Part shown: positions 1 through 64,000 of the stretch, one piece after another
Numbering within the stretch: the first letter of the stretch is position 1
Layout of the letters: each line of letters opens with the position of its first letter
Source: Peptococcaceae bacterium BICA1-7
Lineage (GTDB): Bacteria; Bacillota; Desulfotomaculia; Desulfotomaculales; Desulfocucumaceae
Reading direction: 5' to 3'
NCBI GenBank assembly: GCA_000802095.1
Contig: JUEB01000009.1
Location: forward strand, 186,001 to 250,000
DNA: 64,000 nt
Program-made: the position numbers and the translations under genes
The notes under the pieces: model-generated
What the model saw: only the letters and a program-made list of their open reading frames with translations
The model's database searches: none
Told to the model about the DNA's origin: nothing

Positions 1-17
1 AGCGGGGAGATGGAGAT

Positions 18-215
18 TTGAGCCGTATGATCGCGGCATACGCGGCCTATATATCAGTTCTTATAATCATGGTAGTGTCTGCCCTCTGGGTTATGTGGGA
101 CGCCTGGAAAAACAAAAAGCCCTGGGGAGAAATACTTGCATGGGGACTTTTCTCAGGGGCGTTTGTGATCCTGGGGCCGGTTTTATACGTGCTCTGGAAA
201 AAGAAATTCGGATAG
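18..215 (+). CDS. Small two-helix membrane protein, possibly PLDc_N-like
   Basis: A 65-residue protein with two hydrophobic stretches (about residues 7-26 and 40-60), a short charged linker (WKNKKPW) and a basic C-terminus (WKKKFG). The GPVLYVLW motif of the second helix resembles PLDc_N-type small membrane proteins, but this is a weak resemblance. The start is TTG at 18, eight bases after GGGGAG (4-9); an in-frame ATG at 27 is the alternative. The reading frame entering the window ends in TGA at 19-21, overlapping this TTG, so an upstream gene may be translationally coupled. A terminator follows at 229-257. Function is unknown. Confidence 0.6.
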   Translation: MSRMIAAYAAYISVLIIMVVSALWVMWDAWKNKKPWGEILAWGLFSGAFVILGPVLYVLWKKKFG

Positions 216-228
216 ACTTACTTAATAC

Positions 229-257
229 AAAGGGCTGCTCACTGCAGCCTTATTTTT
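229..257 (+). terminator. Rho-independent terminator
   Basis: A GC-rich stem (AAGGGCTGC paired with GCAGCCTT) with a five-base loop is followed by ATTTTTAT. It closes the transcription unit that includes the small membrane protein at 18-215. Confidence 0.75.
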
Positions 258-318
258 ATATTATAATCAGTATTATAACCCGTTGGCCTTTTTTGTCTTA
301 GTTAAGTTATTTATAGCC

Positions 319-364
319 TGTAGCTATTAATAGACGCCTTAAAAAGTGTCTACTAATAGCTACA
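319..364. repeat. 17-bp inverted repeat upstream of the thiolase operon
   Basis: Arms at 319-335 and 348-364 pair over 17 bp with one mismatch around a 12-base loop. The sequence is AT-rich and has no following T run, so it is not a classical terminator. It lies about 140 bp upstream of the thiolase start and could be an operator or an mRNA hairpin. Confidence 0.5.
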
Positions 365-503
365 CAAATTATATTTATATAATCTCCAAAATAGCGCCAT
401 CAGGCTATTTGTTTGAATTTGAAGATATGGTATGAAAATTGCTATATAATATTTTATACTTTCTGAATATTGGGTCATAAATTTTGTACAGGAGATGGTA
501 GGA

Positions 504-1682
504 TTGGGGAAAACCGTTATAGTAAGCGCTGCCAGAACGCCCTTCGGTAGGCTTGGAGGGGAGATTTCCTCCCTCAAGGCCGTGGATCTGGGCGGAATAG
601 CCATAAGGGAGGCCATTAAAAGGGCCGGTATTGAGGACTCCACCATTGACAATGTAATTATGGGAATGGTCCTCCAGGGCGGGGCAGGGCAAATTCCTTC
701 CCGTCAGGCCACCATAAAGGCCGGGTTGCCCTGGGAGGTCCCTTCGGAGACCATCAACAAGGTCTGCGCCTCGGGCCTGCGCAGTGTGACCATGGGAGAT
801 CAGGCCATTCGGTGCGGTGATGCCGGTGTAATTGTGGCCGGGGGGATGGAGAGCATGAGCAATGCCCCCCATTTTGTCAGGGCCAGGTGGGGTCTAAGGA
901 TGGGTGACGGGAAGCTCACCGACCTGATGGTGCACGACGGGCTGTGGTGCGCCTTCCATGACAAGCACATGGCCGTCCACGGGGGAAAAGTGGCCCGGGA
1001 GTACGAGGTATCCCGGGAGGAGCAGGACCAGTGGGCGCTGAGAAGCCACCAACTGGCGGTGGCCGCCCAGGACAAGGGGCTTCTGGACTGGGAAATAGTG
1101 CCAACGCCGGTGCCCCAGAAAAAAGGAGATCCCGTTTTGGCCGCCAGGGATGAAGGCCCCCGCCGGGACACCTCCATCGAGGCGCTGAGAAGGCTGCCGG
1201 CTTTATTCGATCCGGAAAACACCGTTACCGCGGGGAACGCCCCGGGTGTCAACGACGGGGCCGGGGCACTGGTGATCATGGCGGAGGAAAAGGCCGCCGG
1301 GCTGGGCATTAAGCCTCTGGCCACCATACTGGGACACGCCTCGGTATCACGGGAGGCTGCCTATATCGCCACCGTCCCGGGGCTTGCCATCAACAAGCTG
1401 CTGACGGCTAAGGGAATGAAGTCCGATCAGGTGGACCTCTATGAAATAAACGAGGCCTTTGCGGCAGTGACACTGGTAAGTTCTAAAATTTCGAATATCC
1501 CCCATGACCGCATAAATATAAACGGCGGCGCGGTGGCCTTCGGGCACCCCATAGGGGCCAGCGGGGCCAGAATACTGATGACCCTTATCAGCCAGCTGAG
1601 GCGCAGGGGCGGAGGCGCCGGAGTGGCGGCCATATGCAGCGGCGCCGCCCAGGGGGATGCGGTTCTTTTGAAAGTAGAGTGA
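504..1682 (+). CDS. Acetyl-CoA C-acetyltransferase (thiolase)
   Basis: Condenses or cleaves acyl-CoA with acetyl-CoA (beta-ketothiolase). All three catalytic elements are visible: Cys88 in NKVCASG, His348 in GHPIGASG and Cys378 in [13 protein letters not shown] is also present. With the TTG start at 504 the length (392 residues) is typical of the family and the N-terminus reads [20 protein letters not shown] at 490-494 is nine bases from this TTG but would sit directly against the ATG at 495, so TTG is preferred. It is first in a + strand run with acyl-CoA dehydrogenase and methylmalonyl-CoA mutase genes, which suggests fatty-acid, propionate or branched-chain acyl-CoA metabolism. Exact chain-length preference cannot be read from the sequence. 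Confidence 0.93.
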
Positions 1683-1688
1683 CTGATT

Positions 1689-1911
1689 GGTCGGGAGACT
1701 GCCAGGAGGTAATACCTTCGGTCAGAAGACAGGATTTTGCATGAGTTGCTTTTATGCTTAACTCTGGTCTTTATATTCACATTTGTACAGCTAATAAGAA
1801 ATACCCTGGCAACTCCTGTCTCCTGTCTCCTGTCTCCTGACCTGAAAGCAATGCTGTTTAGCCTGTCTCCTGACCAAGGAGCAATGCCTGTTAGCAGTCT
1901 CCCTGCCCGTA
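1689..1911. repeat. Dispersed short-word repeat element, family A copy 1
   Basis: This segment between the thiolase and acyl-CoA dehydrogenase genes has inverted ends: GGTCAGAAGACAGGA (1720-1734) faces four tandem CTCCTGT-type heptamers ending in TGACC (1813-1842). More words of the same type flank it (1689-1700, 1863-1874, 1895-1903). Related copies lie at 21549-21669 and 56310-56545. It contains no convincing gene. Confidence 0.7.
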
Positions 1912-1938
1912 AAGAATTACCTGAAAGGAGGAATAGAA

Positions 1939-3084
1939 ATGCCCCTTCACCTAACCGATGAGCAGAAAATGATGAGAGACATGGTGCGCAAGCTGGCACA
2001 GAACGAAATAGCCCCCAGGGCGGCGCAGTACGACAGCTCCCACCAGTTCCCCTGGGAGAATATTAAAAAGATGTCCGAGCTGGGCCTTATGGGAGTGCCC
2101 ATACCAGAAGAGTGGGGCGGCGCGGGCTGCGACTTTCTAACCTATATACTGACCATCGAGGAAATATCCAGGGCCTGTGCCTCCACCGGGGTTATACTGG
2201 CGGTGCACACCTCGGTGGGCACCTTCCCAATCCTGCTTTTCGGGACCGAAGAACAAAAGAAAAAATACGTTCCCAAACTGGCGGCAGGAGAATATATAGG
2301 GGCTTTCGCCCTCACTGAGCCCAATGCCGGCTCCGACCCTTCAAGGCTGGCTACCACTGCCCGGCTGGAAGGGGACCATTATATTGTTAACGGATCAAAA
2401 ATATTCATTTCCAACGCCGGTGTGGCAGAGGTGTACGTGACATTTGTCCGTACCGATCCGGACAGCAAGGGGCATAGAGGCATCACCTGTCTTCTGGTGG
2501 ATAAGGACACTCCCGGTTTTTCAGTGGGTAAGATTGAACATAAAATGGGCATGCACGCAGACCTGACCGGAGAGCTGATTTTTGACAACGCACACGTGCC
2601 CAAAGAAAACCTGCTGGGGGTGGAAGGCAACGGCTTTAGTGTGGCCATGGCCCTGCTGGACGGCGGAAGGATCGGCATTGGGGCCCAGGGACTGGGCATA
2701 GCCCAGGGAGCCTACGACGCCGCCCTGGACTACGCCAGGCAGAGGGTCCAGTTTGGCAAGACCATCATAGAGCATCAGGCCGTGGGCTTTATGCTGGCCG
2801 ATATGGCCACCCGCATAGACGCGGCCCGGATGCTGGTATACCGGGCCGCCAGGCTCAAGGACATGGGACTCCCCCTTTCCAAGGAGGCCTCCATGGCCAA
2901 GATGTTCGCCACCGACACCGCCATGGCTGTTACCACCGACGCCGTGCAGATACTGGGGGGCTACGGCTACTGCAGTGAGTACCCGGTAGAAAGAATGATG
3001 AGGGATGCCAAGATAACCCAGATATATGAGGGCACCAACCAGATACAACGACTGGTAATAGCCAAGCAAATTATGAAAGAATAA
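1939..3084 (+). CDS. Acyl-CoA dehydrogenase (short/branched-chain type)
   Basis: A FAD-dependent acyl-CoA dehydrogenase of 381 residues, the usual length for the butyryl-CoA / isovaleryl-CoA group. The conserved [11 protein letters not shown] flavin-binding stretch lies near residue 120, and the C-terminal [10 protein letters not shown] segment carries Glu364, which aligns with the catalytic base of short-chain acyl-CoA dehydrogenases. An AAGGAGG ribosome site lies nine bases before the ATG. No etfAB is adjacent, so the electron acceptor is encoded elsewhere. In context it could oxidise butyryl-, isobutyryl- or 2-methylbutyryl-CoA; the substrate is not decided by what is visible. Confidence 0.93.
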
Positions 3085-3109
3085 ATATTACTGCGAAGGG
3101 AGACTTCAA

Positions 3110-3643
3110 ATGAACCTGCCTAGAAGAGGCTGCCTGCAGGTCTACACCGGCAACGGGAAGGGTAAAACCACCGCTTCCCTGGGACTGACCCTGAGGTCGG
3201 TGGGGCACGGGCACAAGGTCTTTATCATCCAGTTCATGAAGGGTAGCGACAATTACGGAGAGCTGGAGGCCGCCAGAAAGTACCTGCCCGGTGTCACCAT
3301 TGAGCAGTACGGGCTGGAAACCTTTGTGAGCAGGGAAAACCCCTCCCCGGAGGACAGGGAACTGGCCCAGAAGGGCATAGCCAGGGCCCGGGAAATAGTG
3401 GCCGGGGGTGAACACGACCTGGTCATACTGGATGAGCTGAATGTTGCCCTTGACTACAACCTGGTTACCCTGGACCAGGTGATGGACCTTATCAGCGCCA
3501 GGCCCACCCAGGTTGAGCTGGTGCTTACCGGCCGGGGGGCCCACCAGAAGGTTATCGAGGCCGCCGACCTGGTTACCGAGGTTACCCTGGTCAAACACCC
3601 CTTCTATAAGGGCATAGAGGCCCGTGAAGGAATTGAGTACTAG
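3110..3643 (+). CDS. cobO: Cob(I)alamin / corrinoid adenosyltransferase, CobA/CobO type
   Basis: Transfers the adenosyl group of ATP to cobalt(I) of the corrinoid, making the AdoCbl used by methylmalonyl-CoA mutase. The P-loop is visible near the N-terminus (YTGNGKGKTTAS, about residues 10-21), followed by the family's FIIQFMKG and the ILDELN stretch. At 177 residues it matches the CobO/BtuR family length. It sits between the dehydrogenase and meaB, 25 bp and 12 bp from its neighbours, so a local role in cofactor supply or repair for the downstream mutase is likely (inference). Confidence 0.92.
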   Translation: MNLPRRGCLQVYTGNGKGKTTASLGLTLRSVGHGHKVFIIQFMKGSDNYGELEAARKYLPGVTIEQYGLETFVSRENPSPEDRELAQKGIARAREIVAGGEHDLVILDELNVALDYNLVTLDQVMDLISARPTQVELVLTGRGAHQKVIEAADLVTEVTLVKHPFYKGIEAREGIEY

Positions 3644-3655
3644 CGGGGTGATAAA

Positions 3656-4609
3656 ATGGCTGACCATGTAGACAGGCTTCTGGAGGGAGACCGCAGAAGC
3701 GCGGCAAAGCTGATAACCCTTATTGAAAATGAGCTTCCTGAAAAAGAAGAGATCATCAGGAGGATCTATCCCCATACCGGAAAAGCCCATGTTATAGGCG
3801 TAACCGGCTCCCCGGGGGCCGGCAAGAGCTCCCTCATAGACCGGCTGGTGGGCACATTAAGGTCTGAAGATCTTAGGGTGGGGGTCATTGCGGTAGACCC
3901 CAGCAGCCCCTTCTCCGGGGGGGCCCTTCTGGGTGACCGGATAAGGATGCAGGAGCACGCCCTGGACAGAAAGGTTTTCATCCGCAGCATGGGCACCAGG
4001 GGAACTTTAGGGGGGCTTTCCAGGGCCACCAAGGATGTGGTCAAAATACTGGACGCCTATGGCAGCGATGTAATACTTATTGAAACGGTGGGCGTGGGCC
4101 AGACCGAGCTGGACATAATGCACTACGCAGACAGCACCGTGGTGGTCTTAAGCCCGGGGGCCGGTGACCGCATACAGGCCATGAAGGCCGGGATAATGGA
4201 AATAGCCGACCTTTTTGTTATAAACAAGTGCGATACCGCCGATGTCACAAGGATTAAAAATGATATTGAAAATATGATTGACTTAAGCCCCCTGGCCAAG
4301 AATTGGCGTCCTCCGGTACTGAAGACTTCGGCCTTTACTGGAGACGGCATAGGAGGCCTTTGGGATAAGCTGAAAGAACACAAGAACTATAAAAACAGCT
4401 GCGGCAGCTCTGCCACGGATTCCCATAAGCTTAAGTCCGAGCTGCTTGAAATAATGAATGGCAAGGTGATGGCACGGCTAAACACCGGGGCGCTGTCCAA
4501 CGGCAAAATGGACGAAATAATAGACAGCGTTCTGGAGCGCCGGATTGACCCTTACACAGCCGCCGACACCCTTTTGGAAAAATTAATCTGCTTCCGGGAA
4601 GGAGCATGA
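3656..4609 (+). CDS. meaB: Methylmalonyl-CoA mutase-associated GTPase MeaB
   Basis: G-protein chaperone (ArgK/MeaB family) that gates adenosylcobalamin loading and protects methylmalonyl-CoA mutase from inactivation. The Walker A motif GVTGSPGAGKSS is near residue 44, with IDPSSP-like switch (VDPSSPFSGGALLGDRIRM), the ETVGVGQTE stretch and NKCD for guanine specificity. Its 317 residues match the family. The stop is three bases before the mutase start, so the two are probably translationally coupled. A second, longer MeaB homologue lies at 28781-29983. Confidence 0.95.
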   Translation: MADHVDRLLEGDRRSAAKLITLIENELPEKEEIIRRIYPHTGKAHVIGVTGSPGAGKSSLIDRLVGTLRSEDLRVGVIAVDPSSPFSGGALLGDRIRMQEHALDRKVFIRSMGTRGTLGGLSRATKDVVKILDAYGSDVILIETVGVGQTELDIMHYADSTVVVLSPGAGDRIQAMKAGIMEIADLFVINKCDTADVTRIKNDIENMIDLSPLAKNWRPPVLKTSAFTGDGIGGLWDKLKEHKNYKNSCGSSATDSHKLKSELLEIMNGKVMARLNTGALSNGKMDEIIDSVLERRIDPYTAADTLLEKLICFREGA

Positions 4610-4612
4610 AAA

Positions 4613-6274
4613 ATGAGTGATAAAATGGACAATATTCGCAAGAACTGGGAAGAATGGCTGGAGTCAAGAAGCAAAATGACCGACAGGGACTTTAAGTATG
4701 AAACCGTGTCAGCTCTTCCGGTTAACGACCTGTATACACCCCTGGACATTGAAAAAATGGACTACCAAAAAGACCTGGGCATGCCGGGTCAGTACCCCTA
4801 CACCAGAGGCGTGCAGGGCAACATGTACCGGGGGAGACTCTGGACCATGCGCCAGTTTGCCGGTTTCGCCACCGCCAAGGAATCCAATGAGAGGTACAAG
4901 TACCTTCTCTCCAAGGGGCAGACCGGACTTAGTGTGGCCTTTGACATGCCCACCATTATGGGCTATGACAGCGACCACCCCCGGGCCTTTGGTGAGGTGG
5001 GCCGGGTAGGGGTGGCCATTGACTCTCTTGCAGACATGGAAACACTTTTTGGCGGGATACCCCTTGACAAGGTCAGCACCTCCATGACCATTAACGCACC
5101 CGCCTCCATATTATGGTGTATGTATATAGCCACCGGGGAGAAGCAGGGAGTGCCGTCGGAAAAGCTAACAGGCACCATCCAGAATGATATACTGAAGGAA
5201 TATATAGCCCAGAAGTCCTGGATATTCCCCCCACACCCTTCCATGAGGCTTATTACCGACATATTCGCCTATGCCACAAAACATGTTCCCAAGTGGAACA
5301 CCGTCAGCATAAGCGGCTACCATATAAGGGAGGCCGGTTCAACGGCGGCCCAGGAGCTGGCCTTCACCCTGGCCGACGGCTTCGCCTATGTTGAGGCCGG
5401 AATGGCGGCGGGCCTGGATGTGGACCAGTTTGCCCCCAGGCTTTCCTTCTTCTTCAACGCCCACATCGACTTCTTTGAGGAAATAGCCAAGTATAGAGCC
5501 GCCAGGCGCATCTGGGCAAGGCGCATGAAAGAAAAGTACGGCGCCAGGAGCCCCAAGTCCTGGATGCTGCGCTTCCATACCCAGACCGCAGGCTGCAGCC
5601 TTACCGCACAGCAGCCTGAAATAAACATTGTCCGTACTGCCTATGAGGCGATGTCGGCGGTGCTGGGAGGCACCCAGTCGCTGCACACCAACTCCATGGA
5701 CGAGGTGCTGGCCCTGCCCACTGAAAAGGCCGTCCAGATAGCCCTGCGCACCCAGCAGATACTGGCCTTTGAAACAGGGGCGGCCAACGTCATTGACCCT
5801 CTGGCCGGGTCCTATTTCGTGGAGGCACTGACCAACAAAATGGAAGAGGAAGCAGAAAAGTATTTCGAGGAAATAGACCGCAGGGGCGGGGTGCTGGCCG
5901 CCATCGACCAGAACTTCTTCCAGCAGGAAATAGCTGACGCCGCCTACCAGTTCCAGAGGGCGGTAGACAGGAAAAAACGCATCATGGTGGGTGTCAACGA
6001 ATTTATTGACGAAGACGAGCAGATTGAAATTGACATTCTGAAAATAGACCCGCAGATTGAAAGAGATCAGGCGGCCAGGGTGCAGAAGGTCCGCAGCGAC
6101 AGGGACAACCTGCGCACCGGGGACGCCCTGGACTCCCTCAGAAAAGCGGCCTCGGGGACTGAAAACCTGATACCCTATATTCTGGAGTGCGTCAGGTCCT
6201 ATGCCACCGAGGGCGAGATTATTCAGGTGATGCGTGAGGTATTCGGGGAATTCAAGGAAAAGCCCATCTTTTAA
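4613..6274 (+). CDS. mcmA1: Methylmalonyl-CoA mutase, catalytic (large) subunit
   Basis: AdoCbl-dependent isomerase interconverting methylmalonyl-CoA and succinyl-CoA. At 553 residues it holds the TIM-barrel substrate domain only; the B12 domain is the separate next gene. Recognisable blocks are [35 protein letters not shown] and [11 protein letters not shown]. Tyr72 (in MYRGR) and Arg212 (in PSMR) appear to match the Tyr/Arg pair that in established work separates methylmalonyl- from isobutyryl-CoA mutases, favouring methylmalonyl-CoA; that alignment was done by eye. The ATG at 4613 follows meaB by three bases with GGAGC upstream. The split-subunit layout is usual in Clostridia and archaea. 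Confidence 0.93.
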
Positions 6275-6297
6275 TACTAAACTGTGAGGTGTGACAT

Positions 6298-6699
6298 ATG
6301 GCCAAAAAAATAAGAGTGCTGGTGGCGAAACCAGGGCTGGACGGACATGACAGGGGCGCCAGGGTTATAGCCCGGGGCCTCAGGGACGCCGGGATGGAAG
6401 TGGTTTACACCGGACTGCACCAGACTCCGGAGCAAATAGTAGAGGCAGCCATTCAGGAAGACGTTGACGTGGTGGGACTAAGCGTGCTCTCCGGGGCACA
6501 GATGACCATTTTCCCCAGGATATGCGAGCTTCTTAAGGAAAACGGGGCTGAGGACATAATGGTCATAGGGGGCGGCACGGTTCCCGCAGATGATGTCAAA
6601 GAGCTTAAAAACGGCGGCTGGGCCAAAGAAATATTCACCCCCGGCACCACCCTGGAGACCATTGTGGAGTGGATAAACTCGAACGTTAATACGGACTAG
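6298..6699 (+). CDS. mcmA2: Methylmalonyl-CoA mutase, cobalamin-binding (small) subunit
   Basis: A 133-residue B12-binding domain. The DxHxxG cobalamin signature is DGHDRG with the cobalt-ligating His17, followed by VGLSVLSG and the GGGTVP stretch that cradles the nucleotide tail. It would assemble with the catalytic subunit encoded 23 bp upstream. A strong terminator follows directly (6706-6731), closing the operon. No methylmalonyl-CoA epimerase gene is present in the operon. Confidence 0.95.
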
Positions 6700-6705
6700 G
6701 CACAT

Positions 6706-6735
6706 AAGGCCGCGGCTTACACCGCGGCCTTTGTA
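6706..6735 (+). terminator. Rho-independent terminator of the methylmalonyl-CoA operon
   Basis: Perfect 10-bp stem AAGGCCGCGG / CCGCGGCCTT with a six-base loop, followed by a short T-rich tail (TTGTAT), seven bases after the mutase small-subunit stop. Confidence 0.85.
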
Positions 6736-6771
6736 TCACTGTCTTTCAAGCCTTAACCATAGGTCCTTTTT

Positions 6772-6801
6772 AAGCCACAGAGGACACAGAGCACACAGAG
6801 G
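6772..6801. repeat. CACAGAG-type dispersed repeat, left copy
   Basis: CCACAGAGGACACAGAGCAC and onward, built of CACAGAG words. An inverted copy at 8025-8050 closes a segment of about 1.28 kb holding two small genes; a matching pair occurs at 17297-17422. Confidence 0.8.
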
Positions 6802-6877
6802 TTTTTAAGACCTTCTTGAATGCTTTAAGAAGTTTTTATTAATATGGATTGGAAAAAGCAACCCTTACTCCTAAGAA

Positions 6878-7090
6878 TCACTTATCCAGCTCTTTATAAG
6901 AAACGATAGTCAGACAAAAAAAGGGTGAAGGCATAAAATCAACAAGAAATACTTCATCTGATTGTTTTTCCAGTTCTGTAATGATGCTTGAAAACTCATC
7001 AATCAGGCGCTGCTTGGGATATATGTTATTCATTTTTAAATTTGTTAACAACTTTTTCTTTTTAATTTTCACATGAAAAGTTTTATCCAT
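6878..7090 (-). CDS. Unrecognised small protein
   Basis: A 70-residue protein with a lysine-rich N-terminal third (VKIKKKKLL) and a hydrophobic end (VFLVDFMPSPFFCLTIVSY). There is no recognised domain. GGAGG lies about seven bases before the ATG, which supports a real gene. It lies inside the segment bounded by inverted CACAGAG repeats together with the gene at 7342-7779, and its AT-rich base composition differs from the operon to its left. Function unknown. Confidence 0.55.
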   Translation of the reverse strand: MDKTFHVKIKKKKLLTNLKMNNIYPKQRLIDEFSSIITELEKQSDEVFLVDFMPSPFFCLTIVSYKELDK

Positions 7091-7215
7091 TATTTAACCT
7101 CCACTACCGTTCCTTTTAAACATGCTTACTTTATGCACTTTCCGGCAGGATTAAAGGCAAACAGCCGGACAGTTACGGTAAACGACACATTGGTATATAT
7201 TACCTCTATAAGTAT

Positions 7216-7250
7216 AAAAATCCTTCCGTAAAAACAGAAAGATTTTCATT
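7216..7250 (-). terminator. Terminator-like hairpin, copy 1
   Basis: Read on the minus strand, an imperfect stem (AATCTTTC with GGAAGGATT) is followed by a T run. It would end the transcript of the gene at 7342-7779. A nearly identical hairpin occurs at 7955-7996. Confidence 0.5.
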
Positions 7251-7341
7251 AGGGAATGACCAATGGGCTACTTCGACCAATCGGAAATGCACCCCTGACC
7301 TCCTTCCGACAGAATAATCATTTCAGTATAAGCTATTTTCA

Positions 7342-7779
7342 TTAAAAAGGGATTACCTCGTCCTCATCATCCACAGAATCCACAGATGAATCGGACCTAT
7401 CAAACTTCATCTCTTCCCAGGTCACTCCATAAGGTGCGCCGCCTAACGTGTACCCCGCTATATAGAAAAACTGGTCATCCGACTCAAAAAGCATAGCTAT
7501 CTCTTTATCCCGGTTAATCCTTTTTGGTTCTTTTCTTTGTCTTATTCGGTCTTCAATACTATTTTTTAATTGCTCTATATATTGAGCTGAAATCTGATAT
7601 CCCAGTAATTCCAGTTCTTTAACCGCACAAAGTAAATCCACTGCAAAATGTTTTGCGTAACCCCTGACTATGTTTTTTCCAGTATACAAAGGCAGCCAGT
7701 GTTTGGCTGCCTGAAGCCGCGCAGGCCTCTTCATCCGTTTATGACGTGGAACAGATGAGTTATTCTTTCTTTTCCCCAT
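7342..7779 (-). CDS. Unrecognised acidic-tailed protein
   Basis: A 145-residue protein with a very basic N-terminus (KRKNNSSVPRHKRMKRPARLQ), a mixed middle (LLCAVKELELLGYQIS, EQLKNSIEDRIRQRKEP) and a strongly acidic C-terminus (DRSDSSVDSVDDEDEVIPF). The basic head followed by acidic tail would suit a nucleic-acid or protein-binding small protein, but I do not recognise the family. It is flanked by similar hairpins and lies inside the repeat-bounded segment, so it may be accessory DNA. Confidence 0.6.
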   Translation of the reverse strand: MGKRKNNSSVPRHKRMKRPARLQAAKHWLPLYTGKNIVRGYAKHFAVDLLCAVKELELLGYQISAQYIEQLKNSIEDRIRQRKEPKRINRDKEIAMLFESDDQFFYIAGYTLGGAPYGVTWEEMKFDRSDSSVDSVDDEDEVIPF

Positions 7780-7954
7780 ATTTACTCCAGTCCGTTTTAT
7801 ACATAAGAGCTTTTTTCACATATATCATATCACTTTTTTGGTATATTTTTTAAATACCAGGCTATGGTTATCAAATAACCGTTTTCGTTTGTTAGTCTAC
7901 AGAATTTAAAAACAATTCCTATAATGGCAATCTCATATTACATATAACTGTCGA

Positions 7955-7996
7955 AATAAAAAAATCCTTCCGTAAAAAAGGAAAGATTTTTTCAAG
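7955..7996 (-). terminator. Terminator-like hairpin, copy 2
   Basis: On the minus strand AAATCTTTCC pairs with GGAAGGATTT and is followed by TTTTATT. It lies downstream of the cysteine desulfurase-like gene (ends 8138) and is almost the same sequence as the hairpin at 7216-7250, in the same orientation. Confidence 0.55.
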
Positions 7997-8024
7997 AAAA
8001 GGCTGATTAATCTAACTTACATAT

Positions 8025-8050
8025 CTCTGTGATCTCTGTGTCCTCTGTGG
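8025..8050. repeat. CACAGAG-type dispersed repeat, right (inverted) copy
   Basis: The reverse complement of these 26 bases is identical to 17299-17324 and near-identical to 6774-6801. With the left copy at 6772 it forms an inverted pair around two small genes. Confidence 0.8.
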
Positions 8051-8137
8051 CCGAAAATGACATTCATGGAAAGCATGCAGGTTTTTAACCTCTGTGGCAA
8101 GCGAAACTTCCAACTTCTAACTTCCGGCCTCCAACCT

Positions 8138-9325
8138 CTAGCATCCGCAACCTCCCTCACCTTCCGGCAGGGTGAGGTTTTTCTTTACTATTTCCTCCAG
8201 GCAGTCTACCGCCCGGATTACCTCCTCCTCTTTATTGAAATATGAGAAGCTGAAACGTACCAGCTTTTTGTAAAAGGTGCCCAGGGTGCGGTGGGCATCC
8301 GGGGAACAGTGCAGTCCCGCCCGGCAGGCAATATCATAATTTTTATCCAGCAGGCCCCCTATTTCAGCTGATTTTCTTCCTTCGATCAGAAAGGAAACCA
8401 CCGGCGCCCTGGGGACATCACCGGAAGATCCGTATATCTTAAGCCCCGGAATCTTTTGAGACTTTTCCATAAACAGCCGGGTCAGCCCCAGCTCATGGTC
8501 CCTTATTTTTTCCATGCCTGTTTTTACTATAAAATCTATACCGGCCTCCAGCCCGGCTATGCCGGTGGTGTTCAGGGTGCCGGCCTCATACCTTTCGGGA
8601 AGGGTTTCGGGCATACCTTTTAATTCCGACTGACTTCCGGTCCCCCCCTCTTTTAGAGTTTCCAGCAAGATCCCGCCTCTTATGTATAGACCACCTATCC
8701 CGGTTGGGCCAAGAAGGCTCTTGTGCCCCGGGAAGGCCAGAAGACCTATATTCATGCGCTGGACGTCAATATCCAAAACCCCGGCGCTCTGGGCTGCGTC
8801 AAGCAGAAACAGCGCCCCGGCCTCTCCGGCTATTCTGCCTATCTCCTCGGCAGGCATTACAGTTCCGGTGACATTGGAGGCGTGAAGGATGGCTATCAGC
8901 CTGGTATTGGGCTGTATGGCCTTTTTTATATCAGCCGGGTCTATGCTTCCGTCATCTGCGCACCTTACCCTGGTAACCTGGACACCTTCCTTTTCCAGCC
9001 TGTAGAGCGGCCTTGTCACCGAATTGTGCTCCATAGTGCTGGTTATTACGTGTTCTCCTTTTTTTAATAGTCCCTTTATGGCAAGATTGAGCGCCGCGGT
9101 GGCGTTTACAGTAAACACTATCCTCTCGTAGGCTATAGGATCTATATTGAAAATCCGGGCCAGCTTTTTTCTGGTGGAATCCACCATTTCGTTGGCCTTT
9201 ATCGACATTTTATGCCCGGCCCGGCCGGGATTGGCCCCCAGATCCCTTATGCACCGGGTAACAGCCTCAATAACCTCCGGCGGCTTGGGCCAGGTGGTGG
9301 CGGCGTTATCAAAATAAATTGTCAT
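8138..9325 (-). CDS. Cysteine desulfurase / selenocysteine lyase-like aminotransferase (class V)
   Basis: PLP enzyme of the NifS/Csd fold that mobilises sulfur (or selenium) from cysteine (or selenocysteine). Visible features: YFDNAATTWPKP N-terminus, TMEHNS, the SFPGHKS-type PLP lysine (FPGHKSLLGPTGIGG, near residue 200), and the active-site Cys in CRAGLHCSPDAHRTLGT near residue 340. Length 395 fits the TIGR01977-like group. The C-terminus ends in GGCGC, an extra Cys pair that is unusual. It is monocistronic with no iscU or selD beside it, so the acceptor is unknown. An AGAAGG site precedes the ATG. Confidence 0.9.
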   Translation of the reverse strand: MTIYFDNAATTWPKPPEVIEAVTRCIRDLGANPGRAGHKMSIKANEMVDSTRKKLARIFNIDPIAYERIVFTVNATAALNLAIKGLLKKGEHVITSTMEHNSVTRPLYRLEKEGVQVTRVRCADDGSIDPADIKKAIQPNTRLIAILHASNVTGTVMPAEEIGRIAGEAGALFLLDAAQSAGVLDIDVQRMNIGLLAFPGHKSLLGPTGIGGLYIRGGILLETLKEGGTGSQSELKGMPETLPERYEAGTLNTTGIAGLEAGIDFIVKTGMEKIRDHELGLTRLFMEKSQKIPGLKIYGSSGDVPRAPVVSFLIEGRKSAEIGGLLDKNYDIACRAGLHCSPDAHRTLGTFYKKLVRFSFSYFNKEEEVIRAVDCLEEIVKKNLTLPEGEGGCGC

Positions 9326-9410
9326 TTTGCACCTTCTTTCAGCCTGATAAATCTATATAATAAACATCGCCGTTTAAAATATACATATTTCTATATATCA
9401 TAGAAAGTGC

Positions 9411-9440
9411 AAAAAAAAGAAACCCCCTAGGGAGTTTCTT
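9411..9440 (-). terminator. Rho-independent terminator of the EF-G-like gene
   Basis: On the minus strand an AAGAAACTCCC/GGGGTTTCTT stem is followed by eight T residues, 18 bases after the stop codon of the gene at 9458-11482. Confidence 0.85.
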
Positions 9441-9457
9441 TTGATCATGCTTATTCT

Positions 9458-11482
9458 TTATTTCTCAGCCTCGGCAGCGGCTTTGGCCTTTTTGATGACA
9501 TCCTCGGAAATCCTGCCGGGGACCTCTTCATAGCCCAGGAATTCCATTTTAAACTGTCCTCTGCCCTGAGTCATAGACTTGAGGTCAATGGCGTACCTGT
9601 ACATCTCGGAAAGCGGCACCTGGGCTTTGACCCTGGTCTGCTTGCCGCCGGGCTCCATCCCCAGTATACGGCCTCTCTTGGTATTGAAGTCGCTTATGAT
9701 GTCGCCCATAAAGTTCTCGGGAACAATAACCTCAACACTCATCAGTGGCTCCAGCAGCACCGGCTTGGCCTGCTGGGCGCCCTTTTTGAAGGCCAGGGAA
9801 CCGGCTATCTTAAAGGCCATTTCTGAAGAGTCCACCGGGTGGAAGGAACCGTCCACCAGCACTGCCTTCAACCCTGTAACGGGGTAGCCTGCCAGCACTC
9901 CCTCTACCATAGCCTCACGGATGCCCTTTTCAACGGCCGGGAAGTAGTTCCTGGGCACTGACCCACCGAATATTTCCTCTGTAAACACAAAGTCCTGGCC
10001 GTCCATAAGAGGTTCCAGCCTTACCCAGACATGGCCGAACTGTCCATGACCGCCGGTCTGCTTCTTGTGCTTGCCCTCCACCTTTACCTCGGACCGTATG
10101 GTCTCCCGGTAGGGAACCCTGGGGGAATCGGTGGTAACATCCACGCTGTAGCGCCTCTTAAGCCGCTCCATGATAATGTCCAGGTGCATTTCACCCATAC
10201 CGGTAACCAGGTTCTGCTTGGTCTCCAGGTTTTTCTCCACTCTCATGGATTTGTCTTCTTCCAAAAGTTTGTTTATGGCGCTGCCCAGCTTATCCTCGTC
10301 ACCCTTGCTCTTGGGAGTGATGGCCACCGCCAGGGTGGGCTCAGGAAAATCAATGGTCTCCAGCTTGACCAGCTTATCCTTTTCACAGAGGGTGTCATTG
10401 GTGTCAATATCCTGCAGTTTGACCAGCACAGCCAGATCGCCGGAGTTGACCTCCTGGGTCTGGGCCGTGGTTTTGCCCCTGGTAAACAGTATCTGGCCAA
10501 TTTTTTCGGATTTTTCCTTGTTGGCGTTGTATATTATCATATCGCCCTTAAGTTTGCCTGTGTATACCCTTATAAAGTTCATTTTACCCACATAAGGGTC
10601 GGCCAGTGTTTTAAACACCAGGGCCGAGAAGGGCTTGCCCTCCTCCACTACCGGGGCCGGGGCATAGTCCACCATAAAGTCCATCAGGTTGCTGACAGCC
10701 ATATTCTTGGTGGCCGAGCCGCAGAGCACCGGCACAACCTTTCCCTGTTTAACCCCTCCGGCCAGCCCCGCCTTTATTTCATCAGCGGTCAGTTCCTCAC
10801 CGTCCAGGTATTTCATCATAAGCTCGTCATCGCCCTCTACAGCGGCCTCTATCAGCTTTTCCCTGTTTTCGGTGATCACATCGGCCATATCATCGGGTAA
10901 GGGTATTTCTGTTGCTTTGCCGTCCTTATAGGAATAGGCCTTTTGCTCAATCAGATCCACCATGCCGGTGAATTCCAGGGCCTGCCCTATAGGGAGCTGC
11001 ACCGGGGCGAAATTGGCTCCGAATTTTTCCTTAAGCTCATCCAGCACCTTGTAAAAGTTGGCGTTTTCCCGGTCCATCTTGTTGATGTACACCATCCGGG
11101 GCATATCTTTATCCTGGGCAAAATCCCAGATTATTTCTGTTTGAACCTCCACACCATCCACAGCTGACACCACGAAAAGAGCACTGTCCACTACACGCAT
11201 GGCTCCCTTGACTTCCCCAATGAAATCTGAGTAGCCGGGGGTGTCAAGAAGATTAAGCTTGCAGTTCTTCCACTCACATGGGACCAGGCTGGCGTGAATG
11301 GTTATCTGGCGGCTTGTCTCCTCGGGATGGTAATCTGCGGTGGTGGTGCCGTCCTCTACTCTGCCAAGCCTGTTAACAGCCCCGGTGTTGAACAGGATTG
11401 CCTCCACCAGCGAGGTTTTGCCTGCCCCGCCGTGTGCCACCACTCCGATATTACGGATTTTGTCGCTCGGATAACTTTTCAA
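9458..11482 (-). CDS. Elongation factor G-like translational GTPase (EF-G paralogue)
   Basis: A 674-residue, five-domain EF-G-type GTPase. The G1 motif is AHGGAGKTSL rather than the AHIDAGKTT of canonical EF-G; DTPGYSDF (G3) and NKMD (G4) are intact. The G1 change and slightly short length place it with the EF-G-like paralogues (FusA2/EF-G2 type) of unclear role, not with the fusA of the rpsL-rpsG-tuf operon. The start is TTG at 11482, with AAAGGAGG upstream. It is flanked by its own terminator and is monocistronic. Confidence 0.88.
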   Translation of the reverse strand: MKSYPSDKIRNIGVVAHGGAGKTSLVEAILFNTGAVNRLGRVEDGTTTADYHPEETSRQITIHASLVPCEWKNCKLNLLDTPGYSDFIGEVKGAMRVVDSALFVVSAVDGVEVQTEIIWDFAQDKDMPRMVYINKMDRENANFYKVLDELKEKFGANFAPVQLPIGQALEFTGMVDLIEQKAYSYKDGKATEIPLPDDMADVITENREKLIEAAVEGDDELMMKYLDGEELTADEIKAGLAGGVKQGKVVPVLCGSATKNMAVSNLMDFMVDYAPAPVVEEGKPFSALVFKTLADPYVGKMNFIRVYTGKLKGDMIIYNANKEKSEKIGQILFTRGKTTAQTQEVNSGDLAVLVKLQDIDTNDTLCEKDKLVKLETIDFPEPTLAVAITPKSKGDEDKLGSAINKLLEEDKSMRVEKNLETKQNLVTGMGEMHLDIIMERLKRRYSVDVTTDSPRVPYRETIRSEVKVEGKHKKQTGGHGQFGHVWVRLEPLMDGQDFVFTEEIFGGSVPRNYFPAVEKGIREAMVEGVLAGYPVTGLKAVLVDGSFHPVDSSEMAFKIAGSLAFKKGAQQAKPVLLEPLMSVEVIVPENFMGDIISDFNTKRGRILGMEPGGKQTRVKAQVPLSEMYRYAIDLKSMTQGRGQFKMEFLGYEEVPGRISEDVIKKAKAAAEAEK

Positions 11483-11761
11483 ATCCCCTGCCTCCTTTGT
11501 AAATAATGTTACCTGTGTAAAGTATTTCTATTCTCAAATACGGCTAAACACAAAAATAAGCTCCCTAAAGAGCCGATTTACCGCGAGCCATTTAACTGGA
11601 TATTACGGTAAGCCGCTTACCCGAATTTTAAACTATTCCACACACCACTACAAATATCCTTTTTAAGAATTAATTTTTTAAAACTAATTATGCGGCGGGA
11701 GTGCCCTCTACCCCCTCATAGAAGCACTGCCGCACACATACATATAATCAGGGGTGAGAAC

Positions 11762-13303
11762 ATGTCCAGCCGCTCATTTATATACGGCACCGCAATTTTA
11801 CTGGCAGCAAGCATATTTAACAGGGGTGTGGGCTTCATCTACCAGATATTTATGATGAGGCTTATCAAACCTGAGGGAGTTGGCCTTTTCAGCATGATTT
11901 TCCCTATTTATATTATGGTGCTGGTCCTGGCCTCCCTGGGAATACCAGTAGCCGTAGCCAAGCTGGTGGCCGAGGAGGTGGCGGTGGACAACCTCCCGGG
12001 GGCCTACAGAATATTTAAGATTTCCCTGGCCATTATAGCAGCCTGTGCTGTTATTATTACACTCCTTCTGTATATAGGGTCGCCCTTTTTGATTAGTCAT
12101 GTTTTTCCCAATCCCAAGGTTTACCTGTGCTTTGTGAGCCTTATCCCCGGGGTGCTTGTTGTTTCCCTCTGCTCGGCCTTCAGGGGCTTTTTTCAGGGGC
12201 TCCAGAGGATGTCCCCCACAGCTGTTACTCAGGCAGTTGAGCAGCTGGTCAGGGTGACGGCAGGGCTCTGCATTGCCTGGCTCCTTCTCCCCCGGGGTAT
12301 TGAGTATGCCTCGGTGGGGATATCCCTGGGGGTTGTGTGCGGGGAGCTGGCTGGCTTTATCATTATGATATTTATTTATCACACCAGAAGGCCTCGATTT
12401 ACCGGGCTTGAGCACCCCTCCGAGCCTGTGCCCCGGATATTGGGGAGGATTTTTCATATGGGCATACCGGTAACCCTTACCCGCTTTGTTTCCACCGCGC
12501 TGATGTCCCTGGACGCCCTGCTCATACCCAGAAGGCTGCAGTCCGCGGGAATGTCCCTCAGTGAGGCCACCTCTTCCTACGGACAATTCGTGGGTATATC
12601 CGAGGCGCTCTTTTTTACCCCGGGAGTTGTTACCCTGGCCCTGGCCACAGCCCTTATGCCGGCTGTCAGTGACGCCATGGCCACAGGTAAAATACACCTG
12701 GTCCGGAGCCGCATAGAAGATGCTTTCCGCATAACTCTGATCATGGGACTTTTAATGGCTGCTATTTTTCTTGTCCTGCCCCATGAGCTAAGCAGCACTC
12801 TTTTTGGATACAGGGCAGCCGGAGGAGCCCTTTTCATACTGGCCCTGAGCAGTCCCTTCCTTTACCTGCAGCAAACGGTTAACGGAGTTCTTCAGGGCCT
12901 GGGACGACCGGACATACCTTTTAAAAATCTGCTCAAGTCCTCTATAGTTAAAATACTGGGTATATATTTCCTTACCTCTATTCCGGGCTTTGGCATACAG
13001 GGCACCGCCCTGGCCATGGGGTCAACTTATGTGCTTATGTGCCTGTTAAACTACCTGGAGCTTAAAAAAATGACCGGCTTTAGAATAGATCCCATCCCTC
13101 ACCTTTTTAAGCCGCTGGGAGCCGCAGGGGCTGCAGCGGTAGTAATGATTTATCTCAAGCTGACTACCGCATCCATAGTGGGGCTGCCGGGACTGCTGAT
13201 CAAGCTGGCCGGCGGCAGCCTCTCCTATTTGCTCTTACTATATATAATCGGAAGCATAAATGCCTCCGATATAAGAAGAGTAAGACTCATTTTTAAACGT
13301 TAG
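11762..13303 (+). CDS. MOP-superfamily flippase, SpoVB / polysaccharide export type
   Basis: A polytopic inner-membrane protein of about 513 residues with 12-14 hydrophobic segments, of the MurJ/SpoVB/Wzx lipid-linked oligosaccharide flippase family. The N-terminus SSRSFIYGTAILLAASIFNRGVG and the region FRGFFQGLQRMSPTAVTQAVEQ are characteristic of SpoVB-like proteins, which act in spore cortex assembly. The ATG at 11762 follows AGGGGTGAG; the frame is open further upstream but that extension is proline/histidine-rich and not membrane-like. Its last 11 bases overlap the convergent surE gene. Confidence 0.88.
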   Translation: MSSRSFIYGTAILLAASIFNRGVGFIYQIFMMRLIKPEGVGLFSMIFPIYIMVLVLASLGIPVAVAKLVAEEVAVDNLPGAYRIFKISLAIIAACAVIITLLLYIGSPFLISHVFPNPKVYLCFVSLIPGVLVVSLCSAFRGFFQGLQRMSPTAVTQAVEQLVRVTAGLCIAWLLLPRGIEYASVGISLGVVCGELAGFIIMIFIYHTRRPRFTGLEHPSEPVPRILGRIFHMGIPVTLTRFVSTALMSLDALLIPRRLQSAGMSLSEATSSYGQFVGISEALFFTPGVVTLALATALMPAVSDAMATGKIHLVRSRIEDAFRITLIMGLLMAAIFLVLPHELSSTLFGYRAAGGALFILALSSPFLYLQQTVNGVLQGLGRPDIPFKNLLKSSIVKILGIYFLTSIPGFGIQGTALAMGSTYVLMCLLNYLELKKMTGFRIDPIPHLFKPLGAAGAAAVVMIYLKLTTASIVGLPGLLIKLAGGSLSYLLLLYIIGSINASDIRRVRLIFKR

Positions 13304-14081
13304 CGCCGGGCCGCAGGTCAAATCCTATACCCCAGGATTTTATTCTCTCCATCTCGCAGTTATTGGTAAGGTCTATCTGCACCGGGGTGATTGTTATATA
13401 ACCTTCCCGGCTGGATCCCACATCTGTTTCCGGACAGTTGTCCTCCAGGTCCTGCACCTCTCCGGCCATCCAGTAGTATTCTCTGCCCCGGGGGTCGGTT
13501 CTCTTGTCAAAAATATTGATATACCTCATGTTTCCCAGCCGCACCACCCTCAGGCCCAGTGGTTTTCCCGGCGGAACATTGACATTTAAAAGGGTTCCCG
13601 GGGGCATCCCCTCTTTTTTGACCACCGGCGCCAGGCCGGCGGCAAAGTCAGCAGCGGCGGTAAAATCATGGTTTTTATAGCTGGCCAGGGATATGGCAAC
13701 AGACGGAATCCCGCAAATAACCGCCTCCACCGCCGCCGATACAGTTCCGGAGTACAAAACATCAGTACCCAGATTGGGTCCCATGTTGATCCCGGAAAGA
13801 ACAAGGTCCGGCGGCTCCTCCAGCAACTCCTCCAGGGCCAGCTTAACGCAGTCGGCCGGAGTTCCGTCCACCGACCAGCCTACAGACTTGGCGGATTTAT
13901 AGTTAACCTCCCTGGCCCGCAGAGGCCTGTGCATGGTTATGCCGTGACCTATGGCGCTCCTTTCCCTGTCCGGGGCCACAATAAATAGTTTTTCTATAAA
14001 GTCGCATTTTTCCAGCCTTTCCCTGAGGGCAATTATTCCATCGGCAAAAATTCCGTCATCATTACTGATCAGGATACGCAT
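13293..14081 (-). CDS. surE: 5'-nucleotidase SurE
   Basis: Metal-dependent phosphatase that removes phosphate from nucleoside 5'/3'-monophosphates. The N-terminal metal-site motif MRILISNDDGIFADGI is intact, with APDRERSAIGHGIT and LSGINMGPNLGTDVLYSGTVSAA, the family's hallmark. The ATG at 14081 (263 residues) has AGGGGG upstream and begins with the conserved block; a longer in-frame ATG at 14120 adds 13 non-conserved residues. It overlaps the convergent flippase gene by 11 bases at its 3' end. Confidence 0.93.
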   Translation of the reverse strand: MRILISNDDGIFADGIIALRERLEKCDFIEKLFIVAPDRERSAIGHGITMHRPLRAREVNYKSAKSVGWSVDGTPADCVKLALEELLEEPPDLVLSGINMGPNLGTDVLYSGTVSAAVEAVICGIPSVAISLASYKNHDFTAAADFAAGLAPVVKKEGMPPGTLLNVNVPPGKPLGLRVVRLGNMRYINIFDKRTDPRGREYYWMAGEVQDLEDNCPETDVGSSREGYITITPVQIDLTNNCEMERIKSWGIGFDLRPGANV

Positions 14082-14128
14082 CGGAAACCCCCTACTTGAG
14101 AAGTGCGAAGTGCCTCTCACTTCTCAGT

Positions 14129-14326
14129 CTATACCTCGTAAATTGTTATAGTCATTTTTCCGCTTTCACGGTCTTTGGTCAGGCCAAACATAAGCTGCCT
14201 GTCCTTAAGGCTCTTGTTGAGATAATCCACCACCCTGTACATATCGTCGTAGGGGGCGAAACTCTTGGTGGCTATCAGCTCAAGCTTTCCCGTGAGCTTT
14301 TGACTCTCCTCGCTCATAACGCTCAC
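14129..14326 (-). CDS. YpmA-like (DUF4264) small protein
   Basis: A 65-residue protein whose core (KLELIATKSFAPYDDMYRVVDYLNKSLKDRQLMFGL followed by TITIYEV) resembles Bacillus YpmA of the DUF4264 family, a small conserved Firmicute protein of unknown function. Start is GTG at 14326, or ATG at 14317 with better distance from AGGGGTG. It starts just seven bases after folE ends and is presumably cotranscribed with the preQ0 genes. Confidence 0.65.
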   Translation of the reverse strand: MSVMSEESQKLTGKLELIATKSFAPYDDMYRVVDYLNKSLKDRQLMFGLTKDRESGKMTITIYEV

Positions 14327-14332
14327 ACACCC

Positions 14333-14893
14333 CTAACCCTTGATAAGCGACAGGGCCTCCGCCCTGGTAACCTCATTCTTCTGGAAGGACCCCCGTACCG
14401 CCGAGGTGATTGTCTTCGACCCTGGCTTGCGGACACCCCTTAAGGTCATACACATATGCTCTGCCTCCATTACCACCAGCACACCATGAGGGGCCAGCTT
14501 TTTCATTATAGCGTCGGCAATCTGCGAGGTGAGCCTTTCCTGAAGCTGGGGCCTCTTGGCGAAGCCTTCCACCACCCGGGCCAGCTTCGACAGGCCGGTA
14601 ACGTTGCCCCTTCTGGGAATATAAGCCACGTGGGCCTTTCCAAAAAAGGGCAGCAGGTGGTGTTCACACATTGAATATACAGGTATATCCTTTACCAGCA
14701 CCATTTCCTCATGCTCTTCTGAAAACATTTTCTGCAGATGCTCATGCGGGTCTTCCCAAAGCCCGCAGAAAATCTCCTGGTACATTCTGGCCACCCTGGC
14801 CGGAGTTTCTTTAAGCCCCTCCCTTTCCGGATCTTCCCCGATAGCCTCCAGTATCATTCTTACGGCAGTCTCTATTTTTTTGCTGTCCACCAT
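14333..14893 (-). CDS. folE: GTP cyclohydrolase I
   Basis: Converts GTP to 7,8-dihydroneopterin triphosphate, first step of folate and of preQ0 synthesis. Zinc and active-site residues are visible: the [11 protein letters not shown] block and the [14 protein letters not shown] block (Cys and His ligands). The ATG at 14893 (186 residues, [11 protein letters not shown]) has GGGAGGGG eight bases upstream; the GTG at 14914 would place that site inside the gene. Its position behind queD-queC-queE shows it feeds queuosine-precursor synthesis here. Confidence 0.94.
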
Positions 14894-14915
14894 AACATCT
14901 ACCCCTCCCGTCACA

Positions 14916-15653
14916 TCAGCGCTGAGACATCATAACATGTGCCTGTGGTATTATTCTTACATCCTTTAACACCTTCAGGGCCATGGACTGTAATTCCAGG
15001 CCCCTTTCCGGCGAAAGAGCGCACCTGCCTTTTTTGGTCACCGGCTGTATAACCGTAGTAATAGAGGGGTCCAACCCGCATACCAGGTCTACCGCCCTCT
15101 TGAACTCCCCTATGTCACTTTGATCATCAATTACTATTTTAACAAATACCTGAGCCTGCCTGGCAATGGTCAAAAAATGGCTGTGCTTTTCCCATAAAGA
15201 CCCGCAGCCGGCAGTTCCCGGAAGCTTTATATCCATGGCCACTGTATCGACCATTCCGATAACCCGGCCCAATTGTGCATACAGAGTGCCGTTGGTCTCC
15301 AAATACACCTTAAGGCCCATCTGCCTAATGGCGGGGAGCAGACCCGCCAGGTATTCGGCATGCACCAGGGGCTCCCCCCCGGTTATGCTGACGGAATGGT
15401 GTCCACCGGCATTAAACCGGTTCTGCAGAATACCTAAAAGATCCTGCCCGGACAGCGGGTTGGCCACTTCCAGTAAGTGGCCCCTCCCGGGCACCGCCTC
15501 CACCCTGCAGTGTCCTGCAGCCCCGGACCAGGCAGTGTCACAGTACCGGCAGGATAGATTACACCCGTCAAACCTTATAAAAATCTGCCTGATGCCCACA
15601 TAGGGGCCCTCTCCCTGCACCGAGGAAAAAATTTCTCTGACAGACGCCCTCAC
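14916..15653 (-). CDS. queE: 7-carboxy-7-deazaguanine synthase (radical SAM)
   Basis: Radical SAM enzyme converting 6-carboxytetrahydropterin to 7-carboxy-7-deazaguanine. The [4Fe-4S] motif is CNLSCRYCD (CxxxCxxC), preceded by [20 protein letters not shown], the classical QueE N-terminus; SITGGEPL and LETNGT follow. Length 245 is normal. It lies between DUF366 (adjacent, no gap) and folE (22 bp) in the preQ0 operon. Confidence 0.94.
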
Positions 15654-16208
15654 CTATTTAACACCTCTGACCTTACAGCAGGCCATCTTTACTGAATACA
15701 TCTCACCGGCGTACATATGGCCCGCCTTAGTGCCCAATTCCGCCACCTGTATATCACTGTAGCCCAGGTCGTAAAGTCCCGCGGCCCTGACCGGGGTGCC
15801 CTCGGAGATTATGTTTAGGGCTGCGTGAATCATTACCGACACCGGCGAGGCGGTGGCTATTGAGATGGATAGCTTGCCTTCCCCTATAAACAGGTCGTCC
15901 CCATCCCTTTTAAGGTCCGGACAGTTGATCAGGTCCTTTATTATGGATATCAGAAGCCTCTGCCTGAGCACCCCGGCCTCAAGGCTTTCCCCAAAGTGTT
16001 CCACTATGAAGTGGAGCATATCCGGCCCGTATATGCTGGATCCGTTAAGCACATCTTCAACATCGACCATCTCGGCGGGCAGAATACTGCAGGGACCCCT
16101 AAAGCACACTATGCTGTCCCCCTGCAGGCCAAAATTCCTGTATGCCCACAGTGAAGCCAGCTGATGTCCTGTATAGGCAATTGTTTTGTCGTGAAGGTAT
16201 ACATGCAT
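15654..16208 (-). CDS. DUF366 family protein inside the preQ0 operon
   Basis: A 184-residue protein with the DUF366 signature HDKTIAYTGHQLASLWAYRNFGLQGDSIV. It has no catalytic motif that I can assign, though the conserved FRGPC, HFG and YDLGYSD stretches suggest an enzyme or pterin/purine-binding protein. The ATG at 16208 overlaps the end of queC closely (stop TAA at 16212-16210) and an AGGTG site precedes it. Tight coupling between queC and queE implies a role in 7-deazaguanine synthesis or its regulation; this is inference from context only. Confidence 0.8.
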   Translation of the reverse strand: MHVYLHDKTIAYTGHQLASLWAYRNFGLQGDSIVCFRGPCSILPAEMVDVEDVLNGSSIYGPDMLHFIVEHFGESLEAGVLRQRLLISIIKDLINCPDLKRDGDDLFIGEGKLSISIATASPVSVMIHAALNIISEGTPVRAAGLYDLGYSDIQVAELGTKAGHMYAGEMYSVKMACCKVRGVK

Positions 16209-16209
16209 T

Positions 16210-16866
16210 TTATTCACCTGCCGCCTCCAGCGCCCTAAAATACCTCTTGCAGCTCTCACAGCGCCCGCAGAGCTCTTCACCCCCGAAATAACAGGGCCAT
16301 ACAATTCCCAGGGGCACTCCCAGCCTCCGTCCCAGCTTTACTATCCCGGCCTTGTCCAGCAGCATCGTGTAGCTTAAAACCCTTACTCCGCTTAATGTGG
16401 AGTAACAAAGAGCCTGGCTGGCAGCCTGCAGGTAGGCCCTGCTGTTATCCGGAAATGTTTTGGCCTCCTCGGCGTTAAAGCCTGTAACCACCTGACCTGC
16501 ACCCATAGACTCGGCAAACCCGGCAGCTATATTTATGAATATTCCGTTGCGGTTGGGCACCCATACAGCTTTAGCCGACTCTTCCGACTTTGCGCAGCTG
16601 TCCAGGTCACCGTCCCCCGGCAGAGGAACGTCCTCCTCCAGATTAACCAGTGAAGTTCTTGTTATTGAGCGCAGGAAGGGCAGCTCGATCACCCGGTGAT
16701 CCAGGCCGTAGTGTTGGGCGAGCGCCGATGAGGCGGCTGCCTCCCGGGCTGCCGCCCGCTGTCCGTAAGCAAAGGTAAGGCAAAGCTTTACCTCCCCCTC
16801 ACGCAGTGCCTGGGCCAGCGATACCGCTGAATCAAGCCCTCCGGAGAGCAATACTATGCTGGACAT
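16210..16866 (-). CDS. queC: 7-cyano-7-deazaguanine synthase
   Basis: ATP-dependent conversion of 7-carboxy-7-deazaguanine to preQ0. The PP-loop is LLSGGLDSAVSLAQA near the N-terminus; the family's VPNRNGIFI and the C-terminal zinc site (CGRCESCKRY together with an earlier Cys in WPCYFGGEELC) are present. 218 residues fits the family. It follows queD by one base and precedes DUF366. Confidence 0.94.
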   Translation of the reverse strand: MSSIVLLSGGLDSAVSLAQALREGEVKLCLTFAYGQRAAAREAAASSALAQHYGLDHRVIELPFLRSITRTSLVNLEEDVPLPGDGDLDSCAKSEESAKAVWVPNRNGIFINIAAGFAESMGAGQVVTGFNAEEAKTFPDNSRAYLQAASQALCYSTLSGVRVLSYTMLLDKAGIVKLGRRLGVPLGIVWPCYFGGEELCGRCESCKRYFRALEAAGE

Positions 16867-16867
16867 T

Positions 16868-17260
16868 TCATTTATCCTCCCGGTAGCATGCGCAGGAGTC
16901 AGGCGACTCCCACACCATCACTTCCTGTATGCATACTTCTTTCCCTGAGTTTTCTATTTGTTCTCTGACACTTTTAAAAATATAGGAGGCTATATTCTCA
17001 GCCGTGGGATTTATCCCTCCCCTGGCAAAGTCAAAATGTGCCAGCTCATTAATATAATTGTGATCAAGCTCACTGACTATATCGTCAACCATTTTCTTTA
17101 AAATCTTAAAGTCTACCAGCATGCCGCACGAGTCCAACTTTTCACCCGCCACCTGCACTTCCACCGTCCAGGTATGGCCATGCAGTGAGGCGCATTCCCC
17201 CCCATAGCCTAATAGCCTGTGGGCCGCGGCAAACCTTCTTTTGATAGTCAGATAATACAA
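16868..17260 (-). CDS. queD: 6-carboxy-5,6,7,8-tetrahydropterin synthase
   Basis: Converts dihydroneopterin triphosphate to 6-carboxytetrahydropterin. FAAAHRL and CASLHGHTW carry the zinc histidines; LVDFKILKKMVDDIVSELDHNYIN and PTAENIA are family blocks. The TTG at 17260 gives a normal 130-residue protein beginning MYYLTIKRRF, with GGGAGG (17269-17274) eight bases upstream. The open frame continues upstream to 17320, but that stretch runs into the CACAGAG repeat, so the longer start is unlikely. Confidence 0.93.
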   Translation of the reverse strand: MYYLTIKRRFAAAHRLLGYGGECASLHGHTWTVEVQVAGEKLDSCGMLVDFKILKKMVDDIVSELDHNYINELAHFDFARGGINPTAENIASYIFKSVREQIENSGKEVCIQEVMVWESPDSCACYREDK

Positions 17261-17296
17261 TACTGGCGCCTCCCAGACATCTTTTGGGTCTTTATT

Positions 17297-17422
17297 AGCC
17301 ACAGAGGACACAGAGATCACAGAGCTTGGCTTGGGGGTAATACCTCCAGTCAGAATCCAGAATCATTATGAGCTTATTAGTCTGGCTCATATAACTCTGT
17401 GTCCTCTGTGTTCTCTGTGGCT
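17297..17422. repeat. Inverted pair of CACAGAG-type repeats upstream of queD
   Basis: Arms of about 28 bp at 17297-17324 and 17395-17422 can pair almost fully. Part of a second repeat type, with GGGTAATACCTCCAGTCAGAAT (17334 onward), lies between them. Nothing here looks like a gene. Confidence 0.8.
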
Positions 17423-17480
17423 TTAAAAAGGACCCGAATTTTCTATCTCCTTGGTGATGGCTTTTTAAGCGGCCTTGCAC

Positions 17481-17545
17481 CTGAATTCTGAATTCTGAAT
17501 TCTGAATTCTGACTCCTGTATTCCGACCGGAAAGGAATACCTCTA
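17481..17545. repeat. CTGAATT heptamer array, dispersed repeat family A variant
   Basis: Four tandem CTGAATT words (17481-17508) run into CTGACTCCTG, TTCCGACCGG and GGAATACCTC. Another array with three words is at 17912-17938. The downstream boundary CCGAC plus AATACCT is shared with the CTCCTGT-type elements at 1689 and 56310. Confidence 0.75.
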
Positions 17546-17553
17546 AGGGTCTT

Positions 17554-17769
17554 TTACTCCACTACCTTGTACCCGGCCTGGTCAATTGCCGCTATAATTT
17601 TACCATGATCTACCGCCCCGGGGTCGTAGGTCACCCTGACAGAGCCTGCAGCCAGGTCCACCTCGGCCCCGGTGACACCGGCGGTATTTTTCAGCGCCTT
17701 CTCCACAGCCATTTTACAGTGGTTGCAGGACATTCCCTGAACCTTCAATTTCTCTTCTGCCACTGCCAT
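17554..17769 (-). CDS. Heavy-metal-associated (HMA) domain protein, CopZ-like
   Basis: A 71-residue single HMA domain with the metal-binding GMSCNHC loop (MxCxxC, residues 13-18) and beta-alpha-beta-beta-alpha-beta spacing ending in AIDQAGYKVVE. It would carry Cu(I) or a similar soft metal in the cytosol. An AAGGAGA site lies seven bases before the ATG. No metal P-type ATPase or CsoR regulator is adjacent, so its partner is elsewhere. Confidence 0.9.
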   Translation of the reverse strand: MAVAEEKLKVQGMSCNHCKMAVEKALKNTAGVTGAEVDLAAGSVRVTYDPGAVDHGKIIAAIDQAGYKVVE

Positions 17770-17911
17770 GATCAGTTCTCCTTTTAATAATAATTTCCCC
17801 CAAAATTTTTATAATAACCTAATCAGCTCCCCCAATTAGGGGCATGAATATTAAAAGATAGTTGCTCATACCGCAAGCGGCGCCATCGGGAATAAAAATA
17901 TAAGGAATGCC

Positions 17912-17959
17912 CTGAATTCTGAATTCTGAATTCCGACCGCACAGGAATTTCAGTATAAG
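17912..17959. repeat. CTGAATT array with TTTCAGTATAAG boundary
   Basis: Three CTGAATT words (17912-17932) are followed by CCGACC and then TTTCAGTATAAG (17948-17959). The same boundary words recur at 7306-7332 (TTCCGACAG, then TTTCAGTATAAG) and at 21643-21669. Confidence 0.65.
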
Positions 17960-18002
17960 TATTTAGGGTAGTATACATCATATTTTTAAACGGAGGAATA
18001 AC

Positions 18003-18179
18003 ATGTCAGGAAAAAGCAGCAAAATAAATGGTAAAAAGGAACTTCTGACTGAAAAGATGATCAGCAGGGAAGCGGTGGAACACGACTTCGCAGCAGGTGA
18101 AAACTTCGTGGAGGAGCCCACCGGATCGGCCACCATGGTTAACCTTGACGGCAGGAGTGATTTCGACTACCACACCTGA
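18003..18179 (+). CDS. Unrecognised 58-residue hydrophilic protein
   Basis: A short frame from ATG 18003 to TGA 18177-18179 with GGAGG (17992-17996) six bases upstream. The protein is Lys/Ser/Glu-rich (MSGKSSKINGKKELLTEKM at the start, SDFDYHT at the end) with no Cys and no membrane segment. The region upstream has candidate promoter-like AT-rich sequence. It ends directly against the convergent stop of the gene at 18180, with no intergenic base. I do not recognise it; small spore or stress proteins look like this, but that is a guess. Confidence 0.55.
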   Translation: MSGKSSKINGKKELLTEKMISREAVEHDFAAGENFVEEPTGSATMVNLDGRSDFDYHT

Positions 18180-18905
18180 TTAGAGCACCGCACAGGGTCC
18201 TGTCGAGCACTTGCCGCAAACATCACAAAGATCCAGATCGGGATAAAGGCGGTCATTCTCCAGCAATATTCTATAGCAGGCCTTTCTATCAATGCCGCCT
18301 TCCCCCAGGGCCCCCGCCGGACAGTGTTTTGCACAGTATGTGCAGCCCTCGGGACAGCTGTAGAAAGGGGTGTCTTCAACATACTTGCTCTCCAGCTGAA
18401 AGTCGGTAACAAGGGACCCCAGCCTGCCGGCACAGCCTCTTTCGGTGATCAGCAGATGATTCTTACCGAATCTGCCCAGGCCACAGGCAAAGGCCAGGTG
18501 CTTGTGCGACCAGAACGACATCAGTAAATCCTCGTCAAAATTATGGGTAGGCTTTTCCCAGGCACACCTGAATCCTTCTACAGCCAGCCTGTCCCTCATA
18601 GCTTCGGCTATTTTCTGCAGCAGGCTGTTGGTAGCTATATAAACCTCGGCCCACAGCCTGGCTGCACTGCGTCCCTGCCTGTTTTCCCTGACAATGTCCT
18701 CCTTAAAGGGCAAAAAATAGGCCACCACCGACCGGCAGCCTGGCAGTATATCCTCAGGCAGCAGGTGATTGGGGTGAACTATATCCTTAAGCCGCTTTAT
18801 GCAGCTGTTGTCCGTGTCCGCAGTCCCCAGCAGAGGTTCCCGGTAAAAGGGCAACCCCCATTCCTCCATTGTATTTATTAAAACTCTGTAAAGCTCTTTT
18901 TGCAT
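18180..18905 (-). CDS. QueG-like iron-sulfur protein (short epoxyqueuosine reductase relative)
   Basis: A 241-residue cytosolic protein with C-terminal ferredoxin-type cysteines (CPEGCTYCAKHCPAGAL near residues 184-200, then CDVCGKCSTGPC) and the upstream ITERGCAGRLGSLVTDFQL segment that resembles QueG and related reductases. It is well short of the roughly 340-380 residues of true QueG, so a cobalamin-dependent epoxyqueuosine reductase role is doubtful despite the que operon one kilobase away. It is two bases from the GGCT-like gene upstream and cotranscribed. Confidence 0.75.
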   Translation of the reverse strand: MQKELYRVLINTMEEWGLPFYREPLLGTADTDNSCIKRLKDIVHPNHLLPEDILPGCRSVVAYFLPFKEDIVRENRQGRSAARLWAEVYIATNSLLQKIAEAMRDRLAVEGFRCAWEKPTHNFDEDLLMSFWSHKHLAFACGLGRFGKNHLLITERGCAGRLGSLVTDFQLESKYVEDTPFYSCPEGCTYCAKHCPAGALGEGGIDRKACYRILLENDRLYPDLDLCDVCGKCSTGPCAVL

Positions 18906-18907
18906 GG

Positions 18908-19681
18908 TTAACCTTTCTCCATTCTCCTTTTAACAGGCAGGGATTTGATATACCTGCTGTGCTTCTGGGGCAGGCCGAAAAACTCTGAACCGGTCAGCAT
19001 CTTTTCCAGGTACTTTCCCGAGGGTAAATTCTTGTCCCCCGGAAGTGACTGGTAGCAGTCTGCGCAGAAAACACCATAAGTGGTGCACACAGGCACCTTC
19101 ACCCTCCGGTTGAGCCTGGGCACATCCTCGTAGCCGTCCAGATTGTTCCAGTCCTCCGCGCCTATGCAGTAAAGCGCCCCCCACACCTGCCCGCTGTCCC
19201 CGGAATACCTTATACTGGGCACTGTGCCCTCCCATTCCTCCAGGTATAGATTAAAAGAAAGCTCAAACCCCTTAATACTGCCCTTACAGAGGAAATGACT
19301 GCCGGGACAGCGGATTTTGTACATTTCTTCGGGGTTTAAGTCGGATCCGTAGGCAAAGTAAAGCTTTCCTGCCGCCGACAGCTCCCAAAGATGGTCGGCC
19401 ACCGCTCTCTCAATGGCCTCTTTTTTTCCTGGAACGGTCAGGTACCTGTGTTTATTGCCACTGTTAGACTTATCTCCCGGGAAATAAGTTAAATTCTCTT
19501 CATCAACCAGTATGCTGATTAAATGGTCTGTCTGGCTGTCCGGGAGACCTGATCTTCTTGTTATAACCTCCCTGGTCAGCGCGTTGTCGGCATCCCTTAC
19601 AATACCGAGAATGATTTTTTTGATATCAGGCAAATCCAACCCATTCAAGGAGTTCACTCCCCTTATATGTTCTACATCCAT
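18908..19681 (-). CDS. Gamma-glutamylcyclotransferase-like protein with N-terminal helical domain
   Basis: Residues from about 105 onward form a GGCT/AIG2-type fold: YFAYGSDLNPEEM is the glycine-rich substrate loop and GYEDVPRLNRR contains the likely catalytic Glu. The first 95 residues (DIKKIILGIVRDADNALTREVITRRSGLPDSQTDHLISILVDEE) look like a winged-helix module, an unusual addition for this family. It could cleave gamma-glutamyl or related cyclic amide substrates. It overlaps the Crp/Fnr gene upstream by ten bases, so the two are coupled. Confidence 0.7.
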   Translation of the reverse strand: MDVEHIRGVNSLNGLDLPDIKKIILGIVRDADNALTREVITRRSGLPDSQTDHLISILVDEENLTYFPGDKSNSGNKHRYLTVPGKKEAIERAVADHLWELSAAGKLYFAYGSDLNPEEMYKIRCPGSHFLCKGSIKGFELSFNLYLEEWEGTVPSIRYSGDSGQVWGALYCIGAEDWNNLDGYEDVPRLNRRVKVPVCTTYGVFCADCYQSLPGDKNLPSGKYLEKMLTGSEFFGLPQKHSRYIKSLPVKRRMEKG

Positions 19682-20265
19682 GATTTAAGCCTTTTCATAT
19701 CTGTTATAATTATCTGCCTATTTTCTACCATAAGCGCCTTCTGCCTGCGCATGTCGCTCAGTATTCTATTTGCTGTTTCCCTGGAGGTGCCAATCATATT
19801 GGCCAAATCCTGATTGGTCAGCGACATGTCTATCACTATCCCTTTTTCACAGGAAGCCCCCTGCTCGGCAGCCAGGAAGATAAGAGTGCTGGCCATTCTC
19901 CTGGAAGTATCCATCAGGGCCAGATCGTTTATTTGTTTCTGCGCCATGCGCAGTCTCCTGGACATTATTTTTAAAATTCCCAGGGCTATTCCGGGACTAT
20001 TAAGGGTTATCCTTTCCATATCGGCGTTTCTGATCATTCCCACCTTGGAGTCCTCTACCACTTCAGCGGTGGCCGGGTAATCTCCCCCGTCGAAAAGAAC
20101 CACTTCGGCAAACATCTCACCCGGGTGGATAAAATGAAGTATTTGCTCCCGCCCGTCCTCGGTCTGCTTGGATATCTTAATCCTGCCCTCCCTGAGGAAA
20201 AAAACGGCCTCCCCCGGCTCACCCTCCACAAAAATAATTCTTCCCTTACGGTAATCCCTTTCCAT
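19672..20265 (-). CDS. Crp/Fnr-family transcription regulator
   Basis: N-terminal cNMP-binding-type beta-roll (GRIIFVEGEPGEAVFFLREGRIKI) and a C-terminal winged helix with LTNQDLANMIGTSRETANRILSDM as the recognition helix. No Fnr-type cysteine set is present. Oddly, the frame stays open upstream of this ATG and encodes family-like sequence (YLKNIFLFSYLNGEQLAEVDSLI), but no ATG, GTG or TTG lies between there and the stop at about 20355; only a CTG at 20352 is available. So either a rare start is used or the gene is disturbed at its 5' end. It probably controls the overlapping GGCT and Fe-S genes. Confidence 0.85.
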   Translation of the reverse strand: MERDYRKGRIIFVEGEPGEAVFFLREGRIKISKQTEDGREQILHFIHPGEMFAEVVLFDGGDYPATAEVVEDSKVGMIRNADMERITLNSPGIALGILKIMSRRLRMAQKQINDLALMDTSRRMASTLIFLAAEQGASCEKGIVIDMSLTNQDLANMIGTSRETANRILSDMRRQKALMVENRQIIITDMKRLKSWM

Positions 20266-20378
20266 GATCAGGCTGTCAACCTCGGCCAGCTGCTCTCCGT
20301 TAAGGTATGAAAAAAGGAATATGTTTTTTAAATACTCTATATAGCCCGCCAGTTACCAACACCCGCCCTTTCCAATCC

Positions 20379-20984
20379 CTAGGCCTGCCTTATACCGTCA
20401 TGCTTCCTTACACGGAAAGCCACGCCGATGTTTTCGGCAATCTCCCGGCACTTGACAATATCAATCCCCGGCCAGTCCACCACCGATAGGGTTATGTCCG
20501 GTATCACCCCGACACAGCTTGCAGCAAACTGAATAACCGCATCATGAGTTCCCGGGCCAAAGGACGGCCGGCATATCTCCCTGTATTTATGATCATTTTC
20601 CGCATTAAGACTTATATTTATCCTGTCCACCAGACCCCGAAGCCTCTCCACGCTTCCCCTGCCGTGCAGCAGGTCGGCGTGCCCGTTGGTATTCACCCTT
20701 ACAACACTGCCAAAACTGTCTTTTATATAGCTGGATATGTCTTTAACCAGGTCTAGCCTGACCAGAGGCTCCCCGTATCCACAGAAAACCACTTCACTGC
20801 AGCCGGCAGGGTCCCCCAGGGCTTCTTTTATTTCCTGCAGCCCGGGCTCCCTGGCCAACCAGAGGTTGTAGCCCACACCAACGTCGGTTTTTCTGATACA
20901 AAAGGCGCAGTTGTTTGTGCAGCGGTTGGTAACATTGAGGTACCGCCTGTCTTCTATGTTGTACGCCAGAATAAAATCTTTCAA
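20379..20984 (-). CDS. Radical SAM protein, TatD-linked type
   Basis: Carries CTNNCAFCIR (CxxxCxxC) right after RRYLNVTNRC, plus YNLWL, VVFCGYGEPL and RVNTNGHADL, the pattern of the TatD-associated radical SAM proteins (TIGR04038-like). Substrate unknown. I chose the TTG at 20984, six bases after GGGGAG (20991-20996), giving about 201 residues, the family's usual size; an ATG at 21074 lacks a ribosome site. It lies upstream of the Crp/Fnr-like gene in the same orientation. Confidence 0.85.
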   Translation of the reverse strand: MKDFILAYNIEDRRYLNVTNRCTNNCAFCIRKTDVGVGYNLWLAREPGLQEIKEALGDPAGCSEVVFCGYGEPLVRLDLVKDISSYIKDSFGSVVRVNTNGHADLLHGRGSVERLRGLVDRINISLNAENDHKYREICRPSFGPGTHDAVIQFAASCVGVIPDITLSVVDWPGIDIVKCREIAENIGVAFRVRKHDGIRQA

Positions 20985-21127
20985 ATTTCTCTCCCCAAAT
21001 GCTGTATTAAAGGCCCATTTAATAATATCACAATCCTTGTGTCTCCTGACCAAAATATTAAGTATTTCAGTCATAATTGGGAATTGTCCACATAAAATAA
21101 TGGTATATAATCCCTGGAGGTGTTACT

Positions 21128-21520
21128 ATGGCTTTTAAACCCCCGGCCTCTGCCCGCCCATCGGTTAATTTTACGGCCCTGTTCAGAGGTATGATCGCAG
21201 CGCTGGCCCTCGCCCTTACAGGCTCTTTTTTTCTGGGAACCCTTTACCACTTCACCGGGATTAAAGAAACAACACTTCCCCTGGCATCTTCTATACTTCT
21301 TTTCCTCAGCGTTTTTACCGGTGGCCTTTTCTCATCCAGATTCTCAGGATCAAGAGGCCTTTTGCACGGTATCACTGTTGGATTAGTCATTTTTCTCATA
21401 ATATGGCTGCTTACAGGCCTCTTTCTCCCAGGCGGCCTGGGTCTAATCTCAATTATCCAGAAACTGCTTATCTGCGCAGCCGGAGGAACCCTGGGGGGGA
21501 TCGTCGGGGTAGGATTCTAG
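21128..21520 (+). CDS. TIGR04086-like four-helix membrane protein
   Basis: A 130-residue protein with four hydrophobic helices (about residues 20-42, 48-68, 80-100, 105-128) and glycine-rich C-terminus GGTLGGIVGVGF. This is the layout of the TIGR04086/YrzE-like membrane proteins widespread in spore formers; function unknown. TGGAGG precedes the ATG by eight bases. Single gene followed by repeat DNA. Confidence 0.75.
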   Translation: MAFKPPASARPSVNFTALFRGMIAALALALTGSFFLGTLYHFTGIKETTLPLASSILLFLSVFTGGLFSSRFSGSRGLLHGITVGLVIFLIIWLLTGLFLPGGLGLISIIQKLLICAAGGTLGGIVGVGF

Positions 21521-21548
21521 CTTGAGGGTAACACAGGAGTTGCTTACG

Positions 21549-21669
21549 GGTAATACCTCCTGTCTGGAGACGGTAGACAGGAGTTTTTCATGCCCGATTT
21601 TGAGGTTTGTATAGGGTATCGCCTCTTGGCAGTCTACCGTATCCCGGCCTGCAAGATTATCAGTATAAG
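21549..21669. repeat. Dispersed repeat family A, copy 2
   Basis: Begins with GGGTAATACCTCC; CTCCTGTCT (21557-21565) and AGACAGGAG (21575-21583) form a perfect 9-bp hairpin. It then reads TTTTTCATGC, later CAGTCTACCGTATCCCGGCC, and ends in ATCAGTATAAG. Beyond it GGGACAGG TTTTTGA CCTGTCCC (21680-21702) is a separate REP-like palindrome. The 350-bp gap to pssA holds no gene that I can see. Confidence 0.65.
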
Positions 21670-21870
21670 CAAAATTACGGGACAGGTTTTTGACCTGTCC
21701 CCACTTGTTATTTCCAAACCTTTAGCAATAAGTTCCTTAAAAACGAAGGTATCTTAACGAAGTATACCCGCAAGACACATCAACCCCTTATCATTTGCTA
21801 CATATATAATATTCAGGGTAATAAGGAATTGTGACAGGAATATAAAAGAATTTTTAACCCCCGGCAAAGT

Positions 21871-22374
21871 TTATAATTTTGGTATTTTAATACTGCTGAT
21901 CATCAAAAGAGCCAGTGCCAAAACCAGCAACCCCGGGACAAAGGCCGGAGACTGCCCGGCGGCCAGCACTATTATGGCCACAAATGCTCCGGCAATGGTT
22001 ATGGGTATACCCATAAAATGACCGGTAACATTCATCACATTAAACCTGGCCAGCCTTAAGGCCCCGCACAGAACAAACAGAATCATCAGCACTATGCCCG
22101 GAATGCCCAGGTCGTTAAGCTTCCAGAGATAGGCCGTAAGGGCAGGGGCCACCCCGAAAGAAACGAGGTCCGCCAGAGAATCCAGCTCTTTTCCGAATTC
22201 CGAATTGGTGCCCAGCTTTCTGGCCAGCTGCCCGTCAAACCTGTCCAGTATGGCGGCCAAAAGAATCATTACGGCGCCTGTTACATATTTTCCCTGAATG
22301 GCATAAATTACCGCCAGCATCCCTACCACAAGGTTTGCCCCGGTTATAACATTCGGCAATACTTCAATTCTCAT
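21871..22374 (-). CDS. pssA: CDP-diacylglycerol--serine O-phosphatidyltransferase
   Basis: Membrane enzyme making phosphatidylserine from CDP-diacylglycerol and serine. The CDP-alcohol phosphotransferase motif DGxxAR(x8)GxxxDxxxD is visible as DRFDGQLARKLGTNSEFGKELDSLAD. Length 167 with about five membrane helices fits the PssA subclass II of Gram-positives. It overlaps psd by 11 bases, giving a phosphatidylethanolamine synthesis pair. Confidence 0.93.
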   Translation of the reverse strand: MRIEVLPNVITGANLVVGMLAVIYAIQGKYVTGAVMILLAAILDRFDGQLARKLGTNSEFGKELDSLADLVSFGVAPALTAYLWKLNDLGIPGIVLMILFVLCGALRLARFNVMNVTGHFMGIPITIAGAFVAIIVLAAGQSPAFVPGLLVLALALLMISSIKIPKL

Positions 22375-23011
22375 GAGGGATCCTCCCGATTATTGTCTCG
22401 CCGCCCTTTACCCGGTCTCCAGGCTTGACACAGATTTTAACTCCGTCAGGCACATATATCTCTGTACAACTCCCAAACTTGATCATTCCGAAGGACTGTC
22501 CCCTGTCCAGCCAGTCCCCAGACCTGGCATAACAGACAATCCTTCTGGCGATAAAGCCGGTCACCTGGCAAACAAGGAATTTAAGACCGGAAGAGTCTAT
22601 CCCGATATAGTTTCTTTCATTTATCTCCGAAGCATGACTTTTAAAGGCTGGTAAAAACTTGCCTGGAATATAGCTTACATATTCCACCCTTCCCGCCACC
22701 GGAGTCCTGTTTACATGCACGTTTAAAACCGATAAAAAAATGCTTACCCGGGTGGAAGGACCATTCAGGTACCTTTCCTCCTGCACATCACTGACAGTCA
22801 TCACAACCCCGTCCGCCGGTGATAGCACGGCCTTTCCATCAGACGGAATTCGCCTTCTGGGGTTGCGAAAAAAATATGCGGTAAATAAAAAGAGCGAGCC
22901 GGTAAAATAGCTGGCTGGTTTAAAAAACCAGTACGAAACCCCCGTAACCGCTGCCAGTACGAAAAGATACATCCAGCCGGGACTTGCAATAGGGAAAGAC
23001 TCTCTTGTCAT
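22364..23011 (-). CDS. psd: Phosphatidylserine decarboxylase (short type)
   Basis: Converts phosphatidylserine to phosphatidylethanolamine using a self-generated pyruvoyl group. The predicted autocleavage site is Gly180-Ser181 in IKFGSCTEIYVP; the alpha chain would be about 35 residues. Two hydrophobic N-terminal segments anchor it to the membrane, and LSPADGVVMTV and NVHVNRTPVAG are family blocks. The 215-residue length matches the short archaeal/Gram-positive group. Upstream of and coupled to pssA. Confidence 0.92.
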   Translation of the reverse strand: MTRESFPIASPGWMYLFVLAAVTGVSYWFFKPASYFTGSLFLFTAYFFRNPRRRIPSDGKAVLSPADGVVMTVSDVQEERYLNGPSTRVSIFLSVLNVHVNRTPVAGRVEYVSYIPGKFLPAFKSHASEINERNYIGIDSSGLKFLVCQVTGFIARRIVCYARSGDWLDRGQSFGMIKFGSCTEIYVPDGVKICVKPGDRVKGGETIIGRIPHEN

Positions 23012-23114
23012 ACAGTGCCCCCTTTGTAGATTAACAAACTATATTTTAACATCTTTTTAGCTTATTTAGAAGATTGAATTATTAATTATATATTGCCATG
23101 TAGATGATACATTA

Positions 23115-26018
23115 TTATTGATTAAGATTCCCGGCAACTCCAGCAAGCCATTCCGAAATTTTATTCCTGACCGCAGAAAGATCACCCCGGAAGTGACTCT
23201 TTAAGGGCAGAGAGCCTAAAAACTTCCTCCCGTAGCCCTTCTCGGCCAACCTCCTGTCCAGCACCACCACCACCCCCCGGTCCCGCTCAGTCCTTATAAG
23301 CCTTCCAAATCCCTGCTTAAATCTTATTACCGCCATAGGCAGATAGTAGTCGCCAAAGGAACTCCTTCCCAACGCATTCAGGTCTTCAATCCTGGCCTCT
23401 ATTACCGGGGCCGAGGGAGAAGGAAAGGGCAGCTTCACCATGATCACACTGGAAAGACTTTCACCGGGAATATCGATTCCCTCCCAGAAGCTGGCAGTTC
23501 CCATTAAAACAGATTTTTTAAGCCTTATAAAATCCTCCACCAGACGGGACCTGTTGCCGTCAATATTATGGCCGAGAACACTAATGCCCTTTTCTTCCAG
23601 AGAAGACTTTAAATATCCGTATACCTCCCTCAGCACTCTGTGGGAGGTGAATAGAACCAGTGTCCGTCCACCCAGTTCCATAACCAGCTCTTCCAGGGCC
23701 GCTCCGGTTTCCAAAAGATATTTGCGGCCGGCCTCGGGTCCCTGCAGGGGCAGGCTGTTGACAAGACACAAGAGGGCCTGTTTTTCATACTCAAAAGGAG
23801 ACTCGATGGTACTTTTAGCCACCTTTATGGCAGCCACCCGGTCTATGCCCACCCGTTCAGCGAAAAAATCAAAGCTGCCGTTGGTGGTAAGTGTTGCCGA
23901 GGTCATCACCACCGGTCCGGCGCAGGAAAAAAGCCTGTCGTAAAGAAGCTCACCCACCCTTACCGGGGAGGCGTTCAAAGAAACGTGGCGCCATTCTCCC
24001 TGGCCCGACACCGATATCCAGTAAACAAAGGACTGGTCACTGTATCCGTATACAAATTCCAGGCAGTCCAGCATCTCCTCCCCCAGGCTGACCGCCTGTA
24101 CATAATCCTTTGCTTTCTCGGACCATGATTCATCTTCCGCGGCCCACCCGCTCAAAAGTTCGGTAATCTTTCTCAGGCCTTCCAGCACAGTCCTTGTCCT
24201 GAATATAAGGTTACTCAGCTCTCCCCAGGGCAGACCGGAGCCGTCTCCACTGATATCTTCACTTCTTATCCTGTAGCTGTGGTGATCACCCTCGGCTGAG
24301 CCTTTTCCCCTCAGCACAAAACTCCCGGCGGCAGCGAAAAACTGATCCGCTGTGCTGCGCAGCCTGCCTGTTTCTTCCCGGACCCCAACCAGGCAGTTCA
24401 TCCAAATATCCTGGTCTGACGGGGGAGCGGTCTCCCAGCTCTTTGACACCAGCCGTCCCGACCTGTTAAGCCAGCGCCGCATGTCCCCCCGGGACACATG
24501 TTTGCCCAGCTGTTCGGTGGCCGCGTCTTCCAAGTGGTGCGCCTCGTCTATCACCAGTGGCCCAAAGGCGGGCAGAACCATGTTGCCTGTCTTTATATCG
24601 GAGAAAAGGAGGGCGTGATTGGTAACTATTACACCGGAGGACTCCGCCTCTCTTTTGGCCCTGGCCACAAAGCACCGGCCAGGATAGTACCGGCAGCCGG
24701 ACCCCATGCAGCTATAGCTGTCGGCGCATATATTAATCCACATCTCCTCTTCCTGAAAGCCTAAATTCACCTCTATTTTATCCCCGCTTGAGGTCTCATT
24801 AGCCCACACCAATATCCTTGCCAAGAAAAGCGCTTCCGGCCCCGTCCACCTTCCCTCGGACAATGAGGCAGCCCATTTTCTCATACAGAGATAATTTGAT
24901 CGGCCCTTGGCCAGGGCTGTTTTTACATCTATTCCAAGACACTCCTTAACCATGGGTATATCCCTGTACCACAGCTGGTCCTGAAGATTTATTGTTTTTG
25001 TGGCTATGACCACCCTGGGCCCTCCCCCGGCGGCCCAAAGCAGGGCCGGAACAAGATAGGCAAGTGACTTCCCGGTTCCAGTTCCGGCCTCAACCAGAAG
25101 GAACCTTTCTTCATTAAAAGTCCTGGCCACCTCGACGGACATCTGTATCTGGCCGTGCCTGGTCTCAAAAGAGGGCATACCGCCCGCCAGCATGCCTGCC
25201 CCGGATAAAATATTCCTTACCTCCTCCGGGTCCACATAGCCTTTGACTCCGCTCCTTCTATAGAATTCCCGGCCTTCCTCACCGCCAGGAGAAAAATGTT
25301 GTTCAAACACGTTAAGGCCCCGGCTCACACCGCTTAAACCAGAAATAACCTCACTCCACGGTGACCCTGCCCTTTCAAGAAAAGCTGGAAGATATGCCAG
25401 CACATTTCCGTCCAGCTGCCGGAGATATTCGGCCAGCTTATCATACAGGAAAATGACTGCCCTGGCATCGTCCATAGCCCGGTGGAAAGAGGCGGCAAAG
25501 CCCAGCCGGGCGCAGAGGTCAGGCAGACTGTGGCTGCTGGCGGTAGGCATCAGTGTTCTGGCCAGCTCAAGGGTATCATATCTGCTGTTGGGCAGAGGTT
25601 TTCCCAGTGCTCTTTCCAAAAAACCCATATCAAAACCAATACAGTGGCCCAGAATGTTTTCCCCTTCTACAAAAGAAAGCACGGACTCTTCCAGCTGTTC
25701 GAACCGGGGAGCCCCTGCCAGCATTTCCTCGTCTATACCGGTCAATTCTTTTATTTTTAAGGGCAACTTTTTTTCCGGCCTGACCAGAGAGTGCAGGCTG
25801 TCAACAACACGTCCGCCCTCCACCTTTATTAAACCTATTTCAATTATGTCATCCCAATCCGGACTAAGTCCGGTAGTTTCCAGATCAAGCGCAACATACC
25901 GCTCCAATAGAAATTCACTCCCGCTGCCTTTTGTCCACCGGAATATATTCTTTTCGGGCCGATGTATTTCCTCTATGGTATTACTGTCCCATATTTCCTG
26001 AATCATTGTTCTGTTCAT
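23115..26018 (-). CDS. dinG: DinG-family helicase with N-terminal DnaQ-like exonuclease domain
   Basis: About 967 residues. The N-terminal third is a DEDDh 3'-5' exonuclease (ALDLETTGLSPDWDDIIEIG, later GHCIGFDMGF and HRAMDDARA). The rest is an XPD/DinG-type SF2 helicase: Walker A VEAGTGTGKSLAYLVPA, a cysteine cluster likely to hold an Fe-S centre (CADSYSCMGSGCRYYPGRC plus CMRKW), DEAHH box, and late motifs (ASFWEGIDIPG, QGFGRLIR). Probably involved in DNA repair or R-loop/secondary structure processing. The start is uncertain: ATGs at 26039, 26018 and 26006 all lie inside the end of the next upstream gene. Confidence 0.9.
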   Translation of the reverse strand: MNRTMIQEIWDSNTIEEIHRPEKNIFRWTKGSGSEFLLERYVALDLETTGLSPDWDDIIEIGLIKVEGGRVVDSLHSLVRPEKKLPLKIKELTGIDEEMLAGAPRFEQLEESVLSFVEGENILGHCIGFDMGFLERALGKPLPNSRYDTLELARTLMPTASSHSLPDLCARLGFAASFHRAMDDARAVIFLYDKLAEYLRQLDGNVLAYLPAFLERAGSPWSEVISGLSGVSRGLNVFEQHFSPGGEEGREFYRRSGVKGYVDPEEVRNILSGAGMLAGGMPSFETRHGQIQMSVEVARTFNEERFLLVEAGTGTGKSLAYLVPALLWAAGGGPRVVIATKTINLQDQLWYRDIPMVKECLGIDVKTALAKGRSNYLCMRKWAASLSEGRWTGPEALFLARILVWANETSSGDKIEVNLGFQEEEMWINICADSYSCMGSGCRYYPGRCFVARAKREAESSGVIVTNHALLFSDIKTGNMVLPAFGPLVIDEAHHLEDAATEQLGKHVSRGDMRRWLNRSGRLVSKSWETAPPSDQDIWMNCLVGVREETGRLRSTADQFFAAAGSFVLRGKGSAEGDHHSYRIRSEDISGDGSGLPWGELSNLIFRTRTVLEGLRKITELLSGWAAEDESWSEKAKDYVQAVSLGEEMLDCLEFVYGYSDQSFVYWISVSGQGEWRHVSLNASPVRVGELLYDRLFSCAGPVVMTSATLTTNGSFDFFAERVGIDRVAAIKVAKSTIESPFEYEKQALLCLVNSLPLQGPEAGRKYLLETGAALEELVMELGGRTLVLFTSHRVLREVYGYLKSSLEEKGISVLGHNIDGNRSRLVEDFIRLKKSVLMGTASFWEGIDIPGESLSSVIMVKLPFPSPSAPVIEARIEDLNALGRSSFGDYYLPMAVIRFKQGFGRLIRTERDRGVVVVLDRRLAEKGYGRKFLGSLPLKSHFRGDLSAVRNKISEWLAGVAGNLNQ

Positions 26019-26511
26019 TCTTTTTCTTTTCATCCACAAAATTTTTGACCAGGCTGTTTAAAGGCTGCAGTAACGCGGTTAAATCCGCCTGGGGCTGCTC
26101 CACCCCTGTTTTCAAAACCTTTTTGCCTTCATCGTCTTTCTTTAAAACCATTCCCACATTTTCAACAGAAAACTGTATTCCGGTGGCCACCGCTGACAGA
26201 ACCTGCCCGAACACTCTGGCTCCCTGAATAATTTTATCCAGCATTTTTTCCTCTTCCCTAGTTTTTGAAAGCTCCACCTGAGTGTCCATCACACGCTGCA
26301 GGCTATCATTCAGGTATTCTAATTTCCTGTTTAATTCATCCTCATATTTCTTTTCAGACTCTACCCGGGCCATTACTCTGGACAGGCTATCCAGAGAATC
26401 CATCATTTTTTCCATCTTGTCATTTTCGGTCAGCTGTCTTTCATACATTTTTTCCATTTTATTAACCAGTTTTTCTACAGAAATAACAAGGTTGTCTTCG
26501 GGTTGGTCCAT
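25981..26511 (-). CDS. Unrecognised coiled-coil protein, paralogue 1
   Basis: A 176-residue, highly charged protein. Residues about 10-80 are predicted coiled coil (EKLVNKMEKMYERQLTENDKM and onward), then an amphipathic, less charged helix (GQVLSAVATGIQFSVENVGMVL) and a C-terminal DLTALLQPLNSLVKNF motif before a Lys-rich tail. The ATG at 26511 is preceded by GGGAGGTGG. Its layout matches the gene at 26913-27545, whose tail reads DLMSLLKPVNAIVSSL. It overlaps the dinG start. The layout recalls phasin-like or scaffold proteins, but I cannot assign a family. Confidence 0.7.
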   Translation of the reverse strand: MDQPEDNLVISVEKLVNKMEKMYERQLTENDKMEKMMDSLDSLSRVMARVESEKKYEDELNRKLEYLNDSLQRVMDTQVELSKTREEEKMLDKIIQGARVFGQVLSAVATGIQFSVENVGMVLKKDDEGKKVLKTGVEQPQADLTALLQPLNSLVKNFVDEKKKNEQNNDSGNMGQ

Positions 26512-26641
26512 TTTACCACCTCCCACTCCTGGAGTTATTTAATCTTATTTTTCTCTGCGGCTGAATAGACCGTTATATGACAGCAAGTCGCAAAATGGAC
26601 ACTGCCGTCATACAGTAGAATAAAAAAAGGAGGCGTAGTAT

Positions 26642-26875
26642 TTGAATAAACTGCCAATTGACATGGATACCCTTCCGGAGCCAATAAAAAGTATGGTCCA
26701 GAGTCTGGATCCGCAAATGATTGAAAATATGCTTGCCATGTACGACCCGGCAACTATGTCACTAATGATGAATTCTGTTTTCGCAATGCTAAAGGATACC
26801 CTTCCTCCTGATCAACTGGAGGGCATTAAGGAAATGATGGATAATCTGCTTAAAATAATGCCTCAGAAGGAATAA
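26642..26875 (+). CDS. Unrecognised methionine-rich small protein
   Basis: 77 residues, very Met-rich (12 Met), acidic, with PEPIKSMVQSLDP and KDTLPPDQLEGIKEMMDNLLKI, which look like two short amphipathic helical repeats. TTG start at 26642 with AAAGGAGG eight bases upstream. It is transcribed opposite to its neighbours, between two paralogous coiled-coil genes, and ends at a strong terminator (26877-26913). Function unknown. Confidence 0.65.
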   Translation: MNKLPIDMDTLPEPIKSMVQSLDPQMIENMLAMYDPATMSLMMNSVFAMLKDTLPPDQLEGIKEMMDNLLKIMPQKE

Positions 26876-26876
26876 C

Positions 26877-26913
26877 AAAAAGGGCTGCAATTTTTATTGC
26901 GGCCCTCTTTTTT
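26877..26913 (+). terminator. Terminator between convergent small genes
   Basis: AGGGCTGCAA (26881-26890) pairs with TTGCGGCCCT (26897-26906), followed by CTTTTTTC; on the other strand TTTTT also follows, so it can serve both the + strand gene at 26642 and the - strand gene at 26913. Confidence 0.85.
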
Positions 26914-27545
26914 CATGTCTTCTCTTCTTCTTTTTTGTTTGCAGCCGGGACGGCCTTCACTACAGTGATCCCCGCGGTTTGTTCCTTCTGGGCCGCCTGT
27001 TCGGCCGCATCCTCTGCTTTTGTCTCGGGCGGTCTGGTGGTTTCCACTGGATCGGGGGTCTGCTGTTTGGATATAAGAGAGCTTACAATGGCATTGACCG
27101 GCTTCAATAGCGACATCAGGTCCAGTCCTTTGGACTCGTTTTGCTGATAGCCCCGGTTTCCGGAAGTCTGGTTCTTTATGACGCCAGTTACTGTTTCCAT
27201 CATCACCTGGAGGCTTGAGGCCACAATTTCTATGACCTGCCCTGTAGCCTTGGCCACATTCAGCACTCCTGACACGGTTTCGGAAACGCTCTTGGTCTTA
27301 ATTTTACCCTCTTCTTCCGTACCCCTCTCCAGGTAACCATATACCTGGGTTATCTTCCTGGCCATTATCTTTTCCTTTTTTTTATGCTGTTCCAGGCGAG
27401 ACATGGCCTCTGTCAATTTATCCAAAGAGTGTAAGGCCTTCCGGGATCTTTCATATTCATCGATCTTTTCACTGTTTAGTCGCTCGATCTTTTTTAACAG
27501 CCCATCCAGTACATCTCCAACCTGCCCGTCCGTTTCAAACTTCAT
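26913..27545 (-). CDS. Unrecognised coiled-coil protein, paralogue 2
   Basis: 210 residues: an N-terminal coiled coil (about residues 8-70, DVLDGLLKKIERLNSEKIDEYE), a weakly amphipathic, Val/Ala-rich middle (SGVLNVAKATGQVIEIVASSL), the DLMSLLKPVNAIVSSLISK motif shared with the protein at 25981, and a Pro/Ala/Glu-rich tail. The ATG at 27545 follows AAGGAAG; a GTG at 27584 would add 13 residues but has no ribosome site. No signal peptide or membrane helix. Function unknown. Confidence 0.7.
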   Translation of the reverse strand: MKFETDGQVGDVLDGLLKKIERLNSEKIDEYERSRKALHSLDKLTEAMSRLEQHKKKEKIMARKITQVYGYLERGTEEEGKIKTKSVSETVSGVLNVAKATGQVIEIVASSLQVMMETVTGVIKNQTSGNRGYQQNESKGLDLMSLLKPVNAIVSSLISKQQTPDPVETTRPPETKAEDAAEQAAQKEQTAGITVVKAVPAANKKEEEKT

Positions 27546-27594
27546 ACCGTCCACTTCCTTAATAAGGGTTTTCACTGCGGGCACCTTGGTGATT

Positions 27595-27624
27595 AAAGGG
27601 CTACACTAAAAGCGTAGCCCTTTT
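27595..27624 (-). terminator. Terminator between the Cys-rich membrane peptide and coiled-coil gene
   Basis: AAAGGGCTAC pairs with GTAGCCCTTTT around a nine-base loop. On the minus strand it follows the stop of the gene at 27642-27821. Confidence 0.7.
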
Positions 27625-27641
27625 AGCAAAAAAGAGTCTTA

Positions 27642-27821
27642 TTAGCAGGCGGCGCAGCAGCAGAGTGCCAGCCCGATGAAAATGATGGCACCTGCCAGGC
27701 ATGGGGAAATCAGGCCGCATAGCAATAAAGCAATGGCCACCAGGAAAAGTAAGCAGCAGATAAAAATGTTAAATTTTCCAGAACCAAAATGATCCTTGAA
27801 CACAGACATGGCGTCACTCAC
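27642..27821 (-). CDS. Small Cys-rich membrane peptide
   Basis: A 59-residue protein from GTG 27821 to TAA 27642, with GGAGG (27830-27834) eight bases upstream. After a short polar head (MSDAMSVFKDHFGSGKFN) it is almost wholly hydrophobic, with seven Cys including ICC in the first helix and CCCAAC at the very C-terminus. Two membrane helices are likely. The terminal Cys cluster could bind metal or be lipidated; neither is established. It ends at its own terminator. Confidence 0.65.
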   Translation of the reverse strand: MSDAMSVFKDHFGSGKFNIFICCLLFLVAIALLLCGLISPCLAGAIIFIGLALCCCAAC

Positions 27822-27902
27822 GTGAACTGCCTCCTTTCAAAAAAAAATTTTTTTTTGAACTAGTTACACGTTCTAATTTAAAATATGAAATGGTACCATT
27901 AA

Positions 27903-28772
27903 TTGTTACAGGATGAATATAATTGTTGTCTAAAACAGATTATTAAGGGATATTACAAAAAGGGGCTGATGGGTGCTGTGGTTTGTTATAGCGGGAAAAT
28001 TTACAGTTATGAGGATATTGAGAAAGCCGCTGACTTTATTGAATTTTTATTTGGCAAGAACTTTTTTAAAAGTGGCGTTGAAAGGATTAAGGACTCCGAC
28101 CCGTCCGGCGCTGGAATGGGCCGGGAATACAGTGGTAAGGAAGAGGCCAAATTATTCCTGGCCTGGCACAGGGTCAGGGAGGAACTGGCTTTCGGAGGTC
28201 TTGACGGAGTCTACAGGCCGGGCCGGTACGGAGCTCTATTGGGTTCCCTATGGGAAGACCTGATGCCACTGTCAAAAGTTCCGGGTATTGAGGAGACTGC
28301 AGCCGGGCTTATGGATAACCATGCCTTTGAAAAAACTATTTTTTTACTTTTTGTGGCCTCAAGGCTTTTCATCTCGCAAAAAGATATAATATTTCCAGGA
28401 AATGGCCTCAACTGTTTCTACGATCAAAATTATATTTACAAGTGTGTTTTTCCCGCGCCTGGACAAATATACCCTTTTTATTCCCCGGAGGAAATAACGG
28501 CCGCCTCCCAAATAGCCGGCTGCGAGGATAGACAGCAGCTGCGGTATATTGATATGACCCGCTCAGATAAGCCTCTTTCCCACTATGAGGGAATTCTCCG
28601 GGATAACAGTCTTTTGGAAAGCGGCACACTGGCAGCTGTCTTATGTAAAATAGAATTTCCCTCGGGAACTGCAGGATATTACAGAAAGGTGTGCTGCCGC
28701 CCGGCAGTAAATGAGAAAACCTCCGGCCTATCACAGGCCGAAGGTTTCTTAAAACTCAATCTTCCGGATTAA
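27903..28772 (+). CDS. Unrecognised 289-residue protein
   Basis: A soluble-looking protein without a domain I can name. Visible features: a tyrosine-rich start (NCCLKQIIKGYYKKG), a mid-region hydrophobic helix (HAFEKTIFLLFVASRLFI), and a tyrosine- and Cys-bearing second half (CFYDQNYIYKCVFPAPGQIYPFYSPEE). Start is uncertain: TTG at 27903 has no clear ribosome site. It ends in a hairpin (28717-28750) that overlaps the last codons. It is convergent with the second meaB gene, eight bases away. Confidence 0.6.
   Translation: MLQDEYNCCLKQIIKGYYKKGLMGAVVCYSGKIYSYEDIEKAADFIEFLFGKNFFKSGVERIKDSDPSGAGMGREYSGKEEAKLFLAWHRVREELAFGGLDGVYRPGRYGALLGSLWEDLMPLSKVPGIEETAAGLMDNHAFEKTIFLLFVASRLFISQKDIIFPGNGLNCFYDQNYIYKCVFPAPGQIYPFYSPEEITAASQIAGCEDRQQLRYIDMTRSDKPLSHYEGILRDNSLLESGTLAAVLCKIEFPSGTAGYYRKVCCRPAVNEKTSGLSQAEGFLKLNLPD
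28717..28750. terminator. Hairpin within the 3' end of the gene at 27903
   Basis: AAACCTCCGGCCT pairs with AGGCCGAAGGTTT (one mismatch) around ATCAC. It may stop transcription from both convergent genes, although the T-runs are short. Confidence 0.5.
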
Positions 28773-28780
28773 ATCACCTG

Positions 28781-29983
28781 TCAGTGGTCATCTCCACAGT
28801 GGCACGAGTGTTCGGTGATCACCGGCCGGACGGCCATAGCCGCCTTTTCCCCGTAATTGCCGGGGCCGGGGAATAATACCTTCAGTGCGGTGGCCAGCCC
28901 ATAGGCCTGCCCGTGCAGGTATGACCTGTATTCAGACATACCGCCCTTTTCTTCTACACCATTAAGTTCCTGAAGGGCTGATTCCAGTATGGCCATTATA
29001 TCCCCGCCCTTTTCGGCAGTGCTGTCTTCTCCCTGGCCTGAATCTGCCAGCACCTGGCTCAGTATCTCACCCGCCGCTGTATAAGGATCTTTTATTCCTG
29101 AGGCGGCCATATTTATAATTTCGCTGGCCTGGCCGGCATAGTGAAGATGCCGGTCAACCATGCCGCGCCACCTGTAGTCCACTATCTCCAGAGTTTCTTT
29201 ACGGGCCATGGATCCCCTGTTCTTTTCCAGCCTGCCGTCTGCCTTAAGGTAACCCCAGTGCGCTTCAATAGAGTCCATGAGATCGTTTAGCCCACGATCA
29301 TCCAGGGTGGATACCTTTACCACCGGAGGACGCCATTCTGTATGCCCCTTTTGAAGGTCGAGCATCTGCCCTATCTCCGCAACCACCCTGTCAGCTCCAG
29401 GAAGATCACATTTATTCACCACGAAAATATCTGCTATTTCCATTATCCCAGCTTTAATTGTCTGAATGGAGTCCCCTGCCCCTGGATTCATCACCACCAG
29501 TGTTGTATCGGCCACATGCATAACATCAAGCTCGGCCTGACCTACACCGACAGTTTCAATGATTACCCAGTCATAGCCAAAGGCATCCACCAGTTTAACG
29601 GCCTCCTTGGTGGTTCTGGCCAGCCCCCCCAGGCTTCCCCTGGTCCCCATGCTCCTGATGTACACTCCCCTGTCCACAGCGTGCTGCTGCATTCTTATGC
29701 GGTCGCCCAAAAGAGCTCCGCCGGAAAAGGGGCTGGTGGGGTCCACGGCTATAATTCCAACGGTATCTCCTTTTTTCCTTAAATATGCGGTAATACTGTC
29801 TACCAGGGAGCTCTTCCCTGCCCCCGGCGATCCCGTTACTCCTATAATCCTGGCCTTTCCTGTTGATTTATAGATGGTTTTAAGTATTTCATCCTTTTGG
29901 GGGTCATCATTCTCTATTTTTGATATCAGCCTGGCCAGAGATCGAATATTTCCTTTTTGCAGTCCTTCCAAAAGTTCATTCAT
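28781..29983 (-). CDS. MeaB/ArgK-type GTPase with C-terminal extension
   Basis: Second MeaB homologue. From about residue 44 it has GVTGSPGAGKSS, VDPTSPFSGGALLGDRIRM, ETVGVGQAELD and NKCDLPG, all intact. It is 400 residues, about 80 longer than the operon copy at 3656. The extra C-terminus contains a polar stretch (SGQGEDSTAEKGGD), a helical segment and a final metal-like HSCHCGDDH. The ATG at 29983 was chosen because family proteins begin similarly (MNELLEGLQKGN); TTG 29995 or the longer frame to 30016 remain possible. No B12 mutase is adjacent, so its client is unknown; another AdoCbl mutase elsewhere is plausible. Confidence 0.88.
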   Translation of the reverse strand: MNELLEGLQKGNIRSLARLISKIENDDPQKDEILKTIYKSTGKARIIGVTGSPGAGKSSLVDSITAYLRKKGDTVGIIAVDPTSPFSGGALLGDRIRMQQHAVDRGVYIRSMGTRGSLGGLARTTKEAVKLVDAFGYDWVIIETVGVGQAELDVMHVADTTLVVMNPGAGDSIQTIKAGIMEIADIFVVNKCDLPGADRVVAEIGQMLDLQKGHTEWRPPVVKVSTLDDRGLNDLMDSIEAHWGYLKADGRLEKNRGSMARKETLEIVDYRWRGMVDRHLHYAGQASEIINMAASGIKDPYTAAGEILSQVLADSGQGEDSTAEKGGDIMAILESALQELNGVEEKGGMSEYRSYLHGQAYGLATALKVLFPGPGNYGEKAAMAVRPVITEHSCHCGDDH

Positions 29984-30161
29984 TCCGTCCGTCAAGTAGC
30001 ATCGCCTCACTGTCAAAAGATTTATATTAAAAAATTTCGCCGGGGCCGGGCGGTTATCCTCTGCCCGTTATTCTTTTTAGTAGTTATTTTTTAATATTCA
30101 TTTAATTTATTATATTAAGATTTTTGCTAAAAAATTGGAGCTCAATGGTTTAACCAGTATC

Positions 30162-30196
30162 CTAAACGGCTTTTACACCTATCTAAACGGTTTTAG
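30162..30196. repeat. Direct repeat upstream of the second meaB gene
   Basis: CTAAACGGCTTTTA (30162-30175) and CTAAACGGTTTTAG (30183-30196) are spaced 21 bp start to start, two helical turns. They lie about 180 bp upstream of the meaB-like gene in an otherwise gene-free 490-bp AT-rich region, so they may be an operator. Confidence 0.45.
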
Positions 30197-30440
30197 CCAC
30201 TGCTCAGGCCGAAGTAAAGCCGGGTATAATTTTCCTTTAATGACCAAAACATTGTTAAAACTTCCGTTGGCACAATAATTACAACCACTTGCCGATTATT
30301 GCTTCCTTTAGTTATCTACACTAACTATAATAACAGTAACAGGCTGACAACAACCTAATCTCCTCTCCCTTTCTCCGCTGTATCAGAAAGATACAGCTCT
30401 TTTTTTGAAAAAATTTAATATATTGACAATTACTCAAAAA

Positions 30441-30474
30441 TAAATAGAGGCAGCCTGCAGGCTGCCTCTATTTA
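30441..30474. terminator. Perfect palindromic terminator of trxB
   Basis: A 15-bp perfect stem (TAAATAGAGGCAGCC with its complement) around TGCA. The stop codon of trxB (TAA at 30474-30472) lies inside the stem. Being fully symmetric with T-rich flanks it could act in both directions. Confidence 0.85.
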
Positions 30475-31389
30475 TTTTTGACCCTCTATGTATTTTTCTG
30501 CCGACACGGCTGCAATAGCCCCGTCTGCAACCGCGGTGACCACCTGCCGAAGCAGTTTTTTACGGACATCCCCGGCCGCAAAAAGGCCCGGTGTGCTGGT
30601 GCGCATTTCCTCGTCAGTAACTATATAGCCCTGGCCATCAAGTTCAACCAGCCCCTTTACCAGCTCAGTGCTGGGACTGTGACCCACGTAAACAAAAACT
30701 CCATCAACCAAAAGCCCTTTGGTGCTTTCAGATCTTACATCCTTTAAGATAATCTCCCTTACCAGATCCTCACCTTTTATTTCCACCGGAACACTGTGCC
30801 AGGCAAAATCTATTTTGGGATTGTCCATGGCTTTTTGCTGAAGGTATTTGGTTGCCCTCAGTTCCCCCCTCCGGTGTACAATGGTTACTTTTTCAGCAAA
30901 CTTGGTAAGAAATAGGGCTTCCTCTATGGCCGAGTCCCCGCCTCCGATAACGGCCAATGTTTTTTCCCTGAAAAAAGCCCCGTCACAGGTGGCGCAGTAG
31001 GAGACTCCCCGGCCGTGAAACTCCTTCTCCCCCTTGATCTGCAGCATTCTGGGCCTGGCCCCGGCCGCCAGAATAATTGCCCTCACCCGGTATTCCTCCT
31101 CATCGGTGAGGACCAAAAAATTCCCCTTTTCCTTTTTTATTCCCTCCACCCCGGCATACTGTATCTCCAGTCCGAATCTCCTGGCCTGCCCCTCCATGTT
31201 CATGGAAAGCTCAGGCCCACCTACACCCTCGGTAAAGCCCGGGTAGTTTTCTATTATCTCGGTGCTGGCGGCAAGTCCCCCGGGCATTCCCACCTCGAAA
31301 AGGACAGTCTTCAAATCCGCCCTGGCAGCGTAAATACCTGCCGTCAGGCCGGCGGGTCCTCCTCCTATAATAGCCAGTTCCTTTTCCAT
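30472..31389 (-). CDS. trxB: Thioredoxin reductase
   Basis: NADPH (or ferredoxin)-dependent flavoprotein reducing thioredoxin. FAD-binding GGGPAGLTAGIYAAR is at the N-terminus, the redox-active CATC in VSYCATCDGAFF at about residue 135, the second dinucleotide motif AVIGGGDSAIEEA follows directly, and the C-terminal FAD motif GLFAAGDVR is present. 305 residues is normal. No trxA lies beside it. The NADPH-binding HRRGELRA stretch favours NADPH use. Confidence 0.93.
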   Translation of the reverse strand: MEKELAIIGGGPAGLTAGIYAARADLKTVLFEVGMPGGLAASTEIIENYPGFTEGVGGPELSMNMEGQARRFGLEIQYAGVEGIKKEKGNFLVLTDEEEYRVRAIILAAGARPRMLQIKGEKEFHGRGVSYCATCDGAFFREKTLAVIGGGDSAIEEALFLTKFAEKVTIVHRRGELRATKYLQQKAMDNPKIDFAWHSVPVEIKGEDLVREIILKDVRSESTKGLLVDGVFVYVGHSPSTELVKGLVELDGQGYIVTDEEMRTSTPGLFAAGDVRKKLLRQVVTAVADGAIAAVSAEKYIEGQK

Positions 31390-31474
31390 AACCTGTTCAC
31401 CCCATCTTTATCCATGGTTTACCGCTATATATTACTCCATGTTTTTAAAACCAGTCAAGCAATGACAGCTGTAA

Positions 31475-31508
31475 AGAAAAAAAAGGCCGTCAGGCGACGG
31501 CCTTTTTT
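31475..31508 (-). terminator. Terminator of the liv operon
   Basis: AAGGCCGTC/GACGGCCTT stem with four-base loop, flanked by an eight-base A run that gives the T tail on the minus strand. It lies three bases past livF's stop codon. Confidence 0.85.
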
Positions 31509-31510
31509 AA

Positions 31511-32233
31511 CTAAGATGCCTCTTCATCGTTCTCTCCCAGGTACGCCTGCCGCACCCTGGGGTCTGCCTGTATGTCTGAGGCCTTGCCGCTGAATATAAT
31601 CCTGCCTGTTTCCAGCACATAGGCACGGTTGGCCACCTGCAGGGCCATGAAAGCATTTTGCTCCACCAGCAGCACGGTTACCCCCTGCTGGTTGATTTTC
31701 TTTATGATGGAAAAAATCTCATCCACCAGCACCGGAGACAGACCCATGGAGGGTTCGTCAAGAATTAGCAGCGAAGGCTTACTCATGAGTCCCCGGCCAA
31801 TAGCCACCATCTGCTGCTCACCCCCGGACAGTGTTCCGGCCATTTGTTTTGACCGCTCACCCAACCTTGGGAATCTTTCCATGACCTCCTCCAGGCTGGA
31901 CTTTATTTCATTCTTGTCTTTCCTGGTATAGGCTCCCATCATCAGGTTTTCCATAACCGTAAGGTTTGGGAATATCTGCCTGCCTTCCGGCACGTGGGAT
32001 AATCCCATCCTGACAATTTTATGGGCGGGGACACTGTTTATCTTCTTCCCGCAAAAAGTTATTTCCCCGCTCTTGGCCTTTACTATTCCCGATACGCTAC
32101 GCAGGGTGGTGGACTTCCCGGCGCCGTTGGCCCCGATCAGTGTTACAATCTCACCTTCATTTACATTAAAGGACACTCCCTGCAGGGCATGAATTGATCC
32201 GTAAAAAACGTTCAGATCTTTTATCTCAAGCAT
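31511..32233 (-). CDS. livF: Branched-chain amino acid ABC transporter ATP-binding protein LivF
   Basis: ABC ATPase of 240 residues. Walker A GANGAGKST (about residues 33-41), signature LSGGEQQM, Walker B LLILDEPSMGLSP and the LIV-type spacing of FYGSIHALQGVSF identify LivF. It pairs with LivG to power import through LivH/LivM. Two bases from livG; last gene of the operon. Confidence 0.94.
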   Translation of the reverse strand: MLEIKDLNVFYGSIHALQGVSFNVNEGEIVTLIGANGAGKSTTLRSVSGIVKAKSGEITFCGKKINSVPAHKIVRMGLSHVPEGRQIFPNLTVMENLMMGAYTRKDKNEIKSSLEEVMERFPRLGERSKQMAGTLSGGEQQMVAIGRGLMSKPSLLILDEPSMGLSPVLVDEIFSIIKKINQQGVTVLLVEQNAFMALQVANRAYVLETGRIIFSGKASDIQADPRVRQAYLGENDEEAS

Positions 32234-32235
32234 AC

Positions 32236-33006
32236 CTACACCGCCGCCCCCTTCCCCAGATAGGCCTCGAGCACCACCGGGTTGCTGCGTATTTCAGCCG
32301 GAAGGCCAGCAGCTATTATTTGCCCAAAGTCCAGTACCACCAGTCTTTCACATAGCTTCATGACCATCCCCATCTGGTGTTCAATTAAAAGCACGGTAAG
32401 GCTGAACTTATCTTTTACATACTTAATCAGCTCAACCATTTTAACCACCTCGGCCGGGTTCATTCCGGCAGCCGGCTCGTCAAGAAGCAGAAGCTTGGGC
32501 CTGCCGGCCAGCGCCCTGGCTATTTCGAGCCTCCTCTGGGCTCCATAGGGAAGGTTCATGGCCTTGTCGTAGGCCCTGTCCTCCAGGCCCAGCGCGACAA
32601 GCAGCTCCATCGCCTGGGAGGTGATTTCTTCTTCCCGCCTTTTGAACCTGGGAGTCCTGAAAACAGCGTCCGCCAGATTGTAACCGACTCTGGGGTGGAA
32701 TATTGTCATAACATTATCAATTACGGTGTTTTCCCTGAACAGCCTGATGTTCTGGAAAGTCCTGGCTATCCCCTTTTGGCAGACCACGTAAGGAGATTTG
32801 CCGGTAATATCTTCTTCCAAAAAAGATATTTTTCCGGCTGTGGGCTTGTATATTCCGGAAATCATGTTAAAAACCGTGGTTTTCCCTGCCCCGTTAGGGC
32901 CTATAAGCCCCACGATTTCACCCTGATCTATGGACATATTGAACCCGCTTACCGCTTTCAGTCCTCCGAAACTCTTGTCAATGTCTTCAAGAACCAGAAC
33001 CGGCAT
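32236..33006 (-). CDS. livG: Branched-chain amino acid ABC transporter ATP-binding protein LivG
   Basis: ABC ATPase of 256 residues with Walker A GPNGAGKTT, the LivG-type insert ARTFQNIRLFRENTVIDNVM, the sequence LPYGAQRRLEIARAL in place of a canonical LSGGQ, and Walker B LLLLDEPAAGMNPAE. ATG 33006 was chosen (AAAGG nine bases upstream); other in-frame starts up to 33039 exist. Its start overlaps the end of livM by 20 bases. Confidence 0.93.
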   Translation of the reverse strand: MPVLVLEDIDKSFGGLKAVSGFNMSIDQGEIVGLIGPNGAGKTTVFNMISGIYKPTAGKISFLEEDITGKSPYVVCQKGIARTFQNIRLFRENTVIDNVMTIFHPRVGYNLADAVFRTPRFKRREEEITSQAMELLVALGLEDRAYDKAMNLPYGAQRRLEIARALAGRPKLLLLDEPAAGMNPAEVVKMVELIKYVKDKFSLTVLLIEHQMGMVMKLCERLVVLDFGQIIAAGLPAEIRSNPVVLEAYLGKGAAV

Positions 33007-34006
33007 TGACACCATCCTTTCTCCCCACCAGTGTGTCAAAGGGCTTTGGAACGAGGAAACCTACTTCCTTACCGCTAAATATACCCTGGGGCCTCATGAT
33101 TATAGCCACAATAAGAATGAGCGCGTAAATCACTCCACGGAAGTCAATAAAGGTCTCACCCAAAACAAATCTAAGCACCTCGAGCAAAAATACCCAGGCT
33201 ATAGCAGTGACAACGGTTCCTGTAATACTGCCAAGGCCTCCCAGCACAACCACCAGCAGGAAGTCAAAGGACTTCAAAAAGTCAAAGCTTGATGGGTGCA
33301 GGAACGGGTAGCGGTGGGCGTACATGCCTCCAGCCATCCCCGCCAGAGCACAGCCCAGGACAAAGGCCATTACCTTTATCTTGGTGGTGTTGATGCCCAG
33401 TACATCTGCGGCGATCTCATCCTCCCTGACAGCGGTGCACGCCCTGCCATAGCTGGAATACACAAAATTTCTAACAAAAAGAACAATCAGTATTAAAAAG
33501 ATAAACAGCCAGTCAAAATTGGCGATCTGTGGGGTGCCGGACATTCCGGTGGCTCCCCCCAGGGCTGAAATTAGCTTGTTTGAGTTATCCATGCCCACCT
33601 TGACAATAATGCCAAACCCCAGTGTGGCGATGCCAAGGTAGTCCGACCTGAGCCTTAAAATGGGAAGCCCTATAAGAAGGGCCAGCAGCCCTGCCACGGC
33701 AGCGCCGATAAGAAGCGATACAATAAAAAGAAACATGCTGTGATCGCTGTTGTACAGCTTGGCAAACAGACCCGCCGAATAGGCCCCCAGCCCGAAGAAG
33801 GCGGCGTGGCCCAGTGAAAACTGTCCGGTAAAGCCGTATATTATACTTAGACCCAGGGCTCCCATGGTCATGATCAGCGCCTGGTCAAGTACCCTCTGCC
33901 AGTATGGATTGATTATTTCAGTGCCCTCAAGCACCCTGATAACGGCGTATACGGCTATTGTAGCGATCAAGACTATAATAAATTTTTTTCTGTTTTTGTC
34001 AGGCAT
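32987..34006 (-). CDS. livM: Branched-chain amino acid ABC transporter permease LivM
   Basis: 339-residue inner-membrane permease with about ten helices. FSLGHAAFFGLGAYSAGL and SDYLGIATLGFG are typical LivM motifs, and SYGRACTAVREDEIAADVLGI is the conserved loop that contacts the ATPase. It overlaps livG and follows livH by 12 bp. Confidence 0.93.
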   Translation of the reverse strand: MPDKNRKKFIIVLIATIAVYAVIRVLEGTEIINPYWQRVLDQALIMTMGALGLSIIYGFTGQFSLGHAAFFGLGAYSAGLFAKLYNSDHSMFLFIVSLLIGAAVAGLLALLIGLPILRLRSDYLGIATLGFGIIVKVGMDNSNKLISALGGATGMSGTPQIANFDWLFIFLILIVLFVRNFVYSSYGRACTAVREDEIAADVLGINTTKIKVMAFVLGCALAGMAGGMYAHRYPFLHPSSFDFLKSFDFLLVVVLGGLGSITGTVVTAIAWVFLLEVLRFVLGETFIDFRGVIYALILIVAIIMRPQGIFSGKEVGFLVPKPFDTLVGRKDGVNAGSGS

Positions 34007-34018
34007 TGCACTCTCCCC

Positions 34019-34903
34019 TTACACCTTATCAGGTTCATTGCGACCCAGTATTCCGGTCGGCCGTACAAGAAGAACCAGTATCAGAATGAAAAAGGCTATG
34101 GCATCACGAAGCTGGGAAGAAAGAAACGCCGAAGTGAGGGTTTCCACCTGCCCCATTATTATAGCTCCCAGGACCGCGCCGGGAATTATTCCGATACCTC
34201 CCAGAACAGCCGCCGTAAACGCTTTCAGGCCCGGCATGATACCCATGAAGGGGTGAATCTGCGGGTATGCTATGGCGTAGAGCACACCGCCCGCCGCCGC
34301 AAAGGCCGACCCTATGGCAAAGGTCATCGATATGGTGTTATCAACATTTACTCCCATCAGCCTGGCAGCATTGTGATCCACCGATACGGTGCGCATGGCC
34401 ATTCCTACCTTGGTGCGGTATATAAGAAACTGTAAAAGAGCAAGCATAATAAGCACGGTTACAAAAACAATTACCTGTATATTCGTTATATTCAGCCCCA
34501 ATACGTTCCAGTGTACTTCCTCAAAGGGCCTCTGCACCACTCTGTAGTTGGGACCGAAAACAAATTTCAGGCTGCTGAAAAACTCAAGGAATAAGGATAC
34601 TCCCAGGGCGCTTATGAGCGCCGCAATTTTTGGGGCATACCTCAGCGGGCGGTAGGCTATCCTTTCGATAATCACTCCAAGGGCGGAGCAGACTACCATG
34701 GCGGTAAGCACCGCCAGCGGCACAGACATTCCCCACTGGGTAAAGCCGAAATATCCTACAAAGGCGCCCACCATGAAAACGTCTCCGTGGGCAAAGTTGA
34801 TAAGTTTTACCACCCCGTAAACCATGGTATAGCCCAGGGCTATCAGCGCGTACATAAGGCCGAGCTGAAGCCCGTTAATTATTTGATCTGCTAGGTTCTC
34901 CAA
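34019..34903 (-). CDS. livH: Branched-chain amino acid ABC transporter permease LivH
   Basis: 294-residue permease with about eight helices. The start, IINGLQLGLMYALIALGYTMVYGV, and the INFAHGDVFMVGAF, RTVSVDHNAARLMGVNVD and LGGIGIIPGAVLG blocks are classical LivH. It lies 69 bp after livK, separated by a hairpin that may tune expression of downstream genes. Confidence 0.93.
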   Translation of the reverse strand: MENLADQIINGLQLGLMYALIALGYTMVYGVVKLINFAHGDVFMVGAFVGYFGFTQWGMSVPLAVLTAMVVCSALGVIIERIAYRPLRYAPKIAALISALGVSLFLEFFSSLKFVFGPNYRVVQRPFEEVHWNVLGLNITNIQVIVFVTVLIMLALLQFLIYRTKVGMAMRTVSVDHNAARLMGVNVDNTISMTFAIGSAFAAAGGVLYAIAYPQIHPFMGIMPGLKAFTAAVLGGIGIIPGAVLGAIIMGQVETLTSAFLSSQLRDAIAFFILILVLLVRPTGILGRNEPDKV

Positions 34904-34932
34904 ATATGCTGCCCCCTTGATATTTCATAATC

Positions 34933-34957
34933 GCGGGGAGGAATTAATCCTCCCCGC
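34933..34957 (-). promoter_or_regulatory. Intra-operon hairpin between livK and livH
   Basis: Perfect 10-bp stem GCGGGGAGGA / TCCTCCCCGC with a five-base loop. On the minus strand it is not followed by a T run, so it is more likely an mRNA-stabilising or attenuating hairpin protecting the livK message than a full terminator. Confidence 0.6.
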
Positions 34958-34972
34958 TTTTTAGTCACTTAT

Positions 34973-36124
34973 TTATGGGGTAACAGTTGCTACGAAAGTC
35001 TGCTTTCCGTCTTTAATCTGAAGAAGTGTCGCAGCCTTGATGGGGTTGCCGTCCTTATCAAAGGTTATCTTGCCGCTTACAGTCTGGAAGTCCTTGGTAT
35101 TCTGCATGGCGGTCTTGATTGCATCGGCATCCTTGCTGTTGGCGGTCTTGATGGCATTCAGCTCAAGCAGGGTGGCATCATAGGCCAGAGCGGCCAGAGC
35201 GTCGGGAACCTTGCCATACTTGGCCTTATAGTCATCTACGAACTTTTTAACCTGCGGGCTGGGGTCATCAGCAGAGTAGTGGTTGGTGAAGTAGGATCCT
35301 TCCATAGTTTTGTAGTCCAGCTCGGGGGAATCCCAGCCGTCACCACCGATAAATACAGCCTTAATGCCTTTTTCCCTGGCCTGCTTGCCAATTAGGCTGA
35401 CCTTCTGGTAGTAGTCGGGCAGGTAGAGAACGTCCGGGTTTTTCTTGGCTATGTTGGTAAGCACCGCGCTAAAGTCCACATCATCCTTGGAATAGGCCAG
35501 GAAGTCGGTGACTTGCCCGCCGCCTGCCTCAAAGCTGGCCTTAAAGTTGTTGGCCAGTCCGATGGTGTAGTCATTGCCCTGGTCATACAGTACAGCCGCG
35601 GTTTTCTTTTTCAGGTTGTCCAGCGCGAATTTGGCGCCGACTTTGCCCTGGAAGGGGTCGATGAAGCAGGCGCGGAAAACATAGTCCTTGCGCTTGCCGT
35701 CTTCAACGGTAACCTTTTCGTTGGTAGCTGTGCCGGTTAGCATAACCACCTTGCTTTCGTTGGCCATTTTGGAAACCGGAATGGTGGTTTTTGATGTCAC
35801 TGAACCAACTAAAACATTTACCCTATCCTGGGAGATTAGCTTGGTGGCAACGTTCATGGCCTCGGTGGCGTCGTTGCGGTCATCAGCCTGCACCAGCTCG
35901 ATTGTGAAGTCTCCCGCTTTGTAATTGGCCTGCTCCAGGGCCAGCTTGACAGCGTTGACGGTTGATTCGCCGAAGGTCTTAACATCTCCGGTCAGAGGGG
36001 CGATAACACCCATTTTGATAGTTTTGTCATCCGCTTTTTTGTCGCCGCCGCAGCCGGACACAACCAATGCCATGGACAGCAGGACAACCATTAAAACAAC
36101 AAACCATTTGGACTTAATTCTCAT
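34973..36124 (-). CDS. livK: Branched-chain amino acid ABC transporter substrate-binding lipoprotein
   Basis: 383-residue periplasmic-type binding protein anchored as a lipoprotein: signal peptide with the lipobox LVVSGC (Cys25), then a linker and the type I fold (MGVIAPLTGDVKTFGESTVNAVKLAL, VNVLVGSVTSKTTIPVS). First gene of livKHMGF; the usual gene order supports branched-chain amino-acid uptake, though binding proteins of this family also take other amides and amino acids. GGGGAGG precedes the ATG. The 390 bp upstream hold the promoter region and a possible short leader frame (36114-36263). Confidence 0.93.
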   Translation of the reverse strand: MRIKSKWFVVLMVVLLSMALVVSGCGGDKKADDKTIKMGVIAPLTGDVKTFGESTVNAVKLALEQANYKAGDFTIELVQADDRNDATEAMNVATKLISQDRVNVLVGSVTSKTTIPVSKMANESKVVMLTGTATNEKVTVEDGKRKDYVFRACFIDPFQGKVGAKFALDNLKKKTAAVLYDQGNDYTIGLANNFKASFEAGGGQVTDFLAYSKDDVDFSAVLTNIAKKNPDVLYLPDYYQKVSLIGKQAREKGIKAVFIGGDGWDSPELDYKTMEGSYFTNHYSADDPSPQVKKFVDDYKAKYGKVPDALAALAYDATLLELNAIKTANSKDADAIKTAMQNTKDFQTVSGKITFDKDGNPIKAATLLQIKDGKQTFVATVTP

Positions 36125-36324
36125 CTACCAGTAAACCTCCCCATAAATTAAAATAACCCCAGAATAATGCTAAAAACTCACCTCCCGGCAACAAACTAAA
36201 AACTACTCCGGACTGATTACCGTCCCACCCAGAGTGATAATTAGACGTTTCATAATTCAACATCTTTTTTTTAATTCCTCCTTAATGAAATTTATATCAA
36301 TATGTTTATTTTTTTCTAATAATT

Positions 36325-36350
36325 AAAAGAGACCCCGCAGGGTCTCTTTA
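36325..36350 (-). terminator. Terminator of the MTAP-type phosphorylase gene
   Basis: AAAGAGACCC/GGGTCTCTTT perfect stem with CGCA loop; on the minus strand it is followed by TTTTAATT. Confidence 0.8.
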
Positions 36351-36514
36351 TAAAATACAGAAAAAACTATTCTTTTTTAAATACAATGTTAAAACAAACC
36401 GAACCTGGAGAATTAACCCCGTTTTTAGGTGTTTTATCCCCTCAATTCCCACCTCCCCTGCCCTGTTATTATATATATATTGCCCTTAATAAAAAATTTA
36501 CCTGGTAATTGTTT

Positions 36515-37327
36515 TCATTTTAATAGTGTGTCCCTGCGCAGTTCCGGACACCCACAGTCCTGCTCCCCGGACAGTTCAGCCAGTGCGCTCAAGACTATTT
36601 GGGCCACCTTTTGAGAAAGCCCGTAAAATATATCCTTCAGCTCACCATGATCCCAGTCCCGGATAACCCCCTCGGCGTAGTTTACCACTATGTCGACCCT
36701 TCCATAGCAGGCCCCTATCTCCCTGGCCAGATACACCTCGGGACACATGCTCTGGCCTATTACATCGGCCCCAGCCCTGCCCAGCATAACCACCTCGGCC
36801 CTGCTCTCAAAGTGCCTTCCATCGGTAACGGCGTAAACTCCCCGGTCAAAAATTCTTCCTTCGTAATGCTTTTGGGAGGCCTTTAATAAAGAGTTTTTAA
36901 TATCAGGGCAGACAGCCTGCCTCATGGCCAGCAGGTAGGGTCCTCCCAGGCTTACATCCTTGCGCATGGACATGTCTATATAGTCGGAGGGTATCAATAA
37001 ATCCCTGGGGTTTAACAGGTGGTTCACCGATCCGACACCCCCGTCGGCTATAATTCTTTTTACCCCGGCCTCCCTGAAAACCCAGAATATCTGCTGGGAG
37101 GCTGCCGCCCTGGTAACACCCGGCCTCCACCCGTGCATCCTGACGGTGGCCACCTTTTTACCTCCCAGGTTGAAAAACTTTACCGGGGGGCTGTCCCCGT
37201 ACGGAGTGGAAAAAACTGTACCCTGACTGATTACCTCCACCCCGCCGAGGCTCAAATCTTCCGGAAAAATAATGCTGTAAGTGCTTGACCCGCCTATTAC
37301 GGCGTAGTCGGCCCGGGGTATCTGCAT
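36515..37327 (-). CDS. MTAP-family purine nucleoside phosphorylase
   Basis: 270-residue phosphorylase-superfamily protein. Visible blocks: YAVIGGSSTYS at the N-terminus, VRMHGWRPGVTRAAASQQIFW, GGVGSVNHLLNP, and RAGADVIGQSMCPEVYLAREIGACYG with the base-binding region. It cleaves 5'-methylthioadenosine, methylthioinosine or a purine nucleoside with phosphate; which one is not clear. SQKVAQIVLSALAEL near the end is typical. In a three-gene minus-strand run with adk and a methyltransferase. Confidence 0.88.
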   Translation of the reverse strand: MQIPRADYAVIGGSSTYSIIFPEDLSLGGVEVISQGTVFSTPYGDSPPVKFFNLGGKKVATVRMHGWRPGVTRAAASQQIFWVFREAGVKRIIADGGVGSVNHLLNPRDLLIPSDYIDMSMRKDVSLGGPYLLAMRQAVCPDIKNSLLKASQKHYEGRIFDRGVYAVTDGRHFESRAEVVMLGRAGADVIGQSMCPEVYLAREIGACYGRVDIVVNYAEGVIRDWDHGELKDIFYGLSQKVAQIVLSALAELSGEQDCGCPELRRDTLLK

Positions 37328-37350
37328 AGGCCCGGCTACCTCCTTTTATT

Positions 37351-38091
37351 CTATGATTTACGGGCCACGTAAAAATGGCGCCTGCTTTTTTCATGGGGAG
37401 GATTGAAAGAAAAGGAGTCAAATACGGCCAGCTGCATAAAACCTGCCCTTTCCAACATTCTTTCAATATACTCGGGAGGGTATCCCCTCTCCCGGTGGGT
37501 CTCGGAGAATTTCCGGTATAAATCTCCCTCCCGGGTAAAGCAGGTTATGCTCACCGTCCACAGTGAATCGGCAGTGTCATGTTCAGTTCTGTATATTATT
37601 GTTCTCTCATCCTCATCTATAACTACCGGACGGCCATCGGACTCTCCTATCCACTTTACCGCGTTTAGATCGAATACAAACATACCGCCCTCCACCAGAT
37701 TATTAAAGGTGTTCTTAAAAACCTTTTCCAGATCCCCAGAATCGATAATATAATTAAGGCCGTCATGGAAGCAGGTAACCAGCTCCACCTGGCTTCTGAG
37801 CAGAAAACTCCTCATATCTCCAATATGGTACTCCACGCTGAGGCCACTTTTAATTGTTTTTTCCCTGGCCACCGCAATCATGCCGGGTGAAATATCCATC
37901 CCAATGGAGTGATAACCTTTTTTGGCGAAGGGAAGAATAGTGTTTCCGGTGCCGCAGGCCAGATCCAGCACACTTTCCGCTTTATAGCCATAATGGCCGG
38001 TTAGGGACTCCACATAGTTTATCCAGCCCTCAAAGTCCACTCCCGAAACTAGATCATCGTATACTGTATAAAGGCCCGCGTAGCTTTTCAC
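37351..38091 (-). CDS. Class I SAM-dependent methyltransferase
   Basis: 246 residues with the Rossmann SAM motif VLDLACGTGNTILPFAKKGY near residue 45, motif II GMFVFDLNAVKW and IGDMRSF. Small-molecule or protein methyltransferase; substrate unknown. It is 23 bp upstream of the MTAP-type gene, so the two could be linked through methylation by-product salvage (speculation). Confidence 0.85.
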   Translation of the reverse strand: MKSYAGLYTVYDDLVSGVDFEGWINYVESLTGHYGYKAESVLDLACGTGNTILPFAKKGYHSIGMDISPGMIAVAREKTIKSGLSVEYHIGDMRSFLLRSQVELVTCFHDGLNYIIDSGDLEKVFKNTFNNLVEGGMFVFDLNAVKWIGESDGRPVVIDEDERTIIYRTEHDTADSLWTVSITCFTREGDLYRKFSETHRERGYPPEYIERMLERAGFMQLAVFDSFSFNPPHEKSRRHFYVARKS

Positions 38092-38113
38092 CCGCCGCTC
38101 CTCCTGTGTTATA

Positions 38114-38140
38114 TAAAAACCCCGGTTTTACCGGGGTTTT
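38114..38140 (-). terminator. Terminator of adk
   Basis: AAAACCCCGG/CCGGGGTTTT with loop TTTTA, followed by TTTATATAA on the minus strand; 80 bases after the adk stop. Confidence 0.85.
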
Positions 38141-38220
38141 AGAGTTAATATACAACAAATGGCTTGACCGTCTGTCTCCTTTATTCTATCTCCCGACAGA
38201 AATTATCTAGCAAAAGGAGA

Positions 38221-38865
38221 TTATTTCTTAAGAGCCTTCACTATTTCGTCCAGAACCTTTTTAATTTCCTGATCTCCGTTGATATCCATCAGGAGCCCTT
38301 TTCCCTTGTAATAGTCGATAAGGGGCTGGGTCTTGTCCTGGTATGCCTTAAGCCTTGTTCCCACTGACTCCTCATTGTCGTCTGTCCTCTGGTACAGCTC
38401 GCCGCCGCAAGTATTGCACTTGCCCTCGGCCTTCGGGGGGTTGAAAATTACGTGATAAGACGCGCCGCAGCCCTTGCACACTCTTCTGCCGGTCAGGCGG
38501 GCCATCAGCTTATCCAGGGGAACCACTATATTTACTACCCCATCCAGCTTTATATCCAGTGAGGCAAGAGTCTTATCCAGGGCGCCGGCCTGCTCCACGG
38601 TGCGGGGGAAGCCGTCCAGCAGGAATCCTCCCTTGGTGTCAGGCTGAGACAGCCTTTCCTTGACCATTCCGATAACCACCTCATCCGGAACGAGTGCGCC
38701 CTGGTCCATATATTCCTTGGCCTTTTTGCCCATTTCAGTGCCCTGCTTTATTGCCTCGCGAAACATGTCCCCCGTGGAGATATGGACGATATTCAGTTCC
38801 TTTACCAGCACTTCGGCCTGGGTTCCCTTACCAGCGCCGGGCGGTCCCATGATCAGTAAATTCAA
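38221..38865 (-). CDS. adk: Adenylate kinase, zinc-LID type
   Basis: 214-residue adenylate kinase. P-loop [11 protein letters not shown] at the N-terminus, GFPRT near residue 85, and a zinc-finger LID with four cysteines (CKGCGASY and later [11 protein letters not shown], residues about 129-155), as is usual in Gram-positive thermophile-type enzymes. It is monocistronic, away from the ribosomal protein cluster that often holds adk. Confidence 0.95.
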
Positions 38866-39007
38866 ATCAATCCCCTCCCAGTTAAATATTGTATCTAAAT
38901 ATTAATTATAGCATGCGTATCCTTTTCAGGAAATATTTTAACCTTTTTTTCTTTCCGGGGGCATCTTCCGATATCTGGAATAATTTCCTGGACACAGATT
39001 AATTAGC

Positions 39008-39024
39008 ATACTATTATTTAGTAT
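39008..39024. promoter_or_regulatory. Inverted repeat upstream of the MFS exporter, possible MarR operator
   Basis: ATACTA-TTATT-TAGTAT, a perfect 6-bp-arm palindrome about 40 bp before the exporter gene, whose partner is a MarR-family gene. Candidate repressor site only. Confidence 0.4.
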
Positions 39025-39061
39025 AGTAATTTATTATAGCTTGTGTTTCCCGGGAGTATTT

Positions 39062-40606
39062 ATGAAAAAAAACGATCAGCCCAGTGTATCCTTCTGGATA
39101 CCTTTATTTGTGGTAGTGCTGGGAGCCTTTGCGGCAATACTGAACAACAGCTCCATAAATGTGGCCCTGCCCAAAATGATGGCCATTTTCGGCGTATCGG
39201 CGGACGAGGCCCAGTGGGTGCTGACTGCCTATATGCTTACTTCCGGGGTGGTAATTCCTGTTACCGGCTACCTGGGTGACGCCTTCGGAACAAAAAGAAC
39301 CTACCTTTTTGCCCTGGCGGTGTTCATGGCAGGATCGCTGCTGTGCGGCCTGGCCTGGAGCAATAATTCCCTGATTGTGGCCAGGATTATACAGGGCATC
39401 GGGGGCGGCGCCATAATGCCTGTCAGTATGGCCATCGTGTACAGGATAGTGCCCCGTAATAAGATCGGCACTGCCCTGGGGGTATGGGGAATGGCGGTGA
39501 TCACCGCCCCGGCCATAGGCCCCACCCTGGGAGGGTATGTAGTTGACCATATGAGCTGGCGTTTTCTTTTTACCCTAAATGTCCCGGTAGCTGTGCTGGC
39601 CATTGCCCTTGGAGCCATGCTGCTGCCGGAGAGCGGGGCCAACCGGGACCTTAAATTTGATCTGTGGGGATTTTTGACTTCGGCCATCGGCTGTTTTACC
39701 CTGCTTCTGGCGCTGAGCCAGGGGCACAAGGAAGGGTGGGACTCCTTTTATATTATATTTCTTTTAATCTTTTCTTTATCTATGCTGCTTCTGTTTGTCA
39801 TGATTGAGCTTTCTATTCCCTATCCCATGCTTAATCTGAGGCTTTTCAAAAACAGTATTTTTTCCATCAGTGTTTTCGGAGGCAGCCTAATTTCCCTGGG
39901 ACTTTTTGGGGGTATGTTCCTGCTGCCTATATTTACCCAGAATCTAATGGGCAAAACCCCTATGGAAACTGGCCTTATGCTTATGCCCGCCGCCCTTGTG
40001 TCGGCCGTAATGATGCCTATCAGCGGGCACCTGTTTGACAGGATAGGCCCCCGGGCTATAACCATCACCGGCCTTTTGATACTTGCCCTGGGCACCTGGG
40101 AGTTTAAGAACCTTAGTATAGACTCAACCGTGTTTTACATAACTGTAGTAGCAGCCATCCGCTCCCTGGGCATGGGCCTGGCCATGATGCCTATGACTAC
40201 AGCGGGTATGAACACCATACCTCCCCCCGAAGTAGGCAGGGCCTCGTCCCTGAGCAACGTCTGCAGGCAGGTGGCCGGTTCCTTCGGAGTGGCCATGCTG
40301 ACCACAATTATGCAGGGGCGGCAGACACTGCACCTGGCCCACCTCTCGGAATCGGTTTCCGCTGGATCGCCGGCAGCGTCTCAGTTCATCCGGGATCTGA
40401 GCGGCATGCCGGGCCTGGCAGGGGATGCCGGGCAGGCAACTGCCCTGTCAGTGATTTCCGGCCTTGCGGCCAGGCAGTCTATGGTGCTGGCCATTGACGA
40501 CACCTTTATTGTGGCTACACTGTTTATCGCCATAGCTGTACCTTTTGCCTTTTTCCTTGGCAGTGGCAAAAAAAACACTGTTCCGGACGAGAAAATAAAG
40601 CCCTGA
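39062..40606 (+). CDS. MFS drug exporter, DHA2 (EmrB/QacA) family
   Basis: 514-residue 14-helix transporter. The start, GAFAAILNNSSINVALPKMMAIFGVS, and LTAYMLTSGVVIPVTGYLGDAFG with motif A, plus GIGGGAIMPVSMA and motif C (GVWGMAVITAPAIGPTLGG) are typical of EmrB. The ATG at 39062 follows CGGGAG. Exports hydrophobic compounds or antibiotics. It lies upstream of a MarR regulator gene, the common repressor-exporter arrangement. Confidence 0.92.
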   Translation: MKKNDQPSVSFWIPLFVVVLGAFAAILNNSSINVALPKMMAIFGVSADEAQWVLTAYMLTSGVVIPVTGYLGDAFGTKRTYLFALAVFMAGSLLCGLAWSNNSLIVARIIQGIGGGAIMPVSMAIVYRIVPRNKIGTALGVWGMAVITAPAIGPTLGGYVVDHMSWRFLFTLNVPVAVLAIALGAMLLPESGANRDLKFDLWGFLTSAIGCFTLLLALSQGHKEGWDSFYIIFLLIFSLSMLLLFVMIELSIPYPMLNLRLFKNSIFSISVFGGSLISLGLFGGMFLLPIFTQNLMGKTPMETGLMLMPAALVSAVMMPISGHLFDRIGPRAITITGLLILALGTWEFKNLSIDSTVFYITVVAAIRSLGMGLAMMPMTTAGMNTIPPPEVGRASSLSNVCRQVAGSFGVAMLTTIMQGRQTLHLAHLSESVSAGSPAASQFIRDLSGMPGLAGDAGQATALSVISGLAARQSMVLAIDDTFIVATLFIAIAVPFAFFLGSGKKNTVPDEKIKP

Positions 40607-40639
40607 TACAGTGAATAATCAAACCGTAGAGAGGTTATT

Positions 40640-41116
40640 ATGCAGAAAAAGGAACCACTTCTTACTTCTTCCTTTCACCAGGCCTATAAAAGCACTAAAA
40701 AGATTTTTTACTGCCTGGGTCAGGAGCAGGGCCTGCCGATAGCCCAGTGGTCGGCCCTGAAAACACTGTGGAATGTTGACGGCCTGACTATTTCAGAAAT
40801 GGGGGAAAAGCTTTTTATAAAGAACAGCACCATGACTGCCCTTATTGACCGCATGGAAAGGGACGGGCTTGTCCGCAGGGAGAGAGACCCCCTTGACCGC
40901 AGGTCTGTCCGGGTATTTCTCAGTGAAAAGGGGGCCTGCCTCAAAGACAGTGTTCCCGACCTTGAGGTCTATTTCAGGAAAACTGTGAGCAGTGTTTTAA
41001 GCGAGGAGGAGATTAGCACCTTAATTCTACTGCTGGACAAAATGTCCGTAGGTCTTGGCAATTATCTGGAAAATAATAAGAACTGCACACTTCAAAAAGA
41101 AAACTGCTGTCCGTAG
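40640..41116 (+). CDS. MarR-family transcription regulator
   Basis: 158 residues with a central winged helix (LTISEMGEKLFIKNSTMTALIDRMERDGLV) and wing RRERDPLDRRSVRVFLSEKG, typical MarR. The C-terminus has two Cys (NCTLQKENCCP) that could sense oxidants. It sits 33 bp after the exporter and probably represses it, perhaps through the palindrome at 39008. Confidence 0.9.
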   Translation: MQKKEPLLTSSFHQAYKSTKKIFYCLGQEQGLPIAQWSALKTLWNVDGLTISEMGEKLFIKNSTMTALIDRMERDGLVRRERDPLDRRSVRVFLSEKGACLKDSVPDLEVYFRKTVSSVLSEEEISTLILLLDKMSVGLGNYLENNKNCTLQKENCCP

Positions 41117-41231
41117 GAGGGCACAATCACTTTGGCGCCCGGGAACTCTCTCCTTATCGCCTTAACAAAGTCACTGGTATCAATAGTTCAATTTACCCCT
41201 TTTAAAAAGATTTGAAAAGAATGGAAAAAGC

Positions 41232-43490
41232 CTAAGCAAACTGGCTTTTCTCTCCGGTATAATAAAGGGCCAGCCGGTGGAGCGCCCTGGTACAGGCAAT
41301 ATACAAAAGCTTTCTGTCATGCCCGGTGAAATAATTTTTCCTGGAGACATCATCCACAAGCACCACATCAAATTCCAGACCCTTGGCAGTATAGGCTGGA
41401 ATGACCAGCGCCCCTTTTTTAAGCTCCCTGCTATTTCCCGCCAGGTTTACCTCTGTCAGATCTTTGAGCCTGGAGTAAAGCGCCTCGGCTCCGGCCCGGC
41501 TCTTGGTAATCACCGCAATGGAACGGTAGCCCTGAGCAAAGTAGAGGTCTATATCCTCAGCAATAGCCCGGTCAGCCTGGTGCCGGTCCTCCCTGCGCAC
41601 CACCGCCGGCCTGGTTCCGTGCCGGTTAAAAGAAATAAATTCCTGTTCTCCGGCCAGCAGATTCCGGGTATACTGGTTTATTTCATAGGAGGAGCGGTAA
41701 CTTTTGTTCAAGACCAGCCTTAACGTCTTTTCCGCGCCCAGTATCTTGGTTATGTCATCATAGAGAGAAATATCCGCATCCCTTTCGATGGACTGGTGGA
41801 TATCCCCCAGCACAGTATATCTGGCATCTCTGAACAGCAGCTTAAAAACCTCATAATGTACAGGATAATAATCCTGCGCCTCGTCTATTACTACCTGCTT
41901 TATATCCGGAAACATACTGCTTCCTTCCACCCTCAGCTTCAGATACAGAAGCGGCCCGCAATCCTCATAGCGGGCATACCCTTTTTCAAGGCAGCCCCTG
42001 GTTGCGTCAATTATCTGATCTATATCCAAAGGCAGCGCCATACCCCTGGCAAGCCTATTAAAAAGCCTGGAATCGTCAAAAAGAGCTTTGTATAAATGCA
42101 CATAATCAACCTCTGTAAACCTGCGCAGCCTATCCATAAAGACCCTGGTTTTCTTAATGGACAGCAGCCGGCTGAAAGACTTTACCTCCAATTCATGCCC
42201 CTCGCTGTCCGCCACGGTCTTTTCTATTTTGGCAAGCCTCTTTCTCTGCAGAGGGTGCACCTTATTCAATATTATATTTTCAATTCTTTTCAGCCTCTTG
42301 GCCATAGGGGTTCCGTATTTATTGTCCAGAAAAATATTTTTAATCCTCTGCCTGGTTTCAATTACCCTGCCGTCATAGTAAACATCCTCAAAAGGGATCA
42401 TGCTCCGCTCAAAGTGCTGTATAAGCCTGTCAAGCAGCTTCACAAAACACAAGGACCCCTTAAACTCCATGCCGCTCCTTCTCAGCTCTGCTTCTCCCTG
42501 CCCCTGGGCAGTGGTCAGCAGCTCCAGCTGCCCGCTGCGCGGCTCGAACCTCATCCTGCCGTCAAAAAGCCTGGCGGCAATATCATCAAAGGTTATCTGA
42601 TCCACATTCTCTTCTCCCAGCTCGGGAAGCACACTGGATATATATTTACTGAAAACGGCATTGGGCGAAATTATAATAAAGCTGCTGCGATTTATGCCTG
42701 AGTTCATTCCCCTGTAAAGAAGAAAAGCAATCCGGTGCAGAGCTATGGATGTCTTCCCGCTTCCAACCACTCCCTGCACAATTAATATATCATTCTCGGT
42801 ATCCCTTATGGCTGTATCCTGTTCCTTTTGTATAGTTTCAACAATGTTTTTCATCCTTGGGGAGGCATTTTTACTTAGCACCTCCTGTAAGATTTCATCA
42901 TTTATCTTTATGCCGCAATCATAAAAGTATCTAAGCTGTGAATCCTTAATCTTATACTGCCTTTTTAAAAGCATTTCCCCGGAGATAATTCCTGCAGGGG
43001 CATCGTACCCGGCCCTTCCCGGCTCATGCTGATAGAACATGCCTGCAATTGGAGCACGCCAGTCATAAACAAGTATGCTGTTTGTCAGGGAGTCCATAAC
43101 ACTGGAGATTCCCACATAAATCTTGTCACTGACGGGCAATCCGTCCTCAATAAAATCGAACCTGCCAAAGTAAGGGGAGTCCAGCATCTTCTGCTGTCTC
43201 TCCACCTCTTTTAATGAGCCGTTGTAATACGCAGTCTGGTAGTTAACCTCAGAAAGGTATTGATTAGCCTCGGTAAGCCTGTCAAAGTCATTGGAGAAAT
43301 GAACAGTATTTTCATACATATCCCTTCTTATATCTACTAGCCTGCCCTTTCTTTCAACCAGTTCAGTTGTTTTTCTGTCCAGTTCACTTTTGATAAAAGA
43401 AGTTACCCTCTCAAGATAATCCGATTCTTCCCGGTGATTTTGCTGGTAGCTCCCCACTTCATCACACTCCACACTATAATCATTAATCAA
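41232..43490 (-). CDS. helD: HelD-type SF1 ATPase (RNA polymerase recycling factor family)
   Basis: 752 residues. An N-terminal coiled-coil arm (EESDYLERVTSFIKSELDRK), Walker A VQGVVGSGKTSIALHRIAF near residue 247, VIDEAQDYYP, and late motif TAKGLEFDVVLVDDV identify the UvrD/HelD family. HelD proteins bind RNA polymerase and free it from DNA using ATP. The linker region (SVMDSLTNSILVYDWRAPIAGMFYQ) is family-typical. Monocistronic; the region upstream carries a divergent strong promoter for a candidate sRNA. Confidence 0.92.
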   Translation of the reverse strand: MINDYSVECDEVGSYQQNHREESDYLERVTSFIKSELDRKTTELVERKGRLVDIRRDMYENTVHFSNDFDRLTEANQYLSEVNYQTAYYNGSLKEVERQQKMLDSPYFGRFDFIEDGLPVSDKIYVGISSVMDSLTNSILVYDWRAPIAGMFYQHEPGRAGYDAPAGIISGEMLLKRQYKIKDSQLRYFYDCGIKINDEILQEVLSKNASPRMKNIVETIQKEQDTAIRDTENDILIVQGVVGSGKTSIALHRIAFLLYRGMNSGINRSSFIIISPNAVFSKYISSVLPELGEENVDQITFDDIAARLFDGRMRFEPRSGQLELLTTAQGQGEAELRRSGMEFKGSLCFVKLLDRLIQHFERSMIPFEDVYYDGRVIETRQRIKNIFLDNKYGTPMAKRLKRIENIILNKVHPLQRKRLAKIEKTVADSEGHELEVKSFSRLLSIKKTRVFMDRLRRFTEVDYVHLYKALFDDSRLFNRLARGMALPLDIDQIIDATRGCLEKGYARYEDCGPLLYLKLRVEGSSMFPDIKQVVIDEAQDYYPVHYEVFKLLFRDARYTVLGDIHQSIERDADISLYDDITKILGAEKTLRLVLNKSYRSSYEINQYTRNLLAGEQEFISFNRHGTRPAVVRREDRHQADRAIAEDIDLYFAQGYRSIAVITKSRAGAEALYSRLKDLTEVNLAGNSRELKKGALVIPAYTAKGLEFDVVLVDDVSRKNYFTGHDRKLLYIACTRALHRLALYYTGEKSQFA

Positions 43491-43561
43491 TAATATTACA
43501 TTGTATTGTCACAACAATAATATTAACCTGTTAAAACAAACTTTATACCGCCTGCATACCA

Positions 43562-43590
43562 TTGACAGGACCGTATAATTATGATATAAT
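43562..43590 (+). promoter_or_regulatory. Consensus sigma-A promoter
   Basis: TTGACA (43562-43567) and TATAAT (43585-43590) with an exact 17-bp spacer, a perfect match to the housekeeping consensus. It points to the + strand and away from helD. Confidence 0.9.
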
Positions 43591-43596
43591 ATATAT

Positions 43597-43693
43597 GTAA
43601 TATTAATGATAATGCACAATCTAATATAGATATTACATTTTATACATTGAGGGCTATTCCAGTAAAATCTGAATAGCCCTCAATTTTTCTTTT
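43597..43693 (+). ncRNA. Candidate small RNA of about 95 nt
   Basis: Starts about seven bases after the -10 box. GTAATAT (43597-43603) pairs perfectly with ATATTAC (43630-43636), closing a 26-base loop, then an AU-rich linker, then a 13-bp perfect stem (43647-43659 with 43671-43683) and TTTTTCTTTT. No frame with a ribosome site lies inside. Promoter, two hairpins and terminator together make a free-standing sRNA gene likely. Target or role is unknown; an RNA homologue family is not recognised. Confidence 0.7.
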
Positions 43694-43783
43694 AACAACG
43701 GTTTTATACTGTATAACTCTTGCATACTCCATTTACTTTAAATTATCAGTGTTTTCCAAAACAAACTATAGAAAAGTAATAAA

Positions 43784-43819
43784 CCACCAGCTGCCTGTAC
43801 ATTAACCGGCAGCCGATGG
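43784..43819 (-). terminator. Likely terminator of tRNA-Pro
   Basis: CCACCAGCTGCC pairs with GGCAGCCGATGG (two mismatches); on the minus strand TTTATTACTTTT follows. Confidence 0.5.
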
Positions 43820-43876
43820 TTTTCCTCACCGTAAAGCTACAGTATAATCATTTTTACCATCATTGAAGCTTTTTAC

Positions 43877-43953
43877 TGGTCGGGATGACACGACTTGAAC
43901 GTGCGACCTCACGGTCCCGAACCGTGCGCTCTACCAAACTGAGCTACATCCCG
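43877..43953 (-). tRNA. tRNA-Pro (anticodon CGG)
   Basis: Reverse complement begins CGGGATGTAGCTCAG and ends with CATCCCG then ACCA; the 3' CCA is encoded. The anticodon arm CACGG-TTCGGGA-CCGTG reads CGG (codon CCG), giving tRNA-Pro. D-loop (AGCTCAGTTTGG) and T-arm (GTTCAAGTC) are normal. The degenerate island begins on its 5' side. Confidence 0.95.
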
Positions 43954-44166
43954 TTGCGTAATCAAATCGCAAATACTATTATGCAATAAAGATCTGCCCC
44001 TGTCAAGGAAGGATTGTCCTTTTTAATATGCCTTTAATGGGAACAAATTCAAAACAAGTTTGCATTTGTCACGCACATGCTTGCCACGAAATTCTAGAAC
44101 ATCAGTTGCATTTCCCACATAACCTTAAAATACTGGGCAGGTTACCCGGTAAGGTTGGTTGGATTG

Positions 44167-44706
44167 TCACTGTCCGGGCTGACCAGGGACGCAGCCGTGC
44201 AGGGTGATGTTATTAGACACAACCGCTACACTTTTTCCTTGAACCGCTACGAGGTTTGCGATAATATTCATGATCGTCTGGGTTTTGCCGGTGCCGGGCG
44301 GTCCTTCGATAACTGATATAGAACTTGTAAGGGCATTCTCCAGTGCAGCTTTCTGGCTGAGGTTAAATCGGAATGGAAAAATGATACTGTCGGTGCCGGG
44401 AGTTCGCGGTTCAATCGCCTGTCGGTTCAGGTAACGGCTCAGTACACTTTCCGGGTGAACCAAGGTAAGCTGCTCCATTTCCCGTTTTAAAAAAGCCTCT
44501 TCTTCCGGGTTGTCTGACGTATATTGAGATATATCTCGCAGATAGGTCTGTATCTGCTGGGCATCCTGGCTGGCAGATACATCACTGACCAATGATAATG
44601 ATTGACGCCTAATTGTACGAGCTTTACCGCTGTATTGGATGATACGGATCCATTCTCCAAAGTCAAGAATTAGCTGCGGCTCATAGACAGGCATGCCTTC
44701 AAACAT
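44167..44706 (-). pseudogene. Truncated SF1 (UPF1/DNA2-like) helicase fragment
   Basis: A fragment of a large AAA_11/UvrD-like helicase: FNLSQKAALENALTSSISVIEGPPGTGKTQTIMNII holds Walker A, and VAVVSNN follows. Then the reading breaks off within about 15 residues (LHGCVPGQPGQ), far before the Walker B and other motifs. The N-terminus also starts mid-domain. It is therefore a remnant of a protein usually several times longer. Confidence 0.75.
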
Positions 44707-44933
44707 AAGCGACCTGTCCGTCTAGATTAATTATCTCAGGCTCTATAATCAGTAGGCAAATTTGTACTGCATGCTGAGGAAAAAAGACATATGGTCACCA
44801 AGTATATTCCAGCACTGATTAACTTTTTAACCATACTCATTTTACCTCCATAAAAATTAATTATAAGTGCATTTATTATCATCGTTTTACCATTAGTTTT
44901 ATGGATAATGGGAAGTTATTAGATTATATTAAA

Positions 44934-45386
44934 TTACCAATTAAACCAGACGACAAGACGAATCTGGTCATCGGAAAAACGATGGTCTTTCTCAAGTTGA
45001 AGTACTAAGTTCGCTACTGTGTTCCAGTCGGAATCCTTAAGCATCTCATCAAGATTAGGTATATTTTTCACTTCACTCCATAAGGCATAAGTATAACCTC
45101 CACATTCTCCAGGGCCATATTGGCATTCGTGTTTAGCAATAACTTTAAGCTCAGCCAGAACTTCGTTCGAAGGATTTGGTGGCGAACCACGCGTAGCAAA
45201 TATTCCTTCAATATCAACTTCACCTGCAACACAACGCTTTGATAGACCGAAGAGTTGCTCAGAAACATGATCAGATACATCGATAATTGTACTTAAATTA
45301 ATTGCACCACTCCAAGCATTCTCTTCCTGTTTTTCCTCACCTGTAAACCTAGAGATCTCGACCCAACCTTCGATCCAAAAAGGCAT
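44934..45386 (-). CDS. Unrecognised 150-residue acidic protein
   Basis: MPFWIEGWVEISRFTGE start, acidic, aromatic-rich, ends DQIRLVVWFNW. No domain recognised; isolated soluble proteins like this in defence or toxin islands are sometimes immunity proteins, but nothing here proves it. The ATG has GAGG eight bases upstream, and the frame is intact within a region where all neighbours are broken. Confidence 0.6.
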   Translation of the reverse strand: MPFWIEGWVEISRFTGEEKQEENAWSGAINLSTIIDVSDHVSEQLFGLSKRCVAGEVDIEGIFATRGSPPNPSNEVLAELKVIAKHECQYGPGECGGYTYALWSEVKNIPNLDEMLKDSDWNTVANLVLQLEKDHRFSDDQIRLVVWFNW

Positions 45387-45455
45387 TGTTTATTCCTCGC
45401 TTAATGTTTTATTGATTTCGGTCCCATGAGACTTAATGCCACCAGTACAACAAAG

Positions 45456-45660
45456 AGACAAGTGGACGGTTCTTCTGACTTTGACTTGCAAATTTCTTTA
45501 CCTTACCCAATTAAACCAGTAATCACATCAATCTTTCCTATGGATAGATTTTTTTGGTGAATAGCAACTTTTATTTTTCCGTACTTTAGTTTTTCGATTG
45601 CCTTGGCTAATTATAATAAAATACATTTAAGACAAGTGAACCGTCCCCTTGTCTTTCTAA
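45456..45660. repeat. Inverted-repeat-bounded remnant (REP/MITE-like)
   Basis: GACAAGTGGACGGTTCT near 45458 and GACAAGTGAACCGTCCCC near 45634 contain opposite copies of GGACGGTTC/GAACCGTCC. The second also forms AAGACAAG...CTTGTCTT. These are typical ends of small non-autonomous or REP-associated elements. No gene lies between them. Confidence 0.5.
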
Positions 45661-45688
45661 TCCGCTCGCTATGATGTGATTGAGGTAA

Positions 45689-46501
45689 TTAAATTTTAAA
45701 TAACGTCTCTAACTCTCTTATTCTTTCTGACTTTATCACATAACCGAGATTATTTGGAATATTTGATAAAGCAATAGGTACCTGTAAAGTAGGAACATTA
45801 ATAATTTTTACTTCACCAGTAGCAGTATATTGGGGTCCAGCATATAGTACGCCTACTAAAATTATTCTAGACCTTCCTAAATATGTATTACCACTTTCCA
45901 TATAAATACAGGAAAACCGCTTGACCCTGGAAAACATGCAGCATCAATTACAAACTCTTTTTTACCATTATAATCAAAGTTTATATTTGTAGCAGTAATA
46001 CCTCTACGAAAAAATTGGCTTATTATTAATCTTATCCCATATTCCATTTGGATACCCTACCATAAGAATTTCTTCTAGTGCAGACATTTGTTCCAACTGT
46101 TCTTTGGTAGGAAGTAAAGATATGTCTAGTGATATATAAAATAGATTTTCATTTCTTTGTTTTGCTCCATTAATAAATGGAGCAATTGGCATTGCGCACA
46201 AGTCAACACTGGAATCAGGATGCTTTCTCCAGTACTGCTCAAAATTATCAAAAATAATGTTAAAATGTTCTTTATCGTTTGGTTTTGATTCTTGTGTGGC
46301 TTTTGTAAATACTAAACGTCCTTTTACTGCACCATTAATAACATGCTTATTGGTTATAACTACTGGTACATGAGTATTATCATCCTTGTTATCAAGAAAT
46401 CTAAAAAAGAAACCTGTTCCTGTACCACTATTACCATCAGCATACTGGCATTCAATTCTCACTGTCGAGTATGCAATTTGTTCTGATATTGAAATATTCA
46501 T
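45689..46501 (-). pseudogene. Frameshifted trypsin-like serine protease
   Basis: The first part (MNISISEQIAYSTVRIECQYADG) contains ITNKHVING (catalytic His) and DSSVDLCAMP (Asp), then stops after NKPIFS at a TTTTTT run near 46010. Removing one T restores the frame (RRGITATNINFDYNGKKEFV) and gives PGSSG with the catalytic Ser, but a second frameshift follows near 45905 before the last part (YMESGNTYLGRS...). So all three catalytic residues are there but in three frames. Intact parent would be about 270 residues. No signal peptide; probably an accessory (defence-type) protease. Confidence 0.75.
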
Positions 46502-46930
46502 AAAATTGTCCCTCACTCCCCGACTTCCCATTATAGACATTTGCACTCAATCTTTTAGCATGTCTTCTTAATCAGTTAGACTTTTAAAATATTTGGTTTC
46601 CAAAAATAAACAGTAAACCAATTTAATTATGACTATATTTCTTCCAATTAAGACAATTTCCTTCCTTTCCAGGAAAAACAATCCATCCGCAAATTTATAT
46701 AATAAACTTAATTCCCGAGGAAAGCTCGGTCTGAAATAAAAACAAAAGCGCCAGGAGAATTAATTCCTCCCGGCGACATATCTACGTTGAACTGATTACC
46801 TTATATTTCCTGAAGAATTTTAAATCGTGGGTCGTTGTCAACTCTTCCCCATCAAGCCCCTCAGTCTCTGCAAGAATCTCCTCGTTGATTTTGCCGGTAG
46901 AATTTTCGGTCAGTATTTGCAGTTTGCCGT

Positions 46931-47191
46931 TCAGCTTTCTTTAAATACCCGTATGAGATACGCAGAATGATATACACGACTAACGTCATTGAAGGTTATC
47001 ACAGGCAATTACGGAAAATAACCAAGACAAAGACATCGTATCCGACCGACGAATCCCTGGTTAAGATAGTATACCTGGCCACAGTTGAGGCTTCAAAGAA
47101 ATGGACCATGCCCATAAGGGAATGGAATACCTGCATTTCGCAATTTGCAATATTCTTTGAGGATAGATTGGGGTCAGAAATGGCAATATAA
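46931..47191 (+). pseudogene. C-terminal fragment of an IS256-family transposase
   Basis: FFKYPYEIRRMIYTTNVIEGYHRQLRKITKTKTSYP and LVKIVYLATVEASKKWTMPIREWN are the classical IS256/Mutator C-terminal region containing the last catalytic Glu (VIEGYHR). Only about 85 residues remain out of roughly 400, and the sequence joins unrelated DNA at about 46931. No terminal inverted repeats are seen, so it is a dead remnant. Confidence 0.85.
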
Positions 47192-47390
47192 AACATATGA
47201 GTTTATCGCTTTTGTTCTCCGCAGAAATAGCAGGTAAAAGCATAAAAATAGCAGGTAACCTTCCGGTCATTCCTGCTATCTCCGGCAGAACCCTACCGGG
47301 CGCTCGGGTTGCTCTCCAGCAGCGCCCTATCCTCCCGGCAGGTAAGAGCCATAGTTATCATAACCAAGCATTGGCAGTTTTTATAAAAGT

Positions 47391-47588
47391 TCACTGTACC
47401 AGCCAGCCGTAATCCTGCCTGCAGTCCACAATATAATCAACAAACACCGTCTGCTCCTTGATCTGATACAGAATCAGGTGCCACTTCTCAATAAACATCT
47501 TGTGATACTTGTTCAGCGGTATAAATTCAGCATGGAGAAAGGGGAAACGCTCCGGCATGGTGGAGAGGGAGCGAATGGCACCCATCAA
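47391..47588 (-). pseudogene. Truncated RelE/ParE-type toxin
   Basis: Residues GAIRSLSTMPERFPFLHAEFIPLNKYHKMFIEKWHLILYQI and VFVDYIVDCRQDYGWL match the C-terminal two thirds of RelE/ParE-superfamily toxins. The frame continues upstream (SAARKTKNEL) but runs into a stop; the first about 30 residues are missing. The antitoxin is absent. Confidence 0.7.
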
Positions 47589-47673
47589 TTCATTCTTTGT
47601 TTTTCGGGCGGCAGAAGGATGCTATGAAATCAATCAGCAATTTTGTGACAGCCTTTCAAGCTCCTTTAGCCGC

Positions 47674-48000
47674 TCAAGTCCAACTGTTTTCAAACAGAAG
47701 ATTCATCCAGTCCTGCCTGCAGTGCAGCACACGGGCAATGAAAATCTCGACTTTGCCGATGCGATAAAAAATGATATAGGGACTTACCACAATACTGCGG
47801 TATCCCGGCTCGACTAATGAAAGATCGTTGGTAGGCAGTACGGCTCCCATACGAGGATTGTCCGCCAGATTCAGAATGGTGTTTTCAATGCGTTCCAACA
47901 TACCGGCAGCGGCATCCCGGTGATCCTCCGAAATATAGTCAAAGATGCTGTCAAGATCATCGACTGCATCCCTTGTATAACGTATCCTATATTTTGCCAT
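47674..48000 (-). CDS. parE: ParE/RelE-family toxin
   Basis: 108 residues: MAKYRIRYTRDAVDDLDSIFDYISED, MLERIENTILNLADNPRMGA, and YRSIVVSPYIIFYRIG with VLHCRQDW at the C-terminus, the typical ParE/RelE fold. It overlaps the antitoxin by 14 bases. ParE-type toxins poison gyrase or ribosomes; which target is not visible. Intact in a region of broken genes. Confidence 0.88.
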   Translation of the reverse strand: MAKYRIRYTRDAVDDLDSIFDYISEDHRDAAAGMLERIENTILNLADNPRMGAVLPTNDLSLVEPGYRSIVVSPYIIFYRIGKVEIFIARVLHCRQDWMNLLFENSWT

Positions 48001-48283
48001 GGACGCGATCCTTCAACCGGCTAAAGACCTCGTCGTGATCGATCAGGTCGCCTTCGACAATTTGCTTGTCAGCTGACGCTAATTTGACCTGCAAACGAAT
48101 CCAGGCCTCCCTGCGGCAAAATGCCTCGTGACTCATGACAACCAGATCATTCTCACCGTTGTTGGTAACAATGATGGGGTCATCCGATTCGTGGCAGAGC
48201 CTTGAAAAAGACTTATAGTCCGATCGAATCACCGATGACGGCTTTACAATCATCACACCGGGGCTACGAAATTTTCCCAACAT
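47987..48283 (-). CDS. Phd/YefM-type antitoxin
   Basis: 98 residues: the core VIRSDYKSFSRLCHESDDPIIVTNNGENDLVVMSHEAF is the Phd/YefM fold, binding its own promoter, and the C-terminal helix wraps the toxin. GGAGG lies eight bases before the ATG at 48283; an inner ATG at 48253 is possible. It precedes and overlaps the ParE-type toxin, a normal type II pair. Confidence 0.85.
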   Translation of the reverse strand: MLGKFRSPGVMIVKPSSVIRSDYKSFSRLCHESDDPIIVTNNGENDLVVMSHEAFCRREAWIRLQVKLASADKQIVEGDLIDHDEVFSRLKDRVHGKI

Positions 48284-48487
48284 AATGGAAGCCTCCTGTC
48301 AAATATCTATCAAAAGTCTACCATACGACTTCCCTTTATGCAATGTTCGTATGCGCCGTTAAATAAAAAAACGTCTTGCAGGCGGCGGGGAGACAGAATA
48401 GGCAGGGATTTCAGGCAGCAAAAAGACCTCCTGGTGACATGCATAGAGGGGGAGGGGGTTTAATCCAGGCGGACGTCCCGGAGGCTG

Positions 48488-48681
48488 CTACTGACTCTTA
48501 GCGACAGAGCCATACGGAATGCCGGGCCGGCTGCAGGACGCAGACGGCAGCCGGAATCGACGCATGGACGCGGCGTTGGAGGCGGCCGGCAGTCCATAGG
48601 CGACGAGCTTAGAGTCAGTTCCCCTGATGGGGACATTCCTGCCCACAAAGAAATACTCAATCTTCAGCAGGTGTGTCCCCT
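48488..48681. other. GC-rich structured segment
   Basis: ACTGACTCTTAGC (about 48489-48501) pairs with GCTTAGAGTCAGT (about 48609-48621) with one mismatch. The 110 bases between are very GC-rich and contain the nested stem CCGGCTGC...GCAGCCGG. Next comes GGGGACATTCCTGC, with the partly complementary GCAGGTGTGTCCCC 25 bases later. Composition differs sharply from its AT-rich surroundings. It could be a structured RNA, a transposon end or a recombination site; no protein is convincing. Confidence 0.45.
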
Positions 48682-48791
48682 TTCCTTATTGGTCCGGGAG
48701 ATCGGATTCACCCCCCTCCACCGGCCCTTTAGCGACCAATGAGTGACCCAAAAACTACCCCAAAAACTCTGCTTTTACTTTAGCGCTCAAC

Positions 48792-48821
48792 AAAAAAGCC
48801 CAGACACATAAGGTCTGAGCT
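48792..48821 (-). terminator. Terminator of the DUF456 gene
   Basis: AGCTCAGAC/GTCTGGGCT with one mismatch, then TTTTTTG on the minus strand, about 60 bases after the stop. Confidence 0.7.
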
Positions 48822-48880
48822 ATTTACCAGCATGGGTGCCAATTGAGTTATGAAAGCCAAGAGTATAAAACTGGCGGAGA

Positions 48881-49360
48881 CTATATAACAGCCATGAAGA
48901 ACCAAATGATCATGCCGGCCTCCACAAGAAGCTTTAAGACCAGCCCCCCCGCCATTCCCAGCATGGTCCCCATACCGGACTGTACCGCCTGGGCAAGAGG
49001 CTTCTGAACAATAACCTCACCGGCCACAGCCCCTACAAAGGGCCCGAAAACTATACCCAGCGGCCCCAGAAAAAGTACCCCCAGCACAAGCCCGGCCAGA
49101 CTGCCCCACACGGCGGCCCGGGACCCGCCATAACGTCTGGCGCCCCAGGCCGCGGCGGCGTAGTCAATAAAAAAAATGAGCCCCACAGCCAGTCCCTGAC
49201 CGATGAAAAACCAGAGACCAAGCCCCTCAAAGCCAGCGGTAAGCCCGAAGGCCAGCATCCCCAGCCAGATTAGCGGGGCGCCTGGCAGGGCCGGCAATAT
49301 GGTTCCCGCCAGACCGGCGGCAAAAAACAATACCGCCAGGATGAAACCCAGAACAGTCAT
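48881..49360 (-). CDS. DUF456 family membrane protein
   Basis: 159 residues with about five hydrophobic, glycine-rich segments (GLAGTILPALPGAPLIWLGMLAFG, GLVLGVLFLGPLGIVFGPFVGAVAGE). This pattern marks the DUF456 membrane family, unknown function. GGAGGGATG lies before the ATG. Single gene. Confidence 0.85.
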   Translation of the reverse strand: MTVLGFILAVLFFAAGLAGTILPALPGAPLIWLGMLAFGLTAGFEGLGLWFFIGQGLAVGLIFFIDYAAAAWGARRYGGSRAAVWGSLAGLVLGVLFLGPLGIVFGPFVGAVAGEVIVQKPLAQAVQSGMGTMLGMAGGLVLKLLVEAGMIIWFFMAVI

Positions 49361-49576
49361 TTTACATCCCTCCGGGTGGTTATTCTATTATATTGTACAT
49401 CAGTTGAAAATGCTTTTTAATACTATTTATTCTCCCTTCGACAACTTATTCTATTATTCCGGCGCCCAGCCCATTATTAAACTGAGCTTTCTTGGTATTG
49501 ACAGTTAAGGCCCTGCTGAAATATTATTTTTGTACTGATTTTGTCAAACCTGCCATGTACTGAAAGGAGATGTCCG

Positions 49577-50083
49577 ATGAAAAAGCTCGGCATAAAGGGC
49601 CGGGGCTGGCTAAAAGGGTTTCATGTTTTTTTTAGCTGCGCCTGGCTGGGCACTGCGCTTTCCATGATGCTTGTGATGCTGTTAAAAAGCACCCTCCCCA
49701 ACGGGGATGAGCTATACGCCTCAATGGCCTCAATAAAGCTGATGGATGATTTTATTATCATACCCGCTGCGCTGGGATCTTTAATTACCGGCCTTTTAAT
49801 CTGCTGGCTCACCAACTGGGGATTTACCAGATTTAACTGGGTAGTGGTCAAGTGGGTGGTAACCATAGCTCTGGTATTATTCGGCACCTTCTGGCTGGGG
49901 CCGTGGCTGAACGGGGCCACTGCCATAGCCGACGCCGAGCGGGCCATGGCCCTGAAGAATTCCACCTACCTTCACTTTAGACAGATGAACCTCATATTTG
50001 GCAGCGGCCAGGCTTTAATACTGGTAATACTGGTATTTATTACAGCCTTAAAGCCCTGGGGAAGACGGGGCGGATCAGATTAG
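49577..50083 (+). CDS. Four-helix membrane protein, DUF2269-like
   Basis: 168 residues (ATG 49577, AAGGAG eight bases upstream). Four helices: residues about 11-36, 62-82, 92-112, 138-160. Motifs GWLKGFHVFFSCAWLGTA, ITGLLICW and FTRFNWVVVKWVV resemble the DUF2269 membrane group. Function unknown. A strong terminator follows at 50105-50133. Confidence 0.75.
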   Translation: MKKLGIKGRGWLKGFHVFFSCAWLGTALSMMLVMLLKSTLPNGDELYASMASIKLMDDFIIIPAALGSLITGLLICWLTNWGFTRFNWVVVKWVVTIALVLFGTFWLGPWLNGATAIADAERAMALKNSTYLHFRQMNLIFGSGQALILVILVFITALKPWGRRGGSD

Positions 50084-50104
50084 CACAACCAGGAAATAGC
50101 ATTT

Positions 50105-50133
50105 GGGCTGTCCCATAGGGGACAGCTCTTTTT
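50105..50133 (+). terminator. Terminator after the DUF2269-like gene
   Basis: GGGCTGTCCC / GGGACAGCTC stem, then CTTTTTAATT; 22 bases past the stop codon. Confidence 0.85.
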
Positions 50134-50211
50134 AATTCTGTTATGGATTTATCGCGATGAGGCTGTGTCATAAATATTTTTAACCTTGACAAGCTAGGAA
50201 ACCAACATTAT

Positions 50212-50230
50212 GATAATGATATTCATTTTC
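50212..50230 (+). promoter_or_regulatory. Fur box-like operator upstream of DUF2325 gene
   Basis: GATAATGATATTCATTTTC, matching the GATAATGATAATCATTATC consensus at 17 of 19 positions, about 15-30 bases before the gene at 50245. Confidence 0.75.
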
Positions 50231-50244
50231 ATATAAGGAGGTTA

Positions 50245-50541
50245 TTGAAGTTGTCAATATTTATAGTTGGAGCTGATCGACTGGGAAATATTGCAAATAA
50301 CTTAAAAGAGTCCGGCTGTCACTCCATTACCCATCTAAAGGGCCGCAAAAACATCTGCATGCGCAAATTGCAGATCCCTGCGGGAACTGATCTTATACTG
50401 GTCATGACCGACTATATAGACCATAATATTGCCCACGATATCCGTTCGAAGGCTAAAAGACAATCTATACCGGTGCTATTTTCAAAGCGATCATGGACTT
50501 ACCTTTTTCCAAAGTTAAAAGAGTTTATCTATTCATCATAA
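50245..50541 (+). CDS. DUF2325 family protein, Fur-linked
   Basis: 98 residues: IFIVGADRLGNIANNLKESGCHSITHLKGRK, DLILVMTDYIDHN, and SIPVLFSKRSW are the DUF2325 pattern (a Rossmann-like small protein). TTG start at 50245 near AAGGAGG (an in-frame TTG at 50251 has better spacing). A Fur-type box precedes it, placing it in the iron-responsive region with feoA-feoB. Role unknown, perhaps iron sensing or regulation. Confidence 0.8.
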   Translation: MKLSIFIVGADRLGNIANNLKESGCHSITHLKGRKNICMRKLQIPAGTDLILVMTDYIDHNIAHDIRSKAKRQSIPVLFSKRSWTYLFPKLKEFIYSS

Positions 50542-50630
50542 AAAAAGGCTTATATTTTTCCGGGTGGTGTTTTCGTGAGGAACAACAAAAATTTAGTGGC
50601 GATAAACCAGGCATTGCAGGAAAAGATTAA

Positions 50631-50906
50631 GATTTCCCCGAGGATGCTCTTAATATTGTTCAATACCATCATGAGAGGTTCGATGGGAGCGGCTATCCCG
50701 CAGGCTTAAAGGGGGAGTCCATACCCTATGCCGCCAGGATTGCAGGTATTGCCGATGCATGGGACGCTATGACGTCCGACCGTTCCTACCGTCATTCTCT
50801 TACCGTGGAGACCGCCCTTCGGGAATTACATAAGGGAGCCGGAGGTCAATTTGATCCGGCCATGGTTAATGCCTTTTCCAAAATTATCAAAAAAACCCGC
50901 CGTTGA
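50631..50906 (+). pseudogene. HD-GYP domain remnant
   Basis: In-frame segment EDALNIVQYHHERFDGSGYPAGLKG, then ARIAGIADAWDAMTSDRSYRHSL and the tail GGQFDPAMVNAF, the C-terminal half of an HD-GYP c-di-GMP phosphodiesterase domain. It lacks any start codon, and the N-terminal HD half and its metal ligands are gone. A TAA precedes the fragment. A short frame from GTG 50575 overlaps it in another phase and is probably not a gene. A gene remnant inserted between iron-regulated genes. Confidence 0.8.
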
Positions 50907-50960
50907 CGTGGTATAGATTATTTATATTGTGCTATTGACACAGAAATGGATAAGCATTAA

Positions 50961-50979
50961 AATGAGAATGACTCTCATT
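50961..50979 (+). promoter_or_regulatory. Fur box-like site 1 upstream of feoA
   Basis: AATGAGAATGACTCTCATT, a perfect 9-1-9 type palindrome for Fur/DtxR-class iron regulators. Confidence 0.75.
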
Positions 50980-50996
50980 ACATTTGCTTTATCATT

Positions 50997-51015
50997 GATA
51001 ATAATTATCATTATC
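50997..51015 (+). promoter_or_regulatory. Fur box-like site 2 upstream of feoA
   Basis: GATAATAATTATCATTATC, 17 of 19 to the Fur consensus, starting 18 bp after site 1 ends. Tandem boxes imply tight iron repression of feoAB. Confidence 0.85.
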
Positions 51016-51070
51016 AGTTATTGGCAGCCGGTAGAGGGTTTCTAACATAAACAAAACAGGAGGTAGTCAG

Positions 51071-51292
51071 ATGACTCTGGATCGTGTAAAAAGGGGCCAG
51101 TTATTAAAAATTATGTCCATACCGGATAAGCAGATCAGGGCTCAGGCCATCCGCTTCGGCATCGCCGAGGGTGAGTTGGTCAATTGTGAGGAGGTTGTTC
51201 CCGCCGGCCCCGTTGTGATCCGTAAAAACAATCAACTGCTGGCCCTGGGACGTGGTTTGGCCAGGCAGATAAGTGTGCAATGCATGGAATAA
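51071..51292 (+). CDS. feoA: Ferrous iron transport protein A (FeoA)
   Basis: 73-residue SH3-like protein: KRGQLLKIMSIPDKQIRAQAIRFGIAEGELVNCEEVVPAGPVVI, matching FeoA, a partner of FeoB. ACAGGAGG precedes the ATG. First gene of feoA-feoB-zinc ribbon under tandem Fur-type boxes. Confidence 0.9.
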   Translation: MTLDRVKRGQLLKIMSIPDKQIRAQAIRFGIAEGELVNCEEVVPAGPVVIRKNNQLLALGRGLARQISVQCME

Positions 51293-51332
51293 AAGTTAAC
51301 TATAATTAGTAAAAAAAGGAAGTGATGTACCG

Positions 51333-53312
51333 GTGGCACATTGTCATGGCTCCGTCGGTTTAAAAAACATTCCTGAAGGGGCAAGGAAAATAGTGCTGGT
51401 GGGAAACCCCAACACGGGAAAATCTGTATTCTTCAACTTTTTTACCGGCATGTATGTGGATGTCTCCAATTATCCCGGCACCACCCTGGAGATCTCTCAC
51501 GGGCATTTTGGAACTGACGTTATTATAGATACTCCGGGGGTTTACGGCATCTCCTCATTTAACGATGAGGAGCGCATTGCCAGGGATATTATTCTTTCCG
51601 CCGATATGGCAATCAACATTGTTGACGCGGTGCACCTGGAGCGGGATTTATTTTTAACTCAGCAGGTTATAGACACCGGTGTCCCGGTTATAGTGGCCTT
51701 AAACATGGTGGATGAGGCCCAGCGGCAAGGCCTGAGCATAGACGTGGATCTATTGAGCGATCTGCTTGGTGTCCCTGTAGTTCCAACTGTGGCCGTCCAG
51801 AAAAAGGGGCTTAATGAGTTAAAGGAACGACTTGCCACAGCCAAAACCGGTCGTATGACCCAGGGGCTGGAACCACTGATTAACAGGCTAATCAACCGGG
51901 TAGGCAGCCGGGGTGAAGCGCTTCTGGTGCTGGAGGGCGACCCGGCGGTAGCAGGACGGCATGGTTTGGAGCCTGAAAACCACCGGGAGGATATTTATCT
52001 TAAAAGAAGAGAACAGGTAAATGATGTTGTTAAACATGTTTTACAAGAATCCTCCCAGGGGGCATCTCTTGGCAGCCTGTTGGGGCGCTGGATGATCAAA
52101 CCTGTCACGGGAATACCAATTCTTGCCCTGGCCCTCTATGCCATGTACCTGGTTATAGGTGTATTTATCGCCGGGACGGTGGTAGGTGTCACAGAAGAAA
52201 CCATAATGCTGGAAAAATATGAACCTGCGGTAAGGGGATTGATTGGGCAGTTCATCTCAGAAGAGTCGGCTCTGGGCACCATTCTGATCGGGGAATTCGG
52301 CGTTTTTACCATGACTGCCACTTATATACTGGGCCTGTTGATGCCCCTTGTGATTGGTTTTTATTTATTCCTTTCTCTGTTTGAAGATTCCGGTTACCTG
52401 CCCAGAATTGCCACTCTGGTGGATCGTCTGCTAACCGGTGTAGGTCTGAATGGCAGAGGGGTAATCCCTCTGATACTTGGCTTCGGCTGCGTCACCATGG
52501 CTACCATAACCACCAGGCTCCTGGCCTCCGACCGGGAGCGCAAAATTGCTGTACTCCTTCTGGGGCTTACCATTCCCTGCTCGGCCCAGATGGGGGTGAT
52601 TGCCGGAATGCTTGCGGCCATCGGCGGACAGTATGTGGCTCTATACGCCCTTATAATATTCCTGGTTCTGGTTGTTATCGGTACTGTATTAAACACTCTC
52701 CTGCCAGGCAAGCCCACGGATCTCCTGATTGACCTTCCGCCACTCAGGCTGCCCCGGCTGGATAATGTTATCAAAAAAACATCTACCAAATCCTACCATT
52801 TTCTAAAAGAGGCGTTTCCTCTTTTCGCCCTGGGCGCTCTCATCATCAGCGTCTTTCAGGTAACAGGCATCCTGGAGTATTTGCAAAATATGCTGGCCCC
52901 TCTGACGGTTGGCTGGCTGAAGCTGCCCAAAGAAGCCTCCACGGCCTTTATAATGGGTATAGTAAGGCGTGATTTCGGAGCAGCCGGGCTGGCTGATTTG
53001 ACCATGGCGCCAATACAGATTGTTGCGGCACTAATCACCATCACTCTTTTTGTGCCCTGCATTGCCTCAATTCTGATTCTTTTCAAGGAGCGTTCCAAAT
53101 CAGAGGCTGCCATGATCTGGGCAAGCAGTTGGGTGGTTGCCTTCCTGATCGGCGGTATAGTTTCTCAGCTATACAGCGCCTTTGGCGGGGACAGCGGTTC
53201 CCGGGGAGCTCTTTGGGTTATCCTGTCATTCCTTGGAATGACCCTGGCAACAATAACAGCGTGTCATCTGGCCAGGCGAAACAAGACACAGGAATCACAT
53301 GTGGGAGGTTAA
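51333..53312 (+). CDS. feoB: Fe(II) transporter FeoB
   Basis: 659 residues. Cytosolic G domain at the N-terminus (GNPNTGKS residues 24-31, DTPGVYG, LNMVD), a GDI region, then a transporter domain with about ten helices including the two Gate motifs (LPRIATLVDRLLTGVGLNGRGVIPLILGFGC, and MGIVRRDFGAAGL). Imports ferrous iron across the cytoplasmic membrane. Starts with GTG at 51333. The N-terminal HCHG is unusual and might bind metal. Confidence 0.95.
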   Translation: MAHCHGSVGLKNIPEGARKIVLVGNPNTGKSVFFNFFTGMYVDVSNYPGTTLEISHGHFGTDVIIDTPGVYGISSFNDEERIARDIILSADMAINIVDAVHLERDLFLTQQVIDTGVPVIVALNMVDEAQRQGLSIDVDLLSDLLGVPVVPTVAVQKKGLNELKERLATAKTGRMTQGLEPLINRLINRVGSRGEALLVLEGDPAVAGRHGLEPENHREDIYLKRREQVNDVVKHVLQESSQGASLGSLLGRWMIKPVTGIPILALALYAMYLVIGVFIAGTVVGVTEETIMLEKYEPAVRGLIGQFISEESALGTILIGEFGVFTMTATYILGLLMPLVIGFYLFLSLFEDSGYLPRIATLVDRLLTGVGLNGRGVIPLILGFGCVTMATITTRLLASDRERKIAVLLLGLTIPCSAQMGVIAGMLAAIGGQYVALYALIIFLVLVVIGTVLNTLLPGKPTDLLIDLPPLRLPRLDNVIKKTSTKSYHFLKEAFPLFALGALIISVFQVTGILEYLQNMLAPLTVGWLKLPKEASTAFIMGIVRRDFGAAGLADLTMAPIQIVAALITITLFVPCIASILILFKERSKSEAAMIWASSWVVAFLIGGIVSQLYSAFGGDSGSRGALWVILSFLGMTLATITACHLARRNKTQESHVGG

Positions 53313-53315
53313 ACT

Positions 53316-53498
53316 GTGCTAGCAATAAAAAAATGCCCCCAGTGCGGCTATCAGGTTGAAGACCCCTATGCAGTCAGGTGCCTGCGTTGCTCTAAATCTC
53401 TTTTTATTCAATCCTGCTGCCAGGGGAACTGCAGTAGCTGCGGGAAAGATCAGAAAGCTGATCCGGGGAAATGCAAAAACCAGTGCAAAGCATGCTGA
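53316..53498 (+). CDS. Cys-rich zinc-ribbon protein after feoB
   Basis: 60 residues with 12 Cys in CxxC pairs (CPQCGYQ, CLRCSKS, CCQGNCSSCG, CKNQCKAC). GTG start three bases after the feoB stop. Small Cys-rich proteins downstream of feoB occur in Clostridia; possibly an iron or zinc chaperone, or a redox sensor. Terminator at 53541-53574. Confidence 0.8.
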   Translation: MLAIKKCPQCGYQVEDPYAVRCLRCSKSLFIQSCCQGNCSSCGKDQKADPGKCKNQCKAC

Positions 53499-53540
53499 CA
53501 GATCCATTTTAAAAAAGAGTGTTTGAAGCTATTGACTTAA

Positions 53541-53574
53541 ATAGGCCTGGTATCCCAGGCCTATGTTTTTTATT
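53541..53574 (+). terminator. Terminator of the feo operon
   Basis: ATAGGCCTGG / CCAGGCCTAT with TATC loop and GTTTTTTATT tail. Confidence 0.9.
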
Positions 53575-53654
53575 CTATTTTTTCTTCTTGCCGCTTAAGA
53601 GCACTATCCTTTACAGCTAATGGTGTGTATAACTGCATTTCTTATAAAAATTTA

Positions 53655-53789
53655 TTATTCGCAGGCATCGCACCCGGCGTCCTCCTCGGCATCGCAGGCC
53701 GTGGAAGCGCAGGGGCCGCAGCTTTCCTGAGCATCAACCTCCTGATTGGGGCAGCTGTCCAGTGTTTGTTTCTTATCCCTGGCTGTCAT
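53655..53789 (-). CDS. 44-residue Cys-rich peptide
   Basis: Frame from ATG 53789 to TAA 53655. After MTARDKKQTLDSCPNQEVDA there are CGPC, TACDAEEDAGCDACE: seven Cys... six to seven Cys in a strongly acidic C-terminus. GGAGGTG lies eight bases upstream of the ATG. Its Cys pattern could hold a metal or Fe-S cluster. Sits convergent to the feo genes and just downstream of the LpdD-like gene; function unknown. Confidence 0.65.
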   Translation of the reverse strand: MTARDKKQTLDSCPNQEVDAQESCGPCASTACDAEEDAGCDACE

Positions 53790-53859
53790 TAAAATCACCT
53801 CCGGAATTTATTCTGCCCGGAATAGCGTTTTTAATGCTCATTTTTTAATATTTTATCAA

Positions 53860-54246
53860 TTAGCCCATATGATCTTTTATTAATTCAAGCAGCTCTTTTC
53901 CGCAGTCAAAGGCATTTTTTTTCAGTATATCAATATCCCCCGGACCAGCGCTGTCTACATGCAGCCCCGCAGAAACACTGACAGGACAGCCGGTTGACCT
54001 TGCCAGCAACTCGGCCAGCGGCCTGGCGGCCTCGTCATCCTTGTGTCCCACCAGGGGCAGTATGGAGCTTGTGCAGCTGGTATTTTCCGGATGGGACAGG
54101 CTCGGTCTGGGCACAGAAAGTACTACCGCCCCCAGGTGGGGCTCTTCTCCTCCCACCAGGGCACATATTATGCCCTTTTGGGTAACAGTGGCAGCCAGTA
54201 CCACCCGGTGCCTGCCGCTGCCTCTCTCCACAGTAATCTGCCTCAT
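53860..54246 (-). CDS. LpdD-like (prenylated-flavin chaperone type) protein
   Basis: 128 residues. GGEEPHLGAVVLSVPRPSL, LPLVGHKDDEAARPLAEL and VSVSAGLHVDSAGPGDI resemble the LpdD/UbiD-associated small proteins (also seen in adenosylcobalamin- or UbiD-type decarboxylase loci). GGGGGTGG precedes the ATG. A prenyl-FMN function is a family-based guess; no UbiD or UbiX gene is adjacent here. Confidence 0.55.
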   Translation of the reverse strand: MRQITVERGSGRHRVVLAATVTQKGIICALVGGEEPHLGAVVLSVPRPSLSHPENTSCTSSILPLVGHKDDEAARPLAELLARSTGCPVSVSAGLHVDSAGPGDIDILKKNAFDCGKELLELIKDHMG

Positions 54247-54359
54247 AATCCACCCCCATGCAATTATTTTGGTAAGCGTGGTTTTTCGACCACATTTCCG
54301 GTCAGGCTGTGATAATCTATAGTATAAACATATATTAACATTTGAGGGGGTATCTTACT

Positions 54360-54578
54360 GTGAGCTATAGACCTTCCGACGACAGTTATTTACCGCCGAC
54401 TTACCTGCACTGCTTTAAATACCATCTTTCCAGGACAGAGCGTGTTGACATAAAGGAAAGAGACAGAAAAATGCTGCATTATATCAGATGCCTTCAGCAG
54501 TCAAGGAGTAAGGCCGGTTTTTTCAGCCTTTTCCGTTCAATACTGCCCGGAGTAAGGTTTTATTCCCGAAGCCGGTAA
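54360..54578 (+). CDS. Unrecognised basic small protein overlapping midA
   Basis: 72 residues from GTG 54360 (GAGGGGG nine bases upstream), Tyr/Arg-rich (SYRPSDDSYLPPTYLHCFKYHLSRTERVDIKERDRKM), ending FSLFRSILPGVRFYSRSR. Its last 56 bases overlap the 3' end of the convergent MidA-type gene. No family recognised. The overlap lowers confidence. Confidence 0.45.
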   Translation: MSYRPSDDSYLPPTYLHCFKYHLSRTERVDIKERDRKMLHYIRCLQQSRSKAGFFSLFRSILPGVRFYSRSR

Positions 54579-55698
54579 GCACAGGCCTTAGGCTTAGTCC
54601 CCTGTACTGGGCAGCCACCTTGAATACCTCACCCATTCCACCGGGCATAATCAACTGCTTTACCGCCGCTACGTTTTTTATATACTCAGGGTCGAACCCC
54701 TGGGCCGGGTCCGGGGGGCTAAGATGCCCCATAATGCCCATATTCATTAGAAAACGAGACTGGGTTGTATACCCGGCCTCCTCCAGCCCTTCCTCCCTGC
54801 CCCAGGTCATGAGGGCGGTAAAATTGACGTGGGCGGTTATATCACTGGCGCCGGGCTCCTCATACAAACTGTCCTCAATCCTATGGCTGCGGTAAGACCT
54901 TATGGTTCCAGCCGGTCTGTCAGGTGTGTACAGTCCGGCGGATGTATCCCCGTAGTCAATGGTAAGCACAAAGCCACAGCCCAGCACACGGGCCAGATCT
55001 TTAACCCAGCTGCGCACGGCCAGGTTTATCTCTATAGATTGTCCCTCCTCCAGATTTATACCAAAACCGGAAATGTATTCCGCCAGGCCGGGGGTCGACA
55101 GACGGCCGGTAAACTCCACCAGCTGTTCCCCCTCACAGGCCACCCATATCTCTTTCAGCGCCCCGTCCTCCAGTATAACCCTGTGCACCGGAAAGGCATC
55201 CAGCAGCTCATTGGAAAAAATGCACCCCATTAACTGCCCACTGCCAATCTCCTCCAGCCCGCCCAGCCAATCCAGTCCATAGCCGGGGCAGCCGGCCGGA
55301 GTAAGATTTTTTTTCTGGAGCCTCCTCATTGACGGGCTTTTCTCTATAATCAGGTAGCTTAAGGCGCTGTTAAAATCTCCATATCTGACGGCAATATAAT
55401 TCAGCATGTCTCTGGCCAGACTGCCCTTGCCGGCCCCCTGCTCCAGCACCACCCAGCGGGACGGGCGGCCCACTGCCTCCCACATCTCCACCAACTGGTC
55501 GGCCAGCGCTCTTCCGAACAGCTCACTAACATCCGGGCTGGTGTAAAAATCACCCCCGGCGCCTATTTTTTCCCCTTCTCTCATGTAATACCCCTCTTCA
55601 GGGTGATAGAGGGCCATTTCCATATACCGGGAAAAGGTTACCGGGCCTATTTCCTTTATATATTTTTTAATTCCGTTATCAGCCGTATTGCTTTCCAT
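54523..55698 (-). CDS. MidA/NDUFAF7-type SAM-dependent methyltransferase
   Basis: 391 residues. GPVTFSRYMEMALYHPEEGYY, GDFYTSPDVSELFGRALADQL, and VVLEQGAGKGSLARDML (SAM loop) identify the DUF185/COG1565 family, which in mitochondria methylates a complex I arginine. The bacterial substrate is unknown. Single gene. Confidence 0.9.
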   Translation of the reverse strand: MESNTADNGIKKYIKEIGPVTFSRYMEMALYHPEEGYYMREGEKIGAGGDFYTSPDVSELFGRALADQLVEMWEAVGRPSRWVVLEQGAGKGSLARDMLNYIAVRYGDFNSALSYLIIEKSPSMRRLQKKNLTPAGCPGYGLDWLGGLEEIGSGQLMGCIFSNELLDAFPVHRVILEDGALKEIWVACEGEQLVEFTGRLSTPGLAEYISGFGINLEEGQSIEINLAVRSWVKDLARVLGCGFVLTIDYGDTSAGLYTPDRPAGTIRSYRSHRIEDSLYEEPGASDITAHVNFTALMTWGREEGLEEAGYTTQSRFLMNMGIMGHLSPPDPAQGFDPEYIKNVAAVKQLIMPGGMGEVFKVAAQYRGLSLRPVLTGFGNKTLLRAVLNGKG

Positions 55699-55809
55699 GA
55701 GTCATCCCCCTTAAATGGGAAAAGATATTTGCATCATAATATTACCCTTGTCCCAAAAATAAAGTTATAATAAATAAAGGCCCGTATTCATAGAAAGGGA
55801 GGTTTTTTG

Positions 55810-56286
55810 ATGTTTCCAATATCTGTGGCCCGTGGTAGAACTCTGATAGGTCGGCTTAAAAAGGGTGAAGACCTTTTAAAATCCCTGAATGCACTTTGCA
55901 ATGAAGCCAATATCCGGCTTGGAAAAGTGCAGGCAATCGGCGCGGTGAGTAAGGCCGTGGTCGGATTCTACCTTCAGGAGCCAAGAGAGTATGTGACCCT
56001 GGACTATAACTACCACCAGGAAATAATAAGCCTGCAGGGCAACGTGTCTATCAAGGACGGAGCACCCTTTATTCACGCCCATGTGGCACTTTCAGACGGA
56101 CAGGGAAAGCTTTACGGAGGCCATCTTATGGAGGGCTCCCTGGTTTTTGCGTGCGAGTACATCATCAACGAATACATACCTGAAATGGCCGATGTTATTG
56201 ATGACTCCCAGGATAACACCTTCACCCGCTCACTGGACGAGGAAACCGGTCTTTTCCTCTGGCCCAAAGAAAGGATTGCTCTCTAG
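55810..56286 (+). CDS. PPC-domain (DUF296) protein
   Basis: 158 residues (ATG 55810; TTG 55807 also possible). RLKKGEDLLKSLNALCNEANIRLGKVQAIGAV and PFIHAHVALSDGQGKLYGGHLMEG show the PPC/DUF296 fold with the metal-like HxHxxL, often a DNA-binding or trimeric ligand-binding protein. GGGAGG lies seven bases upstream. A repeat element follows before selB's 3' end. Confidence 0.85.
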   Translation: MFPISVARGRTLIGRLKKGEDLLKSLNALCNEANIRLGKVQAIGAVSKAVVGFYLQEPREYVTLDYNYHQEIISLQGNVSIKDGAPFIHAHVALSDGQGKLYGGHLMEGSLVFACEYIINEYIPEMADVIDDSQDNTFTRSLDEETGLFLWPKERIAL

Positions 56287-56309
56287 CTTAAGGGTACTGC
56301 TTTACGGTC

Positions 56310-56545
56310 AGTAGACAGGAGACGCTCCCGGGACTGTTCTCAGGGTCGGGAGACTGCTTACAGGAACGGTCTCAGGGTCGGGAGACAGGAGTTTTTCAGG
56401 CTGGACTCTGAGGCCGTTTGTATGCCAACCTACCGCTCCATTTTAACAGGCAAGTTACACATAAGGAATGCTTTGGCCAACTCCTGTCTACCGTCTCCTG
56501 TCTCCCGACAGAAAGTAATACCTGTAAGCAGTCTCCCTCTTTACT
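56310..56545. repeat. Dispersed repeat family A, copy 3
   Basis: GTCGGGAGACAGGAG (56377-56391) and CTCCTGTCTCCCGAC (56495-56509) are perfect 15-bp inverted repeats. Related words precede (56310, 56344-56353) and CAGAAAGTAATACCTGTAAGCAGTCTCCC follows. Core sequence between differs from the copy at 1689. No gene here, and no tRNA-Sec. Confidence 0.75.
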
Positions 56546-56557
56546 TACTGCCCCAGA

Positions 56558-58471
56558 TCACCTCAGCTCCCGTCCGGGAACCCGGACATCGCCCACCCGC
56601 CTGGTAACCTTTTCCCGGTCAAAGTATTCAAGCAGTGGAAGGGCAAACTTTCTTGATGTATTAAAAAGGTCTCTGCCTTCGCCAACCGTGATCTCGCCCC
56701 TGGAGTGAAAAAACCCGGCCAGTCTTTTTTTGGCTTCCTCCAGGGCCAGTGAGTGGCAATACATGTCCTCGGAAACCTTGACAAGGTCTCCCTTCCTGAC
56801 CAGGTAGTGCAGAACCTCGGCAGTCAGGACCTCATCCAGGCCGTGTGCCGCCGCTGCCTCTTTCCAGGAGGGCGGCTGCAGGGCAGATTCACTGTATTTA
56901 GATACCAGCGAGACAATTTTATTTTTCAACTCCGGCCCTGGCTCAAATAAATAGCCGGGGTCCATTACTGTGGCAGTCCCTGCTACCACAGCCCCATCAG
57001 CCTCCAGGCTTTGCAGCAGCAGCTGAAACTGCTTGGCATTGATCCCGCCAAATTTCCTTGAGCGCAGCTCCTCCTTGGGAAATCCCTCCCGCAGGGGGAA
57101 CTGGCGGTGGTATTTCTGCAGCAGCTCCCTGGTCTCCTCCGACCACTTCAGGTACCGGGCGGCACTGGCATAGTAAACCTGTCCCTCTCCCTCTATACGC
57201 CTTACAGCTCCCTGACTCTCCAGAACCCCCAGGACCTCCCTGGCCTCATCCTCGCCAATTCCAACAGCCCTTGCTATTTCCCCGGCCGGGGTCATTTCCC
57301 TTCTGCCATCCAAAGCCTGCTGAATAAGCTCCCCGGGAGTCCCCTTCTCCAGGGTGGCTATTGACTCTATTACTTCCTTTTTAAATCTTTTATGCTTGCC
57401 GGGGGCAGTGTCAATAACAGTCCCTCCGCCGATGGTTCGCATGGGTGAATATGATCTTATCACAAACCTGTCACCCTTGGCTGCCACAGCCTCTTCCTCC
57501 AGCTCCAGCTGGGCATAGGTCCACTTCCCGGGGTCCAGCTGGTCTTCCTGTAGAAGTATTACCCTGCCGAAAATTTCAGCGGTGCCCAGGTACAGCCTTA
57601 CCCTGGCTCTATTTTTCAGCGCCCTGGCGCTGCCCAGCAGCTGCAGCCGGACATCCATCCGGTAGGTGGGCTTTAAGTAGCCCGGCGCCGCCACCACGCT
57701 GCCCCTGTGTATCTGCTCAACTTCAATACCGGTAATGTTAAGGGCAGTTCTCTGCCCTGCCCCTACCCTGTCAGCCTTGTGCCCGTGCACATGAATATTT
57801 CTAATCCTTGAGCCTATCCCCCGGGGCAGTATTTCCACCGGGTCACCTGTTCCGGCGCTGCCGGAAATAAGTGTGCCGGTAACCACAGTGCCAAACCCGG
57901 TGACGGAGAATACCCTGTCCACCGGCAGCCTCAACGGGCCATCGGCCACCAGCCTATCCACCCGGCCGGCTATATCGGCCAGTGTATTTTTTAAAAGCTC
58001 TATCCCCCCGCCTGTTACCGAGGACACCTCTATAAGCGGGGCTTCCTCTAGTACGGTCCCCTTAAGAAATTCACTCACTTCTTCCTTTATAAGGGCAATC
58101 CAGTCGCTTTCCACGGCGTCGGTCTTGGTCAGGGCCACCACCCCGTGCTTTACCTGCAGCAGCTGAATAATATCCAGGTGCTCCCTGGTCTGGGGCATGA
58201 CGCCCTCGTCGGCGGCGATCACCAGTATGACCATATCTATGCCGCCCACCCCGGCCAGCATGTTCTTAATAAATCTTTCATGGCCGGGCACATCAATTAT
58301 GCCGGCCCTTTTACCCCCGGGAAGGTCCAGAAAGGCAAATCCCAGCTCAATGGATATGCCCCTTTCCCTTTCTTCTTTGAGCCTGTCCGTGTCAAGACCG
58401 GTCAGCGCCTTTACCAGCATTGTTTTACCATGATCCACATGCCCGGCAGTGCCTATTATGATACCCTTCAA
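56558..58471 (-). CDS. selB: Selenocysteine-specific elongation factor SelB
   Basis: 637-residue EF-Tu-like GTPase delivering Sec-tRNA(Sec) to UGA-SECIS codons. [19 protein letters not shown] (G1), [16 protein letters not shown] (G3), TKTD (G4) are intact; EF-Tu domains 2 and 3 follow, then the SelB winged-helix domains ([13 protein letters not shown]..., [23 protein letters not shown]) that read the SECIS hairpin. Two bases after selA's stop, so it is the second gene of a selA-selB operon. Confidence 0.95.
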
Positions 58472-58473
58472 TG

Positions 58474-59883
58474 CTATCCCCTCCTGCTCATTGCCGAGGC
58501 CAGCGCGCCCGCCAGGATGATGTCCTCATCCTTTAAAATAGTCCTGGGGTCCAGCAGCAGGCGGTCATCCTGAACCCTACCCATTACAGCCGGGTCACCC
58601 TCCCGCAGTCTTACCGACAGTTCTTCCACTGCCATATCCCGGGGTTTTACCGATACCAGCCAGCCGGGCAGGCTGGCGGTGGGCAAGGCCCCGCCACCCA
58701 CCGCGGAACTTCCCCTTTCGGCCTCAATGTCTGCCCTTCCCCCGGCGGCGTCTTCCAGCAGTGCTTTAAGCGTCTGAGCCCTTTTCTTCAGGAGTTCCTC
58801 ATCCACAGTGATCATACGCAGGGCCGGTATATTCTGCAGCACCCTGCCGGTGTCCAGGTATTCCCTCAGGGTGGCCTCCAGGGCTGCCACCGTCAGCTTG
58901 TCTATTCTCACCGCCCTGGTCAGTGGATTCTTTTTCATCCGGTCCAGTATTTCTTTTTTTCCGGCTATTATACCGGCCTGGGGTCCACCCAGAAGTTTAT
59001 CGCCGGAAAAGGTAACCACATCCGCCCCTGCCTCGATGGTCTGCTGCACGGTGGGCTCCGGGGGCAGCCCCAGCACATCCATATTGACCAGGGACCCGCT
59101 GCCCAGGTCGCTCATTACCGGCAGCCCGGTCTCCCTGCCAATCTCCGCCAGCTCGCCCACCGATGTTTCCCTGGTGAAGCCCACTATCCTGTAATTGCTG
59201 GTATGCACATGCAGCAGCAGGGCTGTATTTTCATTTATAGCCTTTTTATAATCCTCAGGGTGTGTTTTGTTGGTGGCCCCCACCTCCCTCAGCACAGCCC
59301 CGCTCTGCTCCATAACCTCGGGGATGCGGAAGGACCCTCCTATTTCCACCAGCTGGCCCCGGGACACTATAACCTCCCTGCCTCTGGCCAGGGTGCTAAG
59401 GGCCAGTAATACAGCAGCCGCATTGTTATTTACCACCAGCGCGGCCTCAGCGCCGGTGAGCCTGCAGATCAGTCCCTCCACCGGGGCATAGCGGGATCCC
59501 CTTTTACCGCTTTCCAGGTTAAGTTCAAGGTTGCTGTAGCCTGATGCCGCCATCTGCACTGCCTCAATGGCCGAGGCCGACAGGGCGGCCCTCCCCAAAT
59601 TGGTGTGCAGCACCACTCCGGTGGCATTTATAACCCTCCTGAGATTGGGTCTGGTCATCCTCTCCACCAAAGCTGTCACCCGGGCGGACAGCTCCCCGGG
59701 TTTAAGCCGCCCCGACTCCACTCCCCCGCTCAGTATTGACTGCCTCAGCCCCTCCAGGACCCCCCTCACCGCCTCCACCACCAGTTCCCTTGGATACTGT
59801 GCGGCAAGGCCATTTATGGAGGCTATCTTCATAACCTCGTCAACCTTTGGTATATCCCTTAAAAGAGCGTTTTTATCAGACAT
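58474..59883 (-). CDS. selA: L-seryl-tRNA(Sec) selenium transferase
   Basis: 469-residue PLP enzyme converting Ser-tRNA(Sec) to Sec-tRNA(Sec). [20 protein letters not shown], the [20 protein letters not shown] block, and [16 protein letters not shown] with the PLP lysine are diagnostic. The selD and selC (tRNA-Sec) genes are not in this window. Presence of selA-selB implies selenoproteins elsewhere in this genome. Confidence 0.95.
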
Positions 59884-60042
59884 TCGGCTTCCTCCGGTTC
59901 CTTCCCTGACTTATCCCGGCCCTATAGCTCTGCCATGCCGGGATTTATTGGTTTTCTTTCATAAATACTGACGACATGGTATTATAAATTAGCGGCCACG
60001 TCAATCACCACATTAACATAGTAATATAAACGGTGAAAAAAT

Positions 60043-60645
60043 TTGGAATTAAAAGATACTATTGTTTACATCATATCAACCTATAAGTACCCGGGGCTGT
60101 ACATTCTTTTCATTGTAGACACCCTGGGGGTCTTTTTACCCACCAAAACAATTCTAACCTTTACAGGTGTTTTGGTCCAGCAGGGCTACCTTTCCTTCTT
60201 TCCACTGTTTATTTCAGCTTTTCTGGGCAGCCTGACCGGCTACAGCGTGAGCTATACCATAGGCCTCAAGCTGGGCAAGCCCTTTATACTGAAGTATGGC
60301 CGGCGACTGCACATTACCGCCCAGCGGCTGGAGAGGGCTGAGAGGTGGTTTGAAAAGTACGGGCCTGCCTTTATAATGGCAGCCTACTTCATACCCGGGG
60401 TAAGGCACGTCACCCCGTACCTGTCGGGTATATCCGGGATGGCCTTTTCCAGGACTTTATTTTTTGCCTCTCTGGGGGCTGCGGTCTGGATAGCCACCTT
60501 TGTCAGCCTGGGCCGGTTTTTCGGAGAAAACCTGCCCCTTATAGTGAGCCTGGCGGACAATTACCGCTACCAGGCCCTTTCCCTGGCCGCCCTGGCCATA
60601 TTACTCTTTGCGGCCATAAAAATTTATTACGGCAAAAAGAAATAG
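60043..60645 (+). CDS. DedA-family membrane protein
   Basis: 200 residues with four to five helices. TYKYPGLYILFIVDTLGVFLPTKTILTFTGVL at the start, SAFLGSLTGYSVSYTIGLKLG and the FIPGVRHVTPYLSGISGM block mark the DedA/SNARE-associated family of lipid (undecaprenyl phosphate-type) transporters. TTG start at 60043, eight bases after GGTGA. Single gene. Confidence 0.88.
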   Translation: MELKDTIVYIISTYKYPGLYILFIVDTLGVFLPTKTILTFTGVLVQQGYLSFFPLFISAFLGSLTGYSVSYTIGLKLGKPFILKYGRRLHITAQRLERAERWFEKYGPAFIMAAYFIPGVRHVTPYLSGISGMAFSRTLFFASLGAAVWIATFVSLGRFFGENLPLIVSLADNYRYQALSLAALAILLFAAIKIYYGKKK

Positions 60646-60849
60646 CTGAAAACAGATCTTTTTACAGTTAAAATAACCTGTTTCACAAATTATAAAGGCA
60701 AAATTCAGCTTTTAAATTATTATACTCATGTGGCACAATCTTGTAATATGACAGAAACTTGAAATATTTTTGGAAAAGGAAAACTAAATTAAACGTTGAA
60801 GTTAAGCGGTTACTTCTGAAAATTTTAAGTACAATTGGAGGATAGATTT

Positions 60850-61584
60850 TTGCCTAATTTGCCCAATAAAGACAATAAAGCAAAGTACGTTCAAGAAACA
60901 TTTAATTCCATAGCCAAGAACTACGATTTAATGAATACACTGATGTCGCTGGGCCTGGATAAGTCCTGGCGAAGGCTGGCAGTTGACAGATCGGAACTTA
61001 AAGCAGGTGGAAAGGGCCTGGACGTATGCTGCGGTACCGGGATGCTGACCATGGAGCAAGCACGGGTGGCAGGTTCGGCAGGAAGCATAACGGGACTGGA
61101 CTTTTCAGAAAAAATGCTGGAGGTCGCCCGGCAAAACATAGTGAATTTCCATTTTAAGGATACTATACGGTTTATTCAGGGAGACGCCATGGACTTGCCC
61201 TTTGAAAATAATGAATTTGACTGTGCCACAGTAGGATGGGGATTACGTAATGTTCCTGACATTGCCAAAGCGGTTGGTGAAATGGCGCGTGTTGTCAAGC
61301 CGGGAGGGAAGGTGGTATCTCTGGACATGGCTCAGCCAATGATACCTGTTTTCAGGGAGTTATACTGGCTTTGTTTTAACTGGGCAGTTCCCGCCGTGGG
61401 AAAGCTGTTCTCCGGCAACAAAAAAGCATACGCCTATCTACATGATTCAGCCAGGGTTTTTATGCATCAAAAAGAGCTGGCCGGCATATTTGCCAAAGCC
61501 GGTTTGGTTGAGGCCCGTTGTACAAACTTATGTGGTGGGGTAGTGGCAATTGTAGAAGGAAGGAAACCGGCGGCACACTATTAA
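60850..61584 (+). CDS. menG: Demethylmenaquinone / UbiE-type methyltransferase
   Basis: 244 residues. LDVCCGTGMLTMEQA (SAM loop), SITGLDFSEKMLEVAR, and GDAMDLPFENNEFDCATVGWGLRNVPD are UbiE/MenG hallmarks. Methylates demethylmenaquinone (or related quinol) with SAM. The TTG at 60850 was chosen because GGAGG (60837-60841) is eight bases upstream; the TTG at 60835 would contain that site. No other menaquinone genes are nearby. Confidence 0.9.
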   Translation: MPNLPNKDNKAKYVQETFNSIAKNYDLMNTLMSLGLDKSWRRLAVDRSELKAGGKGLDVCCGTGMLTMEQARVAGSAGSITGLDFSEKMLEVARQNIVNFHFKDTIRFIQGDAMDLPFENNEFDCATVGWGLRNVPDIAKAVGEMARVVKPGGKVVSLDMAQPMIPVFRELYWLCFNWAVPAVGKLFSGNKKAYAYLHDSARVFMHQKELAGIFAKAGLVEARCTNLCGGVVAIVEGRKPAAHY

Positions 61585-61590
61585 ATAAAA

Positions 61591-61631
61591 AACACCACAC
61601 CGTGCTATGGCGGGTTGTGGCGCTTTTTCTT
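61591..61631 (+). terminator. Terminator of the menG gene
   Basis: CACCACACC pairs imperfectly with GGTTGTGGCG; TTTTTCTTT follows. Confidence 0.6.
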
Positions 61632-61674
61632 TAGAATGTGCAGGAAAGATGAGGCAATTTTGATCGCGTATTGC

Positions 61675-62085
61675 TTATTTGGCTTTTTTATCAATCAACT
61701 CTCGAATATAATGGTAATCTATGCTTTCTGAGCTGGCTCGATAAAAGAATGGGTCTTTTCGGATGGTATTGCTTGAGTTGATGATAAATTTCTTATACAC
61801 GACACCATTTTTATAGATTGTCGTTCGAAAAGAGGTTCCCATATAGCCTATTGAAATCTTTTCTTTTTTGATAAATACTGTGTTAAGATTTTTAATGATA
61901 TGTTCAATATCAGTTGTATCTGTAATTACAACTGCTTTGCCTGTATTACCATCAAAAACCTCGATTTTAGAAACCTCTTGTGGTGAGATCTTGATTATTG
62001 AAGTTGGAAGATTCCACCAAATCCAACCACTAATAATGACAGCCATTACACATAATATTCCAATTAACTTTTTCTTACTTTTCAT
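61675..62085 (-). CDS. Unrecognised secreted or membrane-anchored protein
   Basis: 136 residues. N-terminal signal-anchor (KSKKKLIGILCVMAVIISGWIWWNL), then an extracytoplasmic domain beginning ISPQEVSKIEVFDGNTGKAVV with a tail rich in Tyr/Lys. No lipobox. GAGGAG precedes the ATG. I see similarity of layout to small DUF5301-like or YhfM-type proteins but cannot confirm. Low-GC relative to its neighbours. Confidence 0.65.
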   Translation of the reverse strand: MKSKKKLIGILCVMAVIISGWIWWNLPTSIIKISPQEVSKIEVFDGNTGKAVVITDTTDIEHIIKNLNTVFIKKEKISIGYMGTSFRTTIYKNGVVYKKFIINSSNTIRKDPFFYRASSESIDYHYIRELIDKKAK

Positions 62086-62876
62086 GCACTTTTACTCCTC
62101 GAAAAATATAATTTATCTTCGCTTCCGTAGTTTTATTGGTTCATACAAACTTTTGTTAATATTTTACTGTAACCATTTACACAAAGCTTATTAAGTCCTC
62201 GCCTCCCAGGCTGGTGTCGCCAGGCTGAAAGCTCCAGGGATTGAACGCCTCGTCTCTCATAGCCTTAATTTGAATGAAATAGCCTTCTATGTGCTTTCAG
62301 TTCTTTTGTGGTTAAAGCTAGGGGCAAATAGTTTGTATTGTTGCGCCACCTTTCTTCTTATGATTTTCTTCGCAATACCTGCCTTCCCTTCATCATGTAA
62401 ATACCAGTTTCCTTATTCCCGTCCATCTCATGATGACAGAACTCCAATAATTCCTCATTTATAAGTTGAGCTAGAGAAGTGAATTGTCACTTTGGTACAG
62501 GTTTAGCTTATTAATTCTGGCTCGCCTATAACGGATTATTTCCAGTAGTGAGAAAAAGTGTTCAAACCACTGGGCCGGTTCAACATCCGGTGCACCAGAG
62601 ATTGGCTAAGCGCCTGTATTCTTTTTATCATTCCTGCGGATGAAGCCCCCCTGTTTCTCGTGATGCACAAGTCCTTGGCTAAGGCTCTGAGGTAGAAATC
62701 ATCAAGTTCCAACAAAATTGTTAAAAATTTCTTGTTATTGTGAAGGGTTTTAATGAATTATAGCTAATAATAGCAATTCAGGAAATAATAATTATATATG
62801 GTTTGGATGCCCATAAACGACAAATTTAAAAATATTACAAAATAAAACATCATTATAGAAAAAGGGAGGGGCTAAA
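62086..62876. other. About 790 bp without a recognised gene
   Basis: AT-rich DNA. A minus-strand open stretch (about 62536-62752) encodes LDDFYLRALAKDLCITRNRG and onward without a ribosome site or clear start and looks like a decayed coding remnant. No repeat of the families above and no clear terminator or RNA is visible. Confidence 0.4.
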
Positions 62877-64000
62877 ATGGCGCTACAACAAATGTCAACC
62901 ATTCCTCAATACACAGATTATGAACTTGATGATCTACGGAGGATTTACCAGGAAGCTTCCAAAAACCGGGATCGGAGCCTGGTGCTGAATATGGCCAACG
63001 ACGCACATTACAGGGTTGTCAACAAGAACTACGCAAATTTGAATTTGACACCCGACCGCTACCCACAGCTGTTCAGACAGCTGGATATGGCCAGAGCGAT
63101 GAACACAAAAGACCAATCCTTAAGCCTTGTATACGACAGCAATGACGACGGCTACACCGACGCCAATGTTTTGCTGGACGTAGGTCTGGCTAAAGATGGT
63201 ATTGCATGTTCGGACGCAGTTTCCACCTATATCGGAGGAGCCTATTCCCTGGTCCTGACCCTGCAGGTTTTTAAAAAGGATACGATGGAACTGGTTGCCC
63301 ATAACAACATTCAATCAATGGGCGAAGGAGAGTACACACCCATCAGCGCCAAGAGCGCCCAGGCCGTTTCCGGAAATCTGGTGGCTTATTATTTTATAGA
63401 CTATACGAAAGATCCCGGCACGCCTACCCAGCATATAGTCATAACCAAGGAACCCCAGGGGCCGGTAGCAGACCCGAAGATTACCCAGCCTGTGCAGAAA
63501 CCCAACCATACAGCTCCCCCGTGGCCTTACTGGCAATACATCAGGGTGGGTTTAAGCCGCGGCATCGGCAGCCGGGATGACGTTGATTACTGGTTTAACC
63601 AGGGCCAGTGGGACGACCGGACGGTGATGGTCCCCCTCGACGGCTCCGTAACTTATAACAGTAATATCAAGCCGCTGGTTCCCGAGGACACCATTCAACT
63701 GAATATGTCTGTAGCTCTAAAGACCGGAGGGCTCAAGGTGCTTCCCGCCGATATGCTAAACACTGTTTACCCGTACTTTTATGTAAGTCCAAGTGACCCC
63801 AAAACAATAATATTTAAGAAGCCCGCTCCCACCGACCCCCAAAGCACCGATAACGGAAATCCAATCGTGTTCGGCCCCGCGCCCTGGAACTCGGACACGG
63901 TGGTATACTTTTTTTGCCAGATTGCCGTCAAGACCGAAAGCAGCTATCCTCTGTTCGACTATTCGGGAATTATCAGCAGCGATACCCCCGATAGCGACCC
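62877..64000 (+). CDS. Large unrecognised protein, 5' part (runs off the window)
   Basis: Open from ATG 62877 (AAGGGAGGGG upstream) to the window edge, at least 374 residues. MALQQMSTIPQYTDYELDDLRR at the start has no signal peptide. The body is aromatic-, Asp- and Pro-rich with beta-like stretches (AYSLVLTLQVFKKDTMELVAHN, PPWPYWQYIRVGLSRGIGSRDDVDYW, YPYFYVSPSDPKTI). No domain recognised. A cytosolic or surface structural protein, or a phage/particle-type protein, is conceivable. GC and codon use match the host. It likely starts a new transcription unit. Confidence 0.8.
   Translation, partial: MALQQMSTIPQYTDYELDDLRRIYQEASKNRDRSLVLNMANDAHYRVVNKNYANLNLTPDRYPQLFRQLDMARAMNTKDQSLSLVYDSNDDGYTDANVLLDVGLAKDGIACSDAVSTYIGGAYSLVLTLQVFKKDTMELVAHNNIQSMGEGEYTPISAKSAQAVSGNLVAYYFIDYTKDPGTPTQHIVITKEPQGPVADPKITQPVQKPNHTAPPWPYWQYIRVGLSRGIGSRDDVDYWFNQGQWDDRTVMVPLDGSVTYNSNIKPLVPEDTIQLNMSVALKTGGLKVLPADMLNTVYPYFYVSPSDPKTIIFKKPAPTDPQSTDNGNPIVFGPAPWNSDTVVYFFCQIAVKTESSYPLFDYSGIISSDTPDSD

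Follow-up and report, generated by a model that had tools for sequence, protein, structure and literature searches.

A lineage-specific cluster of small genes beside dinG as a probable late-sporulation module of the mother cell in a Peptococcaceae bacterium

What is the function of four small genes that lie beside a dinG-like gene, coding for a DNA-repair helicase, in Peptococcaceae bacterium BICA1-7 and that were described as belonging to no recognisable family? We analysed a stretch of 64,000 nucleotides of contig JUEB01000009.1, hereafter the window, together with related genomes. When the positions of the open reading frames were rechecked, all four were present at the coordinates and on the strands given in the first-pass annotation (Table 1). 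Comparison with the congener G002 yielded dN/dS values of 0.15, 0.13, 0.15 and 0.28 for P0001, P0002, P0003 and P0004, respectively. As judged from values in this range (0.13–0.28), the membrane peptide P0004 and the Met-rich 77-mer P0003 are real genes under purifying selection.

Table 1. Genes and predicted regulatory features of the cluster (positions in the window)
Feature	Position	Strand	Remarks
P0001, coiled-coil protein, c0 copy b	25981..26511	(-)	176 aa from ATG; overlaps the start of the dinG-like gene
Possible mother-cell promoter belonging to P0003 itself	26590..26617	(+)	GCAAAA, 13-base spacer, CATACAGTA
P0003, Met-rich helical peptide	26642..26875	(+)	77 aa; TTG start; AGGAGG upstream; on the strand facing c0
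P0002, coiled-coil protein, c0 copy a	26913..27545	(-)	210 aa from ATG; adjoins the membrane-peptide gene
P0004, small membrane peptide	27642..27821	(-)	59 aa; GTG start; Cys-rich tail CCCAAC
Inverted repeat, putative 5' mRNA hairpin or operator	27857..27874	(-)	Just after the predicted transcription start
Predicted sigma-K-type mother-cell promoter of the P0004 gene	27879..27908	(-)	TAACA, 16-base spacer, CATATTTTA

The motif D-L-x-x-L-L-x-P-x-N-x-x-V, which had been noticed in both coiled-coil proteins, is indeed found in each (DLTALLQPLNSLV and DLMSLLKPVNAIV). This match is not due to chance, because P0001 and P0002 align with 28% identity over 151 residues (E=1.5e-14), and by this alignment they are true paralogues of one unnamed family, which we call c0. 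Within the motif, conservation of D, L, L and P is 90% or more in an alignment of 28 family sequences, and in the tree P0002 falls within a supported clade that spans the window's family and includes a copy from a second family. The description of the proteins as unrecognised also held, since no Pfam, NCBIfam or PHROG model came near its curated cut-off or gave a convincing E-value. Searches of PDB sequences returned no convincing relative of known structure; the weak profile and PDB-sequence matches were largely to coiled-coil or designed helical proteins, the best of them being 7qnl (E=3.8e-4, labelled DARPIN). The predicted model of P0001 consists of a long helix (residues 4–85) and two further helices (90–131 and 144–168), but the details of this fold are weak because pTM is 0.32, despite a pLDDT of 74.5. 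Four helices were predicted for P0003 (pLDDT 69.5, pTM near 0.33), and P0004 has strong hydrophobic stretches.

Genes for c0 were found in 42 of the 113 genomes of the window's class, and two genomes from other classes, G230 and G291, clearly carry c0 too. A neighbourhood survey of the 42 c0 loci revealed recurrent partners, confirming that the gene set travels together. Specifically, a related small membrane peptide is encoded just upstream in 34 of the 42 neighbourhoods, compared with 19 of 577 control genes; note that the division into 34 with and 8 without the peptide was counted by eye, a filter match in G047 being left out as a spurious ORF. A P0003-like gene is present in 21 neighbourhoods, or 22 when one weak match is counted. 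Furthermore, a gene for a subtilisin-type (S8) protease adjoins c0 in 28 of the 42, is absent from 13 and has decayed in one, indicating that the protease is not essential to the set. It is absent from the window's own family, where two c0 paralogues remain, and two other families also keep c0 without it. The window genome was found to contain no orthologue of the c0-partner protease but one more distant, apparently secreted subtilase elsewhere, at G000:C22, which was judged not to be the orthologue on account of its hydrophobic signal-like start and different neighbours.

A promoter pattern made of AC at −35 and CATAnnnTA at −10 was found upstream of 32 of 39 membrane-peptide genes, as against 15 of 603 control genes, and is missing from the leaders of the other seven. 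The remaining matches mostly concern genes of sporulation loci, and the pattern did not occur upstream of dinG (0/9), trxB (0/10), meaB (0/18), ispE (0/9) or glmU (0/7). The site preceding P0004 is the only exact match in the window; the window genome has three such sites, and the two others precede genes that we were unable to link with sporulation. According to PMC3789822, sigma-K promoters carry AC at −35 where sigma-E promoters carry ATA, the −10 elements being similar. The membrane-peptide gene is thus predicted to have a sigma-K-type mother-cell promoter. None of 53 c0 copies was preceded by such a promoter of its own, so that transcription of P0001 would have to read through past P0003 or start from some other promoter. 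CATAnnnTA also lies upstream of 10 of 20 P0003-like genes, compared with 35 of 603 control genes; the −35-like GCAAAA of the possible P0003 promoter is a reading by eye.

The inverted repeat that follows the P0004 promoter is seen in most orthologous leaders, and its arms are strongly conserved, with compensatory changes on both sides in two cells only. Fold z-scores of the leaders were modest (mean −1.0, n=29; nine below −1.5). Covariation was computed on 24 of 27 leaders, the divergent f15 leaders L057, L104 and L105 being omitted and the f7 leaders L100 and L102 having been dropped before the set of 27 was made, and most measures did not exceed those of shuffles. With covariation this thin, the repeat may be a 5' RNA hairpin or an operator. 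A strict promoter-plus-hairpin pattern was found in four of eight family genomes, in each solely at the membrane-peptide gene. The window genome does not match the strict pattern because one arm pair of its inverted repeat is broken.

We also compared the surroundings of the set with known sporulation genes. In some families the set is located within a yabG/SipL sporulation locus, and in G230 the genes for the membrane peptide, the P0003-like protein, the S8 protease and c0 stand in a row between yabG-like and SipL-like genes. One relative, from an f8 locus, was identified as YabG with TIGR02855 (338 bits; cut-off 270), and another, from an f6 locus, has a SipL domain and LysM in Pfam; in the window itself, no yabG adjoins the module. 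The spoIVA gene is present in all 42 class carriers of c0 and also in 62 of 71 non-carriers, and all nine class genomes without spoIVA lack c0 (Fisher p 0.025, relatedness ignored). As almost every genome of the class carries spoIVA, this association is weak; completeness is below 85% in six of the nine genomes that lack the gene. Within the window's family, spoIVA is likewise missing from both genomes that lack the set. Of the 104 class genomes with spoIVA, 62 have no c0, and the set is therefore no core system of sporulation. Promoter type, proximity to yabG and SipL in relatives and co-occurrence with spoIVA all point towards the spore envelope. We consider it likely that the cluster is a lineage-specific late-sporulation module of the mother cell, whose products would most probably reside in the spore envelope, either in the coat or in a membrane-proximal layer.

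The module recalls the SpoVM/SpoIVA/SipL coat basement of Bacillus and C. difficile, where a small membrane-associated peptide is combined with a self-assembling mother-cell protein, and SipL-like and YabG genes adjoin the set in some relatives. However, SpoVM is a short amphipathic helix that senses membrane curvature, whereas P0004 shows strong hydrophobicity and has a tail rich in Cys. No homology of c0 to SpoIVA or SipL models was detected, either among hits to E 10 for the window proteins or among the best 25 of 92 families listed for 28 family members. With the YabG locus, the module shares its location in some relatives and probably its regulon. According to PMC10681294, yabG is the sole sigma-K-regulon gene in the genomic sporulation signature, four co-opted vegetative genes aside, and YabG, an unrelated enzyme, is a cysteine protease.

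Several other explanations were weighed against the envelope reading. The first-pass annotation had proposed a particle-, granule- or membrane-binding system, phasin- or scaffold-like. Co-travel and the single coiled-coil family speak for this idea, and in molecular terms the best guess remains scaffolding or association with a membrane, but the phasin and granule part of the idea was not supported. Although the helical architecture of coiled coil plus amphipathic helix would suit a phasin-like granule coat, no phasin model was among the hits to E 10 for the window proteins or among the best 25 of 92 model families listed for 28 c0-family members, and PHA synthase (PF07167, PhaC_N) was found in none of eight family genomes while being detected in the control, Caulobacter vibrioides; we regard such a coat as extremely improbable. 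The partner protease suggests instead a germination device, in which the coiled-coil protein and the membrane peptide hold the S8 protease in the spore for Csp-like action at germination. Its gene adjoins c0 in two-thirds of the loci, as noted above, and 12 aligned partner proteases show no variation at the catalytic D, H and S or at the Asn of AAAGNDG. Csp proteases such as CspB are likewise subtilases with an N-terminal prodomain in a sporulation context, and are required for germination as described in PMC3567191. However, PF00082 (subtilase), which matched all three partner proteases tested at 200–212 bits, is spanned whole by an uninterrupted domain of 244 residues (110–353), so that the jellyroll insertion that marks Csp by the criterion in the same paper is absent, and the scores lie far under the Csp model cut-offs. 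The alignment of the partner protease with pro-subtilisin E (3whi, residues 25–358) takes in both prodomain and catalytic domain, and the enzyme resembles subtilisin E/BPN' (S8, I9 prodomain), from which it differs in having no obvious signal peptide by eye and in a gene that travels with c0. Moreover, the window's family and two others retain c0 without the protease, and in C. difficile sigma-E controls csp according to PMC3789822, while the module promoter looks like sigma-K. A germination device is hence unlikely.

The promoter evidence would fit any mother-cell gene, and together with the apparent want of signal peptides in the S8 proteins it is compatible with products that act in the mother cell only and are not spore parts, for example in housekeeping, of membranes or by proteolysis, before the mother cell lyses. 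Against this, the set lies repeatedly beside yabG and SipL-like genes and with further small hydrophobic peptides, which suggests a part in assembling the envelope; this siting is not decisive, and we judge a role confined to the mother cell to be quite unlikely.

If the module does serve the spore envelope, its proteins would be made by the mother cell late in sporulation. The Cys-rich P0004 would sit in a membrane around the forespore, to which c0, with its long coiled coil, conserved uncharged helix and conserved DLxxLLxPxN helix, would bind, assembling itself into a scaffold; given the low pTM of the structure model, membrane binding and scaffolding by c0 are guesses. The facing Met-rich P0003 would be an accessory. 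Trimming or maturation of the layer would fall, in most relatives, to a subtilisin of cytoplasmic type that has a prodomain of its own and whose gene adjoins c0, and the original module would have comprised membrane peptide, coiled-coil scaffold and its own protease, the protease gene being missing in the window's family. We entertain more tentatively, as a doubtful but conceivable extension, a self-assembling spore layer in which the Cys-rich peptide templates c0 polymerisation on a forespore membrane, the subtilisin zymogen cuts the layer to its final form and protease-less lineages keep two old c0 paralogues; the conserved leader hairpin could then keep the mRNA stable at a late stage, while the mother cell is dying.

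Among the titles and abstract openings searched, which covered few subscription papers, we found no published account of the module, and a search at the same depth returned no spore proteome of a carrier; the Desulfotomaculum reducens surfaceome study (PMC4137172) was of no help on the module. Spore-surface genes vary strongly between lineages. In this clade, whose spore formers are by gene content probably sulfate-reducing and syntrophic relatives of Desulfotomaculum, only a few parts of the envelope are known. For these organisms, the module supplies candidates in the form of a membrane peptide, a possible scaffold and a partner protease, and the protease-bearing and protease-less lineages provide a clear natural contrast.

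Re-reading of the ORFs of the window showed that the four genes proposed in the first-pass annotation are real and were correctly delimited.

Genes of the module in the window, in strand order except for the facing gene
Feature	Coordinates	Strand	Position
59-aa membrane peptide P0004	27642-27821	minus	first in strand order
Coiled-coil protein P0002	26913-27545	minus	after P0004
Coiled-coil protein P0001	25981-26511	minus	after P0002, before dinG-like gene
Met-rich 77-aa peptide P0003	26642-26875	facing strand	between both coiled-coil genes

The dN/dS values against the congener G002 were 0.15, 0.13, 0.15 and 0.28 for P0001 to P0004, respectively, indicating that each of the four encodes a protein and evolves under selection. 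The 3′ end of P0001 overlaps the start of the dinG-like gene (named by eye, not by family search), whose ORF begins with the ATG at 26006. A database record titled as an Actinobacteria MAG, JAMCVT010000175.1 (L013), is apparently identical to contig G002:C162 of the window's genus, with identical length and gene calls, and its title looks erroneous.

P0001 is a homologue of P0002 (28% identity, E=1.5e-14), and their family is referred to here as c0. No fitting family was found in Pfam, NCBIfam or PHROG for the window proteins, nor in Pfam for 28 aligned c0 members. In a low-confidence model, c0 folds into three helices, one of them long and the others shorter, and the 28-sequence alignment has two conserved regions, the second helix (RKIIxGAKxTGQVIEIVAxSxQxMxDxI) and the DLxxxLxPxN helix. 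In a tree of 53 copies, where the deep branching order is poorly supported and several branches are very long, the two copies of the window fell in separate clades, and the copy of family f10 grouped within the P0002 clade (support 95/92), indicating that the c0 duplication predates the window's family. Single-sequence searches detected c0 in 6/8 genomes of the window's family and 32/113 of the order, and a profile of 28 sequences detected it in 42/113 of the class, the class and order genome sets being identical here. Gene content suggests that the class is Desulfotomaculia. In an even draw across the phylum, 14 of 398 genomes matched the profile, 10 of them from the window's class; clear c0 outside the class was found in G230 (E=2.9e-25) and G291 (E=3.3e-25), and marginal matches there in G234 and G392 (E ~7e-4) were left out of the count. 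P0003 relatives were found in 23/113 genomes with a single sequence and 12/398 with a profile, some of them in genomes without c0. In G221 (L147:8296-8765), a P0003-like gene adjoins a membrane peptide whose N-terminus is of the module's type, and both c0 and S8, the subtilisin-type protease described below, are missing; this suggests that the P0003-like gene and the membrane peptide are possibly an older pair.

Neighbourhoods of up to ~18 kb around c0 were read in 42 genomes, namely 40 class carriers (all except G082 and G083), G230 and G291, using gene calls from our own script. The linkage of these genes was conserved. In 34/42 genomes a small hydrophobic peptide ORF ended upstream of the first c0 copy at a distance of no more than 450 bases, as compared with 19/577 other genes of those loci; by eye, these peptides share N-terminal patterns such as MxxVVE or VSDALxxxK. 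The peptide is also present in G068, where the filter missed it, and in G047, G048 and G049 of family f7 a similar one is a direct neighbour with a different orientation or gene order. By profiles, an S8 gene adjoins c0 in 28/42 genomes and a P0003-like gene in 21 (22 counting one weak match). The S8 gene is missing from the window's family (6/6 carriers), f10, f7 (5/5 read) and G291. In f11 and f15 the membrane peptide comes first, followed by c0, S8, P0003 (on the facing strand, where detected) and another c0; in one of the two families dinG comes next. The window's arrangement is explained by loss of the S8 gene from this order. G230, from a different class, has the genes for the membrane peptide, the P0003-like peptide, S8 and c0 in a row between yabG-like and SipL-like genes. 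The S8 partner is a subtilisin with a prodomain and, unlike Csp proteases (PMC3567191), has no jellyroll insertion. Divergent from the module, 27903-28772 (plus strand) encodes an unnamed 289-aa protein with no match in Pfam or NCBIfam; its relatives occupy the same position in six carriers of the window's family, with a weak one in G067.

The membrane-peptide gene leader carries a near-constant TGTAACA, 15-16 bases and TCATATTTTA or close. The pattern AC, 15-18 bases, CATAnnnTA, which was set after the leaders were viewed, occurred in 32/39 of these leaders, 15/603 other genes and 73/3,900 shuffled leaders; its form follows the Bacillus consensus. Most of its other bearers belonged to sporulation loci, among them SipL-like, YabG, P0003-like and small hydrophobic peptide genes, and it was absent upstream of dinG (0/9), trxB (0/10), meaB (0/18), ispE (0/9) and glmU (0/7). 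Neither c0 (0/53) nor S8 (0/29) had its own pattern, consistent with a single operon. The membrane-peptide promoter is predicted to be of the sigma-K form, for which PMC3789822 gives AC at -35, as against ATA for sigma-E. Directly after the predicted transcription start lies a conserved inverted repeat, GAACG...CGTTC (27857-27874, minus strand), often around CCCGGG and also found in relatives' leaders; with weak covariation support, it may serve as a 5′ stabiliser of the mRNA or as an operator.

In families f6 and f8, the genes for membrane peptide, c0 and S8 lie together with SPOCS/SipL-plus-LysM genes, one of which was identified with Pfam; in f8 the cluster also has yabG, one copy of which matched TIGR02855 (338.4 bits versus a cut-off of 270.4). 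These clusters stand upstream of ispE, spoVG and glmU (named by eye). In C. difficile, veg and sipL come after yabG, and both yabG and sipL take part in coat and exosporium assembly (PMC10681294). A Moorella spore study reported no SipL equivalent in that organism and lists spore proteins of this presumably related group (PMC8745062). Sporulation clusters in L044-L052 and L121 also hold YbaB/EbfC-like paralogues, trypsin/NAL1-like proteins, CAP proteins and several further tiny hydrophobic peptides, most members being unnamed. spoIVA was present in 104/113 class genomes, including 42/42 c0 carriers, and 9/9 genomes without it lacked c0 (p=0.025); within the window's family it was found in 6/6 carriers and 0/2 non-carriers (p=0.036). 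These associations are supporting only, as the tests took no account of relatedness and the nine genomes include incomplete ones.

The conserved linkage, promoter type, sporulation loci and homology together make it probable that the set is a mother-cell spore-envelope module. The first-pass annotation had suggested a possible phasin- or scaffold-like system; we rejected the phasin option, and the searches of Pfam, NCBIfam and PHROG gave no fitting family. The products would localise to the spore envelope. In a tentative candidate mechanism, less likely than not in its detail, a scaffold may assemble there on a membrane and the protease may mature the layer proteolytically. The 62 spoIVA-bearing class genomes without c0 and the low confidence of the structure models argue against such a scaffold or envelope module. 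A literature search, with most subscription journals outside its coverage, found no publication on the module.

The module is genuine and unnamed in all sources examined; its kind, lineage-specific spore-surface genes, is already known, and its composition is unusual. G060 (L123) retains just the P0003-like gene at the place where membrane peptide, c0 and S8 lie in its relatives, and G037 keeps membrane peptide and c0 with only a decayed S8 remnant (L046); these natural gene losses are usable for tests of function.

Follow-up and report, generated by a model that had tools for sequence, protein, structure and literature searches.

The small RNA signal beside helD in Peptococcaceae bacterium BICA1-7 as the probable antisense arm of a convergent promoter pair

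Control of helD by convergent promoters in Bacillus subtilis

In Bacillus subtilis, helD is placed under two convergent promoters, PhelD and Panti-helD, as described in the main text of Sudzinova et al. (2026; PMC12802891). Panti-helD is the stronger promoter and yields a terminated antisense RNA of about 90 to 94 nt, termed ashelD, while PhelD is weak because of slow polymerase escape (PMC12802891). The repression of PhelD by Panti-helD via transcriptional interference was shown experimentally, and sub-inhibitory rifampicin stalls the polymerase at Panti-helD, which leads to the induction of helD (PMC12802891). This inducibility is lost when the antisense -10 box is mutated, when the promoters are swapped, or when the 39-bp distance between the start sites is cut by 17 bp; the control of helD is explained there by promoter order and escape kinetics. 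The published search motif has 45 to 55 bp between the -10 boxes and TTG in both -35 boxes, the latter being a search criterion only, since looser motif models were used later (PMC12802891).

Facing promoters and a predicted antisense RNA upstream of helD

The window, i.e., the whole 64-kb stretch of DNA analyzed here, harbors a helD gene encoding a class I RNA polymerase recycling factor (Table 1). The protein matched the NCBIfam profile NF041464 (HelD_BACSU) with 610 bits (curated cut-off 419) and is the B. subtilis-type equivalog. The open reading frame is listed from a TTG at position 43490; the GTG at 43457 is the likelier start codon by comparison with relatives. The Desulfosporosinus gene shows the arrangement GGAG-9 nt-ATG (GGAGTGTGATCCAATG), which is the same Shine-Dalgarno sequence and spacing as in the window. 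Because of this start codon and this placement of the Shine-Dalgarno sequence, the predicted helD leader reaches back over the RNA element described below. It is about 65 nt longer than in most relatives. Close to helD, a gene for an MFS transporter followed by a MarR-family regulator was found (39041-41116). A tRNA-Pro (CGG) gene (43877-43953, minus strand) is followed by its own terminator-like long hairpin at approximately 43783-43827. The region 44167-47191 contains truncated frames, among them a fragment of an AAA/UvrD-like helicase (Pfam) and, recognised by eye, one resembling a transposase (46967-47191); it has the appearance of a decayed mobile or defence region.

Table 1. Features of the helD upstream region (positions in the window)
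Feature	Position	Strand	Details
Panti-helD, antisense promoter	43562..43590	+	TTGACA 43562-43567, 17-nt spacer, TATAAT 43585-43590
Predicted antisense RNA (ashelD-like)	43597..43691	+	about 95 nt, exact ends predicted
5' stem, 8 bp	43597..43636	+	43597-43604 paired with 43629-43636, AT-rich
Intrinsic terminator	43646..43693	+	14-bp perfect stem, 43646-43659 with 43671-43684, 11-nt loop
helD, class I RNA polymerase recycling factor	41232..43457	-	NCBIfam profile match
helD Shine-Dalgarno sequence GGAG	43470-43467	-	9 nt ahead of GTG 43457
Predicted helD 5' leader	43457..43632	-	predicted start site about 43632
PhelD, sense promoter	43637..43666	-	TTTACT 43666-43661, then TATAAA 43644-43639 or TAAAAT 43642-43637
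Possible second helD promoter	43505..43534	-	TTAACA-18-GACAAT, particular to this genome
Inverted repeat	43486..43610		arms 43486-43501 and 43595-43610, 15/16 matching

The initial annotation had proposed a small RNA gene with a perfect TTGACA-17-TATAAT promoter at this site. The promoter was confirmed; it matches the consensus at 12 of 12 positions and has, in addition, an extended -10 TG (43582-43583). In the genome (4.75 Mb), 40 perfect promoters with spacers of 16 to 18 were counted, compared to five matches of a reversed control pattern, so that the consensus match is well above chance. The predicted start G43597 is located 7 nt beyond the -10 box and, as annotated, at the 5' arm of a stem, which comprises 8 bp instead of the 7 bp given before and whose arms coincide with two predicted start sites. 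The perfect terminator stem with its T-rich tail (TTTTTCTTTT) was likewise found, with 14 rather than 13 bp, and its loop contains the complement of the sense -35 box of PhelD. The 97-nt stretch that was folded gave -27.6 kcal/mol (z -5.4, equalled by none of 200 shuffled sequences), a stability due mostly to the terminator. In agreement with the annotation, a frame of seven codons from an ATG (43608-43631) in the RNA region is devoid of a Shine-Dalgarno sequence. The RNA also belongs to no known family as far as Rfam is concerned: no family reached the threshold, and the relaxed search returned chance-level matches only. A DNA search for homologues of the RNA in 60 relatives and in the rest of the genome revealed none beyond chance. 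A short terminated RNA starting at 43597 is very likely from the sequence, because promoter and terminator recur in relatives and the size corresponds to that of B. subtilis ashelD. The annotated RNA gene is not free-standing, however. The initial annotation had overlooked both the GTG start of helD and a promoter on the minus strand, PhelD, which sits opposite the 3' half of the RNA and faces Panti-helD. The predicted RNA crosses PhelD and is antisense to the predicted helD mRNA over approximately 35 nt at the 5' end of the latter.

PhelD scores 9 of 12 with a spacer of 16 or 18; the choice of TATAAA as -10 box comes from the alignment with relatives. Compared with the 12 of 12 of Panti-helD, this is the poorer consensus match, which is no measure of promoter strength. 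PhelD is weaker in the window than most sense promoters of the relatives, its spacing being non-ideal. The predicted start sites of both promoters are about 34 to 36 bp apart. In either orientation, no other promoter pair in the 64-kb window reaches at least 20 of 24 matching positions. The two sigma-A-type promoters face each other less than 300 bp upstream of helD with spacers within 16 to 20, and the distance between their -10 boxes (46 to 48 bp; 46 or 48 bp according to the -10 box chosen for PhelD) falls within the published 45 to 55 bp. The literal B. subtilis pattern with TTG at both -35 positions fails in the window, where the sense -35 box is TTTACT, a box that many relatives have as well.

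The overlap of about 35 nt at the 5' ends of the two predicted transcripts would also be expected if the antisense RNA acted in cis by base-pairing with the helD mRNA instead of through polymerase collision. This overlap is, however, separated from the Shine-Dalgarno sequence of helD by more than 100 nt and little conserved, and the control in B. subtilis has been attributed to promoter order and escape kinetics in the published text (PMC12802891). Pairing of the two RNAs as the regulatory step is decidedly unlikely.

A possible second helD promoter, which appears to be particular to this genome, is situated downstream of Panti-helD and would therefore escape interference; it could provide a certain amount of helD without involvement of the switch. 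Close to this second promoter is an inverted copy of the Panti-helD start region. The corresponding inverted repeat links the helD leader to the antisense start region (p approximately 0.002 by shuffling). This 15/16 repeat would suit a DNA-binding protein that co-regulates both promoters, whose operators would be the repeats of ATGTAATAT (43493-43501, 43595-43603, and 43630-43638). Yet the region is AT-rich, the repeats do not form a conserved motif in the orthologues, and the regulator is a putative one, which makes such an operator system very improbable.

Conservation of the promoter pair among relatives

Homologues of helD were gathered from relatives and from Desulfosporosinus, and a close set of 26, which includes the window and shares at least approximately 49% protein identity, was compared. 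The same convergent pair precedes helD in 18 of these 26 orthologues, in the order sense promoter, 44 to 49 bp, antisense TTGACA promoter, start codon; the other eight showed no convincing pair. Under strict criteria, whose gap limits were fixed after inspection of the alignment and with which broader scans agree, the pair was present in 13 of 26 close orthologues, while 0.04 were expected from dinucleotide shuffles; the reversed sequences contained none and the opposite orientation one. Among the more distant helD homologues, none out of 21 had the pair under these criteria. The gap between the -10 boxes was 44 to 49 bp across 19 loci and thus similar to the 45 to 55 bp of the published motif. 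The antisense -35 box, nearly always TTGACA, matched the consensus at 5.8 of 6 positions on average, and the weak sense -35 box at 3.7 of 6. Of the 26 helD regions (300 bp each), 11 had pairs scoring at least 21, compared to six such pairs in 446 kb of oriented non-helD sequence, a harsh control as these loci are enriched for perfect promoters. With a stringent exact pattern, only seven places were found in 113 genomes of the class (one control match), four of them at helD. The helD gene is absent from the two genomes of the same genus. No second copy of the switch was detected in the own genome with the stringent pattern, and pairs obtained there with a loose pattern were discarded, having poor sense -35 boxes or lying at sites without a suitable gene start.

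The perfect promoter, with 40 versus five control matches in the genome, and its conserved placement in relatives also speak against the assumption that promoter and terminator arose by chance or were left behind by a lost gene. The degraded gene fragments at 44.2 to 47.2 kb would be in line with such a decayed, inactive remnant, but in view of the former two observations it is extremely improbable.

When 16 antisense RNAs were aligned, the columns without variation turned out to be the complements of the sense -10 box (TATA) and of part of the -35 box. RNAalifold returned no consensus pair for these 16 sequences. The initial annotation had put forward conserved pairing in the 5' stem among homologues as a check, and had named the loss of pairing together with a decaying promoter as evidence against the RNA gene. 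Across homologues, 56% of the cells of the 5' stem were paired, in AT-rich sequence, and in a separate, anchored test its pairing did not exceed what base composition gives. The outcome of the check is mixed: the stem is not conserved, but the promoter is. The pair counts for the two stems of the window were somewhat above slid controls, probably due to the terminator, which several loci share in place. A conserved structured small RNA was rejected as a candidate, there being no consensus fold across the 16 homologues. Judged from these alignments, it is the two promoters and the distance between them that are conserved, and RNA structure is not the main constraint. A terminator is present on the antisense strand at most helD loci. 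Its hairpin bears the sense -35 box in or next to the loop in the window, in L065 and L067 and, by eye, in L073, L076, and L097; in L066, L069, and L070, the terminator is located just past the sense -35 box.

A free-standing, trans-acting small RNA with targets of its own, for which the proximity to helD would be incidental, could equally show a clean promoter, a discrete length, and a stable fold (z -5.4). Across genera, though, the element retains its place and direction with respect to helD, while the RNA sequence and the 5' stem are not conserved; there is no consensus fold, the invariant columns belong to the promoters only, most of the fold stability resides in the terminator, and the DNA search found no homologue away from helD. 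We therefore consider a trans-acting role quite unlikely.

The two promoters, their orientation and spacing, the terminator, and the conservation of this arrangement are present as sequence signals. Since the parts and their order agree with those of B. subtilis, with a predicted RNA of approximately 95 nt and about 34 to 36 bp between the predicted start sites, the element most probably represents Panti-helD with an ashelD-like RNA, i.e., the antisense arm of a convergent promoter pair which controls helD by transcriptional interference. From the analogy with B. subtilis, we infer transcription, interference, and induction by rifampicin in this organism. The full-consensus Panti-helD would fire away from helD and across the facing weak PhelD, and the antisense polymerase would halt at the intrinsic terminator just past PhelD and release the RNA. 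As long as the polymerase is uninhibited, this traffic would dislodge polymerase waiting at PhelD and keep helD expression low. At low rifampicin concentrations, polymerase would stall mainly at the antisense promoter, the busier of the two; the interference would then be lifted and helD induced, and RNA polymerase would be protected. The antisense RNA itself would be mainly a by-product.

Additional elements and comparison with known systems

Within positions 7 to 14 after the sense -10 box, a purine-purine-CA motif was found at 13 of the 19 helD loci outside the window (1.6 expected, at most seven in 2000 shuffles), and G[AGC]CA in the same place at 10 of 19 (0.3 expected); the motif was picked after the sequences had been inspected, and several of the 19 loci are close relatives. 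At helD in the window, the purine-purine-CA motif is missing at the usual place. Hypothetically, this motif in the first transcribed bases of helD may encode slow promoter escape. Neither the motif nor the terminator hairpin bearing the -35 box is described for B. subtilis.

Three of the seven class-wide pattern matches precede a gene for a YoaA/DinG-like helicase, whose best NCBIfam match (NF053712, 185 bits) is below the cut-off of 680 bits. The convergent pair was found at five of 26 loci of this helicase, including L139, where the pair (copy L132) precedes the gene by about 330 bp, which is outside the upstream scan range. The pair with a hairpin beyond it was seen upstream of the helicase gene at L131, L132, L137, L140, and L145 (genomes G063, G065, G034, G068, and G041, respectively). 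No pair is located in front of the helicase gene of the own genome (G000:C9:144120-145505, minus strand). DinG is not mentioned in the main text of PMC12802891. The YoaA/DinG-like helicase is newly proposed here as a candidate for the rifampicin-alarm regulon. It is conceivable, albeit rather doubtful, that the alarm of anaerobic Bacillota differs by an extra conserved purine-purine-CA motif, maybe for the slow escape that the switch requires, and a terminator with the -35 box in its loop, and that the pair also controls this helicase.

The lineage is not named in the main text of PMC12802891. The present pair would extend a newly described protein-free antibiotic sensor consisting of two colliding promoters to strictly anaerobic bacteria of the Desulfotomaculum/Desulfosporosinus type. 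The approximately 20 natural variants form a comparative set for reading the sequence rules of the switch, and where helD is accompanied by a clean "orphan sRNA" signal, this signal should be interpreted as the antisense arm of a switch of this type.

The comparison with the helD upstream region of B. subtilis rests on the published text, not on its sequence. According to this text, both systems have in common a class I helD, the order and orientation of the two promoters, and a similar spacing; by consensus match, the sense promoter is the weaker and the antisense promoter the stronger one here, too. The antisense RNA, predicted to be about 95 nt here, is close to the 90 to 94 nt of ashelD, and in both cases the terminator is located past the sense promoter. 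Differences are the antisense spacer (17 bp with full consensus here, 19 bp in the published B. subtilis antisense promoters), the leader (a predicted 175 nt or so compared to 98 nt), the weaker sense promoter, and the possible extra promoter downstream; the rifampicin response, demonstrated for B. subtilis, is presumed here. The B. subtilis pair Ppps/Panti-pps (PMC12802891) has the same two-promoter design at another gene. Six genes with a PPDK_N domain (pps/rph/PPDK-like) are encoded in the own genome on contigs C11, C17, C21, C24, and C29, two of them divergent on C24, and no convincing dual promoter was found upstream of these six. The rifamycin-associated element (RAE) upstream of actinobacterial helR/helD, given in the published text as a 19-bp palindrome of unknown mechanism (PMC12802891) and not hinted at by the analyses run here, is likewise a rifamycin-linked control of a HelD-family gene.
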